Source: Deltaproteobacteria bacterium (GTDB taxonomy: Bacteria; Myxococcota_A; UBA9042; DTJE01). Taken from it: DNA of 55,405 nucleotides. The stretch lies in contig JAKPTZ010000039.1 in NCBI GenBank assembly GCA_029555025.1, forward strand, positions 1-55,405, read 5' to 3'. The notes beneath the pieces were generated by a model. That model saw nothing but the letters and a program-made list of their open reading frames with translations. It had not been told where the DNA came from and did no database searches. Made by a program: the position numbers and the translations under genes. How positions within the stretch are numbered: position 1 is the first letter of the stretch; each line of letters begins with the position of its first letter. Below, piece after piece: positions 1 through 55,405 of the stretch.

Positions 1-1227
1 GCCGGGAATCGACGGAACCGGCAACGCGTTTGCAAGCTGGCGTTGCCGCTCAGCAACGATGTGTGTGTATGCGCCGGACTGCGTCACCGTGGCGTGTCCA
101 AGGGTCTTCATTAACTCGATCCCGGTGGCGCCAGTGCATTGAAAGCGCGTGGCGTAGAAGTGCCGTGTGTCATGCCAGCGAAGGTCAGCACGGCCGATCG
201 CAGTGGCGGCCCGTTTGAAAGCGTGCGACACCGACTGCGGTCTAACGTGCGGGGTGTCAGCGTCGGCGGTGTTTTCCGGCTTGCGTTTACCCTTCTTCGG
301 GACACCGCGCCGAACGCCTTCGGGGTCGCCCTTGCGGCCCTTCCCGGTGACAACCATCGAGACAATATCATCGACGACAAAGGCGGCCGGTTCACCCTGG
401 CATGGAATCAAAGCCTGTTCCAGGGCGTCCGGCATGACAACCCTTCGGGACCGGCCGCTCTTGCTCTTCGTGACAATCAGGCGGTGCGTGTCGAAGCTGA
501 CATCCCGCCAGCGAAGGTTCAGCAGTTCACCGAGGCGAAGGCCGGTTAGGGTCGCCATGAAGTACACCGGCCGCGCCCAAGGCGCCATGTTCTGAATCAG
601 CCGGGCTTCTTCTTCGGCGGATATGTCCACGTCGCGGGGTTCACCTTCGGGCAACGGCTGGATTCCGGCGATCGGATTCGCGTTCAGTTCACCGACTTGG
701 ACCGCGTATGACAAAAGCGCGCTCAAGCAAAACAACTCCCGGTTCACCGTTGCGGGTGACACCGTCACGGGTGCCGGCGGTTTCGCGTCTGGCGGCAGCC
801 TGCCGGCGGACTTCTTTTCTTCGAATGCGCGGCGCGCTTCCCGGCTTGAACGGCGCTCTTCTTTCAGACGGTCCTGCATGTACTTGTCAACCAGGGACCG
901 GGTGATATCGCGCATCCGGTACTTACCGAACACCGGCAGCAGCGCCATCAGGCTTACTTCGTGGCGGTCGCCGGACTTCCGGTGCGCGTTGAACCAGTCC
1001 ATGTACTTTGGCGCGAAGTCGGCCAGGGTCAATCGACGTTCCGGCGCCAGGCCGGCCCGCTGCCGTTCAAAGTCGGCAATCAGGGCGCAGCGGCGCTTAA
1101 ACGCCAGTTCTTCACTGGAAAAGGTTTCGTGAAAATCATCCGAACCCAGTCGGACCCGCATTGTCCACTTGTCGCCACGCTTCGATATTCCGACGTACTT
1201 ACTGCCGCCGTTGCCCTTCTTCGCCAT
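1..1227 (-). CDS. int: Tyrosine recombinase / phage-type integrase, 3' end cut by the window edge
   Basis: Site-specific recombinase expected to integrate and excise the element ending at 1394. 409 codons are visible from ATG at 1227 with no stop before the edge. An N-terminal Arg/Lys-rich DNA-binding segment (about 1-65) is followed by a core-binding SAM-like domain (about 66-190), with a low-complexity Glu/Lys/Pro insertion near 122-155. The catalytic domain runs from about 200. The active-site set is complete: Arg231 in TGLRLGELLNLRW, a Lys at 254 or 256 in VTKSKSGR, His352-x-x-Arg355 in WHDTRHFYAT, His378 in LGHA, and the nucleophile Tyr387 in GAYTHI. Only the extreme C-terminus should be missing. 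The gene starts about 120 bases from the tRNA fragment, as is usual for tRNA-targeting integrases. Confidence 0.93.
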   Translation of the reverse strand, partial: MAKKGNGGSKYVGISKRGDKWTMRVRLGSDDFHETFSSEELAFKRRCALIADFERQRAGLAPERRLTLADFAPKYMDWFNAHRKSGDRHEVSLMALLPVFGKYRMRDITRSLVDKYMQDRLKEERRSSREARRAFEEKKSAGRLPPDAKPPAPVTVSPATVNRELFCLSALLSYAVQVGELNANPIAGIQPLPEGEPRDVDISAEEEARLIQNMAPWARPVYFMATLTGLRLGELLNLRWRDVSFDTHRLIVTKSKSGRSRRVVMPDALEQALIPCQGEPAAFVVDDIVSMVVTGKGRKGDPEGVRRGVPKKGKRKPENTADADTPHVRPQSVSHAFKRAATAIGRADLRWHDTRHFYATRFQCTGATGIELMKTLGHATVTQSGAYTHIVAERQRQLANALPVPSIPG

Positions 1228-1344
1228 GATTCACCCCATGAAACCGGAAGCCATCAAAAACAGATACATTGTGCAGCCGTCGTACAACGCTGTCAATACA
1301 TCGTTAATTATGCTTGCTTTTCGGTATGTTACGATGTGGCGTCA

Positions 1345-1394
1345 GCGGACTCTTAATCCGGAGGTTGAAGGTTCGATTCCTTCTGGGCTCACCA
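1345..1394 (+). pseudogene. Displaced 3' half of tRNA-Lys(CUU); putative att site
   Basis: The segment gives an anticodon arm with loop CTCTTAA (anticodon CTT at 1352-1354), a variable loop, a T arm GAAGG/CCTTC with loop TTCGATT (1367-1383), the acceptor 3' strand TGGGCTC (1384-1390), discriminator A and encoded CCA (1392-1394). No 5' acceptor strand GAGCCCA or D arm precedes it. The outermost anticodon-stem pair (1345/1361) is a G-G mismatch, which suggests that tRNA identity begins near 1346. That fits strand exchange in the anticodon arm, typical of tRNA-specific tyrosine recombinases. This piece should not be transcribed into a working tRNA. Confidence 0.8.
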
Positions 1395-1419
1395 GTGCGT
1401 CAAAACAAATGACGCTTCC

Positions 1420-1450
1420 AGGCATCTCCGAACGGGGGTGCCTTTTTTTT
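1420..1450 (+). terminator. Rho-independent terminator of the original tRNA-Lys gene
   Basis: Ten base pairs (AGGCATCTCC at 1420-1429 with GGGGGTGCCT at 1434-1443, including G-T pairs) close a GAAC loop and are followed by a run of eight T. It lies 25 bases after the CCA of the tRNA fragment. The rest of 1451-1543 shows nothing further. Confidence 0.85.
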
Positions 1451-1543
1451 GCCCGCGCAAACCGGTCTCCCGATTACAGCAAGATGACGTTTTTCCTGAT
1501 TTCTTCCTGCTACTGCAATTGATTCGGGAACTTGCTTCGGAAT

Positions 1544-2968
1544 CTACATCAGGAAGACGACGTACTGAAGAACCCAGGCCATGTCGCCCGTCGAAAGCTG
1601 CTCTTCATTGTGGAAATTGGTAATGATGACGCGGCCGCCGGCCTCGCCGTCCGGCTCCCAGGAAATCATGAAAGGTTCCATCTGGTTGGCGTGCGAGGAA
1701 TTCGGCCCGCGAACGTGAACCTTGGTGCCGGCAGGCGGCGTTCCAACTATCGACGTGAGTGGTCCCAGGCGGTACTCAACGATAGCGTTGGGCTTCTGCA
1801 TGTATGCGGCAAGTTCGGGATCCGGGAGATCCGCCGTGACCTGACGCGGGGTCGTACCAGCCGTCCCAGGAAAATCGCGGGGGAAGGTCAGTCCGGAGGT
1901 TGAGGAAGGCCAGGTCTGGGTGACATAAACCGAGGCGTAGTCGGACGCATAAACCGAGCCGCCCTTGGCGACGAACGCCCTCAAGGTTTCCATGACCTTG
2001 TTGCCGTCCTTCTGCATGATGTAGTCCGGCGAATCGCCGCAATCGATGAACACCATGTCGAAATCGTCGATCAGGGTAAGGTTCTTCACGCCGGTATTCG
2101 TGTTCGCCTCGCGGCCGGTAAGGAGCAGGCCGCCCTGGGGCATGGCCGCGTCCGGACCATCCATCAGGCCGTCGAACTGCTTGTGCTGGAAACGCAGCTT
2201 GATCAAGGTCTTTTCGATGACGTCCCACTTGCCGGTAACAACGGCGATTCGGGCGGGCTGGCCCGGGAAGCAACCGTCCTTCGAAGTGACGTCGGTCGTC
2301 ACGCACTTGTCGATCCAGCGCGAGAACGTGTGCTTGAAATTACCCTTTTCCATGTGAATGGTCTGGGTTCCACACGGGACGTTGTCCAGCACGTAGTAAC
2401 CCTGGTAGTCGGAATAATCCTCGATCTTTATCGGGTTGCCGGCGCAGTCGGTCGTCTCAATCCAGACGTGGGCGTACGGAAGGCCGACGTTGGTTCCGAC
2501 GGCGCAGGTCATTCCGGTCACCGACCCGTATCCGCACGGATTGCAGTTGCCCGGCTCGCCACAGGCGCCATAGTCTGGACGGGATCCCTCGTCCTCCGGC
2601 CCCAGGTCGTAATGCATCAGATCCTCGCGCGCAAGATCCAGTTCGGCGTAACCGTCGCCATATTCCTGGGTGTCCCAGTACGTCGTGTCGATCGTTGACA
2701 TTACATCGATCGGCTTGGTGTCATGGCCGTTCAGGTCAACCCCGACAAGATCCATCCCAACAAGATCCTGGCCGGCAATGTCAGGTGCGAATCCGTCCCG
2801 CTCGCCGGTATCCGAGCCGCTTGTATCGCCGCCTGTGGTGTCGTACCAGTCGCCCGAGTCGGGCACGTTAAAACCGTTGTCCGTATCCGGATCCGAGTCC
2901 TTGCACGCGGTGACGATCACGAGCGACAGGACAGCCGACAGAATCAATGAACGCGAAGCAAGGTTCAT
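1544..2968 (-). CDS. Asp-rich lipoprotein with carboxypeptidase-regulatory-like and ThuA/GATase-like domains
   Basis: Predicted outer-surface or periplasmic lipoprotein of 474 residues; function unknown. A lipoprotein signal peptide ends in the lipobox IVTAC (Cys22) and is followed by about 110 residues dominated by Asp, Gly, Ser and Thr, probably a flexible or calcium-binding stalk. A small Cys-containing segment (CGEPGNCNPCGYG) precedes a beta-sandwich of the carboxypeptidase-regulatory type (PYAHVWIETTDCAGNP, then GYYVLDNVPCGTQTI). The C-terminal 200 residues look Rossmann-like: RIAVVTGKWD, then DFDMVFIDCGDSPDY and FVAKGGSVYASDYA resemble ThuA/type-1 glutamine-amidotransferase-like domains, but no catalytic triad is evident. 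The downstream side faces the integrated element, so the gene is the first chromosomal gene after the insertion. Confidence 0.85.
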   Translation of the reverse strand: MNLASRSLILSAVLSLVIVTACKDSDPDTDNGFNVPDSGDWYDTTGGDTSGSDTGERDGFAPDIAGQDLVGMDLVGVDLNGHDTKPIDVMSTIDTTYWDTQEYGDGYAELDLAREDLMHYDLGPEDEGSRPDYGACGEPGNCNPCGYGSVTGMTCAVGTNVGLPYAHVWIETTDCAGNPIKIEDYSDYQGYYVLDNVPCGTQTIHMEKGNFKHTFSRWIDKCVTTDVTSKDGCFPGQPARIAVVTGKWDVIEKTLIKLRFQHKQFDGLMDGPDAAMPQGGLLLTGREANTNTGVKNLTLIDDFDMVFIDCGDSPDYIMQKDGNKVMETLRAFVAKGGSVYASDYASVYVTQTWPSSTSGLTFPRDFPGTAGTTPRQVTADLPDPELAAYMQKPNAIVEYRLGPLTSIVGTPPAGTKVHVRGPNSSHANQMEPFMISWEPDGEAGGRVIITNFHNEEQLSTGDMAWVLQYVVFLM

Positions 2969-2994
2969 GGTTAAATCCCCAAGGGTTACGGAGT

Positions 2995-3023
2995 AGGATA
3001 CGAACCTGGATTTTTTTAGTCAA
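2995..3023 (-). promoter_or_regulatory. Sigma-70-type promoter for the 1544-2968 lipoprotein gene
   Basis: On the minus strand TTGACT (3023-3018) and TATCCT (3000-2995) are 17 bases apart, followed by a leader of about 20 bases to the ATG at 2968. This is a good match to a housekeeping promoter. Confidence 0.65.
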
Positions 3024-3053
3024 TACGCGGAAATGTCTTGTTTCTTCAAAACT

Positions 3054-3069
3054 TTTGACGCGACGCGCC
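3054..3069 (+). repeat. TTTGACGCGACGCGCC motif, shared with 10324-10359
   Basis: This 16-base motif lies between the divergent lipoprotein and RND genes and closely matches the two tandem copies upstream of the FadL-like gene (10324, 10344). It is followed at about 3078-3093 by GC-rich inverted sequence. It may be a -35-containing operator; see findings. Confidence 0.4.
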
Positions 3070-3116
3070 ACAAAGGACGGCGCACTGCGCGCCATTCCGA
3101 TGTCCATTCCCCGGGG

Positions 3117-3145
3117 TTTCGAAACGTTCCATGACGGTTTATAAT
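3117..3145 (+). promoter_or_regulatory. Possible promoter of the RND efflux operon
   Basis: A perfect -10 hexamer TATAAT lies at 3140-3145. The -35 region at 17-base spacing (TTTCGA, 3117-3122) is poor, so an activator or another element may be needed. The start codon at 3223 would leave a leader of about 70 bases. Confidence 0.4.
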
Positions 3146-3222
3146 CGATTCGCGGCCGCGTGTGACGGGCCCGATCGGGCTTTCAGGCGGCAGACCGGTG
3201 CCAATCCTTTGCAGGTCAACCT

Positions 3223-4266
3223 ATGAAGAAGTTTGAATATGTCGGTTTCGTGACTGCTGCTGTCATAATTCTTGCGGGCACTGTGCACCTTGCCGGCTGC
3301 AAGGATGACGCCGGGGGCCAGGTGACCTTGCCACCGGTGGCGGTTCGCGTCATGAACGTGGTGGCGGGCCAGCAAAAGACCGTCAAGCGTTTTTCGGGAT
3401 ACACGTATCCCTGGGATGCCGCCGGGGTCGGATTCCTGATCGGCGGTCGCGTGACGTCAATCAAGGTGAAGGAAGGCGATCACGTCAGGAAGGGCGACCT
3501 TCTGGCCACTATCGCCCCCGAGGATTACCAGCTTGTCAAGGATCTGACGGAAACCCAGGTCGAGGCAATCAAGCCGAATTACGAACGCGTGCTTGGACTT
3601 GTGCGGGATGAGGCAATCCCGAAGGCGAAGCTCGACGAAGTCGAGGGCATGTACAAGGCGGCTGTCACGCAGCAGAAGCAGGCCGAACGCCAGGTTTCAT
3701 ATACCAGGCTGAAGGCCCCTATCGACGGCGTCGTGATCAACCGGGGAACGGCGGTCGGCCAGGTCATCGGCCCGGGAATGCCGGCAGCGATAGTCATCGA
3801 CATTTCCAGGATGAAAGTAAAATTCGGGGTCACCCAGAAGGAACTCGAACTTTTCACAGTCGGTGCGGCGGTGTCACTGGCCATGGATGGAATCGAAGGA
3901 ACCGTTGAAGGTACCGTCTATCACGTGGCGCTTATCCCGGACGTCACCACAAGGATGTACGAGGTCACCGTCGCGGCCGACAACGCCGACGAGAGGATCC
4001 GCCCCGGCATGCTGGCAAGGGTCGAATTGGAAGTGCGCCGCTCAGAGGGTATCTTCGTGCCGCTGCGCGCGATAAAAAGAAATCATGAAGGACGGCACGT
4101 CGTCTTCACCGTCGGTGAAGGTGACGTCGTCGTCGAACGCGCGGTCACGACAGGCGAATTGTTCGGCGATCAGATGAAGATCGATGAAGGACTTTCGGTC
4201 GGTGACAGGGTGATCCTGGAAGGCCAGGCGTTCGTCACGCCCGGGGACAAGGTGAAGGTCCTATGA
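3223..4266 (+). CDS. RND efflux periplasmic adaptor subunit (MFP), lipoprotein
   Basis: Membrane-fusion protein that should link the inner-membrane pump encoded next to an outer-membrane channel. 347 residues; a signal peptide ends in lipobox LAGC (Cys near residue 26), so it is probably lipid-anchored like AcrA/MexA. The order is: a biotinyl-lipoyl half-domain (AGVGFLIGGRVTSIKVKEGDHV), a short alpha-hairpin (about 105-155), the second lipoyl half (LKAPIDGVVINRGTAVGQVI), then beta-barrel and membrane-proximal domains. The gene overlaps the pump gene by four bases (ATGA), so the two are translationally coupled. No TolC-type channel or regulator gene lies beside the pair, so the channel must be encoded elsewhere. 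The substrate cannot be inferred. Confidence 0.94.
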   Translation: MKKFEYVGFVTAAVIILAGTVHLAGCKDDAGGQVTLPPVAVRVMNVVAGQQKTVKRFSGYTYPWDAAGVGFLIGGRVTSIKVKEGDHVRKGDLLATIAPEDYQLVKDLTETQVEAIKPNYERVLGLVRDEAIPKAKLDEVEGMYKAAVTQQKQAERQVSYTRLKAPIDGVVINRGTAVGQVIGPGMPAAIVIDISRMKVKFGVTQKELELFTVGAAVSLAMDGIEGTVEGTVYHVALIPDVTTRMYEVTVAADNADERIRPGMLARVELEVRRSEGIFVPLRAIKRNHEGRHVVFTVGEGDVVVERAVTTGELFGDQMKIDEGLSVGDRVILEGQAFVTPGDKVKVL

Positions 4267-7200
4267 ACATCGCCCGATTCTCGCTGAAGAACAGGGTCAT
4301 CGTCTGGATGCTGCTGGTCACGATGGCGGCCTGGGGCATCTTCACGTACCGAACCATCAGCCGGCGTGAAGACCCGGAAATCAAGATTTCGTACGCGATC
4401 GTCTTCACCATCTGGCCGGGCAAGGGCGCGGAAGATGTCGAACGCATGGTGACGACGAAGCTTGAAGACGAAATCGAGAAGATGGGCACCCTGAACGAGC
4501 TGTCGTCGGTAACCCGTGAAAACATTTCCCTGATTATCGTCAACATCAACTTCAACGAAGACGCGAACGTGCAATGGCAACGGCTGCGCAACGCGATTGA
4601 CGAGGCCGGGCCGAACCTGCCGGCCGGCATAATCGGGCCGACCGTAATCGACGACCTTGGCGACATCACTTCGATGATTTATTCGCTTCGGTCGGAAACG
4701 GCATCACCTTCGGAACTGAAGGAGTGGGCAACCAGGCTGAAGAACGAAATCAAGGCGGTTGACGCGGTCAGCAAGGTGAATCTTCTGGGAGAACAGGAAG
4801 AGGTCATCTATATCGAAGGGCCGATGGAGAGCTTCGGTCTTTACAACTTCTCGCCGCTGACCGCCGCGAAAATACTTGATTTCACCAATGTGAACCTGCC
4901 GGCCGGCTATGTGCGGTACCAGGAACAGGACCTTCGCCTTGACACGTCCGGTGCTTTCAAGGCCGTGGAGCAGATTGAAAACGCCGTAATCGACGTGTCC
5001 CGCGAATCAGGCATTCCACTGAAGGTCAGGGACGTTTTTTCGGTCAGGAAGGCGTATCGGGAACCACCTGTTTCGTGGATGACCACACTGGGAGAAAAAA
5101 GCATCGGCCTTGACATCAGAATGGCCGATGGTTTCAACGTGGTCCAGATGGGAAAGGACGTCAGGGCCGTGGTCGAGAAGTTTCGCCATTCCCTGCCGGA
5201 TCACATCACGCTTGAGCTTCTGCACGACCAGCCAAGGGAAGTCGATGACTTCATCGGGATGTTCATGGACAACCTGATCGAGGGCATCGCCATAGTGATC
5301 CTGGTGATGCTGCTTCTGATGGGTATCCGTTCGACGATGATCGTCGCGATCAGCCTGCCGCTGTGCATCCTTTCGACGATCGCCCTTATGCCGGTGTTCA
5401 ATATCGACCTGGAAATGATGAGCATCGCTTCGTTCATCGTGGCGATAGGAATGCTTGTCGATAATTCGATTATCATCATCGACAACATCTATTCGTACAT
5501 GGAACGGGGCGTGCCGGCCGACGAAGCCGCGTGCCAGGCCACCCAGGAACTGCAGGGGCCGGCACTGACCGGGACGTTGGCAACAATCTTCGCCTTCGTG
5601 CCGCTGCTGCTGCTGAAGGCCGAAATCGGGGCCTACGTCAGGTCGCTGCCTTTCATCATCACGATATCCATGCTGTTCTCGTGGGTAATCGCGGTCACGA
5701 TCATCCCGATCCTGGCCCGGGCATTCGTCAGGGTTAAACCGATCAGCGAGGAAAAGCGCAAGTCCGGGCGGGTCGTGCGGATGTATTCAGGTGCGCTTCG
5801 CTTTGGTTTGAAAATGAGGTGGGCTGTCGTCGGCATCACCGCGGCGATGCTTGCAGGGGCCCTGCTTCTGGTGCCGGTCGTCGGCATGTCGTTCTTCCCG
5901 GAATGGGATCGCGACCAGTTCATTATCGACGTAAAGCTGCCGGAAGGCGCCGGCATCGAGAAGACGGCCACTGTTGTCCGACAGGTCGAAGAACGTCTTT
6001 CAACCGAACCGGACATCGTCAACTTTGCCTCGTTCATCGGGGAAGGCGGCCCGCGCTTCCAGATCGCCGTCTGGCCGGAATTCAACGCGCCGAACTACGG
6101 TCGCATCATCGTGAACACCAGGGCCAAGGAAGTTACGCGGCCGATGGTCGAACGGCTTCGCAACGAATTCAGGACGACGATTGCGGAAGCACGGGTAGCG
6201 CCGTCGAACCTGCTCCTGGCCATTCCCGTCGAAGCTCCGATCGCGATTAAGATCGAAGGTCCGGACATCGATGTGATGCGGTCGATAAGCATTGAAGTGC
6301 AGCGCATTCTTAAGGAAACGCCCGGAACGGACATGATCCGCGACGACCTTGGCACTGAAATCCAGAGCCTTAAGGTCAACGTCGATACTGAAGCGGCAAT
6401 CATGGCGGGCATTTCCAACACGGAAGTCGCGCTGGCGCTGCTGACCGCGCACGAAGGCCTGCCAGTCACCGAGATTCGCAGCCACGAAGAAAAGATCCAG
6501 GTTGCCCTTCGGTCGAACGAGGCAGCCCGCAGGGAAAACAGGACGCTCGATGAACTGCGGGTCACTTCGATGACGACCGGCGCGAAGGTTCCGCTTTCGG
6601 CAATCGCGTCGATCGAGCCTTCATGGGATACCGGGGTGATTCACAGGCGCGACAACAAGCGCGTCGTGACCGTCCTGGCCGGCGTGAACGGCGCCCTTGC
6701 CTCCGAAGTGATGGAGGTGGCCTGGCCGAAGATTCAGGCAATCGAACTTCCTGCCGGGTACAGGATCGGATCCGAAGGCGAGGAAAAGGAGCGTAACGCG
6801 GCGTTCGACCAACTTATCGTAATCTTCGTGATCATCATCTTCGCCCTTATGTTCATGCTGACGATCCAGTTCAAGTCCATCCGGAAGGCACTGGTCATAC
6901 TGGCAAGCGTACCGCTGGCAATCATCGGCGCCATGCTTGGCCTTCTTTCCAGCGGGTACAGCCTTGGTTTCATGGAGTTCCTTGGAATCGTCTCGCTGGC
7001 TGGCATGGTCATCAAGAACGCCGTCGTCTGGGTCGAATTCGTCGATAAATGGGTCTCTGAAGGCCACCGGTTCGACGAATCTATCATTGCGGCGGGAATC
7101 GGGCGCTTCAGGCCAATCGTACTGACCGCGGGGACGACCGTTGGCGGGCTTATGCCGCTTGCCCTGTTCGGCGGGGCCCTGTGGGAAGGAATCGCCTGGG

Positions 7201-7328
7201 CCATGATCGGCGGACTTGCCGTTTCAACCGTTCTTACGCTGTACGTCATCCCGGTGATCTATTTCCTGGCATTCAGAAAGATGTATTCAGAAGCGGCGGC
7301 GGCCCCTGAACCGGCAGGCTGCGACTGA
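4263..7328 (+). CDS. RND-type efflux transporter, inner-membrane pump (AcrB/HAE-1-like)
   Basis: Proton-driven pump of 1021 residues, the usual length for the AcrB/MexB/CzcA superfamily. TM1 lies at about 10-30 and is followed by a large periplasmic porter region. TM2-TM6 surround residues 335-480 and carry the proton-relay motif GMLVDNSIIIIDN (Gly396-Asp400); the classical Asp-Asp pair is Asp-Asn here, as in several HAE and SwrC-like pumps. The second periplasmic loop starts near 545 (VVGMSFFPEWDRDQF) and the last helices cover about 850-1010. It looks closer to drug or lipophilic-compound pumps than to heavy-metal CzcA pumps because the metal-export motifs are not seen. The last 42 bases are antisense to the 3' end of the next gene. 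Confidence 0.95.
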   Translation: MNIARFSLKNRVIVWMLLVTMAAWGIFTYRTISRREDPEIKISYAIVFTIWPGKGAEDVERMVTTKLEDEIEKMGTLNELSSVTRENISLIIVNINFNEDANVQWQRLRNAIDEAGPNLPAGIIGPTVIDDLGDITSMIYSLRSETASPSELKEWATRLKNEIKAVDAVSKVNLLGEQEEVIYIEGPMESFGLYNFSPLTAAKILDFTNVNLPAGYVRYQEQDLRLDTSGAFKAVEQIENAVIDVSRESGIPLKVRDVFSVRKAYREPPVSWMTTLGEKSIGLDIRMADGFNVVQMGKDVRAVVEKFRHSLPDHITLELLHDQPREVDDFIGMFMDNLIEGIAIVILVMLLLMGIRSTMIVAISLPLCILSTIALMPVFNIDLEMMSIASFIVAIGMLVDNSIIIIDNIYSYMERGVPADEAACQATQELQGPALTGTLATIFAFVPLLLLKAEIGAYVRSLPFIITISMLFSWVIAVTIIPILARAFVRVKPISEEKRKSGRVVRMYSGALRFGLKMRWAVVGITAAMLAGALLLVPVVGMSFFPEWDRDQFIIDVKLPEGAGIEKTATVVRQVEERLSTEPDIVNFASFIGEGGPRFQIAVWPEFNAPNYGRIIVNTRAKEVTRPMVERLRNEFRTTIAEARVAPSNLLLAIPVEAPIAIKIEGPDIDVMRSISIEVQRILKETPGTDMIRDDLGTEIQSLKVNVDTEAAIMAGISNTEVALALLTAHEGLPVTEIRSHEEKIQVALRSNEAARRENRTLDELRVTSMTTGAKVPLSAIASIEPSWDTGVIHRRDNKRVVTVLAGVNGALASEVMEVAWPKIQAIELPAGYRIGSEGEEKERNAAFDQLIVIFVIIIFALMFMLTIQFKSIRKALVILASVPLAIIGAMLGLLSSGYSLGFMEFLGIVSLAGMVIKNAVVWVEFVDKWVSEGHRFDESIIAAGIGRFRPIVLTAGTTVGGLMPLALFGGALWEGIAWAMIGGLAVSTVLTLYVIPVIYFLAFRKMYSEAAAAPEPAGCD

Positions 7329-9185
7329 CGCGACACAGAAGACCATAAGAAGAAGCACTGAACCCGGCGCAACGGGCCGACCGGCAATCGAACACCCCTG
7401 GCAGGCGGTTTGCCCGCATTCGGGACATGACGCCGGTTCGCCCGAATCGCACCCGCATTGAACATCGCCGGTTTCCGGGCATTCGGGAGGTTCAATCAAA
7501 TCCCGCCCGTTCTCAACCTCGCCACAAGAACATGCATCATGGCCTTCCTCGACCACCTGCCAGGCATCGCCGGAAGTTACGGAAAGCGCAAGGTGGCTTT
7601 CCACGGTCAGGACCGAAAGGGTGCTTTCAGCGGGCTCAAACGCGGCACCTGAAGCACCGAACGCGCCGGGATTCGGTTCATACCTGGGCGCACTGGTGCC
7701 GGCAATCGACAGGCGCAGCGAATGCCCCGCCGGAAGTTCAATCGCCACCGGGCTCAAGGGTATGGACACATCAATTGGACTTCCCGGCTCGACAGCGGCG
7801 GGGTGAAGGCGATCGGCAATGAAACTGCCGCGCACCGCCCCGTCTGCAAGCAGCATGACCTTGCCGGCTGGCGTCACCTGCGAAAGCCTGACGATGACGT
7901 CGCCATCGGTACCGGAAAACATGACAGTCAACCTGGCGAAAAAATCGCCCTGAATCCTGATGTCGGATTCAACCGGGGCGGTCTGGAAAAACATGACGTC
8001 CGGCCTGGAATCGACCAGGGACTGGTCAAAAATTCCCGCTGCGGTCGTAAGGTTGTTGCCGCCGACCGACGGAACCGGACTCGATGGATCAACCGGGATG
8101 CCTCTCCAGCCCGCCGGCTCTTCGCAACCGTCCGCGGCCAGTCGGCCATCTGCGCAGATCGCCAGGATGGCAGGCCGACCTTCCGGCGGCCAAACGTCCA
8201 GCGTCCTGAACGTTCCCGTTGCATGAACACCGTCATCGGAAAGCCTTGTAAGGAAATAGCGCACCGGCGCCCAGGAAGGACGATCCCCGTCCCGAAGAGT
8301 CCACTCAAGAAAATCCATAAGTTCGAACCAGAACAGGTCATATGAGGCGCCACGGGTGAATTCGACCTGGCCCTGGGTGACCGGCTCGTCATCCTTGAAA
8401 TTGAAGGCTCCGTGCGTCCACGGGCCATAGACCAGAAACTGATCGCCTTTCGCGTCTGAAGATACGTTCGCAACAAGTTCCCGGTGCATCCCGGGCTGGC
8501 GGTGCGCGAAGATATCGAAGAAACCGCCGATGATGAACATGGGAACATCGATCCTTGCCATTTCGGCAGCCGTCAACCGGCCCCGATCCCAGTATTCACC
8601 AGGTGCGACGTTGGCGCGCCATTCCGCGGCGACATCGTCCGCGTCCATTCCCGCAAGCCATGCCCCGGTCAATTCCTTTCGCCAGACACCCCCGGCCATC
8701 ATGCCTTCCCAGACGTCGTCGGTCGCCATCACGGGAATCGCGCCGGCCAGTCCGACCGGCCCTTCGCCAGCGGCAAGCAACTGCACGACCCCTTCGGCCG
8801 ACCCGCCCCACAGCACGACGCGACCGTTCGACCACGGCTGGGATGCGGCCCACTCGATCGTGGCCCGCCCATCCGCCGCATCGACCAGGAAAGGCAGGAA
8901 ATGGCCATCGCTGTCTCCGCGCCCGCGGACGTCCTGGGATACGAACACGAAACCCATTGAAGAAAAGCCCGACACGTCGTCCCGGGCCATTGATCGCCCG
9001 TATGGTGTCCGGCGCAGGATTACCGGCCACCCAGCTTCCGGGTATTCAAGCGCCGGCAGCCAGACGTCCGTCGCAAGCCCGGTTTCCGCGTCAACCGGCA
9101 CCATGAGAGTTTCGAGTTCCTGCGCGATGGCAACGGAACATGCCATTGACATGGAAAATCCAATAATGAACGGGGCAGCCTTCAT
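7287..9185 (-). CDS. Secreted CocE/NonD-family hydrolase with MYXO-CTERM-like tail
   Basis: Predicted exported alpha/beta hydrolase of the X-Pro dipeptidyl-peptidase S15/CocE family, which cleaves esters or acyl bonds. From ATG 9185, chosen because a signal peptide (MKAAPFIIGFSMSMACSVAIAQ) starts there behind GGTGA, it has 632 residues. The hydrolase core shows RTPYGRS, VSQDVRGRGDSDG and a nucleophile elbow WGGSAEG; the triad Asp is probably in GGFFDIFAH and the His in GPWTHG. A jelly-roll C-terminal domain typical of CocE follows (about 330-560). The end is unusual: a Cys-rich stretch (CSCGEVENG, CGCDSGEPASCPECG), then GCS, one hydrophobic helix and RFRGRRRF, matching the layout of myxobacterial C-terminal sorting tails. 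An in-frame start at 9245 is less likely. Confidence 0.88.
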   Translation of the reverse strand: MKAAPFIIGFSMSMACSVAIAQELETLMVPVDAETGLATDVWLPALEYPEAGWPVILRRTPYGRSMARDDVSGFSSMGFVFVSQDVRGRGDSDGHFLPFLVDAADGRATIEWAASQPWSNGRVVLWGGSAEGVVQLLAAGEGPVGLAGAIPVMATDDVWEGMMAGGVWRKELTGAWLAGMDADDVAAEWRANVAPGEYWDRGRLTAAEMARIDVPMFIIGGFFDIFAHRQPGMHRELVANVSSDAKGDQFLVYGPWTHGAFNFKDDEPVTQGQVEFTRGASYDLFWFELMDFLEWTLRDGDRPSWAPVRYFLTRLSDDGVHATGTFRTLDVWPPEGRPAILAICADGRLAADGCEEPAGWRGIPVDPSSPVPSVGGNNLTTAAGIFDQSLVDSRPDVMFFQTAPVESDIRIQGDFFARLTVMFSGTDGDVIVRLSQVTPAGKVMLLADGAVRGSFIADRLHPAAVEPGSPIDVSIPLSPVAIELPAGHSLRLSIAGTSAPRYEPNPGAFGASGAAFEPAESTLSVLTVESHLALSVTSGDAWQVVEEGHDACSCGEVENGRDLIEPPECPETGDVQCGCDSGEPASCPECGQTACQGCSIAGRPVAPGSVLLLMVFCVASVAACRFRGRRRF

Positions 9186-9246
9186 CAAATCACCGATAGA
9201 ATGATCTTGCAGGATTATACGGCGGGAAACAGGCGAGGTCAGCACA

Positions 9247-10248
9247 TCACAGCGGTTCGGCGTAAGTTACGCCCTGGGCCCAGAAACCGGCGGTCAGACG
9301 GAAGCCCTCGTTGACCGTGTCGCCGTCAAGATCACAATTCAGGGGGACGCCGACACCAAGGACGAATCCACCGAAATTGGTCCAGGGATTCTTGCCGCAG
9401 TGGTGCTTGCAGTATGAAGCGTCGCACGGAACAGCCTCGACGGACGGATCGGGCGAGGTCGATTCCCACAGGTCATAGTCCGGAGCTGTGACCATGTTGC
9501 ACAGTTCGCAAGCCGCGTCCTTCGCGATGCAACCGGAAAGGTTGGCATCCTCGATCTTCGTGCAGTCGGAATTGAAATGACCGGTCGCGTACAGCCCGCG
9601 GATCGGAACCGTGTGGGGTGGAAGGTCGATCGCCTCGTTCCCGGCGGAACAAAGCAGATACTTCTCGACCGTTCCCGGCCTGAAGTTGATTCCGGGCATG
9701 TCGCCGCTTATCGGATCGTTCAACGTGATGAAATCGCAGTTTGCATCAATGCTGAACCAGATGTCCTTAACCAGTTCCGGCACCGTGAAGTGGAAGTTGT
9801 CGGGAACCAGCGTGTTGCCCAGCGTCCTGACGTCCTCGAAAGACAGATTGTGCCAGGCCGAACCGGCCGACGCCCTCATCTTCAGGGTTCCGTCCTGCTG
9901 CGGCAGGACTTCCTCGACCTTCATCATGATGTTCAGGCGGTATTCAAGGATGTCCGGCGCCCAGATCGTGTTGAGCAGGTTTGGCAACTCCATCGGAGTG
10001 GCCGGCTCGGTCACGTCAAGGGTTCTGAACAGGAAGGTCTGGCCGGGGGCCAGGCATGCCAGGCAACCGCTTGCCGCGACATCGGCGTTTCCGCCCTGGT
10101 CAAGGGGCGCGACCTCATGCGCCGCGTCATTTGGCGCGACGTCATAATGCACGTCCTGATCCTTCACGTCTTCATCGTTTCCATTTCCGCCGGGACAACC
10201 GACCAGGAACAACAGGGCCACCACTGGTATGAATGCGAACTTATTCAT
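9247..10248 (-). CDS. Asp-rich, Cys-rich lipoprotein of unknown function
   Basis: A 333-residue predicted lipoprotein. ATG 10248 follows a strong GGAGGTG ribosome site and opens a signal peptide with lipobox FLVGC (Cys near 18). The mature protein begins with about 45 residues rich in Asp, Asn and Val, as in the lipoprotein at 1544-2968. It then has CLACLAPGQTFLF and a beta-rich body with further cysteine clusters near the C-terminus (DAACELCN, CDASYCKHHCG), suggesting disulphides or a metal site. No known domain is recognised. It ends 61 bases before the CocE-type hydrolase gene on the same strand, so the two may be co-transcribed. Confidence 0.8.
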   Translation of the reverse strand: MNKFAFIPVVALLFLVGCPGGNGNDEDVKDQDVHYDVAPNDAAHEVAPLDQGGNADVAASGCLACLAPGQTFLFRTLDVTEPATPMELPNLLNTIWAPDILEYRLNIMMKVEEVLPQQDGTLKMRASAGSAWHNLSFEDVRTLGNTLVPDNFHFTVPELVKDIWFSIDANCDFITLNDPISGDMPGINFRPGTVEKYLLCSAGNEAIDLPPHTVPIRGLYATGHFNSDCTKIEDANLSGCIAKDAACELCNMVTAPDYDLWESTSPDPSVEAVPCDASYCKHHCGKNPWTNFGGFVLGVGVPLNCDLDGDTVNEGFRLTAGFWAQGVTYAEPL

Positions 10249-10273
10249 CAAGACACCTCCGATTGACAGGCAG

Positions 10274-10301
10274 ATTATACGACGATGCTTCACAGTAACA
10301 A
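10274..10301 (-). promoter_or_regulatory. Promoter for the Cys-rich lipoprotein (and possibly the hydrolase)
   Basis: Minus-strand TATAAT (10279-10274) with TTGTTA (10301-10296) at 16-base spacing; the start codon is about 25 bases downstream. Confidence 0.6.
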
Positions 10302-10323
10302 GGAGTCTTATTTTTTCGCGCAC

Positions 10324-10359
10324 TTTGACGCAATGCGCCTGAATTTGACGCAACGCGTC
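10324..10359 (+). repeat. Two direct repeats TTTGACGCAAYGCGYC, 20 bases apart
   Basis: Copies at 10324-10339 and 10344-10359 differ at two positions and repeat every 20 bases, about two turns of B-DNA, so a protein could bind both on the same helix face. They lie in the divergent region between the lipoprotein and FadL-like genes. Near copies occur at 3054-3069 and, on the minus strand, around 29895-29908. Confidence 0.55.
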
Positions 10360-10407
10360 TTGAACGAACTGTCGGTGACTGTTACGTTGCCGAATCGTAA
10401 ATTGCGC

Positions 10408-10413
10408 GATAAT
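10408..10413 (+). promoter_or_regulatory. Possible -10 element (GATAAT) for the FadL-like gene
   Basis: GATAAT lies 40 bases before the start codon at 10453. A convincing -35 is absent (GTTGCC at 10386-10391), which would fit a promoter dependent on an activator at the upstream direct repeats. Confidence 0.35.
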
Positions 10414-10452
10414 TTATGCACCAGAATCAGGCGGTCCCGGGGGGCTCCCAAC

Positions 10453-12084
10453 ATGAATGGTGACTGGATGAATACTCGTTCCTTACACTTCCTTTACGTG
10501 CTTCTCCTTGGCCTTGGACTGCCGGTCGCGGCAAGCGCCGGCGGCTTTGAATACGGTCCGCAGGGGCTTCACGCCGTCGGACGCGGCGGGGCCTTCACGG
10601 TGGCCGCCGACGACCCGACGGCCGTATTCTGGAACCCGTCCAGGCTTGCCCTGATGGACGGCACCCACGTCATCGTCAACCTGAGCATGTCGCTGATGCA
10701 GGCTTCATTCAAGCGGGCCGACGCTTACATCCAGACGGTCACGAAGGATCCCGAAACCGGCGCCATCATATACGGCCCCATCAAGGATCCCCAGCCGGAT
10801 AAATTCCCACACGAATTCGAGACCGAACGGAACACCGACCAGCTTTTCCCGCTGGGGGCGTCCTTCTTCATTACCAGCGACTTCGGCCTGAAGGACTGGG
10901 GCTTCGGCATCGGCCTTCACGGCCCGACCGCCGTCGGCAAGGTAACCTGGTCAAGCGCATTCGACAGTTCGAACAAATACTTCTTCAGCGGGATGGACAC
11001 CACGGTTCTTTACCTGGATCTGGCGGCCGCGTGGAAGTACAAGGAATGGTTCGGACTTGGGGTCACTTTCCAGTACGTGATGGTTCCATATCTTAAGTAC
11101 AGGATGACCATCATGGGGCCGGCGGCCTACATCAACCAGAACACGCCGATCTCGAACTCGATGGACATTCAGGCCGACGTCGATGTGTCCGACTGGGGCA
11201 GTTTCTCGATGCTGGCCGGTTTCTGGGTCCGCCCGTTGCAGATGTTCAAGGGCATGAAGAAATTCGAGATCGGGTTCAACGCCCGCGTCGTTCCGTACAA
11301 GGTTTCCGCCAACGGCAACATCGGAATTTCGGGAGTCAAGGATAAATCCCTTTTCTCGGATTACCAGACAACCATCCCCGGCAGGTTGAGCTTCACCTAC
11401 CCGGCCCATGTCCAGATTGGCGCCAGGTACGCATGGGATCACAACGGGCGCGAGATATTCGACATCGAGGCCGACTACGTCTGGGAAAACTGGGCGGCCC
11501 TGGAAACGTTCGAAATGAAGATGATGAAGGAGTTCAAGGGACCCGGCGTTGACATGAGCGCGATGGATGTGTCGATTCCCAGAAACTTCGTCGATTCGCA
11601 CAGCGTCCGCCTTGGCGGTCAATGGAACGCGATTGACCAGTGGCTGACGGCAAGGCTCGGTTTCTGGTACGAATCGGCCGCCCAGCCCGAAGCGTGGACC
11701 AACCTTGACCTGCCGTCGTGGGAACGCTTCGGCATCGGCTTCGGCCTTTCGACGGAAATCCGCGGATTCGAAATCGGCTTCTCTTACGCCCATGTGTTCC
11801 ACATGCCCAGAAACGTCACGAACGGCGGGATTACCCAGCAGGTAATCGACACGGTGGCGTCCGAGGACGGCACGAAGTCGGTCACCAGGCCCGGGTACGT
11901 GGTCAACAACGGCGAATTCACCAATTCAATCGACGTATTCACGTTCGGAATCGGATACCACCACAAGCCGAAAGCAAAAAGGGACTTCCCGAAAGACCCG
12001 GTACCAGAATCGGAAACGGCCGATGAAGCGGTCGAGGAGGGCCCCGAACCGTCCCCGGAAGACCCTGCCGATCCTTCAGTCTGA
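10453..12084 (+). CDS. FadL/OmpP1-family outer-membrane transporter
   Basis: Predicted 14-stranded outer-membrane barrel for uptake of long-chain fatty acids or other hydrophobic compounds. 543 residues from ATG 10453; a second ATG at 10468, behind GGTG, is equally possible. After a signal peptide (LPVAASA), the mature N-terminus GGFEYGPQGLHAVGRGGAF followed by AVFWNPSRLALM is the hallmark FadL N-terminal hatch. The rest is beta-rich with aromatic girdles (FGIGLHGP, GIGFGLSTEIRGFEIGFSYAHVF), and the barrel ends near residue 510 with FTFGIGYHHK. An acidic Pro/Glu tail of about 35 residues follows, which is unusual because FadL normally ends at the last strand. The upstream direct repeats suggest regulation. 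Confidence 0.9.
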   Translation: MNGDWMNTRSLHFLYVLLLGLGLPVAASAGGFEYGPQGLHAVGRGGAFTVAADDPTAVFWNPSRLALMDGTHVIVNLSMSLMQASFKRADAYIQTVTKDPETGAIIYGPIKDPQPDKFPHEFETERNTDQLFPLGASFFITSDFGLKDWGFGIGLHGPTAVGKVTWSSAFDSSNKYFFSGMDTTVLYLDLAAAWKYKEWFGLGVTFQYVMVPYLKYRMTIMGPAAYINQNTPISNSMDIQADVDVSDWGSFSMLAGFWVRPLQMFKGMKKFEIGFNARVVPYKVSANGNIGISGVKDKSLFSDYQTTIPGRLSFTYPAHVQIGARYAWDHNGREIFDIEADYVWENWAALETFEMKMMKEFKGPGVDMSAMDVSIPRNFVDSHSVRLGGQWNAIDQWLTARLGFWYESAAQPEAWTNLDLPSWERFGIGFGLSTEIRGFEIGFSYAHVFHMPRNVTNGGITQQVIDTVASEDGTKSVTRPGYVVNNGEFTNSIDVFTFGIGYHHKPKAKRDFPKDPVPESETADEAVEEGPEPSPEDPADPSV

Positions 12085-12159
12085 AACGGTTTTGCCCCGA
12101 AGTCCCGCGTGACAACACACAGCCCTGATCGAACCGCTGTCTCGACACACCGCGCCAAT

Positions 12160-12165
12160 GTATAA
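12160..12165 (+). promoter_or_regulatory. -10 element TATAAT before the nitroreductase gene
   Basis: A perfect TATAAT lies 28 bases upstream of the start at 12194, and CTGTCT at 18-base spacing is a weak -35. It probably drives 12194-13081, and the HAD and permease genes could follow by read-through. Confidence 0.45.
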
Positions 12166-12193
12166 TCCTCCGGGCCTCCTTCCGGAGAAGACA

Positions 12194-13081
12194 ATGGGAA
12201 TGCAGGTTACAACGACAATTGACCATGAACTCTGCATCGGCTGCGGACGGTGCATCAAGGTATGTCCCCAGGACACGATCAGCCTGATCGAAGGCAAGGC
12301 GGTCGTCACCGGCCGGATGTCCCTGAACTGCGGCCACTGCCAGGCGATATGCCCGACCGGGGCCGCCAGGGTCGGCGCGCTCGATCCGGAAACGCACAGC
12401 TTCAAGACTTTCACGATGACGCCCGGCTTCGTCCCATTCGGGGGCGGCGCCACCCCGGAACTTGTCTCCCTGATGGCTTCGCGCCGATCAACGCGGAACT
12501 ATATGGACACGCCGGTTCCGATGGACGTGCTGCACGACCTTGTCAAGGTCGGATGCCTGGCGCCGTCGGGAACCAACTGCCAGTTGTGGAAATTCGGGAT
12601 TATCCCCGACCGCGAAGGCATGCTGAAGATTGCCCGCCTGACGATGGATTTCTTTTCGCGCACAAACCGCCTGGCCGCAAACCCACTCGTCCGCCTGTTC
12701 GTTCCGCAGCTTCGTGAATACCACCGGCTTTACGCCCAGGCCGTCGAGGAATCGATCCGGGAATTCAAGGCCGGCGGCAGGGAGTCCCTGTTTCACGGCG
12801 CACCGGCCGCCATAACGATTTCATCGAAACCGGGCGCGAGTTGTCCGGCCGAGGACGCGCTGCTTGCATCCCAGAACATACTCCTGGCCGCGCACTCAAT
12901 GGGTTATGGAACATGCCTGATTGGGATGCTTGTTGAAGCTGTCAGGCACGACCGGGCCATCAGGGATGCCTTGCGCGTGCTTCCCGGCGAACGGTTGCAC
13001 TCGGTAATCGTGGTCGGAGTCCCGAACGAGGACTGGAAAAGGCCGTGCGGGCGCATGAAGCCTGAAATCTTTAACGTTTGA
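12194..13081 (+). CDS. Ferredoxin-nitroreductase fusion flavoprotein
   Basis: A 295-residue cytoplasmic protein joining an N-terminal bacterial ferredoxin domain (about 5-60) to an FMN-dependent nitroreductase domain (about 85-295). The start is ATG 12194 behind GGAG; the same frame is open further upstream but lacks a ribosome site. The first iron-sulfur site has Cys14, Cys17, Cys20 and Cys24. The second keeps Cys46, Cys49 and Cys53, but residue 43, where the first ligand is expected, is serine. The nitroreductase part shows SRRSTRNY and GCLAPSGTNCQLWKF for FMN binding and the late helix region ASQNILLAAHSMGYGTCLIG. The family reduces nitroaromatics, quinones or other acceptors with electrons from ferredoxin or NAD(P)H; the substrate is unknown. 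Confidence 0.92.
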   Translation: MGMQVTTTIDHELCIGCGRCIKVCPQDTISLIEGKAVVTGRMSLNCGHCQAICPTGAARVGALDPETHSFKTFTMTPGFVPFGGGATPELVSLMASRRSTRNYMDTPVPMDVLHDLVKVGCLAPSGTNCQLWKFGIIPDREGMLKIARLTMDFFSRTNRLAANPLVRLFVPQLREYHRLYAQAVEESIREFKAGGRESLFHGAPAAITISSKPGASCPAEDALLASQNILLAAHSMGYGTCLIGMLVEAVRHDRAIRDALRVLPGERLHSVIVVGVPNEDWKRPCGRMKPEIFNV

Positions 13082-13105
13082 CGCCACCTTGCCGCCGCGA
13101 TTATC

Positions 13106-13810
13106 ATGCCGGACATGAACACGCCCAGATATGGTGCCATATTCGATCTGGACGGCACGCTGGTGGCTTCGGAAGTCCTTTACCAGCGCGCCACCGGCTT
13201 TATTCTGAAAAAGGCCGGGCGATCCCTTTCCGAACTGACCCCACAGGAAAAAGCCGCGATTCCGGGACGTTCCGCAATCCGAAACATGCGGTTTTACTGC
13301 GAACGGTTCGAACTCCCGTGGAGTCCCGAATTCCTGGTCGAAAAGCGCATGGAAATCGTGGCCGGGCTGGTGCGCGAAGAAGGCGTGATGCTGATCCCCG
13401 GCGCCATGGAATTCTGCGAGATGCTGCGTGCCGAGCCATTCCGCATGGCGGTGGCATCCTCGTCGCCCGGCCCGTATGTCAAACTTGTCCTGGAAACGAC
13501 CGGACTTGCCGGCCTTTTCGACGCCGTGCTTTCCGGCGACGACGTAACCGCCCACAAACCGGATCCCGAGATATTCCTGACGGCGGCCGCAAGGCTTGAA
13601 TGCCCACCCCGAAGCTGCCTGGTATTCGAGGATGCCGACTCCGGCCTCCAGGCGGCAAAGGCGGCTGGAATCAAGTCGATACTGATCGACAATGAGACAA
13701 TCCTTCCGGAACAGAAACTTGGCGCGACCCGTGTGATCCCGCATTATTGCGGCCTTGGCATTTCTGAAGTGAAACGGGTGATCAACGGCGGAATCATCCT
13801 GCTTGATTAA
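13106..13810 (+). CDS. HAD-superfamily phosphatase / beta-phosphoglucomutase-like
   Basis: A 234-residue HAD hydrolase, subfamily IA with a helical cap. Motif I is FDLDGTLVASE (nucleophile Asp14 and acid/base Asp16), motif II is AVASSSP, motif III is the Lys in AHKPDPEIF, and motif IV is VFEDADSGLQAAKAAG. The cap region at about 20-95 contains KAAIPGRSAIRNM, resembling the beta-phosphoglucomutase or phosphonatase-like branch. Substrates in this group are small phosphate esters and cannot be predicted. It follows the nitroreductase gene by 24 bases. There is no good ribosome site before 13106 or before the alternative ATG at 13115, so the start is uncertain and coupling to the upstream gene is likely. 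Confidence 0.9.
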   Translation: MPDMNTPRYGAIFDLDGTLVASEVLYQRATGFILKKAGRSLSELTPQEKAAIPGRSAIRNMRFYCERFELPWSPEFLVEKRMEIVAGLVREEGVMLIPGAMEFCEMLRAEPFRMAVASSSPGPYVKLVLETTGLAGLFDAVLSGDDVTAHKPDPEIFLTAAARLECPPRSCLVFEDADSGLQAAKAAGIKSILIDNETILPEQKLGATRVIPHYCGLGISEVKRVINGGIILLD

Positions 13811-13866
13811 GGCGGGACGCGGCGGTGCGGACTTGATGGCCAGCGGTGCCAGGGGGGCTTGAAGGC

Positions 13867-15300
13867 ATGGCAACAAGGGAACTTCCGCGCACCCTTTCGC
13901 TTACGACCGCGACCGCCATCGTCATCGGCTCGGTAATCGGTTCCGGAATCTTCAAGAAATGCTCTTCGATGACGGACGCCCTTCCGTCGCCAACCCTGGT
14001 TCTGCTGGTGTGGGTACTGGCCGGCGTCGTTTCCCTGATCGGGGCCCTCTGCGCGGCCGAACTTACAGCCGCCTGGCCAGATGCCGGGGGCCTTTACGCA
14101 CACCTGCGACGCGCCCTGGGACCTTTCTGGGGGTTCCTTTACGGCTGGTCAACGCTTTCTGTGATTCAGACCGGGTCGATTGCTTCGATCGCCTATGTAT
14201 TTGCCGAATACCTGCGATTTTTCGGGGGATGGGGGGATGTCCCGCCGGAACTCGCCGCCTGGGGGGTCAACCTTTTCGGGGTCATCGACATTTACCCGCT
14301 GCGCGACCTGGGAACCAAGGCGGTCGCGGTGTCATGCATAACCGGACTTACCGTCGTCAACATAGTCGGGGTGCGACCAGGCGCGGCCATCCAGAACGTG
14401 TTCATGTACCTGAAATTTGCAATCATGTTCGGAATCATCGGCGTCGCGGCCTTTGGCGCAGGCCACCTGCTGTCGGCGGTTTCCGGCCCAATCTTCCCGC
14501 AGGCGAACGGCCTTCAGGCCACCTCGGTGGAACCATCCTTCACGATGCTGGCGGGCGGGTTCGCCATTGCCCTTTCAGGCGCGTTCTGGGCATACGACGC
14601 ATGGATCTGCGCGACCTACGTGGCGGCCGAGGTAAAGCGCCCCGAAAGGAACATGCCGATTGCACTGGTGGCCGGCATGGCGGTTGTCTGCATCATCTAC
14701 CTTCTGGTGAATTCCGCGTACTTCCACCTTCTTACCGTCGATGAAATCAGGAATTCCACCCTTGTCGCTTCCGACGCCCTGGGCCGGGTACTTCCGCTTG
14801 CCGGCGCCCTGGTTGCGGCCGCGGTGTGCCTTTCGACCTTCGGTACCATCAACGGAACCGCGCTCTCCTCGGCCAGGGTCTATTACGCCATGGCCCGCGA
14901 CGGGCTTTTCCACGAAAGACTTGCCGATGTCCACCCACGGAGGCAGACGCCGCACGTGGCCCTGATCGTCCAGGGCATCTGGTCGTCACTGCTGGTCTTT
15001 TCCGGAACTTTCGACCAGATAACCGACATGCTCATCTTCGTTTCGTGGGGATTCTACGCGCTTCTTGCTGTTGCCGTGCTTGTCGCGCGGCGCCGTTTTC
15101 CAGACACGCCAAGACCATTCAAGACACCAGGATATCCATGGCTTCCGACGATCTTCATCGTGTTTTCAGTGGCCTATCTCATATTTTCGGTCGCGGCCAA
15201 CACGCGCAACGCTCTGATGGGAACATTGCTCGTCCTTCCGGGAATACCGTTTTACTTCCACTTCAAAAAACATCGGTCGGCGGCGGTTCCCCGACCGTGA
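13867..15300 (+). CDS. APC-superfamily amino-acid permease (SLC7/LAT-like)
   Basis: Inner-membrane amino-acid transporter or exchanger of 477 residues with about 12 hydrophobic helices. TM1 has the substrate-binding unwound motif IVIGSVIGSGIFKK, typical of the LAT/SerT/AdiC branch. TM6 holds GAFWAYDAWICATYVAAEVKR, also conserved in SLC7 carriers. ATG 13867 is chosen with GAAGG five bases ahead; an in-frame GTG at 13846 adds seven residues without a ribosome site. It starts 56 bases after the HAD gene. The 3' end overlaps the REC-PPDK gene by 38 bases on the opposite strand. The nearby glutamate dehydrogenase makes amino-acid catabolism a reasonable context, but that is inference. Confidence 0.93.
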   Translation: MATRELPRTLSLTTATAIVIGSVIGSGIFKKCSSMTDALPSPTLVLLVWVLAGVVSLIGALCAAELTAAWPDAGGLYAHLRRALGPFWGFLYGWSTLSVIQTGSIASIAYVFAEYLRFFGGWGDVPPELAAWGVNLFGVIDIYPLRDLGTKAVAVSCITGLTVVNIVGVRPGAAIQNVFMYLKFAIMFGIIGVAAFGAGHLLSAVSGPIFPQANGLQATSVEPSFTMLAGGFAIALSGAFWAYDAWICATYVAAEVKRPERNMPIALVAGMAVVCIIYLLVNSAYFHLLTVDEIRNSTLVASDALGRVLPLAGALVAAAVCLSTFGTINGTALSSARVYYAMARDGLFHERLADVHPRRQTPHVALIVQGIWSSLLVFSGTFDQITDMLIFVSWGFYALLAVAVLVARRRFPDTPRPFKTPGYPWLPTIFIVFSVAYLIFSVAANTRNALMGTLLVLPGIPFYFHFKKHRSAAVPRP

Positions 15301-18247
15301 CTTCGGCCCTGCCGCTCCTGCCGTCCATCCTGATCGTCAAGGGTGCCGGAGCCCTTGCGTGGATGCAGTGCGCCGTTCTTTCGACCACTTCCCATTTCAT
15401 TACCGCGTCGATATCGACCCAGCAGTCGTGCCTGCCCCACAGAACCTTCATGTACCCGGCATTCCTGGCGACCAGGTTGTGGAAGAAATGCGTCCCCTGG
15501 GAAGATTCAATCCTGAAATCCTGAAGATCCATCTCGACTATCGCGACCGCCTGGCTGATGTCGGACCACTTGACCGGAATCCCCAGGAATCGGTCACTTG
15601 ATCCCCACCGACCGGGGCCCGCCAGCAGGTACTCGCGGCCCGATTCGCGCATCCCCGCGTTGATTCGGGCAATCTCGTCCTTTATGGCGAGGGTCGCCGT
15701 GGTGCTGAATTTTTCCACATCGACCAGCACGACGTCAGTGACGCCTTCAATCTGGCCGTTTCCCAAAGCCCCGGAAGTGTGCAGGATGACTTCCGGCGGG
15801 GCCGAATCCCTTGTCCGCCCAGGCACATCGACAAAAACCCGATTGACGGCAAGGGGCCTTATCTGCAGCACGAAGAACTCGCGGCGGCCTTCGGGGCCGG
15901 GCGTGATGTTCGCGGCGAACTCGACCTCGACCGGAAGGCCGAACGCCTCTTCACCAAGCGCAAGAACGTCCTTCACAATGGCCGCAAGCGGGAAACTTCC
16001 GTATTTGATGACCGGGGCGAAATCAAGAACCCGCGGGCCCGGACCCTGAAGATCCGGAACCAGCATGTCGCCGTCCATGTCCCATCGCGATCCAATCAAA
16101 CCCAGGACTCCGTGCCTTTCAGCCTCAAGAATTCCCAGCCTGTCCATCGTCGCGACCTCGTCGCCTTCCATGGCATCGGTCGTGGCGTCAAGCCGCAATG
16201 CCCAGAAATCCTTCTGGGAATCCTTGACCAGATCCCCTGGAGTCAGGATGTCGGTGCCGGGAAACTGTGGACAGAATCTGAAAACCCGGCCGCCATCCAC
16301 GATGGTACGCCCCAGACCCAGCGCAATCGCGGCAACCCCGTCCGACGACTTCAACGAACCTGTCGGATAGAAGTTGTAGGACTGCGCGACACCGGAGATG
16401 TCGGGATAGAAATGATTCCCGTGACGCCTTCCGACAAGTTCCTGAATGATCACGGCCATCTTTTCATCGCGAGGAAGGAACCTGCTTCCGGCAAGAAAGT
16501 CCCGGGCCCTGCTCTCATAAACGCTTGAAAAGACCAGCTTCACCGCCTTGCACAGTTCATGGCAGCGCCGGCCGATTTCGGCGGCCGAATTCGGGATCAT
16601 GACCGTGCGATATACACCCGCCAGCGGACAAGCCTGCGAGTCCTCAAGCAGACCCGAGGATCGAACCGCCAGCGGAACGTCAATCATCTGCACAAGTTCC
16701 AGCAGGCGTCGTTTGAGATCCTCGCCAAGCGACCCCTGCAGAAACCGGTCGCGGATCTGGTCGTCGGTCATGTCCGGCGGGTCGCCCTCGATCCCGTTTC
16801 TTTCAATGAAATCGTCGTATTCGGCAGTTCCGATGAACGCCGTCAACGGAAGGGAAACATCGACGCCCGGATACCTCCTGGACATCGCCATCATGTTCAG
16901 GGACGAATTCAGGAAGGCCAGGCCGCGGCCCTTGCCCCCCATCGACCCCCCCGAAAGACGCACGATCTCGGCGCGGTTCGAGACCTGCCAGTCGATTACG
17001 TCAACGACCTTGCCACGATTGGCCGCACGCCTGACTTCCCCGAAGACTTCCAGCAGATAGCGCCTGACATCGGCCACGGAATCGAAATTGGACATGCCGA
17101 GGGGCTGGATTCGCCGCGCGAAATCGATCTCGCCATGCGCCATCAGCCACCCGGAGTAATGGTTGTACCTTGCGTGCCACTCAAGGCTCTGGTCGGGGAC
17201 GGTCGCAAGTGCCTCGATGAATTCGGAAATGTTCGAGACGCTGGCAATCTCGGTGCCATCGGGCATCCGGAATATGAAATCGCCGAAACCGAGTTGGGTC
17301 ACGATGAAATCCTTCAATTCCATCGTAAGGGACGGCGAGTTCTTATCGACGAAATGCGCGCCCAGGCTTTCGGCCTTGGAACGGTTTTCCGGCGAAGCCG
17401 ACTGCAGAAGAACCGGCAACGTGGCGTTGCGGCTGCGAACCATCTGAAGGAAAGAGACGCCGGCCTCGTCGTCCAGGACACCGCCTCGCATGTACTGAAC
17501 GTCCGAAATGATCCCGATCAGGTAGTCCCGGTATTCCAGGAAAGCCTTTTCTGCCGAATCGAAGTCATGAACCGCAATCACTTTCGGACGGGAACGCATC
17601 CTGGCCCTTCTGGAGCTTTCGGTTGCGTCCTCGTTTATGAGCATCTGTGTCTGCTTGACAATCTGTGAATAAAGCAGTGGCAGGAACATCGAGTAATGCC
17701 TGATCGAATCCTCGACCACCAGAATGACCCTGACGCTGCCAACCTGCGTGTCGTGCCTGACATTGTGGCGATCCTCGGTGGCCTTGATCATGGCCAGGAA
17801 GACCTTGCTGTCGCCGCTCCAGAGGAATACGTCATCGACGGCCCCGAGACCGGTTGACCTTACCCAGGATCTGTCGGACAGGTTGTTCAGAAGAAGCAGG
17901 ACACTCAGGTCTGGGTTACTGGACTTGATGTCCGCGGCCAGTTCGACAAACGTCTTGTCCCCGACCCTGGGCATCACGATGACCATGTCGAACCGGTTCA
18001 TCGCCAGGGCGTCCATGGCCTCGGAAACCGATGCGGCGTGCCGAACCCTTGGCGGATAGCTCAGGTTCAGACCGCGGTACTCGCCATATAGCTGCTCGGT
18101 CAGCACCCCGTCCTGCTCGAAGATAAACGCATCGTAATAGCTCGAACATAAAAGGATTTCATTGACCCGCCACCTTGTGAGCTCGTATCCGCGATCCTCG
18201 ATCGCCTTCAACTTCTTCAGGCTTGGGCCGATTTCAGTGACAAGCAT
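15263..18247 (-). CDS. Response-regulator / PEP-pyruvate-binding (PPDK_N) multidomain protein
   Basis: A 994-residue cytoplasmic protein from ATG 18247 (GGAGGTC ten bases ahead). It has a degenerate receiver-like domain (about 20-165; the phospho-acceptor position in VIVMPRVG lacks Asp). A canonical receiver domain follows (about 172-325) with the acidic VVEDS, acceptor Asp247 in IISDVQ and the Lys in FVDKNS. Next comes a PPDK_N ATP-grasp domain (about 425-800) with SGGSMGGKGRGLAF, LAVRSSGLLEDS, IIQELVG and VLQIRP. The C-terminal block contains GPGRWGSSDRFLGIP (about 876). It lacks the phosphohistidine swivel domain and the PEP-binding barrel of true PEP synthase or PPDK, so it cannot complete that reaction alone. 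Similar long proteins of unknown role occur in Bacteroidetes and deltaproteobacteria. Confidence 0.88.
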   Translation of the reverse strand: MLVTEIGPSLKKLKAIEDRGYELTRWRVNEILLCSSYYDAFIFEQDGVLTEQLYGEYRGLNLSYPPRVRHAASVSEAMDALAMNRFDMVIVMPRVGDKTFVELAADIKSSNPDLSVLLLLNNLSDRSWVRSTGLGAVDDVFLWSGDSKVFLAMIKATEDRHNVRHDTQVGSVRVILVVEDSIRHYSMFLPLLYSQIVKQTQMLINEDATESSRRARMRSRPKVIAVHDFDSAEKAFLEYRDYLIGIISDVQYMRGGVLDDEAGVSFLQMVRSRNATLPVLLQSASPENRSKAESLGAHFVDKNSPSLTMELKDFIVTQLGFGDFIFRMPDGTEIASVSNISEFIEALATVPDQSLEWHARYNHYSGWLMAHGEIDFARRIQPLGMSNFDSVADVRRYLLEVFGEVRRAANRGKVVDVIDWQVSNRAEIVRLSGGSMGGKGRGLAFLNSSLNMMAMSRRYPGVDVSLPLTAFIGTAEYDDFIERNGIEGDPPDMTDDQIRDRFLQGSLGEDLKRRLLELVQMIDVPLAVRSSGLLEDSQACPLAGVYRTVMIPNSAAEIGRRCHELCKAVKLVFSSVYESRARDFLAGSRFLPRDEKMAVIIQELVGRRHGNHFYPDISGVAQSYNFYPTGSLKSSDGVAAIALGLGRTIVDGGRVFRFCPQFPGTDILTPGDLVKDSQKDFWALRLDATTDAMEGDEVATMDRLGILEAERHGVLGLIGSRWDMDGDMLVPDLQGPGPRVLDFAPVIKYGSFPLAAIVKDVLALGEEAFGLPVEVEFAANITPGPEGRREFFVLQIRPLAVNRVFVDVPGRTRDSAPPEVILHTSGALGNGQIEGVTDVVLVDVEKFSTTATLAIKDEIARINAGMRESGREYLLAGPGRWGSSDRFLGIPVKWSDISQAVAIVEMDLQDFRIESSQGTHFFHNLVARNAGYMKVLWGRHDCWVDIDAVMKWEVVERTAHCIHARAPAPLTIRMDGRSGRAEVTVGEPPPTDVF

Positions 18248-18314
18248 GTTCCCGGGTGACCTCCCAAGACGTCCGGAGCCCCGACAGTGTCGCACGAAAC
18301 GCACCCGATTTGTA

Positions 18315-18343
18315 TTGACTTATCTTACCGTCTGGGCTAGGGA
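18315..18343 (+). promoter_or_regulatory. Promoter of gdhA with long leader
   Basis: TTGACT (18315-18320) and TAGGGA (18338-18343) are 17 bases apart. Transcription from here would give a leader of about 135 bases before the gdhA start; the leader is GC-rich with several C-runs and a GGAGG site just before the start codon. Confidence 0.5.
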
Positions 18344-18484
18344 ATCAGGCGGTTGAAGGCGTTTCACGCGGTGTGAGATTGCCCCCTCCGGGCCGGCGGC
18401 CTCTGGTCGGTAAGCGGCACTATTGCCCCCCCATCCATGCCCTGCCCCCCGGGGTCTCTCGTACTCGTTTCTGGAGGTTCTTAA

Positions 18485-19822
18485 ATGACTCGTCAGGAAT
18501 TCATGGAACAGGTTGCGGCAAGGAACCCGGCTCAGCCCGAGTTTCTTCAGGCGGTCGCGGAAGTTGTCGATAACATCTGGGACATCGTCGAAGCAAATCC
18601 GAAGTTCAAGAACGGCAACGTGCTTGGAAGGATCGTCGAACCCGAACGAGTCCACACTTTCCGCGTGGCCTGGGTCAACGATCGCGGCGAAGTCGAAGTC
18701 AACCGCGGTTACCGCATCCAGTTCAACAGCGCCATCGGCCCGTACAAGGGCGGACTGCGCTTCCATCCCAGCGTCAACCTGTCGATTCTTAAGTTCCTGG
18801 GATTCGAACAGATCTTCAAGAACGCACTGACCACGCTGCCGATGGGCGGCGGAAAGGGCGGTGCCGACTTCAACGCCCGTGGCCGTTCGGAAGGCGAAAT
18901 CATGCGCTTCTGCCAGGCCTTCATGACCGAACTGTTCAAGTACATCGGCCCGGACACCGACGTTCCGGCTGGCGACATCGGCGTCGGCGGACGCGAAATA
19001 GGCTTCATGTTCGGACAGTACCGCAAGCTGACCCACGAATTTACCGGCGTGCTGACCGGCAAGGGACGCACCTGGGGCGGAAGCCTGATCCGGCCGGAAG
19101 CGACGGGATTCGGCGTCACCTACATGGCCGACGCGATGCTGAAGAGAAACAAGAAGTCGTTCGAAGGCATGAACGTCGCCGTTTCCGGATTCGGCAACGT
19201 CGCGTGGGGCGCCTGCCAGAAGGTCACGCATCTGGGCGGCAAGGTCGTGACCCTGTCCGGCCCGGACGGATACGTCTATGACAAGGACGGCGTCGGAACC
19301 CAGGAAAAGTGGGACTACCTGCTTGAACTGCGCGCCTCCAACAATGACCGCGTGGAAGATTACGCGAAGAAGTTCGGCTGTGAATTCGTGGCCGGCCGTC
19401 GTCCGTGGGAAAGGAAGGTCGATGTCGCCCTTCCGTGCGCGACCCAGAACGAACTTGGCGAGGAAGACGCCAGGAACCTGCTGAAAAACGGCTGCGGCTG
19501 CGTGGTCGAAGGCGCCAACATGCCATGCACGCCGGAAGCGGTGCACCTGTTCCAGCAGGCGAAGATCCTGTTCGCCCCCGGAAAGGCAGCGAACGCCGGC
19601 GGCGTCGCGACGTCCGGACTCGAGATGACCCAGAACAGCATGCGCCTGAGTTGGAACCCGGCCGAAGTCGATGAAAAGCTTCACGGCATCATGAACTCGA
19701 TCCACGAAGCCTGCGTGACCTACGGCAAGCGCGAAGACGGCACCGTTGACTACGTCAAGGGCGCCAATGTCGCCGGCTTCATGAAGGTTGCCACCGCCAT
19801 GGTGGAACAGGGCGTCATCTAG
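18485..19822 (+). CDS. gdhA: NADP-type glutamate dehydrogenase
   Basis: Catalyses reversible reductive amination of 2-oxoglutarate to glutamate, normally the ammonium-assimilating direction for NADP enzymes. 445 residues, the standard length of hexameric bacterial GdhA. Conserved signatures are visible: YKGGLRFHPSVNLSILKFLG and LPMGGGKGGADFN with the catalytic lysines, the cofactor-domain entry RPEATGFGVTYM, and the Rossmann motif SGFGNVAWG. Later VEGANMPCTPEA and GGVATSGLEM are typical. The start is ATG 18485 preceded by GGAGG. The stop TAG shares the tetramer CTAG with the stop codon of the convergent START gene. No terminator separates the two. Confidence 0.97.
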   Translation: MTRQEFMEQVAARNPAQPEFLQAVAEVVDNIWDIVEANPKFKNGNVLGRIVEPERVHTFRVAWVNDRGEVEVNRGYRIQFNSAIGPYKGGLRFHPSVNLSILKFLGFEQIFKNALTTLPMGGGKGGADFNARGRSEGEIMRFCQAFMTELFKYIGPDTDVPAGDIGVGGREIGFMFGQYRKLTHEFTGVLTGKGRTWGGSLIRPEATGFGVTYMADAMLKRNKKSFEGMNVAVSGFGNVAWGACQKVTHLGGKVVTLSGPDGYVYDKDGVGTQEKWDYLLELRASNNDRVEDYAKKFGCEFVAGRRPWERKVDVALPCATQNELGEEDARNLLKNGCGCVVEGANMPCTPEAVHLFQQAKILFAPGKAANAGGVATSGLEMTQNSMRLSWNPAEVDEKLHGIMNSIHEACVTYGKREDGTVDYVKGANVAGFMKVATAMVEQGVI

Positions 19823-20442
19823 TTCGAACCTGCTTTTTCCGGAACCGCCTTCCCCGGAACCGCATCCTTCAGACAACGCCTTACATAGTTAAGCGCATCC
19901 TCCGTCAGCGGTTCCTTCACCAGCAGCGCTGGAACCAGTCCACCAGGCTCGGTATAGATTTCATACCGAACCGAGGTGCCGCCGCCTTCGGCGGGACGGA
20001 TCTCCCACCCGCCACGAACCATCGCCATCCTGACGTATCCCTTTTCGGGCGGCGGCCCCGCGTCCGGATCGGAAAAAAAGGAAATCCGCACGACTTCGGC
20101 ATCGATCACGCGACTGACGCGCAGCGTGTATTCGCGATCCGAAACGACCGGCGTCCTGACCCTGTCGTTGAAGAGAAGGGCGTTTTGTGAACGTTCAATA
20201 AAAGTTCGTTTAACGACCGGCGGATAGGCGTTGTCAAAAACCTTCCAGAGCCCGTCGGAGACCAGCTTGACGTCGGCCGCCACATGGACGTCGTACCTGG
20301 ACACAAGAAAACCGGCGGTCTGCCCCGGGCACCTGCTTACGGTGATCCCGTCTTTTGTCCGCTTGACCACCTTGAATCCGTCGGCGTTAACGTGCGCGGA
20401 AAAAGCGGTGACGATCAATAACGCAACGATGAAATGTCGCAA
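19819..20442 (-). CDS. Secreted START-domain lipid-binding protein, copy 1
   Basis: A 207-residue predicted periplasmic protein. A signal peptide (VALLIVTAFSAHVNA) precedes a START-like lipid-transfer domain. The hallmark stretch is PVVSDREYTLRVSR in the middle of the domain, followed by GYVRMAMVRGGWEI and the late GGLVPALLVKE that leads into the C-terminal lid helix. TTG 20442 is taken as start because GGGAG lies six bases ahead and the neighbouring ATG is out of frame. It is the third gene of a minus-strand group with a paralogue 59 bases upstream and a CocE-family hydrolase before that. The ligand is unknown; sterols, phospholipids and fatty esters are possible for the family. Confidence 0.82.
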   Translation of the reverse strand: MRHFIVALLIVTAFSAHVNADGFKVVKRTKDGITVSRCPGQTAGFLVSRYDVHVAADVKLVSDGLWKVFDNAYPPVVKRTFIERSQNALLFNDRVRTPVVSDREYTLRVSRVIDAEVVRISFFSDPDAGPPPEKGYVRMAMVRGGWEIRPAEGGGTSVRYEIYTEPGGLVPALLVKEPLTEDALNYVRRCLKDAVPGKAVPEKAGSN

Positions 20443-20501
20443 GTCATTCTCCCGACCGGGCTGCCTGGAACTGGACGGACAGCAACAATGCCAGCCCGGG
20501 T

Positions 20502-21116
20502 CTAGCGGGCGCCCAGCGCCTCCTTCAGGGATCTCCTGAAATCGGACAGCGCCTCCTTGACCTGGGGCTCCTTGATTATCAATGCCGGCACCGACCCGCC
20601 CGGCTCGCTGTAAACCTGGTACCTGACCACGCTGGTCCCGTCGGCAGCCCCCGAAACCTTCCAGTGGCCCTCTACCAATGGCATCCTGACATATCCTTCA
20701 TCCGGCGGCGGCCCCATCTCGTTGGCCGTGTGGAAATCGATCACGCAACCATCAGAGGAAGCCTTCCGAGTTATCTTCATGATGTAATCGCGATCCGAAA
20801 CCACCGGCGTCTTCACCTTGTCGTGGAAGACAAGTTCGTCGGCCTCCTTACGGATGAACTTTCTTTCCGCAACCGGGGCCTGGTGCTTGAAAAAACTTCG
20901 CCACAACGAATCGCAGAGGGCCGCCGGGGCAACCGGCGAGGTCGCGTCGAAACGGGTAATATTGAAACCCTTCGTGGGACCGGCCTTCCTGCTGACCGTA
21001 ATCCCGTCCTTCGTCTTCCTGAACTCCTTGAACCCGTCCGATTCCGCCCCGACAGACAACCCCGGAACAAGCAGGACGATGAAAGTCATCGTCAAGGAAA
21101 GAAGATGTGCCTTCAT
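20502..21116 (-). CDS. Secreted START-domain lipid-binding protein, copy 2
   Basis: A 204-residue paralogue of the following gene. ATG 21116 has GGAG seven bases ahead and starts a signal peptide (VLLVPGLSVGAES). The START-like core contains FKEFRKTKDGITVSRKAG, PVVSDRDYIMKITR, GYVRMPLVEGHWKV and GGSVPALIIKEPQ, aligning position by position with copy 1. The two probably arose by tandem duplication. They share the strand with the CocE-type hydrolase gene 63 bases upstream, so an extracytoplasmic lipid or ester pathway is plausible: hydrolase plus two lipid-binding proteins. The exact ligand cannot be read from sequence. Confidence 0.84.
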   Translation of the reverse strand: MKAHLLSLTMTFIVLLVPGLSVGAESDGFKEFRKTKDGITVSRKAGPTKGFNITRFDATSPVAPAALCDSLWRSFFKHQAPVAERKFIRKEADELVFHDKVKTPVVSDRDYIMKITRKASSDGCVIDFHTANEMGPPPDEGYVRMPLVEGHWKVSGAADGTSVVRYQVYSEPGGSVPALIIKEPQVKEALSDFRRSLKEALGAR

Positions 21117-21179
21117 TGGATACTCCATCCAGGTTTATGAAGCATCTTATCACGACATGTCGCTGCCCGAACCGGGTGT

Positions 21180-23351
21180 TCAACCGTCAAGCCGCGTGCG
21201 GCGCCAGATTCGCGACCGCGGCAAAGCCAGCGCAAGAAGAACCACAAGAAGGTATGCGGCTGGAATCCCGGAGTCGGTTCCGGACGAACAGCCCCCGCCC
21301 GTCCGTTCCACGAAGTCGCTGTCGGGCATGGCGTTATCTGCCGAAACCGTATCCGAAACACCCTCGAAACCGGATTCCTGTTCGACGTCACGTCCGTCAT
21401 CAGGATTGGCCGAATCGATGGCTTCCGGGGCGTTGTCCCTGTCGGATGAATCCGGGGGCGTCCCCTCGTCAGTCGTTTCGGTTCCGGACTCGACGACCGG
21501 ATCTGCGGAAATGATGTCCGAAGACGGCCCCTGATCGGCGAATTCAACAGTCGCCGAGTCGGCGGTTTCCACATGCTCGGGCGGATCGACGATTTCCAAA
21601 GCCACCGGCATGACCAGTTCGCCACCGTGGATCGTCAGCGCTTCCCGGACGGGGCCGTCCTTTCTCGAAACGGCTTCAAGTTCCGGATTCAGCTCGTATT
21701 TCGGATACATCGTCGTCGTCAGAACCACTGCAATCCGGTGTCCCCGGTCAAACACGAACGCGGATGTCAGCAGGTCGATTTCGACGTCATACACTGTGCC
21801 AGGAAACACATCGGCCACGTCGGCGCATCCGTCGCGCCGGGAAAGCCTGATCGCCCCGTCGGATATCAACCATGTGGATCCGTCTGGATAGACGTCGGCC
21901 AGCCGGGCAATGATGTCGGCGTCCTTGAAGGTGGTCGAGGCCGACAGCTTAAGTGACATCCTTCCAATGGATTCGAACGGATCCTGCAACGGATCGGTCG
22001 AAAACATCACCCAGTCATCACGCTCCAGCACCTTTGAAAGCTCCTTTCGACCGGAAGAGCCCACAAGGTTCCGACCGCCGACGACTGGAGACGTGCTGGC
22101 ATGGGAAAATGGAAGAACCACCGGCAGCAGGTCACTGGTCGAACCGGCATCGACTTCCAAATCGACGCCATCGGACGCATCGCCTGCATCATCCGGGACG
22201 TCGCCACCGGATCGATCCCGATTGCGGGCAATGTCCTCGGGAAACTGAAGCGTTCCGTCCGGGCCGACCGGGAACGAAACGAAACCTGTCGGCAGGGGCC
22301 AGTCCGACGCGCTTCGCCACTCGTTGCCAGGCGCGCCCTGGACATCCGCGCCCATCAAATAGTACCTGACGTGCGGCCACTTCCTGATGGTCGAATCATC
22401 GCCCGCGAGGCAATATGACACCCATGCCAGCATGTCCGACTGCATGGTATATCCGTCCGATTCCGTTACGCCCAGGGACTGGGCCAGTTCCCAGTGATCC
22501 CACGGGCCGATTACCATGTACTGGTTGTCCCTGGCCCATTCGTCGCCACGATCCCTGTATGCGCGGAATCCGGCGATTGTCCCTTCCGTGAACACGTCGT
22601 ACCAGCCGCCGATATGCATCGCGGCCGTGTGGATTTCACCCGGAATCCGATCCAGGATAATCGTGTCCCAGAAACTGTCGCAGTTACGGTGACCTGCCAG
22701 GTCGGAAAGGCGAGAGGAGGCCCCGACCCACGAAAGCCAGCTTTCAACCGTGCTCTTCTTGAAAACGCCACCATGAAAAGCGGCCAGCGAGTACATGTCG
22801 GGCGCGGCCTCTCCAAGGAACTGGCACTTCATTTCGGGGGGTGCCCCGGGGGCCGACAGGTAACCGGGAATCGCAAGAGCCGAAAGCCCGAACTGCAAGA
22901 CCTGGCCATTACACCAGTCCCGCGACACCAGCCATTCAATCGTCTCGGGACCGTCCCGCCAGTCCGTGAAAAAGGCGTCCGGATCACCCCCGGAACCGCC
23001 TGTACCCCGGGTGTCCTGGACAACGAGCGCGATTCCGAACATATCCACCATGTAATGGATGACCATGTCGGCGATGGACGGGTCAAGCTGCCCCAGGATC
23101 TCGGGATAGGGCGTGCGCAACAGCACCGTCGGCCACGGAGCGGGAAAGACGCCGGGATCCGGCATGTGGATTGCGGTCTTCAATTCCACGCCGTCAGACA
23201 TCGGTGCCATCTCGATCAGATCAGGTTCGGCCGATGACGCAACGACGGAAGCAAACCCGACCATGGCTGAAAAGGTCAACATCCCGACGACAGCCACAGG
23301 CGCGAAATATCGTCTGAACACGAGCACCTTTGTATCAGAAAAAGGATACAT
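21180..23351 (-). CDS. Secreted CocE/NonD-family hydrolase with Asp/Glu/Ser linker and MYXO-CTERM-like tail
   Basis: A 723-residue exported hydrolase related to the one at 7287-9185. ATG 23351 follows GGAGG; a signal anchor occupies about 15-42. The core has RTPYPEILG, VVQDTRGTGGSGGD, a nucleophile elbow FGLSALAI (Gly-x-Ser), GGWYDVFTEG with the probable Asp, and GPWDHWE with the probable His. A CocE-type jelly roll follows. An inserted Asp-rich segment near 380-410 (SGGDVPDDAGDASDG) is unusual. Residues 575-690 form a Ser/Thr/Asp/Glu-rich stalk, then ERTGGGCSSG, one hydrophobic helix and RSRIWRRTRLDG, again the layout of a myxobacterial C-terminal sorting tail. It is probably displayed at the cell surface. 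Confidence 0.87.
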   Translation of the reverse strand: MYPFSDTKVLVFRRYFAPVAVVGMLTFSAMVGFASVVASSAEPDLIEMAPMSDGVELKTAIHMPDPGVFPAPWPTVLLRTPYPEILGQLDPSIADMVIHYMVDMFGIALVVQDTRGTGGSGGDPDAFFTDWRDGPETIEWLVSRDWCNGQVLQFGLSALAIPGYLSAPGAPPEMKCQFLGEAAPDMYSLAAFHGGVFKKSTVESWLSWVGASSRLSDLAGHRNCDSFWDTIILDRIPGEIHTAAMHIGGWYDVFTEGTIAGFRAYRDRGDEWARDNQYMVIGPWDHWELAQSLGVTESDGYTMQSDMLAWVSYCLAGDDSTIRKWPHVRYYLMGADVQGAPGNEWRSASDWPLPTGFVSFPVGPDGTLQFPEDIARNRDRSGGDVPDDAGDASDGVDLEVDAGSTSDLLPVVLPFSHASTSPVVGGRNLVGSSGRKELSKVLERDDWVMFSTDPLQDPFESIGRMSLKLSASTTFKDADIIARLADVYPDGSTWLISDGAIRLSRRDGCADVADVFPGTVYDVEIDLLTSAFVFDRGHRIAVVLTTTMYPKYELNPELEAVSRKDGPVREALTIHGGELVMPVALEIVDPPEHVETADSATVEFADQGPSSDIISADPVVESGTETTDEGTPPDSSDRDNAPEAIDSANPDDGRDVEQESGFEGVSDTVSADNAMPDSDFVERTGGGCSSGTDSGIPAAYLLVVLLALALPRSRIWRRTRLDG

Positions 23352-23441
23352 CTTGCCTCCGGGATTGACCGCGACAGGATGACGCGGTGCGATATTTTAC
23401 ACACCTTGGAAGCGGCTTTGAACCATTTGAAGCGGTGTGCG

Positions 23442-23470
23442 TTGACAAATGTGGGAGCAGACCATAAAAC
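23442..23470 (+). promoter_or_regulatory. Sigma-70-type promoter for grpE
   Basis: A perfect TTGACA (23442-23447) and TAAAAC (23465-23470) are 17 bases apart, about 45 bases before the start. Just upstream, GAAGCGG occurs twice (23408 and 23429). No clear CIRCE element or sigma-32 promoter is seen. Confidence 0.65.
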
Positions 23471-23521
23471 TATAGCGGGTTCGGGCCGGGCCCCCCGCGA
23501 GATTTGCCTTGAGGTTTGTTC

Positions 23522-24301
23522 ATGGACTCCAGAGAAAAGCAGGACCTTATCAACGAATTCGGCCCTGTCGATGGCATTGATGTCGGCGACGGGCCTTCCG
23601 AGGTGACCCAGCCTGGAACCGGCGCCAGCCTGGAATTCGAATTCGAGGATGTCGAGGCCGGCGGAAACGACGGGTCGGATGTCCCGGACATTCCGGATGT
23701 GCCGGACGGACGCGCGGACGGCGATTCCACCAGACAGAACGACGCGCCGGAACCGGAGCCGCCTAAGGACATCGAACCCCAGTCGGATCTGGTGTTTGAT
23801 TTCATCGGCGCGGATGGCCCGGGTTCAAAGGATCAGATCGGACTTGATCCGGTCAGTGCCGAGCTTGCGGAAACCAAGGACAAGCTGCTTCGCCTTGCGG
23901 CCGAATTCGAGAATTTCAAGAAGCGCCGCATCCGTGAACGCGATGAACAGCAGAGATATGCGAACGAGCGGGTTCTGAAGGAACTCCTGCCGGTGGTGGA
24001 CAACCTTGAAAGGGCCCTGGACTCTGCAAGGCAGGCCGGCCAGGCGGCCAACCTGATTACCGGGCTGGATCTGGTCGTCCATGAGTTCCTGCGGGTTCTT
24101 TCACGCGAAGGTGTCGAACCGGTTCTTGCCGTCGGCAGGCCGTTCGATCCCGCCTACCAGGAAGCCCTTCAATCCCTGGAAACCAATGATTCCGAACCTG
24201 GCACCGTGGTCGCCGAAATCCTGCGGGGATACACGCTTCATGGACGCGTCCTGCGCGCCGGACTGGTTGTCGTGGCAAAGGAACCCCAGAACGGGCGATA
24301 A
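23522..24301 (+). CDS. grpE: GrpE nucleotide-exchange factor with long acidic N-terminal extension
   Basis: Cochaperone that releases ADP from DnaK. 259 residues, longer than the usual 180-200, because residues 1-110 form an Asp/Glu/Pro-rich, probably disordered extension. The GrpE fold starts at about 113 with the paired coiled coil (AELAETKDKLLRLAAEFENF, then KKRRIRERDEQQRYANERV) and LLPVVDNLERAL. It ends with the beta domain: FDPAYQEALQSL, GTVVAEILRGYTLHGRVLR and AGLVVVAKEP. ATG 23522 follows GAGG; an in-frame TTG two codons earlier is less likely. Neither dnaK, dnaJ nor hrcA is adjacent, so grpE has left the usual heat-shock cluster here. Confidence 0.94.
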   Translation: MDSREKQDLINEFGPVDGIDVGDGPSEVTQPGTGASLEFEFEDVEAGGNDGSDVPDIPDVPDGRADGDSTRQNDAPEPEPPKDIEPQSDLVFDFIGADGPGSKDQIGLDPVSAELAETKDKLLRLAAEFENFKKRRIRERDEQQRYANERVLKELLPVVDNLERALDSARQAGQAANLITGLDLVVHEFLRVLSREGVEPVLAVGRPFDPAYQEALQSLETNDSEPGTVVAEILRGYTLHGRVLRAGLVVVAKEPQNGR

Positions 24302-24347
24302 GGCCGCCAACCTCAACCACCTGATATCACTAAATAAAGTTGCCCTG

Positions 24348-24374
24348 TTGAAACCCGGGTACAGATGATAGAAT
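24348..24374 (+). promoter_or_regulatory. Possible promoter for the DHH phosphoesterase gene
   Basis: TTGAAA (24348-24353) and TAGAAT (24369-24374) with a short 15-base spacer, about 43 bases before the start at 24418. Confidence 0.4.
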
Positions 24375-24417
24375 CTGTCATTGTCCCGTTGATGCGACTC
24401 CCCGCAAGGAGCCTTTG

Positions 24418-25497
24418 GTGAACGGATTCGAAGCACGAACCCCTGAGTTGCTCGAAACCCTGTCCAGGTATCAGGGCAAGCGGCTCTTCGTCGCCGTCAT
24501 CGGCTCGCCGGATCCCGACGGGCTGGCATCGGCCTGGACCTTGAAGACCATCGCCCGGCACGCCGGCGTCACGATGGACATCCTTACGTTCGAAGTCCTT
24601 TCAAGGCCGGACAACATCGCGTTCTGCCAGATGCTGGCGATTCCATTCAAACATGTCGAGGCGCTTCCAAGGGTTGGCTACGCCGGTTACTGCGTGGTGG
24701 ATCGCCAGAATGCCCGCCTTCCCATCGGATATTCAAGGAAACTGCCGCTGATCGCGCATATCGATCACCATGTGGAAATCCCGACCGGGGCCATATTCGC
24801 CCAGCAGGATCCCGGATTCGGCTCTTGCTGCAGCATCATGGCCCACCACCTGAAGTACCTCTGCGACCACTTTGAGACAGACCAGTCGGAAGTGTGCCGG
24901 CTTGCCACGGCGCTGATGTTCGGGATCAGGACCGATACCCAGAACTTCCTGACCGCGAAATCGGTCGATTATGAATCGGCCGCCATTCTGGCCAGGCACT
25001 TCTCAATCGAACTGATTCGAACCCTGATTGACACGCCGGTCGGGCGGCCGTTCATCAACACGCTGGCCTCGGCGCTGGAATCCCGCCAGAGCAGGACAGG
25101 CCTGGTGATTGCCTGGGCAGGTACCGTTGCCCGCAGCGGGCGCGACACAATTGGACAGACCGCGGATTTCCTGATCCGCGGCGACAAGACGGTTGCGGTC
25201 ATCGTGTATGGATGCGTCGAGGATTACCTTGTCGGGTCAATGCGAACGACGGATCCGGATCTTGAAACGTTCCGGTTCATCGACGAGTCGCTGTCCAGAA
25301 TCTTTCAATTCCAGATCGACTGTGGCGGAAGGACTTTTTCGGGGGGCTTCCAGATCCCCCTGAAGTTCATCGCGAACGATGACCTCGACGCCGTCAGGAA
25401 ACAAATCGACCAGTCCATATTCCACGTCTGGGGTCTTTACAACAAGCACCCTGGTGGAAGCGCCGGCTGGAAGAAAAGACGTATCTCGACGATCTGA
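24418..25497 (+). CDS. DHH/DHHA1-family phosphoesterase (NrnA-like)
   Basis: Predicted metal-dependent phosphoesterase of 359 residues, related to NrnA oligoribonucleases/pAp phosphatases and c-di-AMP hydrolases. Metal-binding motifs are present: GSPDPDGLASAW (DPDG, about 30-41), VVDRQNAR, and the family motif IDHHVE. The mid-domain Asp is probably in MFGIRTDTQN. The C-terminal DHHA1 region shows GCVEDYLVGSMRTTDPD and CGGRTFSGGFQIPLKF, where a Gly-Gly-His is usual; here it reads GGRTFSGG, so the substrate-binding loop differs. GTG 24418 is favoured with AAGGAG six bases ahead; an in-frame TTG at 24415 is too close to it. Confidence 0.88.
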   Translation: MNGFEARTPELLETLSRYQGKRLFVAVIGSPDPDGLASAWTLKTIARHAGVTMDILTFEVLSRPDNIAFCQMLAIPFKHVEALPRVGYAGYCVVDRQNARLPIGYSRKLPLIAHIDHHVEIPTGAIFAQQDPGFGSCCSIMAHHLKYLCDHFETDQSEVCRLATALMFGIRTDTQNFLTAKSVDYESAAILARHFSIELIRTLIDTPVGRPFINTLASALESRQSRTGLVIAWAGTVARSGRDTIGQTADFLIRGDKTVAVIVYGCVEDYLVGSMRTTDPDLETFRFIDESLSRIFQFQIDCGGRTFSGGFQIPLKFIANDDLDAVRKQIDQSIFHVWGLYNKHPGGSAGWKKRRISTI

Positions 25498-25578
25498 ACC
25501 CGGGGCGGCTCCACAGCTTCCCGGCGGTCACCAATCCCCCGGGCTGTCGATTATTTCACTGCAACAGCCAAATATAGA

Positions 25579-25607
25579 TTGCAAAAGCAGGGACGCTAAT
25601 CTATACT
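25579..25607 (+). promoter_or_regulatory. Promoter of the CAU tRNA gene
   Basis: TTGCAA (25579-25584) and TATACT (25602-25607) are 17 bases apart, and the tRNA begins 20 bases after the -10. The GC-rich DNA between 25498 and 25578 shows only a loose CCCGGGG/CCCCGGG inverted pair. Confidence 0.7.
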
Positions 25608-25627
25608 TCCACCGCTTTTTGGGCCTT

Positions 25628-25703
25628 GGGCCTATAGCTCAGTTGGTAGAGCCACCGGCTCATAACCGGTTGGTCCCTGGTTCGAGCCCAGGTGGGCCCA
25701 CCA
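25628..25703 (+). tRNA. tRNA with CAU anticodon, probably tRNA-Ile2 (lysidine)
   Basis: A complete 76-nucleotide cloverleaf with encoded CCA. Acceptor GGGCCTA pairs with TGGGCCC, the D loop contains AGTTGGTAG, the anticodon loop is CTCATAA and the T loop is TTCGAGC. CAU can mean elongator Met, initiator Met or the isoleucine tRNA modified by TilS. The acceptor stem has C4-G69 and C5-G68, which are known TilS identity pairs, and the GGGCCTATAGCTC start resembles tRNA-Ile. It has C1-G72-type initiator features nowhere (G1-C72 is paired). tRNA-Ile2 is therefore favoured over elongator Met, without certainty. Confidence 0.95.
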
Positions 25704-25811
25704 GAAACCGTGTGGTGGCGATGGGGTTGGTCAACAACACCTCACTGAAAAACATGGCCCGAAGGCGGCCGGCAGCGATGCACAAGGCCACCTTCTGGAT
25801 TCCCGGAAAAC

Positions 25812-25839
25812 AGGGCGCTCCACTGCGGGCGCCTTTTTT
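25812..25839 (+). terminator. Rho-independent terminator after the tRNA
   Basis: GGCGC (25814-25818) pairs with GCGCC (25829-25833), extendable by two pairs, followed by six T. It separates the tRNA transcript from the gene at 25909. The 108 bases between the tRNA and the hairpin hold no other clear feature. Confidence 0.7.
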
Positions 25840-25908
25840 GTATTCCGGGAGTCCAGACCACACGCCCTTTCCCGAATCCCTTCCCTTAACAGTACCGGAG
25901 GTTTCACT

Positions 25909-26631
25909 TTGAAAGCACTCATTTCCGCACTTCGTGCGCTCCAGGATGTCGATCAGCACAGGATCGACGCCGAGAAGGAACGCCAGTCCATTGCCAGCAG
26001 GGTCGGCTCTCTGGCCGAGATGGTTTCGGAACTCGAAAGGGAGCAGGCCGACAAGCGCGACAAGCTGCGTGAAGCCGAGCGCTGGTACCGTGAACGTGAT
26101 CGCGAACTGAAGGAAGACAACGACAAGATCAAGCGTGCCCAGACCCGTTTGAACGCTCTGAGCAAACAGAAGGAACATGCTGCGGTACAGCGCGAAATCG
26201 AGACCCTTCGCCGCAGCAACCAGCAGAAGGAGGAAGAAATCCTGAAGCTGGTCAACGTGATGGAGGAGTTCAAGGCCGCGGTTGACGAGGAAGAAAAGAA
26301 GCTTGAATCGATGCGCCAGGATCTGGCCCGTGAAGAGGCTTCCTCGGTTGAACGGATATCGGAACTCGACGGACGCATAGCCGAACTTGGAAACAGTTAC
26401 AAAGACTTCGAAGCCAATATCCCGGGGGACATCCTGCGCCAGTACAAGCGCATCCAGAAGGCATGGCTGGGCATGGCGGTCGTTCCGGTTGATGCCAAGG
26501 GAAGCTGTGGCGGCTGTCACCGCAGGCTGCCCCCGCAACTTTACAACACGCTGCTGCGCAACGACGCGCTGCACACATGCCCGTACTGCAACCGCTTCGT
26601 GTTTGTCGAGCCGCAGGAAGCTGCCGAATAG
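25909..26631 (+). CDS. Coiled-coil protein with C4 zinc ribbon (DUF164/CdsZ-like)
   Basis: A 240-residue cytoplasmic protein. Residues 10-180 form a long, strongly charged coiled coil (for example KRAQTRLNALSKQKEHAAVQ). The C-terminus carries a zinc ribbon with four cysteines in two pairs, CGGC near 207 and CPYC near 229, separated by the conserved RRLPPQLYNTLLRND. This matches the zf-RING_7/DUF164 family, found in many bacteria and often without assigned function. TTG 25909 is the start, preceded by GGAGG at seven bases. The next gene is convergent and only 18 bases away, with no terminator between. Confidence 0.9.
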   Translation: MKALISALRALQDVDQHRIDAEKERQSIASRVGSLAEMVSELEREQADKRDKLREAERWYRERDRELKEDNDKIKRAQTRLNALSKQKEHAAVQREIETLRRSNQQKEEEILKLVNVMEEFKAAVDEEEKKLESMRQDLAREEASSVERISELDGRIAELGNSYKDFEANIPGDILRQYKRIQKAWLGMAVVPVDAKGSCGGCHRRLPPQLYNTLLRNDALHTCPYCNRFVFVEPQEAAE

Positions 26632-26649
26632 ACCTGGCTGAAAATCCGA

Positions 26650-29600
26650 TCAGAAATTACGACAAGTGGCGGTCATGTTTCGAAGGCTGGTCAAGGTCTT
26701 TCCCGTCTGATCCGCGGTCACAATATCCAGACAGCCGTCGGCATCGACATCGGCGACAAACATCTCGACAGGAAGTGTCCCGGTATCGAACATGAAGGGC
26801 TGGCTGAACCTTCGCTTACCCAGGTTGACGTATATCCAGACGGCTGACGAATCCTGATCCAGCACCACGATATCCATGTATCCGTCGCCGTTCATGTCGG
26901 CAACTTCGACATTGACCGGTATCTTTCCGGGGAAGGCCAGCGGCACCGGCGGTTCATATCCGACCAATTCGCCAAGCTGACCCAGCTTGCTCGCGCCAAG
27001 CGAATACAGGATGACTATTTTGTCGGAAAGCAGGGCAACGATATCCGAGAACTGATCCGTGCCGGCGGAGGGGGCCGCAGTTCCGTCAACAGGACTCTGC
27101 AGGTACCCGGGCGCGATGTCCACCGGGATTCCGCCAAGGGCGAAGTCGCGACTGCCTTCGTCCTTTCCGGTCAGGACGCTGAGACCCTTGTTCACGAAAA
27201 CGGTCAAGTCCCCGGTTCCGCCGTTTGCAACGATGACGTCGATCAGGCCGGGCGTCTTTTTCACATAGTTGTTCAAGGTCCGATGCATGGGGAATGAAAC
27301 GATGGCAACGGGGTTGCGCTCGTCTTCCATGTCCATGACCGGGATCGGCTCGTTGTTGATGGTCTTGGGCAGGAACGTCCCGTTAAGCTGGCCAAGCCTT
27401 GTCTGAAGAATCCACTTGCCGTCGTTTCCGGATTCCGGCTCGACACGGGACACATAGATGGCGTCGTTGACTTTGTAGGCATCGTCGCTGGCGTCGCGAT
27501 CGATGTCGCCGGTGGCCAGGATGGCAGGCTTGTCGCCAAACGGCAACTCGACGGGACTGACCGAAAGCGACAGGTGAGTTGCCTCGTGGAAAAGCAAGGC
27601 ATACGCAGTCGGATCATCGCCGTCCGTCGCCGTGTCGTCCGATGTGACGATCAAATCATCGGGCCGCTTGTATGAATCATCCAACGGAAGGTTCAGGCGC
27701 ACGTCGTAGTTTCCGACCACCAGCTTCTTCGGGGAGTTCAAATCGACCGTCGTGCTTCCGGCTGGACTGATTGGGAGGGCAATGACCGGGTCGGACGCAT
27801 ACACGCTTACCCTTGGTTTGCCGACCTGCGAAGGCATCAGAACGGCGGCATCGAGGAATGCGGCACCGGCGCCCTCGAGGGGCGACGTGAAGTGACCGAG
27901 CTGCATCGACAGAGGCGTGGCGTCAAGAATTGCCTGGTATGAACCAAGGAACCGGTTCCCAAGTTCGGACGACTGCCAGAGTATCGCGGTCAGCGCGTTT
28001 CCATCACGGTTGAGGAGAACCAGATCCAGGTGTCCCTCACCATCAAGATCCGCGAGCGTCACGTCGCGCGCGGCGCCGGCAAGCAGGGCGACCCCTTCCC
28101 GGAAGAACCTGGCGCCTTCCTTCTGGATGTTGCCGAAGAACACCTGAACCATGTTCGCGCCGGCGCAGAGAACCGCCACGTCGGGAACGTTGTTGCCGTC
28201 GATGTCGCCAACCGCGATGTCTTTCGGATCAAGACCGGTCATCCAGAAATCCCTTTTCTGGACTCGATAGGAATTTGTGTCCAGCGTTGCCGCGCCGATG
28301 GTCTCCTCGTCCGTGGTATCGGTGTAAATCAGGACATTCGGGTTCCCTGTGGCGGAAACGAAATTGACCGCGGCAAGAGACGTCACGCCCTTGACCAGTG
28401 CATACTGGGGATCAAGCGTGCTGTTTTCTCCGGTTGTCGCGATGCCCTGGCTGTTAACCGGGAAGATGGTGACCTGGGGATTGACCGGATTCCCGACGAC
28501 GACGGAGTTCCGGTTGTCGCTTGCGAACTGGCCGATCGCCACATACTCGGGACTGATTGCCCCGGAATAGACGCCGGCCTCGCCCCACGAATCAAGGTCG
28601 CCGAGTGGTGTTGCGGTCGAAAGGATTATCCCGGTCGAATAGGTGTCATCGGTCGTCGTGAATGCTATGTCACGGAAATCGTCACCGTTCAGCAGGCCCG
28701 TGGTCAGGTTGATTACATCATAGTCAATCGGGATCGACACCAGTTCCGAAAATGTCAGGTCTTCGTTCTGCCTTACGACCACGATCCTTCTGGTTTCAGC
28801 GGAACCGCAGAACGCGACCACGTCGTCGTAATCGTCCTGATCCATCATGGCGACCACGAATCGCGTGCAATTTTCCGCGGTGATGGCGGAGATGTTTTCC
28901 AGGACGGACGCACCGGATCGCCTGTAGAGAGAAATCCCGTCAAGTTCGGCAACGGCGACGCCCCAGATACCGTCGTCGGCGGGGCCGGTTCTGATTCCGG
29001 CAATCACGCTTCCGGAAGAACCTGTCGGAAGCGGAAGGTTTTCACCCCCGACGAATCCGGGAGTCTCGACGAACGTGACGGTCGAGGTCATTTCAGTCTT
29101 GTGGCCAGGAACGCCGTCGTCCGCAACTACCTTGACAATGACGTTGCCACCTTCCCAGCCAAGGGTCGGGATGACCAGGTCGGTGTGGGTCTCGACCCCT
29201 TCGACCGTGGTCGTGACACGCGTATCGACCACATCGGAAGTGGTTCCATCTTCTGGCGGCCAGTCCCATGTGAAATCGCCGGCGGTTATCTTGACGCTGT
29301 GAACCTTGTTGCCTTCATCCTGAACCTTGACCCTTACCACCAGGTCGCCCATGAAGTTCGAACCAGACTCGGGCATCGGTTCAAGGAAGGAAATCAACGG
29401 AAGCATGTTATCGACCAGAACCTTGCCCCTTGCGGATATGGTGCGCTGATCCGTCGCGACGGCGGTCACCTCGATGGATCTGTTGCCTTCCGGAACAAGG
29501 GTGGTATCCAGTTCGACAGAGTATGTTCCCGGCTTCGGGGCCTCGATTACTATCGGAACAAAACCAGGCTGCTTGACGAAACCGACCGACAGCGTGGCTG

Positions 29601-29853
29601 CAAGGCCCAGCGCGTCCTCGTACTTGAACTCGGCCTTGAACTTCCCGTTAATCAGCTTCCGGGATGCCGGATCAGGATTAATGAACGTGATTGACTGGGA
29701 CTTGTCAACGGGAGTGTCTTCAGGTCCGGAATCGTTTCCGGCGTCAAGGCCGGGATCACCGCTTCCGCCACAGCCGGCCATGCCCGACATCAGCACGACG
29801 GCAAGGACCGCTGACGAAAGAAAACCAACAGAAAGACGATGAATTCTGGTCAT
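26650..29853 (-). CDS. Large lipoprotein with Ig-like and FG-GAP/VCBS repeats
   Basis: A 1067-residue predicted surface lipoprotein. The signal peptide ends in lipobox MAGC (Cys near 28), followed by a Gly/Asp-rich linker (GGSGDPGLDAGNDSGPEDTP). Residues 50-265 look like two or three Ig-like beta domains. From about 280 to the end come beta-propeller-type FG-GAP/VCBS repeats with calcium-binding-like Asp motifs: VGDIDGNNVPD, LADLDGEGHLDL, TGDIDRDASDD, VADMNGDGYMDIV and VADVDADGCLDIV. Such proteins bind calcium and act in adhesion, surface display or carbohydrate recognition; no catalytic motif is seen. It lies downstream of the microcompartment-vertex operon on the same strand, but the 113-base gap contains its own weak promoter, so a functional link is not established. 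Confidence 0.9.
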   Translation of the reverse strand: MTRIHRLSVGFLSSAVLAVVLMSGMAGCGGSGDPGLDAGNDSGPEDTPVDKSQSITFINPDPASRKLINGKFKAEFKYEDALGLAATLSVGFVKQPGFVPIVIEAPKPGTYSVELDTTLVPEGNRSIEVTAVATDQRTISARGKVLVDNMLPLISFLEPMPESGSNFMGDLVVRVKVQDEGNKVHSVKITAGDFTWDWPPEDGTTSDVVDTRVTTTVEGVETHTDLVIPTLGWEGGNVIVKVVADDGVPGHKTEMTSTVTFVETPGFVGGENLPLPTGSSGSVIAGIRTGPADDGIWGVAVAELDGISLYRRSGASVLENISAITAENCTRFVVAMMDQDDYDDVVAFCGSAETRRIVVVRQNEDLTFSELVSIPIDYDVINLTTGLLNGDDFRDIAFTTTDDTYSTGIILSTATPLGDLDSWGEAGVYSGAISPEYVAIGQFASDNRNSVVVGNPVNPQVTIFPVNSQGIATTGENSTLDPQYALVKGVTSLAAVNFVSATGNPNVLIYTDTTDEETIGAATLDTNSYRVQKRDFWMTGLDPKDIAVGDIDGNNVPDVAVLCAGANMVQVFFGNIQKEGARFFREGVALLAGAARDVTLADLDGEGHLDLVLLNRDGNALTAILWQSSELGNRFLGSYQAILDATPLSMQLGHFTSPLEGAGAAFLDAAVLMPSQVGKPRVSVYASDPVIALPISPAGSTTVDLNSPKKLVVGNYDVRLNLPLDDSYKRPDDLIVTSDDTATDGDDPTAYALLFHEATHLSLSVSPVELPFGDKPAILATGDIDRDASDDAYKVNDAIYVSRVEPESGNDGKWILQTRLGQLNGTFLPKTINNEPIPVMDMEDERNPVAIVSFPMHRTLNNYVKKTPGLIDVIVANGGTGDLTVFVNKGLSVLTGKDEGSRDFALGGIPVDIAPGYLQSPVDGTAAPSAGTDQFSDIVALLSDKIVILYSLGASKLGQLGELVGYEPPVPLAFPGKIPVNVEVADMNGDGYMDIVVLDQDSSAVWIYVNLGKRRFSQPFMFDTGTLPVEMFVADVDADGCLDIVTADQTGKTLTSLRNMTATCRNF

Positions 29854-29879
29854 GACAAACCCCGGGAATACCCCGATCT

Positions 29880-29908
29880 ATTGTTGCGAATGCGCGCGCA
29901 CGCGTCAA
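29880..29908 (-). promoter_or_regulatory. Possible promoter of the FG-GAP lipoprotein gene
   Basis: Minus-strand TTGACG (29908-29903) and AACAAT (29885-29880) at 17-base spacing. The -35 is embedded in TTGACGCGTGCGCGC, which resembles the repeats at 3054 and 10324-10359. Confidence 0.4.
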
Positions 29909-29966
29909 GAAAACCGCCAACACTTTTGATTAAGTTTTTATGATGATCAAAAGCGACTGGGCCGCG

Positions 29967-30248
29967 TCAGGTGGAGCTTCCATCGATTACCTGGACGACC
30001 GCCGCATCGACCAGAACGGAACGGGAGCCCGGCTCGATTGCATTCCTGGCCCCACTTCCAAAGGCAACCACGACCTCCTGCCCGACATCGGCATCAAGGT
30101 TGTCCATGGCAACTATCACGCGGCCGGTAAAATGGCGGGTTCCATCCATGTGAACAGAAAGCTGTGAAACCAGCAGCAGCTTGCGCCCCTGCAGGGCGGG
30201 ATTCTTGCGGGTGGCCCACACTTCGCCAATCACTACGCCGCGAATCAC
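29967..30248 (-). CDS. EutN/CcmL-type microcompartment vertex protein (BMC-P), copy 1
   Basis: A 93-residue protein expected to form the pentamer that caps vertices of a bacterial microcompartment shell. GTG 30248 is the start: its first bases overlap the stop of the preceding gene (GTGA), GGGGG lies upstream, and the family N-terminus begins exactly here (IRGVVIGEVWATRK). Other family signatures are GRKLLLVSQL, IVAMDNLDADVGQEVVV, FGSGARNA and VDAAVVQVID. It is the last of four overlapping or closely spaced genes. Its length is normal for the family. No hexamer (BMC-H) or trimer (BMC-T) shell gene is found anywhere in the window. Confidence 0.92.
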   Translation of the reverse strand: MIRGVVIGEVWATRKNPALQGRKLLLVSQLSVHMDGTRHFTGRVIVAMDNLDADVGQEVVVAFGSGARNAIEPGSRSVLVDAAVVQVIDGSST

Positions 30249-30568
30249 CGGGCACCCCCGCTTTGGCCCGAACCGTTCACCGGCCTTTGAAGACGACCTT
30301 CCCACATCTCGACATCATCGACGATTGCGGCGACCGATGCCTCGACGGGGAACCTGGTGTCGCCAAGGGCAAGCCTGGCCGGCGTCCCCATGCAGATCAC
30401 CACGTCCTGGCCGACCTCGGCCCCGACCGGATCAACGGCGACCACATGGTCGGTCTCATGGTCGGGCAGATGCCAGCAGAGCGGCTGAACCAGAAGAAGC
30501 TTCTGTCCTTCCAGTCGCCTGCATTTTCTCGTAGCCCAGACCTGTCCGACCACCCTTCCAAGAATCAT
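30245..30568 (-). CDS. EutN/CcmL-type microcompartment vertex protein (BMC-P), copy 2
   Basis: A 107-residue vertex-type shell protein from ATG 30568. The family pattern is clear: MILGRVVGQVWATRKC, GQKLLLVQPL, VVAVDPVGAEVGQDVVICMG, PARLALG and VEASVAAIVD. A Ser/Gly/Arg-rich tail of about 20 residues extends past the usual end. It begins 10 bases after the third paralogue and overlaps copy 1 by four bases. The three copies differ strongly from one another, so they probably form distinct or mixed pentamers rather than being a recent duplication. Confidence 0.92.
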   Translation of the reverse strand: MILGRVVGQVWATRKCRRLEGQKLLLVQPLCWHLPDHETDHVVAVDPVGAEVGQDVVICMGTPARLALGDTRFPVEASVAAIVDDVEMWEGRLQRPVNGSGQSGGAR

Positions 30569-30578
30569 CCGTCACCCT

Positions 30579-30890
30579 TCAGCAATCGACCGAAGCCTGG
30601 TCAACAATGGCAATGACCGTGTTTTTCGTGGTTACTCCGGGGCCGACAACAATGTCGCGTGGCCTGCTGCCAATCGAGACGACCACCAGTTGTCCGGCAT
30701 CCGCGCCCAGAGAATCGACGGCCAGCAAGGTCGATTCGGTCAGCATCGGCCCTTCAATGTCGGCGCCAAGACTTGTTCCGGGCTTGACGCCTTCAAGGGA
30801 GACGCGGCGGATTTCCACAACCCGGAAGGACACAAGTCCCTCCGACTGCTTCGAACCCCACACAGTCCCGATTACCTTGCCCAGTACCAT
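30579..30890 (-). CDS. EutN/CcmL-type microcompartment vertex protein (BMC-P), copy 3, divergent
   Basis: A 103-residue member and the most divergent of the trio. It keeps MVLGKVIGTVWGSKQ, LAVDSLGADAGQLVVVSIGS, RPRDIV and TVIAIVDQ, but has an insertion around residues 28-50 (RVSLEGVKPGTSLGADIEG) in the loop that faces the pore side in known pentamers. The ATG at 30890 shares its first base with the stop of the upstream SRPBCC-like gene (TGATG), so translation is coupled. The role is inferred from fold family only. Confidence 0.85.
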   Translation of the reverse strand: MVLGKVIGTVWGSKQSEGLVSFRVVEIRRVSLEGVKPGTSLGADIEGPMLTESTLLAVDSLGADAGQLVVVSIGSRPRDIVVGPGVTTKNTVIAIVDQASVDC

Positions 30891-31396
30891 CAGCCTTCCG
30901 CCTGAAGCCGCAGCCTCATCGCCGCGGCCTCGTCATCAAGCAGGCCGCGAGCCTTGTCGGCAATTATCACCTCGGCAACCATGCCGACAAGAAATACCTT
31001 TATCTTCAGCTCTCCGCTGACAATCCTGCGGGTTCTGCCACCGCCAAGATCGACGAATTCCATGGTTCCGGTGTTTTCCATTATGGCTGCGATTGACGGC
31101 GTGGTCGGAACGTTCCGGAATGTCGCCCGGCCGGATTCCACATCGACTTCGGCCTCCTCAATCCATTCCATCCACTTTGGATCCACCTTCCTGCCCGCGA
31201 TTTCATCGATGATCGGGACAAGCAGATATCTGACCCGCCTGAAGATCCTTCCGCCATCCTGCCGCCATTCGAGCGTCGATGCATCGGTCAGGGTCTTCAT
31301 GTCGGCCTTAAGCGACTCCGTCACCCCGTCCGCGAACATGGCCGCAACCAGCTTTTTCCTGTCACACTGAAAATCGTGTTCGTACCTGAACTTCAT
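30890..31396 (-). CDS. SRPBCC/DUF2505-like small-molecule-binding protein, first gene of the vertex-protein operon
   Basis: A 168-residue soluble protein without signal peptide or membrane segment. ATG 31396 is chosen because AGGAAG lies just ahead; the frame is open ten codons further. The beginning MKFRYEHDFQCDRKKLVAAM, the alternating beta strands RIFRRVRYLLVP, GTMEFVDLGGGRTRRIVSGEL and IKVFLVG, and a final amphipathic helix (IIADKARGLLDDEAAAMRLR) resemble helix-grip SRPBCC proteins of the DUF2505 type. Such folds bind hydrophobic ligands. Its close coupling to three vertex proteins is striking, because SRPBCC proteins are not a standard microcompartment component. The family assignment is moderately certain, the function unknown. 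Confidence 0.72.
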   Translation of the reverse strand: MKFRYEHDFQCDRKKLVAAMFADGVTESLKADMKTLTDASTLEWRQDGGRIFRRVRYLLVPIIDEIAGRKVDPKWMEWIEEAEVDVESGRATFRNVPTTPSIAAIMENTGTMEFVDLGGGRTRRIVSGELKIKVFLVGMVAEVIIADKARGLLDDEAAAMRLRLQAEG

Positions 31397-31424
31397 GCCG
31401 CTTCCTTGAATGCGGGCCGGCGTC

Positions 31425-31454
31425 ATGATACCTTCCGTCGTGGGTACGTGGCAA
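31425..31454 (-). promoter_or_regulatory. Promoter of the SRPBCC/BMC-P operon
   Basis: Minus-strand TTGCCA (31454-31449) and TATCAT (31430-31425) with an 18-base spacer; the start codon is about 28 bases downstream. The divergent pseudouridine-synthase gene starts at 31477, so its own promoter must overlap this one. Confidence 0.55.
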
Positions 31455-31476
31455 TCCCCCGCAAGGATCCCTATTT

Positions 31477-32376
31477 ATGGTCAGAATACAGAAATTCATC
31501 TCGGATGCCGGTGTCGCGGCCCGGCGAAAGGCGGAAGAACTCGTCGCCGAAGGCCGCGTGACAGTCAACGGCGAGACCGCAACCATCGGACAGATAATCG
31601 ACCCGTCGAAGGATCGGGTGATGGTCGATGGAACCGGAATCCGCAAGATGCCGAAGCGGATTTACCTGATGATGAACAAGCCGCGCGAGGTGCTCTGCAC
31701 CGCGGCAGACGCCAGGGGAAGAAGAACGGTCTTCGACCTTCTTCCCGAACTGCCCGCAAAGGTTCATTCGGTCGGACGTCTCGATTTCATGAGCGAAGGA
31801 CTGCTGCTTTTCACGAACGACGGCGACCTTACGCGCAAATTGACCCACCCGTCGGGGGGGCTTGAACGCGTATATGAAGTCAAACTTCAGGGGCCGGTGC
31901 GGGACTGGGTGCTGGGCAAGCTGGTTTCCGGCGTACAGCTCGATGACGGCTTCGCCAAGGCGGTCCGGGTGTCCCGGCTGCGCATGGCCCAGACGAACGA
32001 ATGGCTGTCGGTCACCCTTGCCGAAGGCCGTTACCGCGAAGTCAGGCGCATGATGGAAGCGGTCGGATACAACGTGCTGAAGCTGCGGCGCGTGCGATTC
32101 GGGCCGGTTGAACTTGGAGACCTGAAGATCGGCGGATTCCGATACCTGACGGATGAAGAGGTGATGGCGCTGCAGACCGGAAGGGCCACTCCGCTTCCAA
32201 AGCCGGGCACGGTCGTGAAGAAGCACGTGTCGGAACAGAAGAAGAAATCGCTCGGATGGGCGGTCTCCACAAAGGAACCTCGCCAGCCAAGGGGCCGCGG
32301 CAAGACGACGACCGCCGTCGCGCGCGCGCCGCGCCAGCCCCGCGCGACGCAAGCCCGCAAGACTCAGAAGGTATAA
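31477..32376 (+). CDS. Pseudouridine synthase, RsuA/RluB/E/F family
   Basis: Converts uridine to pseudouridine in rRNA. 299 residues: an S4 RNA-binding domain (about 2-60; RIQKFISDAGVAARRKAEEL), then the catalytic domain with GRLDFMSEGLLLFTNDG, where the Asp is the catalytic residue, and LAEGRYREVRRMMEAVGY. RluB-like 23S rRNA modification is the likeliest role, but RsuA cannot be excluded. A Lys/Arg/Pro/Ala-rich tail of about 60 residues after the fold probably helps RNA binding. Thirteen bases at the 3' end overlap the convergent Omp85 gene. AGGAT about ten bases before the ATG supports the start. Confidence 0.93.
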   Translation: MVRIQKFISDAGVAARRKAEELVAEGRVTVNGETATIGQIIDPSKDRVMVDGTGIRKMPKRIYLMMNKPREVLCTAADARGRRTVFDLLPELPAKVHSVGRLDFMSEGLLLFTNDGDLTRKLTHPSGGLERVYEVKLQGPVRDWVLGKLVSGVQLDDGFAKAVRVSRLRMAQTNEWLSVTLAEGRYREVRRMMEAVGYNVLKLRRVRFGPVELGDLKIGGFRYLTDEEVMALQTGRATPLPKPGTVVKKHVSEQKKKSLGWAVSTKEPRQPRGRGKTTTAVARAPRQPRATQARKTQKV

Positions 32377-35300
32377 AGAATCCCGAAATGGAAGTTTCCG
32401 ATCTCTTCCATTTTTTCAAACCGGCCTGTTTCCGCATTGAAGCTCTTGTACCGCCTGTCGAGTATGAATCCGTAATCGAGACGGATCGGTACTGTTCCGG
32501 CAAGCATGTACCTTATCCCGATGCCCACCGAGTGCCTGAAGCTTGGCCCAATAAGATCCGAAAATGACTCGGAAAGCGCGCCGAAGTCATAGAAGACGGC
32601 ACCGAAGAAGTGAACCTTCCGGATAATCGGGAACCTCATCTCGAACGATCCGGAAATCATCACGTCACCGCCAAAAGGCTTGAAGTACTTCTTTCCCATG
32701 ATGGGATTGCCGTCAACATCGACAACCTGTTTGCCGTTATCGTCCACGACCGGTTCCAGGGCCACCTTCAGGATCGGGTTTCCGTCTTCCCCGTACTGGG
32801 CCACTCCGTCGGTCGAGAAGCCGCGAAGGCCGCGGTTTCCACCCAGCGTGTATCGCTCCTCCAGTGGCAGATCGCCGGTTGCGCTGAACGACTTCGAACC
32901 GCCAATGCGCGCGACCAGACCGAAGGTAACAAGCTTCCTGACGCTGAAGAATGCCTTGCCCGAAAATTCCCACTTCAGGTAGTTTCCTTCTGAAACGTCG
33001 TTGATATAGGAAAAACTGGCCTGGCCGAAGAAACCCTTCGTGGGGTTGATCGGGTGGTCAAGCCCGTCATAGGTCAGGGCGGGAATCAGCTTGTTTTCAT
33101 ATCGCCACGGGTCGTATTCCTTTGACACCTGGGGATTCCTGGTGCGCACGCCCCCGGTATCGAAGGACAGAGACGCGAACAGGTGGCGATAAAGTTCCTT
33201 GCTTATCGCGAACTCGCTGCCGATCTGGATTCTGTCCAGGGCCCTGGTGGCCCTGTCGTATTCCGCGTACGGCGTGACCCGGAACATCAGCCCGCGGGCG
33301 AAAAAGTTTGGATCCAGATATGTCGGGGTGAACGATGCGTACCTGTCCCACGCCGTGAACGACAGGCCGTACTTGACAGGCAGGTACAGACGCTTGGCCC
33401 GTCCCAGAAAGTTTATGTCCGAATAGCGCATCTCGAAAGTGACCAGGATATCTGGAAGATCAAGACCAAGCCCCCTTCCGAACCCGGTGTTCGAAATGTC
33501 GTTGATGGCCAGCGTATTGGTGATGATGGACGAACCAACCGCCGGCATGTCGGATGCCCTTGTCGAATCGAGCTTCTCAAGCCCGACGGCGAAATCAAGG
33601 AACTTCGACTTCGCCTCGCGAACCCTGACCACCAGCGCGGCTCGATCCCTGGGCGGCTTCTCATCGACGCCGATCGCATCGACGCGAACCGACTCGAAAA
33701 TGCCCAGGTTGTTCAGGTACCTTGTGGCCTTTGCGATTCCTTCAACGTCGTACGGGTCGCCCGGACGCGGCATATCCTTGAGAATAACCGACTTGACGGT
33801 CTTGACGGCCCCCTCCACGAAGACCTCGCCGACCATGGTCTGCCGGCCTTCCTCGATTTCAAGGAATATGTTCAGGACATCCGATTTGACGGTTGCCGGA
33901 TCGCAATCGGATCTTGAAACGTCGGGATTGAAACCCTCACACGACAATTTGATCTGCGCACCGAGGAAGCCTTCCCGCGAGTAACGCCTGGCCAGCGCCC
34001 TCAATGCCTTGTTCATGATGGCCGGCGAAAAATCGCCCCCCCGATTCAACCCCATCATTTCCGATATTTCGCGGTACGTAAGGAAGCGATTGCCTTCAAT
34101 CGCGACGAATCCGACCTGGGTGTGCTTGCCCTCGTCTATCGCGATGTTCAGATAGACGCCTTCCGTGTCGTCAAGAACTTCGACCGAAAACGCGCTCTGG
34201 CTGTTGGCGTATGTAACAAGTTCTGTCTCGGCGTCCCTGCGTTCCCTGGTGACCATCGAAGGTCCATCGGTGACCCCGACAAAGCGCATCTCCGGATAAC
34301 CTCTGTCGCGGTAAAGGCTCCGGATCTTTTCCAGATCGATCAGAACCTGATCCGGAAGTACCGATCCTGAACTGCCAAAGAAGTCGTATGGCTTCGTGGT
34401 CATCACCGAAAGGATGTCCGCCTTCCCGATCGACTCGTTTCCCGAAATCCTGATCTCCCGGATTTCGGCCTTGCGGCCCGTCGTTATGAAGTACGAAATC
34501 CGTCCGGCAACGCCGGGTCCGAATTCGGATACATCGCTCTTCCCGGCCGCCCGAAACGCCTGTGACGTCGGCGCCGGGCCAGTCCGGGTTCGATAATCCA
34601 TCACGACATCGGCAAACAGGTACCCGCGGTCTTCGTACCAGGTCTTGATCTCCGCCCTGCCTCTGGATGCCTCCGAAATATCGAAGATTCCCGCATCGTC
34701 AAATGACAGCTTCTCAAGCAATGCCTCGCTCTCGACCGTCTCGAATCCCTCTCGACCGGGATGAGGTTCGTCGCGACCGTAAAATCGCAGCAGCCAGCAG
34801 GATTCCCAGGACACATCGACGCTCATGACCCCGCTCTCGCGGTTGAATTCCGGCTTTATCCTCACCCCGGAAAACCCGATCGAACGCAACTTCTGGGTCA
34901 GGCCGCGAATGATTTCGGCCTCGGTCTTCTCCGTCATCGGGCTCCCGCGGCGGTATGCACCCCATGACACCAGATCCGAATGCCGCACCACCGGACAGTC
35001 CTCGACCCCCGGCGGGACATCGATGGATTTCAGGTCGATGTCCGACGCGGGGTGCATGAAATAGACGATGTCCTTGATCTTTATGCGTTTTCCTTCCCTT
35101 ATGGTCACGACGATATTGACCGAATACTTGCCTGGCTGCTCGACCTCGACATCGACCTCAGTTCCGGTAAAACCTTCCTTCTGATATTCCTTTTCAATCG
35201 AATTCCTGGCGCTGTTGAGCTGTTCCAGATTGAACTTGTCGTCCAGTTCGAACGCGTCGCCGACCCTGAGAGACAGCTTTTCGGACAAGTCGGAACGCCA

Positions 35301-35696
35301 GAAATGCCGGTTCCCCTTGAATTTGATGCTTGCAATCCTTACCGCCGGCCTGACTTCGACCGTGACATCTACACCTTCGCCGTCAAAGACGCATTCGACT
35401 TCGGCAGTCGTGAAAAATCCAAGCTTCCGAATTCGTTCAAGCCCCACCGGCACCAGTTCAGGCATCAGGTAACCGCCAACCCTGAAATCCCCGACGCCCA
35501 GAACCTGGGATACGAAACCGGCCTCGGAACACTGGGAAACGTCGCAACCCGAAAGGCTGACGGATCTTACCGGACCAAGGCCGCACATCTCGTACTCGGA
35601 GGCGAGAGCCTGGACCGACAGCATCGCCGTGAGCAGGATTGTCGCCAACAGCGACGCGCCGGCCCGCAGGCCTGCTCTGTCAAAAAAGTCAGTCAA
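32364..35696 (-). CDS. Omp85-family assembly protein with about seven POTRA domains (BamA/TamA-like)
   Basis: Outer-membrane beta-barrel of 1110 residues that inserts or exports proteins or envelope components. A signal peptide (LLTAMLSVQALA) is followed by about seven POTRA repeats (roughly 40-115, 116-200, 201-300, 301-405, 406-520, 521-615 and 616-695). Each begins with a strand such as IASIKFKGNRHF, IREIRISGNESI, VGFVAIEGNRFL or VGEVFVEGAVKT. The barrel starts near 700, carries the loop-6 motif GGNRGLRGFSTDG, and ends in aromatic FHFGILYTF, a normal beta-signal. TTG 35696 behind CAGGAT is favoured and overlaps the stop of the TamB-like gene; another in-frame TTG lies at 35753. BamA usually has five POTRA and TamA three. 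Confidence 0.92.
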   Translation of the reverse strand: MTDFFDRAGLRAGASLLATILLTAMLSVQALASEYEMCGLGPVRSVSLSGCDVSQCSEAGFVSQVLGVGDFRVGGYLMPELVPVGLERIRKLGFFTTAEVECVFDGEGVDVTVEVRPAVRIASIKFKGNRHFWRSDLSEKLSLRVGDAFELDDKFNLEQLNSARNSIEKEYQKEGFTGTEVDVEVEQPGKYSVNIVVTIREGKRIKIKDIVYFMHPASDIDLKSIDVPPGVEDCPVVRHSDLVSWGAYRRGSPMTEKTEAEIIRGLTQKLRSIGFSGVRIKPEFNRESGVMSVDVSWESCWLLRFYGRDEPHPGREGFETVESEALLEKLSFDDAGIFDISEASRGRAEIKTWYEDRGYLFADVVMDYRTRTGPAPTSQAFRAAGKSDVSEFGPGVAGRISYFITTGRKAEIREIRISGNESIGKADILSVMTTKPYDFFGSSGSVLPDQVLIDLEKIRSLYRDRGYPEMRFVGVTDGPSMVTRERRDAETELVTYANSQSAFSVEVLDDTEGVYLNIAIDEGKHTQVGFVAIEGNRFLTYREISEMMGLNRGGDFSPAIMNKALRALARRYSREGFLGAQIKLSCEGFNPDVSRSDCDPATVKSDVLNIFLEIEEGRQTMVGEVFVEGAVKTVKSVILKDMPRPGDPYDVEGIAKATRYLNNLGIFESVRVDAIGVDEKPPRDRAALVVRVREAKSKFLDFAVGLEKLDSTRASDMPAVGSSIITNTLAINDISNTGFGRGLGLDLPDILVTFEMRYSDINFLGRAKRLYLPVKYGLSFTAWDRYASFTPTYLDPNFFARGLMFRVTPYAEYDRATRALDRIQIGSEFAISKELYRHLFASLSFDTGGVRTRNPQVSKEYDPWRYENKLIPALTYDGLDHPINPTKGFFGQASFSYINDVSEGNYLKWEFSGKAFFSVRKLVTFGLVARIGGSKSFSATGDLPLEERYTLGGNRGLRGFSTDGVAQYGEDGNPILKVALEPVVDDNGKQVVDVDGNPIMGKKYFKPFGGDVMISGSFEMRFPIIRKVHFFGAVFYDFGALSESFSDLIGPSFRHSVGIGIRYMLAGTVPIRLDYGFILDRRYKSFNAETGRFEKMEEIGNFHFGILYTF

Positions 35697-38600
35697 TCGG
35701 AATCCTGTACCTGAGCTTGGTGTCGTAATTCCTTCCGACGTCTTCCTGGTCAACCGAATACTCGACCGCCCTCAGGCGGCCTTCCAGCGAAAGACCTTCC
35801 GTCAGCATGATCTTGAAGCCGGTGCTGTACTGCGCGGTACCGGATCCCTGCTGGACCTGGGTCTGAACCTTCAGCCTGCGCCCCATGTGCGCGGACACGT
35901 CAAGGTTGACGTCGCCGCCGGCGCTGACGCCGAAACTGACCGAATCGACAAGATCGGACAGCAGCACCTTCACAAGCGAATCGGTCACGCTTCCGGTAAG
36001 AAGATTGACGTTGACGAACGAACCACCGCTTTCCCCGATCGAATCCCCGGGCGCAATGCCGGTAAGGAGCAGAACCTGAAGGTCGTTCTGGCTCAGCCCC
36101 CTGGTCGGCGACGTTACCTGTATGTCAAGCTCGGGATAGGTTCCCGAAACCGCCAGGTTCACCTGGATCATGTCGCTGTAGAAGCTGTCCTGGCTGTCGT
36201 CGGCGTTGAACCTGGATGCCGATGCGGTGCTGCCGGATCCGGACTTGTACTCGATACGGGTCTTGGCCTGCAGGTCAATCTGGGGACGCGTGACGTCCCC
36301 GTCGAAATCGACGACGCCGCGGGTAACCTCGAAGTCGCGCCTTACCACGTCATAAGTGAAGGACCCGCCGCTTACAACCTCTATGCGATCCCAGATTTCG
36401 GGATATCGAAGAGTTCCAAGCAGCCTCAGGTTCATGTTCAGGTCAAGATCCGTCTGTCCGACTACCAGCCTCGTCCTGACGCCGAAAGACGGTGCGCGGA
36501 CCGCAACCGACAGCCTGGTATTTCCAAGCCACGGAGCCGTCTCGAAAATCGACCTGCCCGATCTTTCGGCCACCCGGCCACCGGTAAGGCCGGAAAACGC
36601 CGATCGAACCACGTTGAAGTTCCGGTGATACGCACCGTCGGAGATATCGACCTGGCCGGACACGCCGATTGACGGTTCCTCCTGGGCGGCCACGGCGCCG
36701 AACAGGCGAAGCGACCTGAAATCGACCTGAAGCCTCGGTTCGGCCACCACGAAGAATTCGCCGGGCGATACATACCGAAGCTGCGACCCCTTGATGCGCA
36801 GAAGTCCGTCGTCCAGCAGGCCCGAATCCAGAACGGCCCTCCCCGAAAGGTTGAAAACGCCCTCGCCGAAGACGCCCGATATCCAGTGTTGATCCGGGAT
36901 GAGCACGCCGGTCACCGGACGACCGTTGCGAGTGCCGCGGGAAAGCTCGATTTCGCCGCCCTGTTCAATCCTGACGGGATCTCCCAGGCTTCGCACGTTC
37001 AGGGTCAACTGGCCTGTCCGTATGGTTCCGTCCACCACGGGATTCGTTGGCGCCCCCGATACCAGAAGGGCGCCCCCTTCCTGGAGCATGGAGGACGTGC
37101 AGCCACCGGGAAGCTGGGGCACGAACCGTTCACGCCCTGCGAACTGAACAAGCCCGTCGGCAGACGAAAATATGCTTCTGAAAGCCCGAAGCCAGTGCAT
37201 TCCGACGCTTCCTCGAACAAGAAAGCTGAGCCCGGACTCGCTGAACGTGCCGCAGGTTTCGATCTCGGACTGTCCGTCGTCAAGGCGCAGTCCGGAGACG
37301 ATCAGGCTGCCGTCAGGTTCCATCCGCACGGAAAGCGCGCCTCGGTTGTCGATTCGTGCCTGCCGGTTGAAAAACTCAAGCCAGAAGCCGTCCGGAGGTG
37401 ACTCCAGACGGCCCGAAACGGTCGGGTCGGAAAATGACGGAATCTCGACAAGGAGTCTGGCCGTCAGGCTTCCCGACAATTTTCTCGCGGCCAGATTAGG
37501 AAGCAGATCCTGCGGTGTCAGGTTCTTGATGTCGATCTCAAGGGTCATCGAACGGAAGCCCCCATCCTTCCAGGTGATCCTGGATTCAGATCCGAGCTTC
37601 ATTCCACCAAACAGCTTGTCAGATTTCAGGAACAGGTCACCCCCCCGTGTCCTGTCAGCCTGCAGCCTGACCGGGGCAAGGCGGCTTCCCCTGAAGGTCA
37701 GCTCGTCCAGCCTTGCGCCGCCGGTGATGTCGGGATCGGCCAGGATGCCGGAAACGTTGATATCGGCCGATACCTTGCCGGTGACGGGGGCTTCCGGGCC
37801 CAGGCCGGCAAGGACTGCAAGCGGCACGCCGCTGACCGAGCCATCCATATCGACACGTTCGTTTCGAAGATCCCACGTTCCCGAGACACTTATGTTTCCG
37901 CCACCGCTTACTGCCGCGTCAACCGCCAGTCCGGAAATCACCCCGGTATCCATTGACCCCTGAATCGAAACGGTTTCCAGGCGACGGCCGGCCACGAGCA
38001 GCCAGTCGATATCCGCCGAGAACATAGAACTCAAGGTACCGGGAATGTCCTTGAAACCGAACGAAAGGGATCTGGCCCTGACATGGCCGAACCCCGATAT
38101 GCCGGTACCGGCCAGAAGTGGAAATCTTTGAAGATCAAGCCCTTTGACCACGATATCGGAAAGCTCCAGGCTGCCCCTGGCCATCCTGGACGGCTCGAAG
38201 GACAGCGGCATCCTTGCCGAATCGACCATGAACTGTCCAAAAGGCGTTGCCGCCTTCAGATCCGCGACCGACAGCATCCCGGCCGAAAGAGATACGGCCG
38301 CCGAGGCCTGGAATACCTTCCACCTGTCGAACGCAAAGTCCGAAACCGCCACACGCGCCGACCCGGTCGGGGACGAAATCCTGCCGCGCAACTTCAGTGC
38401 GGCCAGATCCACCACGCCTTCCATGCGGGCTCCGACCAGCGGCGCCAGCGAAGAAAGTTCCTTGGTCGCCGAACCTGAAACGGCCAGCTTCCCGGAGGCC
38501 AGATCAACCATGCCTGAAGCGGCGACCTGGTCGATACCCGACTTCAGACGCAGGCGCGAAAATGAAATCACGGGGCTGAAGATGTCGCGCCAGGAAGCCT

Positions 38601-40041
38601 CGCCATCAACTTCCAGGCTGAACGTCCTGCCATCGAGCACCCCTTTTCTTGACAAGGCGCCCGACAGCTTTCCAGACGCCTTGACCAGGGTCTGTGACCC
38701 GACGCTGGTCGGAATGCCGTCACCCGCTGATGCCACGGGCTGCATTCCGGAAGCACCGACCCTCAGGCTGCCTTCCACCAGGCCCGGAACCGGAATGGCC
38801 GCCGAGGAGATTTTCGCGTCGGCAAGCCTGATAAGACCGGCCACGTCAACACCCGAAAAATCAAGCATGCCCGAAGCATTCCAGGCCTCGCCATCAATAC
38901 CGGTGTCCGGTATGAACTCACCCTGCGACAGATCGACCTTCAGACCGGCCGATCGCGCCAGAACCTCGATATCCCGGATTCCATAGAATCCAAGCCCGTC
39001 CCTGCCGCCGGTCATCGAAAGATCGACCTGACCCAGATCGACCGGCCCGACCCTCAACGCCGGGGACGTCACGCCAAGCTGGAAGCGCGGATCTGCGCGA
39101 TCCCCCGAACCGCTGATGGCAACCGAAATCGGGCCCGTGACCGATCCGCCGGTCGCAGTCCTGACCGCGTGGCTGCCTTCCGGAAGGTCAAGCCGGGCGG
39201 CCAGTTCATACTTCAGGTTCCGGCCCCACGAAAGATAACCGTCCGACGCATCGAGGAAACCGAAATCGAAACCGGCCCTGAAACGGCCGAAAGCGATTTC
39301 GTCCCAGTCGTATACAAAGTCGTCGATGAATCCCTGCCGCAACGCCACAGTCCGAGGGATGTTGGCCGATTCCGGGGCCGCCCTGACATGCGCAATCCCC
39401 GACATCCAGTTGAAGTACCGGGCACGGACAAGGATTCCTATCGGCGACGACACAAGCTGGAAGTTCGTCTTCATGTCGATTCCATCGAGCCTTACGTCCC
39501 ACTCGGGAAACTCGACGAACGCATGGCCGTTTGTTCCCTCGATATGATCGAACTGCAGCGCGACAACGAATGGATTCGGGTTCGGGGGGCTGCCGTCGGG
39601 AATGTAGAAAGCGTCAACCAGTTCGAGGTGATAATCGTCGTCAAACTGCAGCAGCACATTGAAACCGTCCAGCTTCACGGACGCGAAGTGCAGCAACAGC
39701 TTCCGCCGATCGAGGTTCAGCAGGGATTCAAACAGGGGAACCAGCCGTATCCTCGCCCGAACAAGGTCGGAAGTGATTATTGCCTTGCTGCCGGGTGTCT
39801 TGATCGCGACATCCGTTACATCGACAATCCATGGAATCGGACTCACCTGGATGCGGCCAAATTCGAAACTGCCCGGAATGACTCCGACAAGGGCCTTTGC
39901 AATCAGGTCTGGAAAGGGGCTGGAATTCAGGACGAAGAACAGGACGGTAAAGACCACCGCCACCGTCATCAGGGTTCTTGTGACAACGATGTACAGGCCG
40001 ACGCCGATGGCCCTTACCAGCCTGCTGAATCTTAAGCCCAT
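35689..40041 (-). CDS. tamB: TamB-like translocation/assembly module protein (AsmA/DUF490 superfamily)
   Basis: A very large (1450 residues) inner-membrane-anchored periplasmic protein. One N-terminal helix (about 20-42, VVFTVLFFVLNSSPFPDLI) is followed by a long beta-helical groove (for example SGTWDLRNERVDMDGSVSG, LQIDLQAKTRIEYKSG near the end) and the conserved C-terminal TamB domain (SYDVVRRDFEVTRGVVDFDG, LTGIAPGDSIG, LKYRIP-like end LRYRIPID). Known TamB and relatives bridge the membranes, work with the Omp85 partner TamA and move phospholipids or help barrel assembly. Gene order tamB then omp85 with an 8-base overlap supports that partnership. ATG 40041 behind GGGG is favoured; the frame is open 16 codons further upstream. 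Confidence 0.92.
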   Translation of the reverse strand: MGLRFSRLVRAIGVGLYIVVTRTLMTVAVVFTVLFFVLNSSPFPDLIAKALVGVIPGSFEFGRIQVSPIPWIVDVTDVAIKTPGSKAIITSDLVRARIRLVPLFESLLNLDRRKLLLHFASVKLDGFNVLLQFDDDYHLELVDAFYIPDGSPPNPNPFVVALQFDHIEGTNGHAFVEFPEWDVRLDGIDMKTNFQLVSSPIGILVRARYFNWMSGIAHVRAAPESANIPRTVALRQGFIDDFVYDWDEIAFGRFRAGFDFGFLDASDGYLSWGRNLKYELAARLDLPEGSHAVRTATGGSVTGPISVAISGSGDRADPRFQLGVTSPALRVGPVDLGQVDLSMTGGRDGLGFYGIRDIEVLARSAGLKVDLSQGEFIPDTGIDGEAWNASGMLDFSGVDVAGLIRLADAKISSAAIPVPGLVEGSLRVGASGMQPVASAGDGIPTSVGSQTLVKASGKLSGALSRKGVLDGRTFSLEVDGEASWRDIFSPVISFSRLRLKSGIDQVAASGMVDLASGKLAVSGSATKELSSLAPLVGARMEGVVDLAALKLRGRISSPTGSARVAVSDFAFDRWKVFQASAAVSLSAGMLSVADLKAATPFGQFMVDSARMPLSFEPSRMARGSLELSDIVVKGLDLQRFPLLAGTGISGFGHVRARSLSFGFKDIPGTLSSMFSADIDWLLVAGRRLETVSIQGSMDTGVISGLAVDAAVSGGGNISVSGTWDLRNERVDMDGSVSGVPLAVLAGLGPEAPVTGKVSADINVSGILADPDITGGARLDELTFRGSRLAPVRLQADRTRGGDLFLKSDKLFGGMKLGSESRITWKDGGFRSMTLEIDIKNLTPQDLLPNLAARKLSGSLTARLLVEIPSFSDPTVSGRLESPPDGFWLEFFNRQARIDNRGALSVRMEPDGSLIVSGLRLDDGQSEIETCGTFSESGLSFLVRGSVGMHWLRAFRSIFSSADGLVQFAGRERFVPQLPGGCTSSMLQEGGALLVSGAPTNPVVDGTIRTGQLTLNVRSLGDPVRIEQGGEIELSRGTRNGRPVTGVLIPDQHWISGVFGEGVFNLSGRAVLDSGLLDDGLLRIKGSQLRYVSPGEFFVVAEPRLQVDFRSLRLFGAVAAQEEPSIGVSGQVDISDGAYHRNFNVVRSAFSGLTGGRVAERSGRSIFETAPWLGNTRLSVAVRAPSFGVRTRLVVGQTDLDLNMNLRLLGTLRYPEIWDRIEVVSGGSFTYDVVRRDFEVTRGVVDFDGDVTRPQIDLQAKTRIEYKSGSGSTASASRFNADDSQDSFYSDMIQVNLAVSGTYPELDIQVTSPTRGLSQNDLQVLLLTGIAPGDSIGESGGSFVNVNLLTGSVTDSLVKVLLSDLVDSVSFGVSAGGDVNLDVSAHMGRRLKVQTQVQQGSGTAQYSTGFKIMLTEGLSLEGRLRAVEYSVDQEDVGRNYDTKLRYRIPID

Positions 40042-40409
40042 CTGAACCCCTGCCGGCTGCCGTGAGGAGCAAGCCGGCCCGTTCTTCAATTCCGGGCCGC
40101 GTCCGCCCGGATCATGGCCGGAACCGGGCGCCTGAACCCGCGCAGTACGACAATTTACCAGAGCCGGTGAATATTACACAGTTTACGACAGCGCCTGCAC
40201 ATACGCGAGCACGTGCGCGAAGCCGCACCGGACGGGAATGAGGCAAGGGGACGGAACTGGACTTTCGGGTTCAGTTGCTGTTCACATCCGCCACGATGTC
40301 CAGGATTCCGATCGCAACCGTCGAAGACTTACCCAGCAAATACGTAACGTTGTGCTTGTGGCACACACATTGCGAAAGACCCGCCCCCTGACAACACCGG
40401 GGCCTCGGG
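40042..40409. other. Intergenic region between divergent tamB-like and comM genes
   Basis: 368 bases without a credible gene. It holds a direct repeat GTTCA at 40269-40273 and 40280-40284 (11 bases apart) and an inverted repeat TGTGC-N5-GCACA at 40350-40364, about 46 bases before the comM start. No strong -10/-35 pair is visible for comM. Confidence 0.6.
40350..40364. repeat. Inverted repeat TGTGC-N5-GCACA upstream of comM
   Basis: Perfect five-base arms. It is placed where a repressor of the comM-recA transcript could bind; it does not match the myxobacterial, Geobacter or Bacillus LexA consensus that I know. A similar repeat lies at 54424-54439. Confidence 0.4.
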
Positions 40410-41954
40410 ATGAGCGTTAAGGTCACTTCTGGCGTTCTTGCGGGCATTGACGGCATGATGGTCGATGTCGAAGTCGACATGCATGGCGGCGTCGGCCACT
40501 TCGACATAGTGGGCCTTCCCGAGGCATCGGTAAGGGAAAGCCGCGTTCGCGTCACATCGGCACTCAGGCAACTCGGCCACAGGATCACAAGCCGCTGGAT
40601 CACCGTCAACCTGGCGCCTGCCGATCTCCGCAAGACCGGTTCCCTTTACGACCTGCCGATCGCGGTCGGGGTTCTTGCATGCATGGACGAAATCCCGGTC
40701 GCGGCAACCGAGGGAAGGATGTTCGTTGGCGAACTGTCACTGGACGGCGAGCTTCGACCGGTTCCAGGCGTCCTTCCCATGGCGGCCGCGGCAAGGGAGG
40801 CCGGGATGGCCGAGATACTCGTGCCGATTGAAAATGCGCGCGAGGCCGCCGTTGTCAGCGGCATCAGGACAATCCCGACTCCCGACCTGACATCGCTCAT
40901 CCGCTACCTTGCTGGCGACCTGTCGATCGAGCCGGCCGCCTCAGGCCCGCCTGAAGTCACGCGAACCCAGACGCCGGATCTGGCCGACGTGCGCGGGCAG
41001 GCACACGTCAAGCGTGCCCTCGAAATCGCGGCAGCCGGCCGCCACAACCTGCTGATGATAGGGCCGCCCGGTTGCGGCAAGACCATGCTCGCCCGGCGGA
41101 TAGTCTCGATCCTGCCGCCGATGACGTACGACGAAAGCCTGGAAACCAGCCGAATCTACAGCGTGGCCGGTCTTCTGCGCCACCGCGGCGGGCTTATAAC
41201 TGATCGGCCGTTCAGGACGCCGCACCATGGCGCGTCGAGCCCATCCATCGTCGGCGGCGGTTCGAACCCCAGGCCCGGCGAGGTCTCCCTGGCTCACAAC
41301 GGCGTGCTTTTCATGGACGAACTGCCCGAATGGAAGCGCGAGGTTCTCGAGGTTCTGCGGCAGCCGCTGGAAGAACGCGAGGTCACGATTTCCCGAGTCA
41401 GATACGGCGTTTCATTTCCCGCCGACTTCCTGCTGATTGCTTCCATGAATCCGTGCCCTTGCGGCTATCTTGGCGATTCCCGGCATGAATGCTCCTGCAC
41501 GTCAACCGAGATCGCAAGGTACCGTTCACGCGTGTCCGGCCCGCTTCTCGATCGCATCGACCTCCAGGTCGAGGTGTCGCCGGTTCCCTTCCGCGAACTA
41601 TCGTCGAAGGCCTCCGGCTCGGGATCAATCGATGCGGCCGAAAGGGTAATGGCCGCGGCGGCCATTCAGGCGCGCAGGTTCAAGGGATCGGGCGTGCTTT
41701 TCAACGGACGCATGGATTCGTCGGGGGTTCGACGCAACTGTGCTGTTCCCACGGAAGCCGAAAGCCTGCTGGAGCACTCGATGGACAGGCTGGGGCTTTC
41801 GGCAAGGGCGCTTGATCGAATTCTGAAGGTGGCAAGAACGATCGCCGATCTGGACGGGTCCGAACGGATCCGCACCGAACACGTGGCCGAAGCGATCCAG
41901 TACAGGATGCTGGATCGCCTGAAGGGGCAGTTCATTCCGACACTTCCCGCATAA
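40410..41954 (+). CDS. comM: YifB/ComM-family Mg-chelatase-like AAA+ ATPase
   Basis: A 514-residue ATPase. The N-terminal ChlI-like domain (about 1-170) has [20 protein letters not shown] and [18 protein letters not shown]. The AAA+ core has Walker [11 protein letters not shown] (about 218), Walker [12 protein letters not shown], and a cysteine loop [18 protein letters not shown]. The C-terminal lid holds [17 protein letters not shown]. ComM proteins are hexameric helicases that promote branch migration during integration of transforming DNA with RecA. recA follows at 23 bases, so the genes probably share a transcript. Known ComM families are this length. The ATG at 40410 lacks a clear ribosome site. 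Confidence 0.95.
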
Positions 41955-41977
41955 CCGTCATTGAAGGAGGACAGACC

Positions 41978-43021
41978 ATGGCAAAACAGGAAGCGACGGC
42001 GGTTCACGAGCTTGACAAGCTCATCGCCAGCATGGAGAGGCAATTCGGAAAAGGTGCCGTGATGCGTTACGGCGACGGCCCGGTCGAGAAGGTTCCGGTT
42101 TTTTCAACCGGAAGCATATCACTCGATCGCGCCCTGGGGATCGGCGGGATTCCGAAGGGCCGCATCGTCGAGGTTTATGGTCCGGAGTCTTCGGGAAAGA
42201 CGACTCTGACGATGGAAATCATCGCGCAGGCCCAGAAGACCGGCGCCGTGGCCGCCTTCATCGACGCGGAACACGCCTTTGACATCGGGTATGCCCGCAA
42301 TCTGGGGATAAGGGTCGAGGATCTGCTGGTCAGCCAGCCGGACTATGGCGAGCAGGCACTGGACATTGCCGAGACGCTTGTCCGCAGTGGTTCCATCGAC
42401 CTGGTTGTCGTAGATTCGGTGGCCGCGCTGGTGCCCAAGGCCGAGATCGAGGGTGAAATGGGCGACAGCCACGTGGGTCTTCAGGCCAGGCTGATGTCCC
42501 AGGCGCTGCGGAAACTGGTCGGGCTGTGCTACAAGCAGGACTGCACCGTCATCTTCATCAACCAACTCAGGCAGAAGATCGGGGTGATGTTCGGAAACCC
42601 TGAAACAACGACCGGCGGAAACGCCCTGAAGTTCTACTCATCCATCCGGCTGGACGTCCGCAGAAAGGGCTCGCAGAAGGACGGCACGGTCGTGACAGCC
42701 AACCGGGTCCGCGTGAAGGTGGCCAAGAACAAGATGGCGCCGCCATTCCTCGAGGCGGAGTTCGATATCGTGTTCGGCGAGGGGATCAACCGCACGCTGG
42801 ATCTGCTTGAAGCGGCCGAAGCGGCGGGCCTGATCGAAAAGTCGGGATCGTGGCTGTCATTTGGCGGCGAACAGCTTGGACAGGGCCGCGACCAGGCCGA
42901 TCGGCGGATTCGCGCGGACGACAACCTTCGCGCCGCACTGGAATCGGCCGTCAGGGGAAGCTCAACCGTTCAGGCGGGACGGGCGGCGGACGGGACGGAC
43001 GACGAAAGCGACGCGGCGTGA
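41978..43021 (+). CDS. recA: Recombinase RecA
   Basis: Strand-exchange ATPase for homologous recombination and SOS induction. 347 residues, normal for bacterial RecA. Signatures: the N-terminal helix [11 protein letters not shown], Walker [10 protein letters not shown], the family motif [21 protein letters not shown] with the L2 loop, and [14 protein letters not shown]. The usual FIDAEHALDP is [13 protein letters not shown] here, a small deviation. The acidic C-terminal tail ([12 protein letters not shown]) is present. AGGAGG lies eight bases before the ATG. The upstream gap is too short for a full SOS-controlled promoter, so one may lie inside or before comM. It converges on the 5-alpha-reductase-like gene with 12 bases between stops. 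Confidence 0.98.
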
Positions 43022-43033
43022 CCGGCGATTGAA

Positions 43034-43816
43034 TCAGATGATAAACGGGATAAGGGCCTTGCGGTTCTTCGGGTATTCGGGGAACGTGGAAAGGTACCAC
43101 TTGTGGGTCGAAAACGCTCTTGGCGCCAGGTTCGCGGCCGTCCACAGGAAGAAGACGAGTCCGGGCATCGACCAGGTGGCAATCGCAAAACCAAGCCACT
43201 CGGTCAATTCACCCAGGTAGTTGGCGCCAGAAACGTACCGGAACATGCCGCCGTACGGAATCTTGTATCCCGTCTCACCCGGCTTCAGCAGGTTACGGAG
43301 GATGGAATCGGAATGGGTATTGATGCGGAAACCGGCCAGGAAGATGAGCACGCCGATGATGAACCTGGGATCCCACAGCCATGAAAGCTGATAGGACGGC
43401 CCGAGCGTGTTGATGTACCTGGAAATCAGGTAGGCGTTGAGCAGATTGAACAGGAACCCGCTCATCATTATCGAAACCGGCATGTCGTTCCTGTTGCCGC
43501 GCAGGCGGAACGGGAAGATGAACGTCCTGTTGATATAATGCAGTTCGTACATGCAAAGGAAGACTATCGCAAGGATACTGGACGTCCGTTCACCGATGAA
43601 GAAGAACAGCGCGAACAGGATGGGCGCCGGGGCCTCCATTATCACCCACCCCAGGGTATCGTTGATGCGCGGCCCCCATCCCTTCCTGGTATGACGTCCG
43701 TACGGCGCCGTGACGAAAAGAAGCAGCGGGAACACCAGGGCGGCCATTCCCAGGAACACGACCATCAGCCAGAAATGAAACACCTTCTCGCCGGCAAGTA
43801 TCGAAGAAAAATCCAT
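43034..43816 (-). CDS. Steroid 5-alpha-reductase-family membrane protein (SRD5A-like)
   Basis: A 260-residue membrane protein with about six or seven helices, the usual size of 3-oxo-5-alpha-steroid 4-dehydrogenases. The conserved C-terminal catalytic region is present: NTHSDSILRNLLKPGETGYKIP has the NADPH-contacting His/Asp/Arg set, followed by GGMFRYVSGANYLGELTEW and, near the end, AFSTHKWYLSTFPEYPKNRKALIPFII. Family members use NADPH to reduce a delta-4 double bond in steroids or an enone in very-long-chain acyl, polyprenol or related lipids. ATG 43816 is preceded by GGAGG. It is the second gene of a pair; the SDR gene ends 12 bases upstream. Confidence 0.9.
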   Translation of the reverse strand: MDFSSILAGEKVFHFWLMVVFLGMAALVFPLLLFVTAPYGRHTRKGWGPRINDTLGWVIMEAPAPILFALFFFIGERTSSILAIVFLCMYELHYINRTFIFPFRLRGNRNDMPVSIMMSGFLFNLLNAYLISRYINTLGPSYQLSWLWDPRFIIGVLIFLAGFRINTHSDSILRNLLKPGETGYKIPYGGMFRYVSGANYLGELTEWLGFAIATWSMPGLVFFLWTAANLAPRAFSTHKWYLSTFPEYPKNRKALIPFII

Positions 43817-43828
43817 GAGTTCCTCCGC

Positions 43829-44818
43829 CTATATCATCCCGACTTCCTTGAACCAGTCGTGGATGTCCTTCAGGAATTCATCCAGCGGCCTGGGATTGAA
43901 ACCAAGTTCCCTTGCCGCCTTGTCGTGCCTGATGTCGCTGTTTGCCCGCAGTGCGTTGAGAGATTCCGGCGTGAACAGGGCCGGCAGCCCGGTAATCCTT
44001 GAAACCAGCAGCGCGGCCGGGGCCACGGCCCTGGCAAGCCACATCGGGCACATGAACTTCGGGGCCGGACGGCCGGACACCTTTTCAAAACGACTGGCCA
44101 GTTCCTTAAACGTCGTGTAATGACCGCCGAGCAGATAAAGTTCCCCTGTTCGTCCCCTGGTTTCGGCCGCAATCGCCCCGGCCGCGACGTCCCGCGCGTC
44201 AACCCAGTCGAAACCACCATGGACGCCGCCGGGAAGCTTGCCGGTCGCAAGACCCAGAAACACGGTTCCCATTCGCGACTTCTTCCAGTCCAGCGGTCCA
44301 ATCACACCGGTCGGGCAGACGATGACCGCATCAAGTCCGCGGCCCACCGCCTTCAGGATTTCAAGTTCGCCGTCACCTTTTGATATGTCGTATGCCGGGG
44401 TACCCCGACCGCTTGAACGTTCCCGCGTTTCATCCACGGGCCTGTCCAGATCCGTGTTTATGTTCCGGGCGTGAATCGAACTGAAGTGCACAAGCCGCCT
44501 GACGCCGCACTGAAGGCAGGCCTCGGCGACATTGGCCGCGCCGCCCACGTTGATTGCACGGACGAGCCCGCCTTCAGGCCCAACGATCGAAATTCTTGAT
44601 GCCAGGTGATAAACGACATCGGCCCCCGAAAAGGCCCTCTTCAGGCTGTCCAGATCCCTGACGTCCCCGCATACACGTTCGACATCCAGCCCATCCAGGG
44701 CCGCGGTGTTGTCGTCATGCTCCCAGACAAGACAACGCACCTGCCGGCCTTCCGCCAGAAGCATCCTCACAAGGTTTCCACCGATATGTCCGGTCGCACC
44801 GGTTACGACGGTAAGCAT
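43829..44818 (-). CDS. Extended SDR, 3-beta-hydroxysteroid-dehydrogenase/dihydroflavonol-reductase-like
   Basis: A 329-residue NAD(P)-dependent oxidoreductase. The nucleotide-binding motif TGATGHIGG is at the N-terminus; VCGDVRD and VVYHLAS follow; HFSSIHA holds the catalytic Ser and YDISK the Tyr-x-x-x-Lys pair. FDWVDARDVAAGAIAA is typical of the 3-beta-HSD/DFR/HpnA branch of extended SDRs. Together with the adjacent 5-alpha-reductase-like protein it would allow oxidation of a 3-hydroxyl and reduction of a conjugated enone, as in steroid interconversion. A hopanoid or other lipid substrate is equally possible. The ATG at 44818 is preceded by a G-run only one base away, so translation initiation may be weak. 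Confidence 0.88.
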   Translation of the reverse strand: MLTVVTGATGHIGGNLVRMLLAEGRQVRCLVWEHDDNTAALDGLDVERVCGDVRDLDSLKRAFSGADVVYHLASRISIVGPEGGLVRAINVGGAANVAEACLQCGVRRLVHFSSIHARNINTDLDRPVDETRERSSGRGTPAYDISKGDGELEILKAVGRGLDAVIVCPTGVIGPLDWKKSRMGTVFLGLATGKLPGGVHGGFDWVDARDVAAGAIAAETRGRTGELYLLGGHYTTFKELASRFEKVSGRPAPKFMCPMWLARAVAPAALLVSRITGLPALFTPESLNALRANSDIRHDKAARELGFNPRPLDEFLKDIHDWFKEVGMI

Positions 44819-44905
44819 CCCATCCCCCGCAAAAAGTCAGGCCGACGCCCGGAACGGCAGGAAACAAACGTCTGGCGATCCTGCCACCCTGCCGGACGCG
44901 GCAAC

Positions 44906-44934
44906 GCAATAAATCAGGCCGTCCGTTACGTCAA
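44906..44934 (-). promoter_or_regulatory. Possible promoter of the SDR/5-alpha-reductase pair
   Basis: Minus-strand TTGACG (44934-44929) and TATTGC (44911-44906) are 17 bases apart. The -35 touches the T-run of the upstream terminator. Confidence 0.4.
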
Positions 44935-44962
44935 CAAAAAACTTGCCGGCAGGACGCCGGCA
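44935..44962 (-). terminator. Rho-independent terminator after mrfA
   Basis: On the minus strand TGCCGGC (44962-44956) pairs with GCCGGCA (44950-44944) around loop GTCCT, followed by AAG and a T-run (complement of 44935-44941). It lies about 45 bases after the mrfA stop. Confidence 0.8.
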
Positions 44963-45005
44963 CCATGTTTCGAAGTCCGGAACAAACAACAACAAAATTG
45001 GAACA

Positions 45006-47240
45006 TTACAACCCAAGAACCTGTCTTGCAAGCGTGATGGCCCCCTGCTTGTCCATCGGCTGGTTGTTGTTCCCGCAGCGCGGCGAAAGGCAACAGGCCG
45101 GGCAGCCGGACGCGCAGCGACAGCCCTGAAGAATGTCCAGCGCGACGGCCACCAGGCGCGGCAGATCCCTGAACGCACGTTCAGAAAGACCAAGGCCGCC
45201 GTCATACCCGTCATACACGAAGATGGCCGGCGCGCCTGAATGCGGCGCCATCATTGTGGAGAAGCCCGCGAGGTCATCCGGGTCGCACGAGATCGCAATC
45301 GGGGAAATCCCGACGATCGTGTGCTCCAGGGCGTGCATGGCGCCGGGAAGATCAATAACGCCGCGGATTTCCGACGCCGGAAAATCAATCCAGAAACCGG
45401 TCGTCTCGAGGATGCGCCGGGGAAGATCAAGCGGCGCGGATCCGATTACGTTGCCGTACCGCTTCTTCAGGTAATGGGTGATGGTGTGGGTTATCGACAG
45501 GCCGCCAAGTCCGGCCGACCACACTCCGGGATGACCGGGAAGGGTCAATTCAGGATCCCCTGACATCTCGACCTGGCGTTCCTGATGGGCGACTGTGAAA
45601 TAATCGACGTCCTGGCGTTCGGCGACGGCCCGCAACGCCTCCAGGTCAAGTTCGCGGACAATCCACGTCGCGGCCTGATGCATATAGACAGCGCCGACAA
45701 AGGCCTCGCGCAGGGCCCGGTCGAAATCAAGGTTCTCGAGCAGGTCGCCGGTTCGGCCGTCAACAAGTGAAACCGTCTTGCTGCCGATCCTGTCCAGCCG
45801 CACGGCCTCCTGGGGCCTTACCGATCCCCCGTAGATGAAGCCGTTCACGGTTTCCCGAAGCAGTCCACCGCCGGCAAGGGACTTCGCAATCCCGTAAAGG
45901 TGCCCGTCCCCGGCATCGACCTTCAGTGGAAGTTCCGACGCGGCACACAGGGCATGCCCCGCAAGTATGTGAGGATTGTGCAGATCGATGGTCGCGCGCT
46001 CGAAAACCCTGTCAGTCAGGATTTCGGTGTGTGAAGCCAGGTACTGGTCGAGAATGTCGCCGCCGGCCACGAAAATCGCGGCACTTGCCCCGCCCCTTCG
46101 TCCGGCTCGGCCAACCTGCTGCCAGAACGCGCTGACGCTGCCCGGATAACCCGAAACGACCACCGCATCGAGATCCCCGATATCGATTCCAAGTTCCAGG
46201 GCATTGGTACTGACGACTCCCCGGATGGAGCCGTCGCGAAACGCCTGTTCAAGCTGGCGCCTCTGTGCCGGAAGGTAGCCAGCCCGGTAGGGCGATATTG
46301 GAAGGCCTCCGGCCCGATCCGCGGACAGGCTGGCCACAAGTTCCGCGGTTCTGCGAGATCTTGTGAAGCACAGAGTCTTGATTCCCCGCCGTACCAGACC
46401 GGCCACGATGTCACGCGTCCTGGCCGCCGGGGAGCCGCTGCCGTCAAGGCCCGCGTTCACCACCATCAGTGCCTTTTCGCCCGCCGGCGAACCGTCGTCA
46501 TCCACACAGACGGCTTCATGGCCGGTCAGGGCAAGCGCGTGCCGGGAGGCATCGGGAATCGAAGCCGACGCCAGTATGAAGCGGGGAGAAGCGCCATAGA
46601 CCGAAGCAACGCGCGCAAGACGCCTGATGACCTGGGCAACGTTCGACCCGAAAACACCGGTGTAGCGGTGGGCCTCGTCGATGACCACGTACCGGAGGTT
46701 CAGAAAGAATCGCCGCCATAGATGGTGATATGGAAGCGTTTCATGAATTTCCCACGGATTTGACAGGATCACCCTGGAAAGCTGTCGTATCCGCGGCCTT
46801 GAAGCGCGAGGGGTGTCCCCGTCGTATATGGCCGCATCGATCTGGACGCCGGACATGTCCTGCACCGACGAGAACACGTCAAGCTGGTCGTTCGTAAGCG
46901 CCTTCAACGGATAAAGGAACAGCGCGCACGCATCGGGGTCGGTCGCGAGTTCGTGCAGCACCGGCAGGGTAAAGGCCAGCGTCTTTCCCGAAGCGGTCGA
47001 AGTCGAAAGAATCACGTTGCTTCCGGCCATCGACAGTTCGCAGGCCCGAGCCTGGTGCGAATAAAGCGATTCGATTCGGACACGCGAAAGAAAATCTAAG
47101 ACATCCGGATGAAGACCGGCAGGCGGCGGGGCCAGTCTCGCTTCATGTGCCGGAAGCCAGGTCGAAAGAACGGTTTCTCCCTCCGGGATGGAATCGTGTC
47201 CGAGGCCCGCGATGGCCTCCTTAATCTGCCCGACAGTCAC
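45006..47240 (-). CDS. mrfA: MrfA-like DEAH helicase with C-terminal zinc/DUF1998 domain
   Basis: SF2 helicase of 744 residues, similar in layout to Bacillus subtilis MrfA (YprA), which with MrfB repairs mitomycin C damage independently of UvrABC. Walker A STSTASGKT lies near residue 77, DEAHRYTG near 185 and the SAT-like ASASIPD after it. The second RecA domain carries CFTRSRRTAELVA, STNALELGIDIGDLDAVV and QQVGRAGRRG. The C-terminal half includes the conserved HTITHYLKKRYG and four or more cysteines, CRCASGCPACCLSPRCG (about 707-723), matching the metal-binding region required in MrfA. GTG 47240 overlaps the mrfB stop (GTGA). A strong hairpin terminator follows the gene. Confidence 0.92.
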   Translation of the reverse strand: MTVGQIKEAIAGLGHDSIPEGETVLSTWLPAHEARLAPPPAGLHPDVLDFLSRVRIESLYSHQARACELSMAGSNVILSTSTASGKTLAFTLPVLHELATDPDACALFLYPLKALTNDQLDVFSSVQDMSGVQIDAAIYDGDTPRASRPRIRQLSRVILSNPWEIHETLPYHHLWRRFFLNLRYVVIDEAHRYTGVFGSNVAQVIRRLARVASVYGASPRFILASASIPDASRHALALTGHEAVCVDDDGSPAGEKALMVVNAGLDGSGSPAARTRDIVAGLVRRGIKTLCFTRSRRTAELVASLSADRAGGLPISPYRAGYLPAQRRQLEQAFRDGSIRGVVSTNALELGIDIGDLDAVVVSGYPGSVSAFWQQVGRAGRRGGASAAIFVAGGDILDQYLASHTEILTDRVFERATIDLHNPHILAGHALCAASELPLKVDAGDGHLYGIAKSLAGGGLLRETVNGFIYGGSVRPQEAVRLDRIGSKTVSLVDGRTGDLLENLDFDRALREAFVGAVYMHQAATWIVRELDLEALRAVAERQDVDYFTVAHQERQVEMSGDPELTLPGHPGVWSAGLGGLSITHTITHYLKKRYGNVIGSAPLDLPRRILETTGFWIDFPASEIRGVIDLPGAMHALEHTIVGISPIAISCDPDDLAGFSTMMAPHSGAPAIFVYDGYDGGLGLSERAFRDLPRLVAVALDILQGCRCASGCPACCLSPRCGNNNQPMDKQGAITLARQVLGL

Positions 47241-48523
47241 TCAACACCTTCCGATCCCGCAAGGGCGCCTTCCTGATCAACCACGCCACCGCAACCCTCA
47301 AGCCGCTTGATGTGCTCATGAAACAGGCGGACTGTCTGATCCATGTCATAACAGTTGTGTATCGCGATGGCCGCAAGAAGACCGGCGTTTCGGGCCGGTT
47401 CCTTCAGATAGTTTTCATAGAAACACGGCACAAGGGAACCGGGAACATCCAGATCCCTGGCCATTCCCAGAATCTCGAGGGCCAGCGTCGAAAGCCGGCA
47501 GTCCGTCGTCTTTCCAGAAAAAAGACGCCTGGAGTACCCGAGCAGATCCAGGTGAAGCGGATCATTCCGGATGACGGTCCCGTAGTACGCGGCCCTTTGC
47601 GAAACGTATGGGAGATCGAACGATTTGCCGTTAAAGGACACCAGCACCTTATGGCCTTCGATTTCCTCCACCGTCCTTCTGACCAGTTCGGCCTCCCCGT
47701 CCGGCGTGGTCGCGCACAGGATCTTCACGACAGCCAGGCCTGGCCGGGCCGGATCGCAGGCCGACGCGAGACCGGCCACGACAATCGGGCTGCCCCCGAA
47801 AAGGCCGCCCGTCTCGATATCGAGAAAAAGAAAGTCCCGCGGCTCGAACCAGGCGGTGACCGCAAGGTTCAGGGGATGCGCGGCCCCGCCGCGATCGCTG
47901 ATTATCGCCGAAACCCTGGCGGCGCCACCGCGATCCAGGGTTCGCAGCAGCCTTGCCGCCGCCGACCCGAACCTGTGGTGCGACGACAATGAATCGATCG
48001 TGGCGTTCCCGTTGCCACACAGTTCACAGGCAACTTTTTCCCTGATCCCGGGAAGCAGCCACAGGGCCGACGAAATGGCCGTGACCGCCCGCGACCTGGA
48101 CATGACGGTGACTTCCATGTCGGTCGGTCGGCAAACCTCGATAAAATCCGGGCCGGCGGCCACGGTTGCCGTTTCAAACTCCCGGCCGATTATTTCAGCC
48201 ACATCGCGTCCGGGGTAACGTTGCCTGAAACACTCAATTATTCCCGGGACATCGGACAGAACCGAATCCGCCCCGGTTCTTGCGGCCCGGGCGGAAACGG
48301 CATTCAGGCGGGCAGCCGGATCAAAAAAACCACCGATGGATTCAACGGTTCGCCCCGCTCGAGGACTTTCCAAATCCGGCTTTGCGGAAGCGCCACCAAT
48401 CGCAGGAGGATTGGGGGACTTTCCGCGACGCGGGGCAGAAGGCAGAACCCCGTCGCGCAACCTGAGTTCCTTGAGCCTGGCGTCGAGCAGTTGCGCAATC
48501 CTGTCGCGATCCTTGCCGCTCAT
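47237..48523 (-). CDS. mrfB: MrfB-like exonuclease (RNase H-like, YprB family)
   Basis: A predicted 3'-5' DNA exonuclease of 428 residues, partner of the MrfA-like helicase. The catalytic pattern of DEDD nucleases is visible: FLFLDIETGGLFGG holds the first Asp and Glu, VSFNGKSFDLPYV the second Asp, and HNCYDMDQTVRL the last. Between them lie HLDLLGYSRRLF and TDCRLSTLALEILG, conserved in YprB. The N-terminal 90 residues are Pro/Arg-rich and poorly conserved. ATG 48523 overlaps the stop of the upstream lipoprotein gene as ATGA; the frame is open for 69 more codons upstream, but that part has biased composition and overlaps the other gene. The two genes are coupled. Confidence 0.88.
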   Translation of the reverse strand: MSGKDRDRIAQLLDARLKELRLRDGVLPSAPRRGKSPNPPAIGGASAKPDLESPRAGRTVESIGGFFDPAARLNAVSARAARTGADSVLSDVPGIIECFRQRYPGRDVAEIIGREFETATVAAGPDFIEVCRPTDMEVTVMSRSRAVTAISSALWLLPGIREKVACELCGNGNATIDSLSSHHRFGSAAARLLRTLDRGGAARVSAIISDRGGAAHPLNLAVTAWFEPRDFLFLDIETGGLFGGSPIVVAGLASACDPARPGLAVVKILCATTPDGEAELVRRTVEEIEGHKVLVSFNGKSFDLPYVSQRAAYYGTVIRNDPLHLDLLGYSRRLFSGKTTDCRLSTLALEILGMARDLDVPGSLVPCFYENYLKEPARNAGLLAAIAIHNCYDMDQTVRLFHEHIKRLEGCGGVVDQEGALAGSEGVE

Positions 48524-49479
48524 CTGCGCCCCACGTCCGCGGCACACCTGAACCCGACGTTGCCGTCCATGAAATCGGTGTAGTGATAGCCGCGTGCCGA
48601 TGTCCGGATACGCTGGCGATATTCGCGGAACGATCCGCCCCTGACCACGTGCTGGTTTCCCGCGTCCGGCCCGCGCGGATTGACGTCGGTCATCCCGGCG
48701 TATGACTCGGCCCACCAGTCGTGAACCCATTCAGCCACGTTTCCAGCCATGTCGTTGCACCCGTACGGAGACGAATAGGCGGAAAAGAAACCGACCGGCG
48801 CGTCATATTCCCACTGATCGCGCATCCACAGCAGCTTCGTCAGCCCTTCCCCAAGGTTGGCACGCCACAATCCACCCTCGTCAGGTTCCTGGTTTCCCCA
48901 CGGATAGCGCCTGCCGTCCGTGCCCCGCGCCGCCTTTTCCCATTCGGCCTCGTACGGCAGCCGCTTGCCGGCCCACTTGCAGAAAAGTCGCGCGTCGTCC
49001 CATGTGACGCAGTTAATCGGATACTTCAGGCGATCCTTCTCGCCAAAATTGCACTCGCCACCGTTGTAAGGGGCCTGGCATGCCCCGGCTTCAACGCATC
49101 CGGTGTATTGCCCAACGGTCACTTCGTCGATATCGATGAAGAAGGAATCGACATCGACAAGCCGGGCAGGAAGTTCTGAAGGAGCGCACTTGTCATCGAC
49201 CACATTGTTGTATCCGTCCGCGCACCCCATAAGGAAGCGCCCCCCTGGAACGCGAACCATCCCGGCCGGTGCCGGTTCATCGACCGCGGCCGGTTCCTGC
49301 GGGACACCGCCACGGGCCGGTGAGATGGAGTCAGGATTACTGCCAGGTGCTGCCGTAACCGCCGCGGAAAGGGCGGGCTGCGAGGGCGGGCCGCCGGCAG
49401 CGGCCCCGGAATCCCGTGAACAAGCGGATGCCGCCGACAGGACGGCAAGCAAGGGCACGAACCCGCGAAGGAAAAGCAT
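48520..49479 (-). CDS. Formylglycine-generating-enzyme-fold (SUMF1) lipoprotein
   Basis: A 319-residue predicted lipoprotein: lipobox ASAC (Cys near 19), a Pro/Ala/Ser-rich linker to about 70, then an FGE-sulfatase (SUMF1) domain. Typical pieces are MVRVPGGRFLMGC, DEVTVGQYTGCVEAG, YPINCVTWDDARLFCKWAG, KRLPYEAEWEKAARG, NDMAGNVAEWVHDWW and VVRGGSFREY. The copper-binding cysteine pair of real formylglycine-generating enzymes is not seen near RIRTSARGYHY, so it is probably a non-catalytic or otherwise specialised member, as are many myxobacterial paralogues. ATG 49479 follows GGGAGG. It is the first gene of a transcript with mrfBA; an extracytoplasmic lipoprotein before a DNA-repair pair is odd. 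Confidence 0.88.
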   Translation of the reverse strand: MLFLRGFVPLLAVLSAASACSRDSGAAAGGPPSQPALSAAVTAAPGSNPDSISPARGGVPQEPAAVDEPAPAGMVRVPGGRFLMGCADGYNNVVDDKCAPSELPARLVDVDSFFIDIDEVTVGQYTGCVEAGACQAPYNGGECNFGEKDRLKYPINCVTWDDARLFCKWAGKRLPYEAEWEKAARGTDGRRYPWGNQEPDEGGLWRANLGEGLTKLLWMRDQWEYDAPVGFFSAYSSPYGCNDMAGNVAEWVHDWWAESYAGMTDVNPRGPDAGNQHVVRGGSFREYRQRIRTSARGYHYTDFMDGNVGFRCAADVGRR

Positions 49480-49536
49480 TGAAACCTCCCTGGGGAAACG
49501 GATACGGTTTCGATCGGCCGACTTGCGACACCGGCA

Positions 49537-49566
49537 ATTGTACATCGCGGCGCGACCGATTTGACA
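49537..49566 (-). promoter_or_regulatory. Possible promoter of the lipoprotein-mrfBA transcript
   Basis: Minus-strand TACAAT (49542-49537) with TGTCAA (49566-49561) 18 bases upstream. The leader would be about 50 bases. No recognisable LexA site is seen. Confidence 0.35.
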
Positions 49567-49606
49567 TGATCCCCGAAGCACGAACCAACGGAACCGTTTT
49601 ATCCTG

Positions 49607-49612
49607 TATAAT
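49607..49612 (+). promoter_or_regulatory. -10 element TATAAT very close to the U32 start codon
   Basis: A perfect TATAAT ends 11 bases before ATG 49624, so a transcript would have almost no leader. Either the gene is leaderless or nearly so, or it starts downstream at TTG 49642 behind GGGGCAGG. Confidence 0.5.
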
Positions 49613-49623
49613 CCGGCCGCGGA

Positions 49624-51402
49624 ATGAACGGGGCAGGCGCCTTGACCACCGGCACGAACAGTAAAATCCCCGAAATCCTGGCACCCGGCGGATCGATCGA
49701 GGCAATCGAGACCGCCATGGCAAACGGGGCGGACGCGGTCTATCTTGGCGTCGGCGACCTTAACGCAAGGGCCAGGGCCGCCAACCTGCAGGAACCTCAG
49801 CTTCCCGGTATCGTCGAATACGTGCATTCGTTCGGTTCCAGGGTTTACGTCACCCTGAACATCCCGGTCACGCGTTTCAACGTCAGGGAAACCGCCAGGA
49901 CGATGGCCGCATGCCACGAATCCGGGGTTGATGCGCTGATCGTCAGGGATCCTGTCATCATGAAGACCGCGGCAGCCCTGCTGCCTGATCTTCCGATTCA
50001 TGCCAGCACCCAGGCCGGTGTTCATTCGGTTGAAACCGCCCGCAGGATGGCGGATCTTGGTTGCCGAAGGGTCATCCTTGCCCGCGAGTGTTCCAGGAAC
50101 GACATCTCGGCAATAAGGATGGCCCTGCCGGATCTGGAACTGGAAGTCTTCGTGTTCGGGGCAATGTGTTTCGGCGTGTCCGGCCTGTGCATGATGGGAC
50201 ACAGCGTGTCGGGCCGATCCGGCAACCATGGCGCGTGCTGCCAGTCGTGCCGCCTTCCGTACTTCGATACCGGGGACGAGCCTGTCGGATACGTCTTCAG
50301 CATGAAGGATCTTGACCTGGTTCCACACATCCCGGAACTGGTGGCACTCGGGGTCGCGGCCTTCAAGATTGAAGGTCGGCTGAAGACCCCTTCATGGGTC
50401 GGCTGCGTCACGAAATGGCTCCGAACCGCGCTTGACAGGCCTGTGCCCGGACTTGATTCCGCCGAGTACGCACAATTTGATCGCGACGTTTCCGTGCTCT
50501 TCTCCCGCAGAAGAACCGATGGATTCTTCGTTGGCGACACGGACGCCGAAACCGTTCTTTCGACCGACAACCAGACCCACGCCGGGCTGGACGTCGGACA
50601 ATTCCGATCCAGGCAGGATCACACCGGCCACTGGATATCATTCAAGACACCTGTCGATATCAACGTCCGGGACGGACTTCTGGTCAAGGTCGGGGACGAT
50701 TCCGCCCCCGGAGGTTGCCAGTGGCTTCCGGTCGGCGTACGCGCCCTGGTCGATGGCAGGGGTAGATCGGCCATCCGGATTGCGGCCGGTCACGACGTTT
50801 CCGTCCCTCTTCCCGAAGAGCTTCGGCGATCGACGGTGCTTGCCGTTCACATCCACTCGGCCGACTCCGTCCGCGCAAGGTACAGGAAGGTCGAAAGACC
50901 GGTGCCCGGGGCCGTCGTCGAGGGAACCGTGCCATGGCCGGAATTCCTTGCGGCAGAGGTTCGTGCCGACTCGATTACGGCATCGATGCGGCTGGGCCGT
51001 TTCAAGGCCGCAGCCTCATGTCCGATTGAATCTTCTGCCGCAAGGGCGGAAGGTATCTCGGCAGATCACCTGAAGAAGTATTTCGGCATGGCCCGCACGA
51101 CAATCACCCCGGGACTGTTTGTCAATCCGAGTTCACTCAAGGCGGCGCGGCGCGAATTGATTGCCGGATTCATGGCGGCGCGCGACGAAGAAATCCGTCA
51201 ACGGGCCGAGGCCCTGGCGACCAGAATTTCCTCGATGTCGGATCAGTTCCAGCCTTCCGATGACGAACTCATAGATCGCGGGAATGGAACCGTTGCGATT
51301 TCAAGGGTGACGGGCATGAAGGAAGGCTGCGTCTATACTTCCGGGGGCGACGGTTTCCGGATTGAACCCGGGGCGGATTCGACCAGAATCCGAAAAGCTT
51401 GA
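49624..51402 (+). CDS. U32-family protein (peptidase U32 / RlhA-like RNA hydroxylation factor)
   Basis: A 592-residue protein of the U32 family. These are annotated as peptidases, but characterised members (RlhA, TrhP, UbiU/V) are iron-sulfur proteins for RNA or ubiquinone hydroxylation. The N-terminal barrel starts ILAPGGSIEAIETAMANGADAVYLG and includes IHASTQAGVHS and RVILARECS. The cluster ligands are the cysteines in EVFVFGAMCFGVSGLCMMG and HGACCQSCRLPY, followed by FSMKDLDLVPHIPELV and FKIEGRLK. The C-terminal half (about 280-590) is longer than in TrhP, resembling RlhA, which modifies C2501 of 23S rRNA in E. coli. That identification is by layout only. See the promoter entry for the start question. 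Confidence 0.88.
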   Translation: MNGAGALTTGTNSKIPEILAPGGSIEAIETAMANGADAVYLGVGDLNARARAANLQEPQLPGIVEYVHSFGSRVYVTLNIPVTRFNVRETARTMAACHESGVDALIVRDPVIMKTAAALLPDLPIHASTQAGVHSVETARRMADLGCRRVILARECSRNDISAIRMALPDLELEVFVFGAMCFGVSGLCMMGHSVSGRSGNHGACCQSCRLPYFDTGDEPVGYVFSMKDLDLVPHIPELVALGVAAFKIEGRLKTPSWVGCVTKWLRTALDRPVPGLDSAEYAQFDRDVSVLFSRRRTDGFFVGDTDAETVLSTDNQTHAGLDVGQFRSRQDHTGHWISFKTPVDINVRDGLLVKVGDDSAPGGCQWLPVGVRALVDGRGRSAIRIAAGHDVSVPLPEELRRSTVLAVHIHSADSVRARYRKVERPVPGAVVEGTVPWPEFLAAEVRADSITASMRLGRFKAAASCPIESSAARAEGISADHLKKYFGMARTTITPGLFVNPSSLKAARRELIAGFMAARDEEIRQRAEALATRISSMSDQFQPSDDELIDRGNGTVAISRVTGMKEGCVYTSGGDGFRIEPGADSTRIRKA

Positions 51403-51426
51403 TCTTTATTGATAATGCCCGGTTTT

Positions 51427-51456
51427 TTGGCAGTTGCCGGCATTCACTGATAGAAT
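51427..51456 (+). promoter_or_regulatory. Promoter of gpmA
   Basis: TTGGCA (51427-51432) and TAGAAT (51451-51456) with an 18-base spacer; start codon at 51500. The -35 is within an imperfect AATGCC/GGCATT hairpin (about 51414-51445). Confidence 0.6.
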
Positions 51457-51499
51457 TTTTCGCAAACAACCCGGCAGGTAAGGGTTGGGGGAAGGAATC

Positions 51500-52249
51500 A
51501 TGTACAAACTTGTGCTTCTTCGACACGGCGAAAGCCAGTGGAACCTTGAAAACAGATTCACCGGATGGACCGATGTTGACCTGTCGCCAACCGGGGTGAA
51601 CGAGGCAATTGAAGCCGGCAGGGTGCTGAAGGCAGAAGGCTTCGAATTCGATATCGCCTATACGTCGGTGCTGAAGCGGGCAATCAAGACCTTGTGGCTT
51701 GCCCTTGAGCAGCTTGACCAGATGTGGATTCCGGTCGTGAACCACTGGAGGCTGAACGAAAGGCATTACGGCGCCCTGCAGGGACTCAACAAGGCCGAGA
51801 CCGCCGAACTTCACGGCGAAGACAAGGTAAAGGTCTGGCGGCGCAGCTACGACATACCGCCGCCTCCCCTTGAATCAACCGATCCGCGATTCCCCGGCAA
51901 CGACCGACGGTATGCCGGACTTACGCAGGATGAACTTCCCCTTACGGAAAGCCTGAAGTTGACCGTTGACAGGTTCGTTCCGTACTTCGAGGACACCATC
52001 GCGCCGATGATCAAGTCCGGGCGGCGCGTCATCATTGCCGCCCACGGCAACAGCCTGAGGGCGCTGGTCAAGTATCTTGACGACATCTCCGATGCGGACA
52101 TCACCGAACTGAACATTCCGACAGGAATTCCGCTGCTTTACGAACTCGATGAAAATCTTCGTCCGATCTCCAGCCGGTACCTTGGCGACCAGGAAAAAAT
52201 CGCGGGGAAGATTCAGGCCGTGGCGAATCAGGCAAAGAAGAAGGCCTGA
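51500..52249 (+). CDS. gpmA: 2,3-bisphosphoglycerate-dependent phosphoglycerate mutase
   Basis: Glycolytic/gluconeogenic interconversion of 3- and 2-phosphoglycerate. 249 residues, standard for the cofactor-dependent enzyme. The phosphohistidine motif [10 protein letters not shown] is at about 5-14, followed by [41 protein letters not shown] (Glu acid/base), [10 protein letters not shown] and the second catalytic His in [19 protein letters not shown] 51500 has GAAGGA ahead; the frame is open five codons further from a GTG. Stand-alone gene with its own promoter, followed at 23 bases by a PilZ gene. Confidence 0.97.
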
Positions 52250-52272
52250 TTGTTGAAGAAGCGCTTTCGTGA

Positions 52273-53097
52273 ATGTATGAAAAGAGAACGCATTTCAGAA
52301 GACCTCTGAAAGTTCCCGTCACCTGTTTCGTGGAAGGAAGAAAATTCGAGGCCGAAGCCAGGGATATTAGTCGGGGCGGCATATTTCTGGAAACGCGCGA
52401 TTCGTCATCCATACCGATGTCTGCGGTAGTTGGACTGATGTTCCCGGGTGACGCCAGGGATCAGTCAACCTTCCTGTTCGGCCGGGTGGCAAGGAAACAG
52501 GACGGCACCAACGAGGGGGTCGGACTGTCGTGGGAAAAGGCGGTATCCGGTGGGGATGCTGGCGGGCTTGCTAATCTTCTGACGAAGATGTTCGGAATCT
52601 CCAACCCGCAAATTCAGGTCGAGAGCAACGACCGTGGCCGCAGGAGCGTCTTCAAGTTCGAGTCCGAATCGGGGCGCCCCCACGAAACCAGGCCGGCCGG
52701 CAATGAAGCGATCCACTCGGCCTCCAATCGGGCTCCAGGTGGCGTCGCGACGGTGAAATCCGGCATGTCCTCGGAAGGTGAAACTGTGTCGTGCTATATC
52801 CGGGGCCATCTCGAAGAGAACCTTGTCCGTTACCCGGCCCTGATAACGAGGCTGGGGCCGCGATCCGCGCTGGCACACACGACGCTGAAGTACGATCCCC
52901 GTCCGATGTACGCCGATCTGATCTTCACGATCCCTTCAAAGGAAAGTCACGTCGAGGTCATCTGCAAGAGCGAGGCCAGGCAGATCAGCGCGGAGGAACC
53001 GGGTACCGTCGCTTTCAGGTTCTTCTCCGTCGAGGAAGGGGAATCGAAAGGTCTTCTTCGGCGATATCTTGCCTGGCTGCAACTTCACCAGAACTGA
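52273..53097 (+). CDS. PilZ-domain protein, probable c-di-GMP receptor, copy A
   Basis: A 274-residue cytoplasmic protein. The N-terminal PilZ domain (about 1-105) has the c-di-GMP-binding motif RTHFRRP (Arg5 and Arg9) and DISRGGIF (Asp-x-Ser-x-x-Gly), followed by FLFGRVARKQ and GLSWEKAV. A variable Ser/Arg/Gly linker (110-165) leads to a second beta-rich domain (about 165-274) that ends in GESKGLLRRYLAWLQLHQN. The second domain looks like a degenerate PilZ without the Arg motif. It belongs with the convergent gene at 53125-54285; the two share domain order and end motifs. Output partners (motility, secretion, development) cannot be told. Confidence 0.88.
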   Translation: MYEKRTHFRRPLKVPVTCFVEGRKFEAEARDISRGGIFLETRDSSSIPMSAVVGLMFPGDARDQSTFLFGRVARKQDGTNEGVGLSWEKAVSGGDAGGLANLLTKMFGISNPQIQVESNDRGRRSVFKFESESGRPHETRPAGNEAIHSASNRAPGGVATVKSGMSSEGETVSCYIRGHLEENLVRYPALITRLGPRSALAHTTLKYDPRPMYADLIFTIPSKESHVEVICKSEARQISAEEPGTVAFRFFSVEEGESKGLLRRYLAWLQLHQN

Positions 53098-53124
53098 CGG
53101 CACCGATTCGTTTGGAAGGTTCGC

Positions 53125-54285
53125 CTACACGGCACCGTTGAACTTCAACCATTTCAGGTAACGTTCCAGTATTCCGACCGATTCGCCCTCGTCGATGCGA
53201 CCGAACGTCACCACGAAGCCACTTTCGGCACCACGTTGAACCCCGGTCACGCGGCCGTGACACAAGACGGTTGAAACACCCTTGCGGGATCCGATGGTAA
53301 GTTCAAGAATCAAACCGGAATCTGGATCAATCGGCATGAACCTGGATCGAATCACGGCGGCGCCGGGCGAGAGGGCCGTGACCACGACGTCGAGCTTCGA
53401 GCCTGACACTATCACGGCGCCTTCCATCTCGCAGGCGATTGAATCGGGGACGCTGGAAATGTCCGCAAGGGCGGCGGTGACGGAAGGCCCCACGACGGCC
53501 GCGGCCGGAAGATGGATTGGGGATGCGTGACCACCAATCCTGACGGCCGAAATCTCTTCCTCGCTTACATCAAGATTCCCGATGAAGGACTCCAGTTCAC
53601 CCATCACGGCCTTCCCAGGCCTGGGACGAGCGGGAGGACGGTGCCGCGATGCAGGAACAGCCGCCGGCGGAAGTCCGGGGCGGTCGGGAGCGGGATCGGC
53701 ATCGAACTCCACCTCGATCGCGAACGGATCGGCGGTATGTTCAAGGCCGGAAACGGCAAACGAATCGGCATGGGGCTCGACCACGGAATCCCTGATGACA
53801 CGGCCGCCATAGCCGATTGAATCGACCACGTCCTGATTTCCGGGGCCGTCCGGGGCCGCGGGATCGAAAGGCTCGAAACGATATACGCACCTGGACATCT
53901 GTGAACTGGAACCGGAGGGTCCGACAAGTTCCTCTTCAACAACGGCATCCTCGACGCCCAGGAACTGATTCAGAAACGATTTCAGGTCGTTGGTTCTGCC
54001 AGCGGAAACGGCTTTTTCCCAGCGGACTGCAAATCCGCGAATGGGAACTTCCTGCTGACGGATCACCCGACCGAACAGGAACGTGGTTCCAACGCTGGTC
54101 GAATCCGATATGAAGACCAGGCCGGCAAGCGCGCCCACCGGAACAGGCCGGCCGAGCTCGGTTCCGACGAAGGCACCGCGCTGACTGACGTTCAGAGCGT
54201 GTGCGTCCAGACGGGCACCGTCGATATAACAGGTGACATCGTAATCAAGCGGACGGCGACTGTCCCTGCGCCTCTCATCAATCAC
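53125..54285 (-). CDS. PilZ-domain protein, probable c-di-GMP receptor, copy B
   Basis: A 386-residue paralogue of copy A. GTG 54285 is chosen: AGGGG lies eight bases upstream and the product then begins MIDERRRDSRRPLDYDV, aligning with MYEKRTHFRRPLKVPV of copy A; the frame stays open 17 codons further upstream. The PilZ motif is RRRDSRRP plus NVSQRGAF (Asn-x-Ser-x-x-Gly), then FLFGRVIRQQ and AVRWEKAVSAG. The linker is longer than in copy A (about 115-265) and rich in Asp, Pro and Ala. The C-terminal domain ends in GESVGILERYLKWLKFNGAV, matching copy A. The stops of the two genes are 27 bases apart. Confidence 0.88.
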   Translation of the reverse strand: MIDERRRDSRRPLDYDVTCYIDGARLDAHALNVSQRGAFVGTELGRPVPVGALAGLVFISDSTSVGTTFLFGRVIRQQEVPIRGFAVRWEKAVSAGRTNDLKSFLNQFLGVEDAVVEEELVGPSGSSSQMSRCVYRFEPFDPAAPDGPGNQDVVDSIGYGGRVIRDSVVEPHADSFAVSGLEHTADPFAIEVEFDADPAPDRPGLPPAAVPASRHRPPARPRPGKAVMGELESFIGNLDVSEEEISAVRIGGHASPIHLPAAAVVGPSVTAALADISSVPDSIACEMEGAVIVSGSKLDVVVTALSPGAAVIRSRFMPIDPDSGLILELTIGSRKGVSTVLCHGRVTGVQRGAESGFVVTFGRIDEGESVGILERYLKWLKFNGAV

Positions 54286-54423
54286 AATAGACACCCCTTT
54301 GATGAAAAACTTCAAGCCGACGACGGCAGTATTCAATCACGGTTACACGGTCGATTACAAACAATATCCATTCGCCGGATCTGTTTACGAGGAACAGCGG
54401 GTGACAGGCTGGCCGAAGGGCTT

Positions 54424-54439
54424 GTGCGATTACGCACAT
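54424..54439. repeat. Perfect inverted repeat TGTGCG-N4-CGCACA
   Basis: Six-base arms around ATTA. The arms resemble those of the repeat at 40350-40364. It lies about 140 bases upstream of the PilZ copy B start and about 205 bases upstream of the LolA-like gene, a position usable by an operator or enhancer-binding protein. Confidence 0.5.
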
Positions 54440-54584
54440 ACCCCGCAATCCAGGCAATCCACCGTGCGCCTTCGCACTATTTTCTTCAGGGATCCCTTGA
54501 TGGTGGCATTCAAACGGAATGAAGCTGCCATCTAAACATATGATTCGGCTGGATTTCATGGCAAAATTCAGACGCGAATCGAAA

Positions 54585-54601
54585 TTGGCCCGATTCTGGC
54601 T
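54585..54601 (+). promoter_or_regulatory. Candidate sigma-54 (-24/-12) promoter
   Basis: TTGGCCCG-N4-TGGCT places GG at 54587-54588 and GC at 54599-54600, the exact -24/-12 spacing; consensus is TGGCACG-N4-TTGCA. Start of transcription would fall near 54612, with AGGAG at 54632 and ATG at 54644. Confidence 0.45.
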
Positions 54602-54643
54602 AGAGCATCATCCCGACCTGTTTTCCAGTAAGGAGAAATTCAG

Positions 54644-55378
54644 ATGAAAACGGCACTTAACCTGGTCATTGCGATCGTAGTTGTGATGGTTCCCGTTCTT
54701 GCTGCGGCATCCGAACCGGTCGAGTCGGTGTTTGCGAAGATGGACAAGATTACGAACGGTTATGAAGACAGCATGATGGACGTTCACATGACCATCTATA
54801 ACCTTGACGGTTCAAAGAAAACCTACGATTCCGAAATTTACCAGAAAGGCCTCAAGCGCTTGCTGAAGTTCACGTCCGGCGAAATCAAGGGCATGGCCAA
54901 CCTGATCATGAGCCCTTCCGAGGTCTATGCTTACCTTCCCAGCCAGAAAAAGATCCGCCGCGTCGCCCCGCACAAGATGGGGCAGTCCCTGGCCGGCTCG
55001 GACATGACCAGCGACGATGCCGCCTTCGCAAGCTGGGTCGAGGTTTACGAGCCGAAGCTGGAAAAGGAAGACGACAAGTTCTGGTACGTCTATGCAACTG
55101 GAAAGAAAGGCGCGCCCTACCCGGCCGCTCGCCTGAAGATACAGAAGGGTGATTACCTGCTTGCCGAATACCAGTTCCTGAATGCAAACGATGGTCTCGT
55201 AAAGACGTACATATGCACCGACGTCAGGAACTGGAGTGGCATCAAGCGTGCCCGGCACATCACCATCCAGGACGGTCAGTCCGCCCACAAGACGACACTG
55301 GAACTGAAGAAGTTCAAGGTCAACCAGGGCCTGAAGGACGATTTCTTCAGCAAGCGCCAGCTTGAATGGGGTCGGTGA
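54644..55378 (+). CDS. Outer-membrane lipoprotein-sorting (LolA-like) periplasmic protein
   Basis: A 244-residue exported protein. The signal peptide (ALNLVIAIVVVMVPVLAAAS) precedes a LolA/LolB-like half-barrel: EPVESVFAKMDKITNGYED, DGSKKTYDSEIYQKGLKRLLK, GMANLIMSPSEVYAYLPSQ, KIRRVAPHKMGQSLAGSDMT and ending LKDDFFSKRQLEWG. This subgroup is annotated as outer-membrane lipoprotein-sorting protein and is often encoded beside RND/MMPL-type lipid exporters, where it is thought to carry hydrophobic cargo in the periplasm. AGGAG precedes the ATG. The next gene begins two bases after the stop, so this is the first gene of an operon leaving the window. Confidence 0.9.
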   Translation: MKTALNLVIAIVVVMVPVLAAASEPVESVFAKMDKITNGYEDSMMDVHMTIYNLDGSKKTYDSEIYQKGLKRLLKFTSGEIKGMANLIMSPSEVYAYLPSQKKIRRVAPHKMGQSLAGSDMTSDDAAFASWVEVYEPKLEKEDDKFWYVYATGKKGAPYPAARLKIQKGDYLLAEYQFLNANDGLVKTYICTDVRNWSGIKRARHITIQDGQSAHKTTLELKKFKVNQGLKDDFFSKRQLEWGR

Positions 55379-55380
55379 AC

Positions 55381-55405
55381 ATGAAAAAAATTCCCGGAAT
55401 GATTG
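55381..55405 (+). CDS. Start of the next gene in the LolA-like operon (cut by window edge)
   Basis: ATG 55381 follows the stop of the LolA-like gene by two bases, with GGGG about 14 bases ahead inside the upstream gene. Only eight codons are visible (MKKIPGMI), which look like the beginning of a signal peptide. The product cannot be identified. Confidence 0.55.

What the first reader, a model, noticed from the sequence alone, without database searches (positions are those of the whole stretch)
29967..31396. Orphan microcompartment-vertex operon: three divergent BMC-P proteins behind an SRPBCC-like protein
Four minus-strand genes are coupled by TGATG, a 10-base gap and GTGA overlaps. Three are EutN/CcmL pentamer paralogues, quite different from each other; the first is an SRPBCC/DUF2505-like protein. 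Known shell loci carry BMC-H genes and usually enzymes, but none is in this 55-kb window. Either these pentamers cap a shell encoded elsewhere (a satellite locus), or they act without a shell, with the SRPBCC protein as ligand-binding partner. The second option would be new.
Basis: partly seen in the sequence, partly recalled or inferred. Interest (0 to 1): 0.78.

Follow-up and report, generated by a model that had tools for sequence, protein, structure and literature searches.

The report
Split satellite operon of microcompartment vertices
Three genes for the corner pieces of a protein-shelled bacterial organelle turn out to be part of an old, conserved set of four extra corner proteins, made by bacteria that also carry a complete shell elsewhere in the genome; why a shell would need so many kinds of corner is not known.

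Summary
In detail: four coupled minus-strand genes, one SRPBCC/DUF2505 protein and three divergent EutN/CcmL (BMC-P) proteins. The "orphan" reading does not. The same genome has a full Haliangium-type (HO) microcompartment on other contigs (BMC-H, BMC-T, BMC-P, aldehyde dehydrogenase, a BMC-P pair with aldolase, an EutBC/EutL module), so the window is a satellite locus. It is not an ordinary one. In other Myxococcota families one operon carries four BMC-P genes (P1-P2-P3-P4), an ACT-domain protein with an encapsulation-peptide-like helix (X), and DUF711. In this family it has split: P1-P3 stayed here behind SRPBCC, and P4-X-DUF711 lies on contig C136. P1 to P4 each form one well-supported clade across seven families, outside the HO triplet. 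X tracks the extra vertices: 25 of 27 genomes with X have at least five BMC-P, against 1 of 352 without. SRPBCC adjacency is restricted to this order. Most likely P1-P4 are alternative vertices for the cell's one BMC-H shell, with X and DUF711 as associated cargo; this function is inferred. One genome (G364) has the quartet and no other BMC-P, so a quartet-only or shell-free role is not excluded. Verdict: new variant of a known kind.

The parts
30890..31396 (-). SRPBCC-fold protein, DUF2505 family (long ORF from 31426); first gene of the operon
   Evidence: Pfam PF10698 5.5e-07; AlphaFold2 pLDDT 88.6 matches SRPBCC/Bet v 1-fold proteins such as TTHA0849 (2d4r, 7.5e-09) and aromatase/cyclases; start set by relatives
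30579..30890 (-). P1: most divergent BMC-P (EutN/CcmL) paralogue, long internal loop, 'VWG' signature
   Evidence: Pfam 4.4e-12; AlphaFold2 pLDDT 89.9 matches pentameric GrpN 4i7a and CcmL structures; own clade 100/98
30245..30568 (-). P2: BMC-P paralogue with a C-terminal tail
   Evidence: Pfam 3.1e-24; closest solved chain is HO BMC-P 5v74, 1e-11; own clade 98/97
29967..30248 (-). P3: BMC-P paralogue, GTG start overlapping the stop of P2
   Evidence: Pfam 2.5e-18; own clade 100/96

Best explanation
The operon is one half of a split satellite locus of an HO-type metabolosome. The ancestral satellite operon was P1-P2-P3-P4-X-DUF711, where X joins an EutQ/EutT-like N-terminal segment, an encapsulation-peptide-like amphipathic helix and an ACT domain. 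In the common ancestor of this family and its sister the quartet came to lie behind a resident SRPBCC gene; in this family P4-X-DUF711 then moved elsewhere. Shown: the gene content, the split, the orthology of P1-P4, and the co-occurrence with BMC-H. Inferred: P1-P4 are alternative vertex pentamers (homo- or hetero-pentamers) inserted into shells built from the cell's single BMC-H, giving vertices with other surfaces or permeability, while X carries DUF711 to the lumen through its helix. SRPBCC is most likely a co-transcribed neighbour or accessory, not a shell part.
For: Full HO-type shell in the same genome with one single-domain BMC-H gene; main BMC-P matches HO BMC-P 5v74 at 3.5e-27. Intact P1-P2-P3-P4-X-DUF711 operon in families f2, f8, f9 and f47; split form in f1; quartet and X-DUF711 unlinked in f36 and f59. 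P1, P2, P3 and P4 each one clade with 98-100% bootstrap, outside the HO triplet. X and the count of BMC-P genes co-vary: 25 of 27 against 1 of 352. All 27 genomes with X have PF00936, and 24 have a single-domain BMC-H. The helix in X resembles the N-terminal peptides of this genome's own AldDH and EutC. AlphaFold2 keeps the BMC-P fold for the most divergent member. Published precedent: HO satellites with two BMC-P plus an aldolase, and HO EUT modules (PMC8217296).
Against: No experiment shows P1-P4 in any shell. G364 has only the quartet among BMC-P genes and no X hit. HO shells in family f6 do without the quartet. The encapsulation-peptide claim rests on sequence pattern, and my pattern was written after seeing the sequences. 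DUF711 has no known function that I could find, so the cargo role is a guess.
Confidence: 0.6

Rival explanations
1. P1-P4 cap a second, separate compartment, distinct in composition or timing from the HO shell, which borrows the same BMC-H and carries X and DUF711 as its own cargo.
For: The quartet forms lineages outside the HO triplet and its operon has its own candidate cargo. G364 has the quartet without the HO triplet.
Against: The own genome has only one single-domain BMC-H gene, next to the HO AldDH; no BMC-H or BMC-T gene is linked to any quartet operon seen.
Confidence: 0.22
2. P1-P3 act without a shell, with the SRPBCC protein as ligand-binding partner.
For: SRPBCC-P1-P2-P3 is conserved in 12 genomes of the family and in the sister family; G364 has the quartet and no other BMC-P.
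Against: SRPBCC is absent from the quartet neighbourhood in f8, f9, f36, f47, f55 and f59, occurs without any BMC-P in G014, and every X-bearing genome has PF00936.
Confidence: 0.08
3. The extra BMC-P genes are redundant duplicates on the way to loss.
For: Only 12 pentamers are needed per shell, so seven paralogues look excessive (PMC8217296).
Against: Four lineages keep their order and identity across families of several classes; no stop codon is seen in any of the aligned copies.
Confidence: 0.04

Closest known systems
[quoted passage not shown] 2021, PMC8217296
   Same: BMC-P genes away from the main locus in Myxococcota with an HO shell; this genome has that very satellite too, on C157.
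   Different: The window locus carries three further BMC-P lineages not orthologous to that pair or to the main BMC-P, no aldolase, and ancestrally X plus DUF711.
BMC-P triplet of metabolosomes (Sutter et al. 2021)
   Same: Several divergent BMC-P paralogues in one organism.
   Different: The HO triplet (main, pair a, pair b) is present besides P1-P4, giving seven BMC-P genes.
Melioribacter roseus, seven BMC-P genes over five loci, four of them satellite or satellite-like (Axen et al. 2014, PMC4207490); FRAG BMCs (PMC8217296)
   Same: Same unusual total of seven BMC-P genes spread over satellites.
   Different: Another phylum; whether its genes are P1-P4 orthologues could not be tested here.
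UPF0237 (ACT) and UPF0210 (DUF711) proteins, solved as 1zpv and 2ha9
   Same: X contains the ACT domain and DUF711 is full length.
   Different: X has about 125 extra N-terminal residues with an EutQ/EutT-like segment and an encapsulation-peptide-like helix, and the pair sits with BMC-P genes.

Membership tests
Satellite BMC locus | Shell genes of one Pfam type only (PF03319 or PF00936), contiguous | tested here: met
   Three PF03319 genes and no PF00936 on the contig
Satellite BMC locus | A non-satellite BMC locus elsewhere in the genome | tested here: met
   C81 has BMC-H, BMC-P, BMC-T and AldDH
HO-type BMC (whole genome) | BMC-P related to Haliangium BMC-P | tested here: met
   Main BMC-P against 5v74, 3.5e-27; clusters with it in the tree
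HO-type BMC (whole genome) | BMC-P pair with aldolase satellite and EUT module | tested here: met
   C157 pair plus class II aldolase; C153 EutB, EutC, EutL
HO-type BMC (whole genome) | AldDh falls in the HO branch of the AldDh tree | not tested
   AldDH matches PRK15398 and has an N-terminal peptide; no AldDh tree was built
HO BMC-P triplet | P1-P3 orthologous to main, pair a or pair b | tested here: not met
   P1, P2 and P3 form separate clades
BMC-P pentamer (PF03319) | EutN/CcmL fold | tested here: met
BMC-P pentamer (PF03319) | Forms pentamers that cap vertices | not testable with these tools
   Single-chain prediction only
SRPBCC / DUF2505 | Helix-grip fold | tested here: met

The most novel reading that the evidence does not exclude
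The quartet P1-P4 can work without the HO shell: in some Myxococcota (G364) it is the only BMC-P set, so it would either cap a shell of its own with four kinds of vertex or act as shell-free (hetero)pentamers.
Probability: 0.15. Interest if true: 0.8.

Novelty: new variant of a known kind. Interest (0 to 1): 0.5.

Why it matters
Only twelve pentamers are needed to close a microcompartment shell, and the presence of several vertex paralogues is an open puzzle noted in the 2021 BMC catalogue (PMC8217296). A conserved set of four further vertex lineages, tied to one marker protein with an encapsulation-peptide-like helix and a protein family of unknown function (DUF711), gives a concrete system in which to test what extra vertices do, and a lead on the cargo of an HO-type organelle whose function is unknown.

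Tried and rejected
Shell-free orphan reading: rejected as the main reading after the own-genome search. SRPBCC as an obligate partner: rejected, since linkage is order-specific and SRPBCC occurs without BMC-P. P1-P3 as the HO triplet: rejected by the tree. G143 and G217, which also have more than three BMC-P, turned out to be a second copy of the HO pair and a fragment. Searching papers for DUF711, pfam05167 or DUF2505 with microcompartments found nothing; papers on UPF0210/UPF0237 gave no function in titles or abstracts. Genome-contig search with SRPBCC returned only two relatives, already in the family set. Plasmid search with X gave only plain ACT proteins. Sampling 828 kb (about 16%) of G364 found no BMC-H, BMC-T, X, DUF711 or AldDH, which is too little to conclude absence. 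Promoter and terminator scans were uninformative.

Full report
What is there. The window lies on contig C111 of a 3.49-Mb, 158-contig Myxococcota assembly (97.6% complete; the phylum name comes from the title of a 65%-identical relative). The four minus-strand genes are as described: SRPBCC/DUF2505 (30890-31396), P1 (30579-30890), P2 (30245-30568) and P3 (29967-30248). Joints are TGATG, a 10-base gap and one GTGA overlap. The three BMC-P proteins share 28-45% identity. A pseudouridine synthase (31477-32376) runs the other way upstream, and an FG-GAP lipoprotein gene (26650-29853) follows.

The genome is not shell-less. PF00936 and PF03319 searches of the own genome gave seven matches each. C81 holds a main locus: one single-domain BMC-H, a BMC-P whose best solved match is the Haliangium ochraceum BMC-P (5v74, 3.5e-27), a PduT-like BMC-T, a CcmP-like BMC-T and an aldehyde dehydrogenase of the PRK15398 subfamily with an encapsulation-peptide-like N-terminus. 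C157 holds two BMC-P and a class II aldolase; C116 an RnfC-like protein and a PduT-like BMC-T; C153 EutB, EutC and EutL. This matches the HO type with its two-BMC-P-plus-aldolase satellite and EUT module described by Sutter et al. 2021 (PMC8217296). The published definition of a satellite locus (PMC4207490) is met.

The triplet is part of a quartet. A seventh BMC-P (P4) lies on C136 with X and DUF711. In sister family f2 (G013) the order SRPBCC-P1-P2-P3-P4-X-DUF711 is one operon; in f9 (G020, G027, G030, G033), f8 (G026) and f47 (G198) P1-P2-P3-P4-X-DUF711 stands without SRPBCC; in f36 (four genomes) and f59 the quartet and the X-DUF711 pair are on different contigs. In this family (f1) SRPBCC-P1-P2-P3 and P4-X-DUF711 are separate. 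SRPBCC-P1-P2-P3 was seen in 12 of 13 f1 genomes, the thirteenth being cut by a contig end, and P4-X-DUF711 was read directly in five. The most economical account is one operon split in the f1 ancestor.

Four old lineages. A maximum-likelihood tree of 122 BMC-P sequences (95 columns) puts P1, P2, P3 and P4 each in one clade (100/98, 98/97, 100/96, 100/98) spanning families f1, f2, f8, f9, f36, f47 and f59, and all outside a group that holds the HO main BMC-P, the HO pair, CcmL and GrpN. The tree has few columns and its deep order is not to be trusted, but the four clades are well supported.

Co-occurrence. Over 379 genomes of the phylum X was found in 27; 25 of these have at least five PF03319 genes (mostly seven), against 1 of 352 without X (Fisher p about 1e-35; among the 155 genomes with any BMC-P, about 2e-25). 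Genomes are related, so the p-value overstates independence. All 27 have PF00936. Three of them (G001, G033, G332) lack a single-domain BMC-H and also the neighbouring main BMC-P, which fits a missing contig. G016 has X-DUF711 and only three BMC-P. HO genomes of family f6 have the three HO BMC-P and no X.

X and DUF711. X matches the ACT family PRK00194 over its C-terminal 90 residues and weakly EutQ and TIGR02536 at its N-terminus. Between them lies a segment such as DDRLRKVIAEEVVRALGSS, flanked by Pro/Gly/Ser-rich linkers, which looks like the peptides at the N-termini of this genome's AldDH (EEQKISSIVEQVMARLRDEG) and EutC (MDEKQIQDLVTAAVVEALAKQ). A pattern written after viewing them is found in 20 of 25 linkers, against about 2.6 expected from shuffles; this is suggestive only. 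DUF711 is full length (NF003700, 1e-197) and has one solved relative, UPF0210 protein SP0239 (2ha9); X has one, the ACT protein 1zpv.

SRPBCC. AlphaFold2 (pLDDT 88.6) and Foldseek confirm the SRPBCC fold; the best match, TTHA0849, and aromatase/cyclases say little about ligand. Relatives occur in unrelated neighbourhoods in f9 and in G014, which has no BMC-P. Adjacency to BMC-P is therefore a feature of f1 and f2 only, as far as sampled.

The exception that matters. G364 (f55, 91% complete) has exactly four BMC-P genes in one cluster, each best matched by the P1, P2, P3 or P4 profile in that order, and neither the HO triplet nor an X hit. This is the one observation that keeps a quartet-only or shell-free role open.

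Verdict. The finding is real and more interesting than an ordinary satellite, but not an orphan vertex system. Shown: the genes, the shell elsewhere, the quartet, the split, the clades, the co-occurrence. Inferred: alternative vertices in the single BMC-H shell, X as a targeting adaptor, DUF711 as cargo, SRPBCC as a neighbour. Axen et al. 2014 already noted seven BMC-P genes in Melioribacter roseus (PMC4207490), so the quartet may be known in number if not in kind; its orthology could not be tested.

Noticed in passing
L019:2442-3722 (+), G000 contig C153: EutL-type BMC-T fused to a cobalamin adenosyltransferase (EutT-like) domain in one 426-aa protein, downstream of EutB and EutC; the EutL-like matches in many family genomes sit in similarly long frames (about 430-480 aa), so the fusion may be conserved.
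   Followed up: partly
L015:17132-17821 (+), G000 contig C81: A second CcmP-like BMC-T paralogue (46% identical to the one in the main locus) about 7 kb away, which Pfam PF00936 misses but NCBIfam CcmP finds (below its cut-off).
   Followed up: partly
L185:4720-5979 (-), genome G364: A P1-P2-P3-P4 quartet that is the only BMC-P set in its genome, with no X or DUF711 beside it.
   Followed up: partly
L122, G014 contig C118: A genome with one BMC-H match and no BMC-P at all, but with the SRPBCC relative.
   Followed up: no
L186 and L187, genome G143: Two copies of the HO BMC-P pair in one genome, one in the main locus and one on another contig.
   Followed up: partly
L111-L114 (X loci of family f36): In f36, X carries what look like two encapsulation-peptide-like helices in tandem.
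   Followed up: no
window 26650-29853: FG-GAP repeat lipoprotein downstream of P3, at the same place in 7 other genomes of the family.
   Followed up: partly
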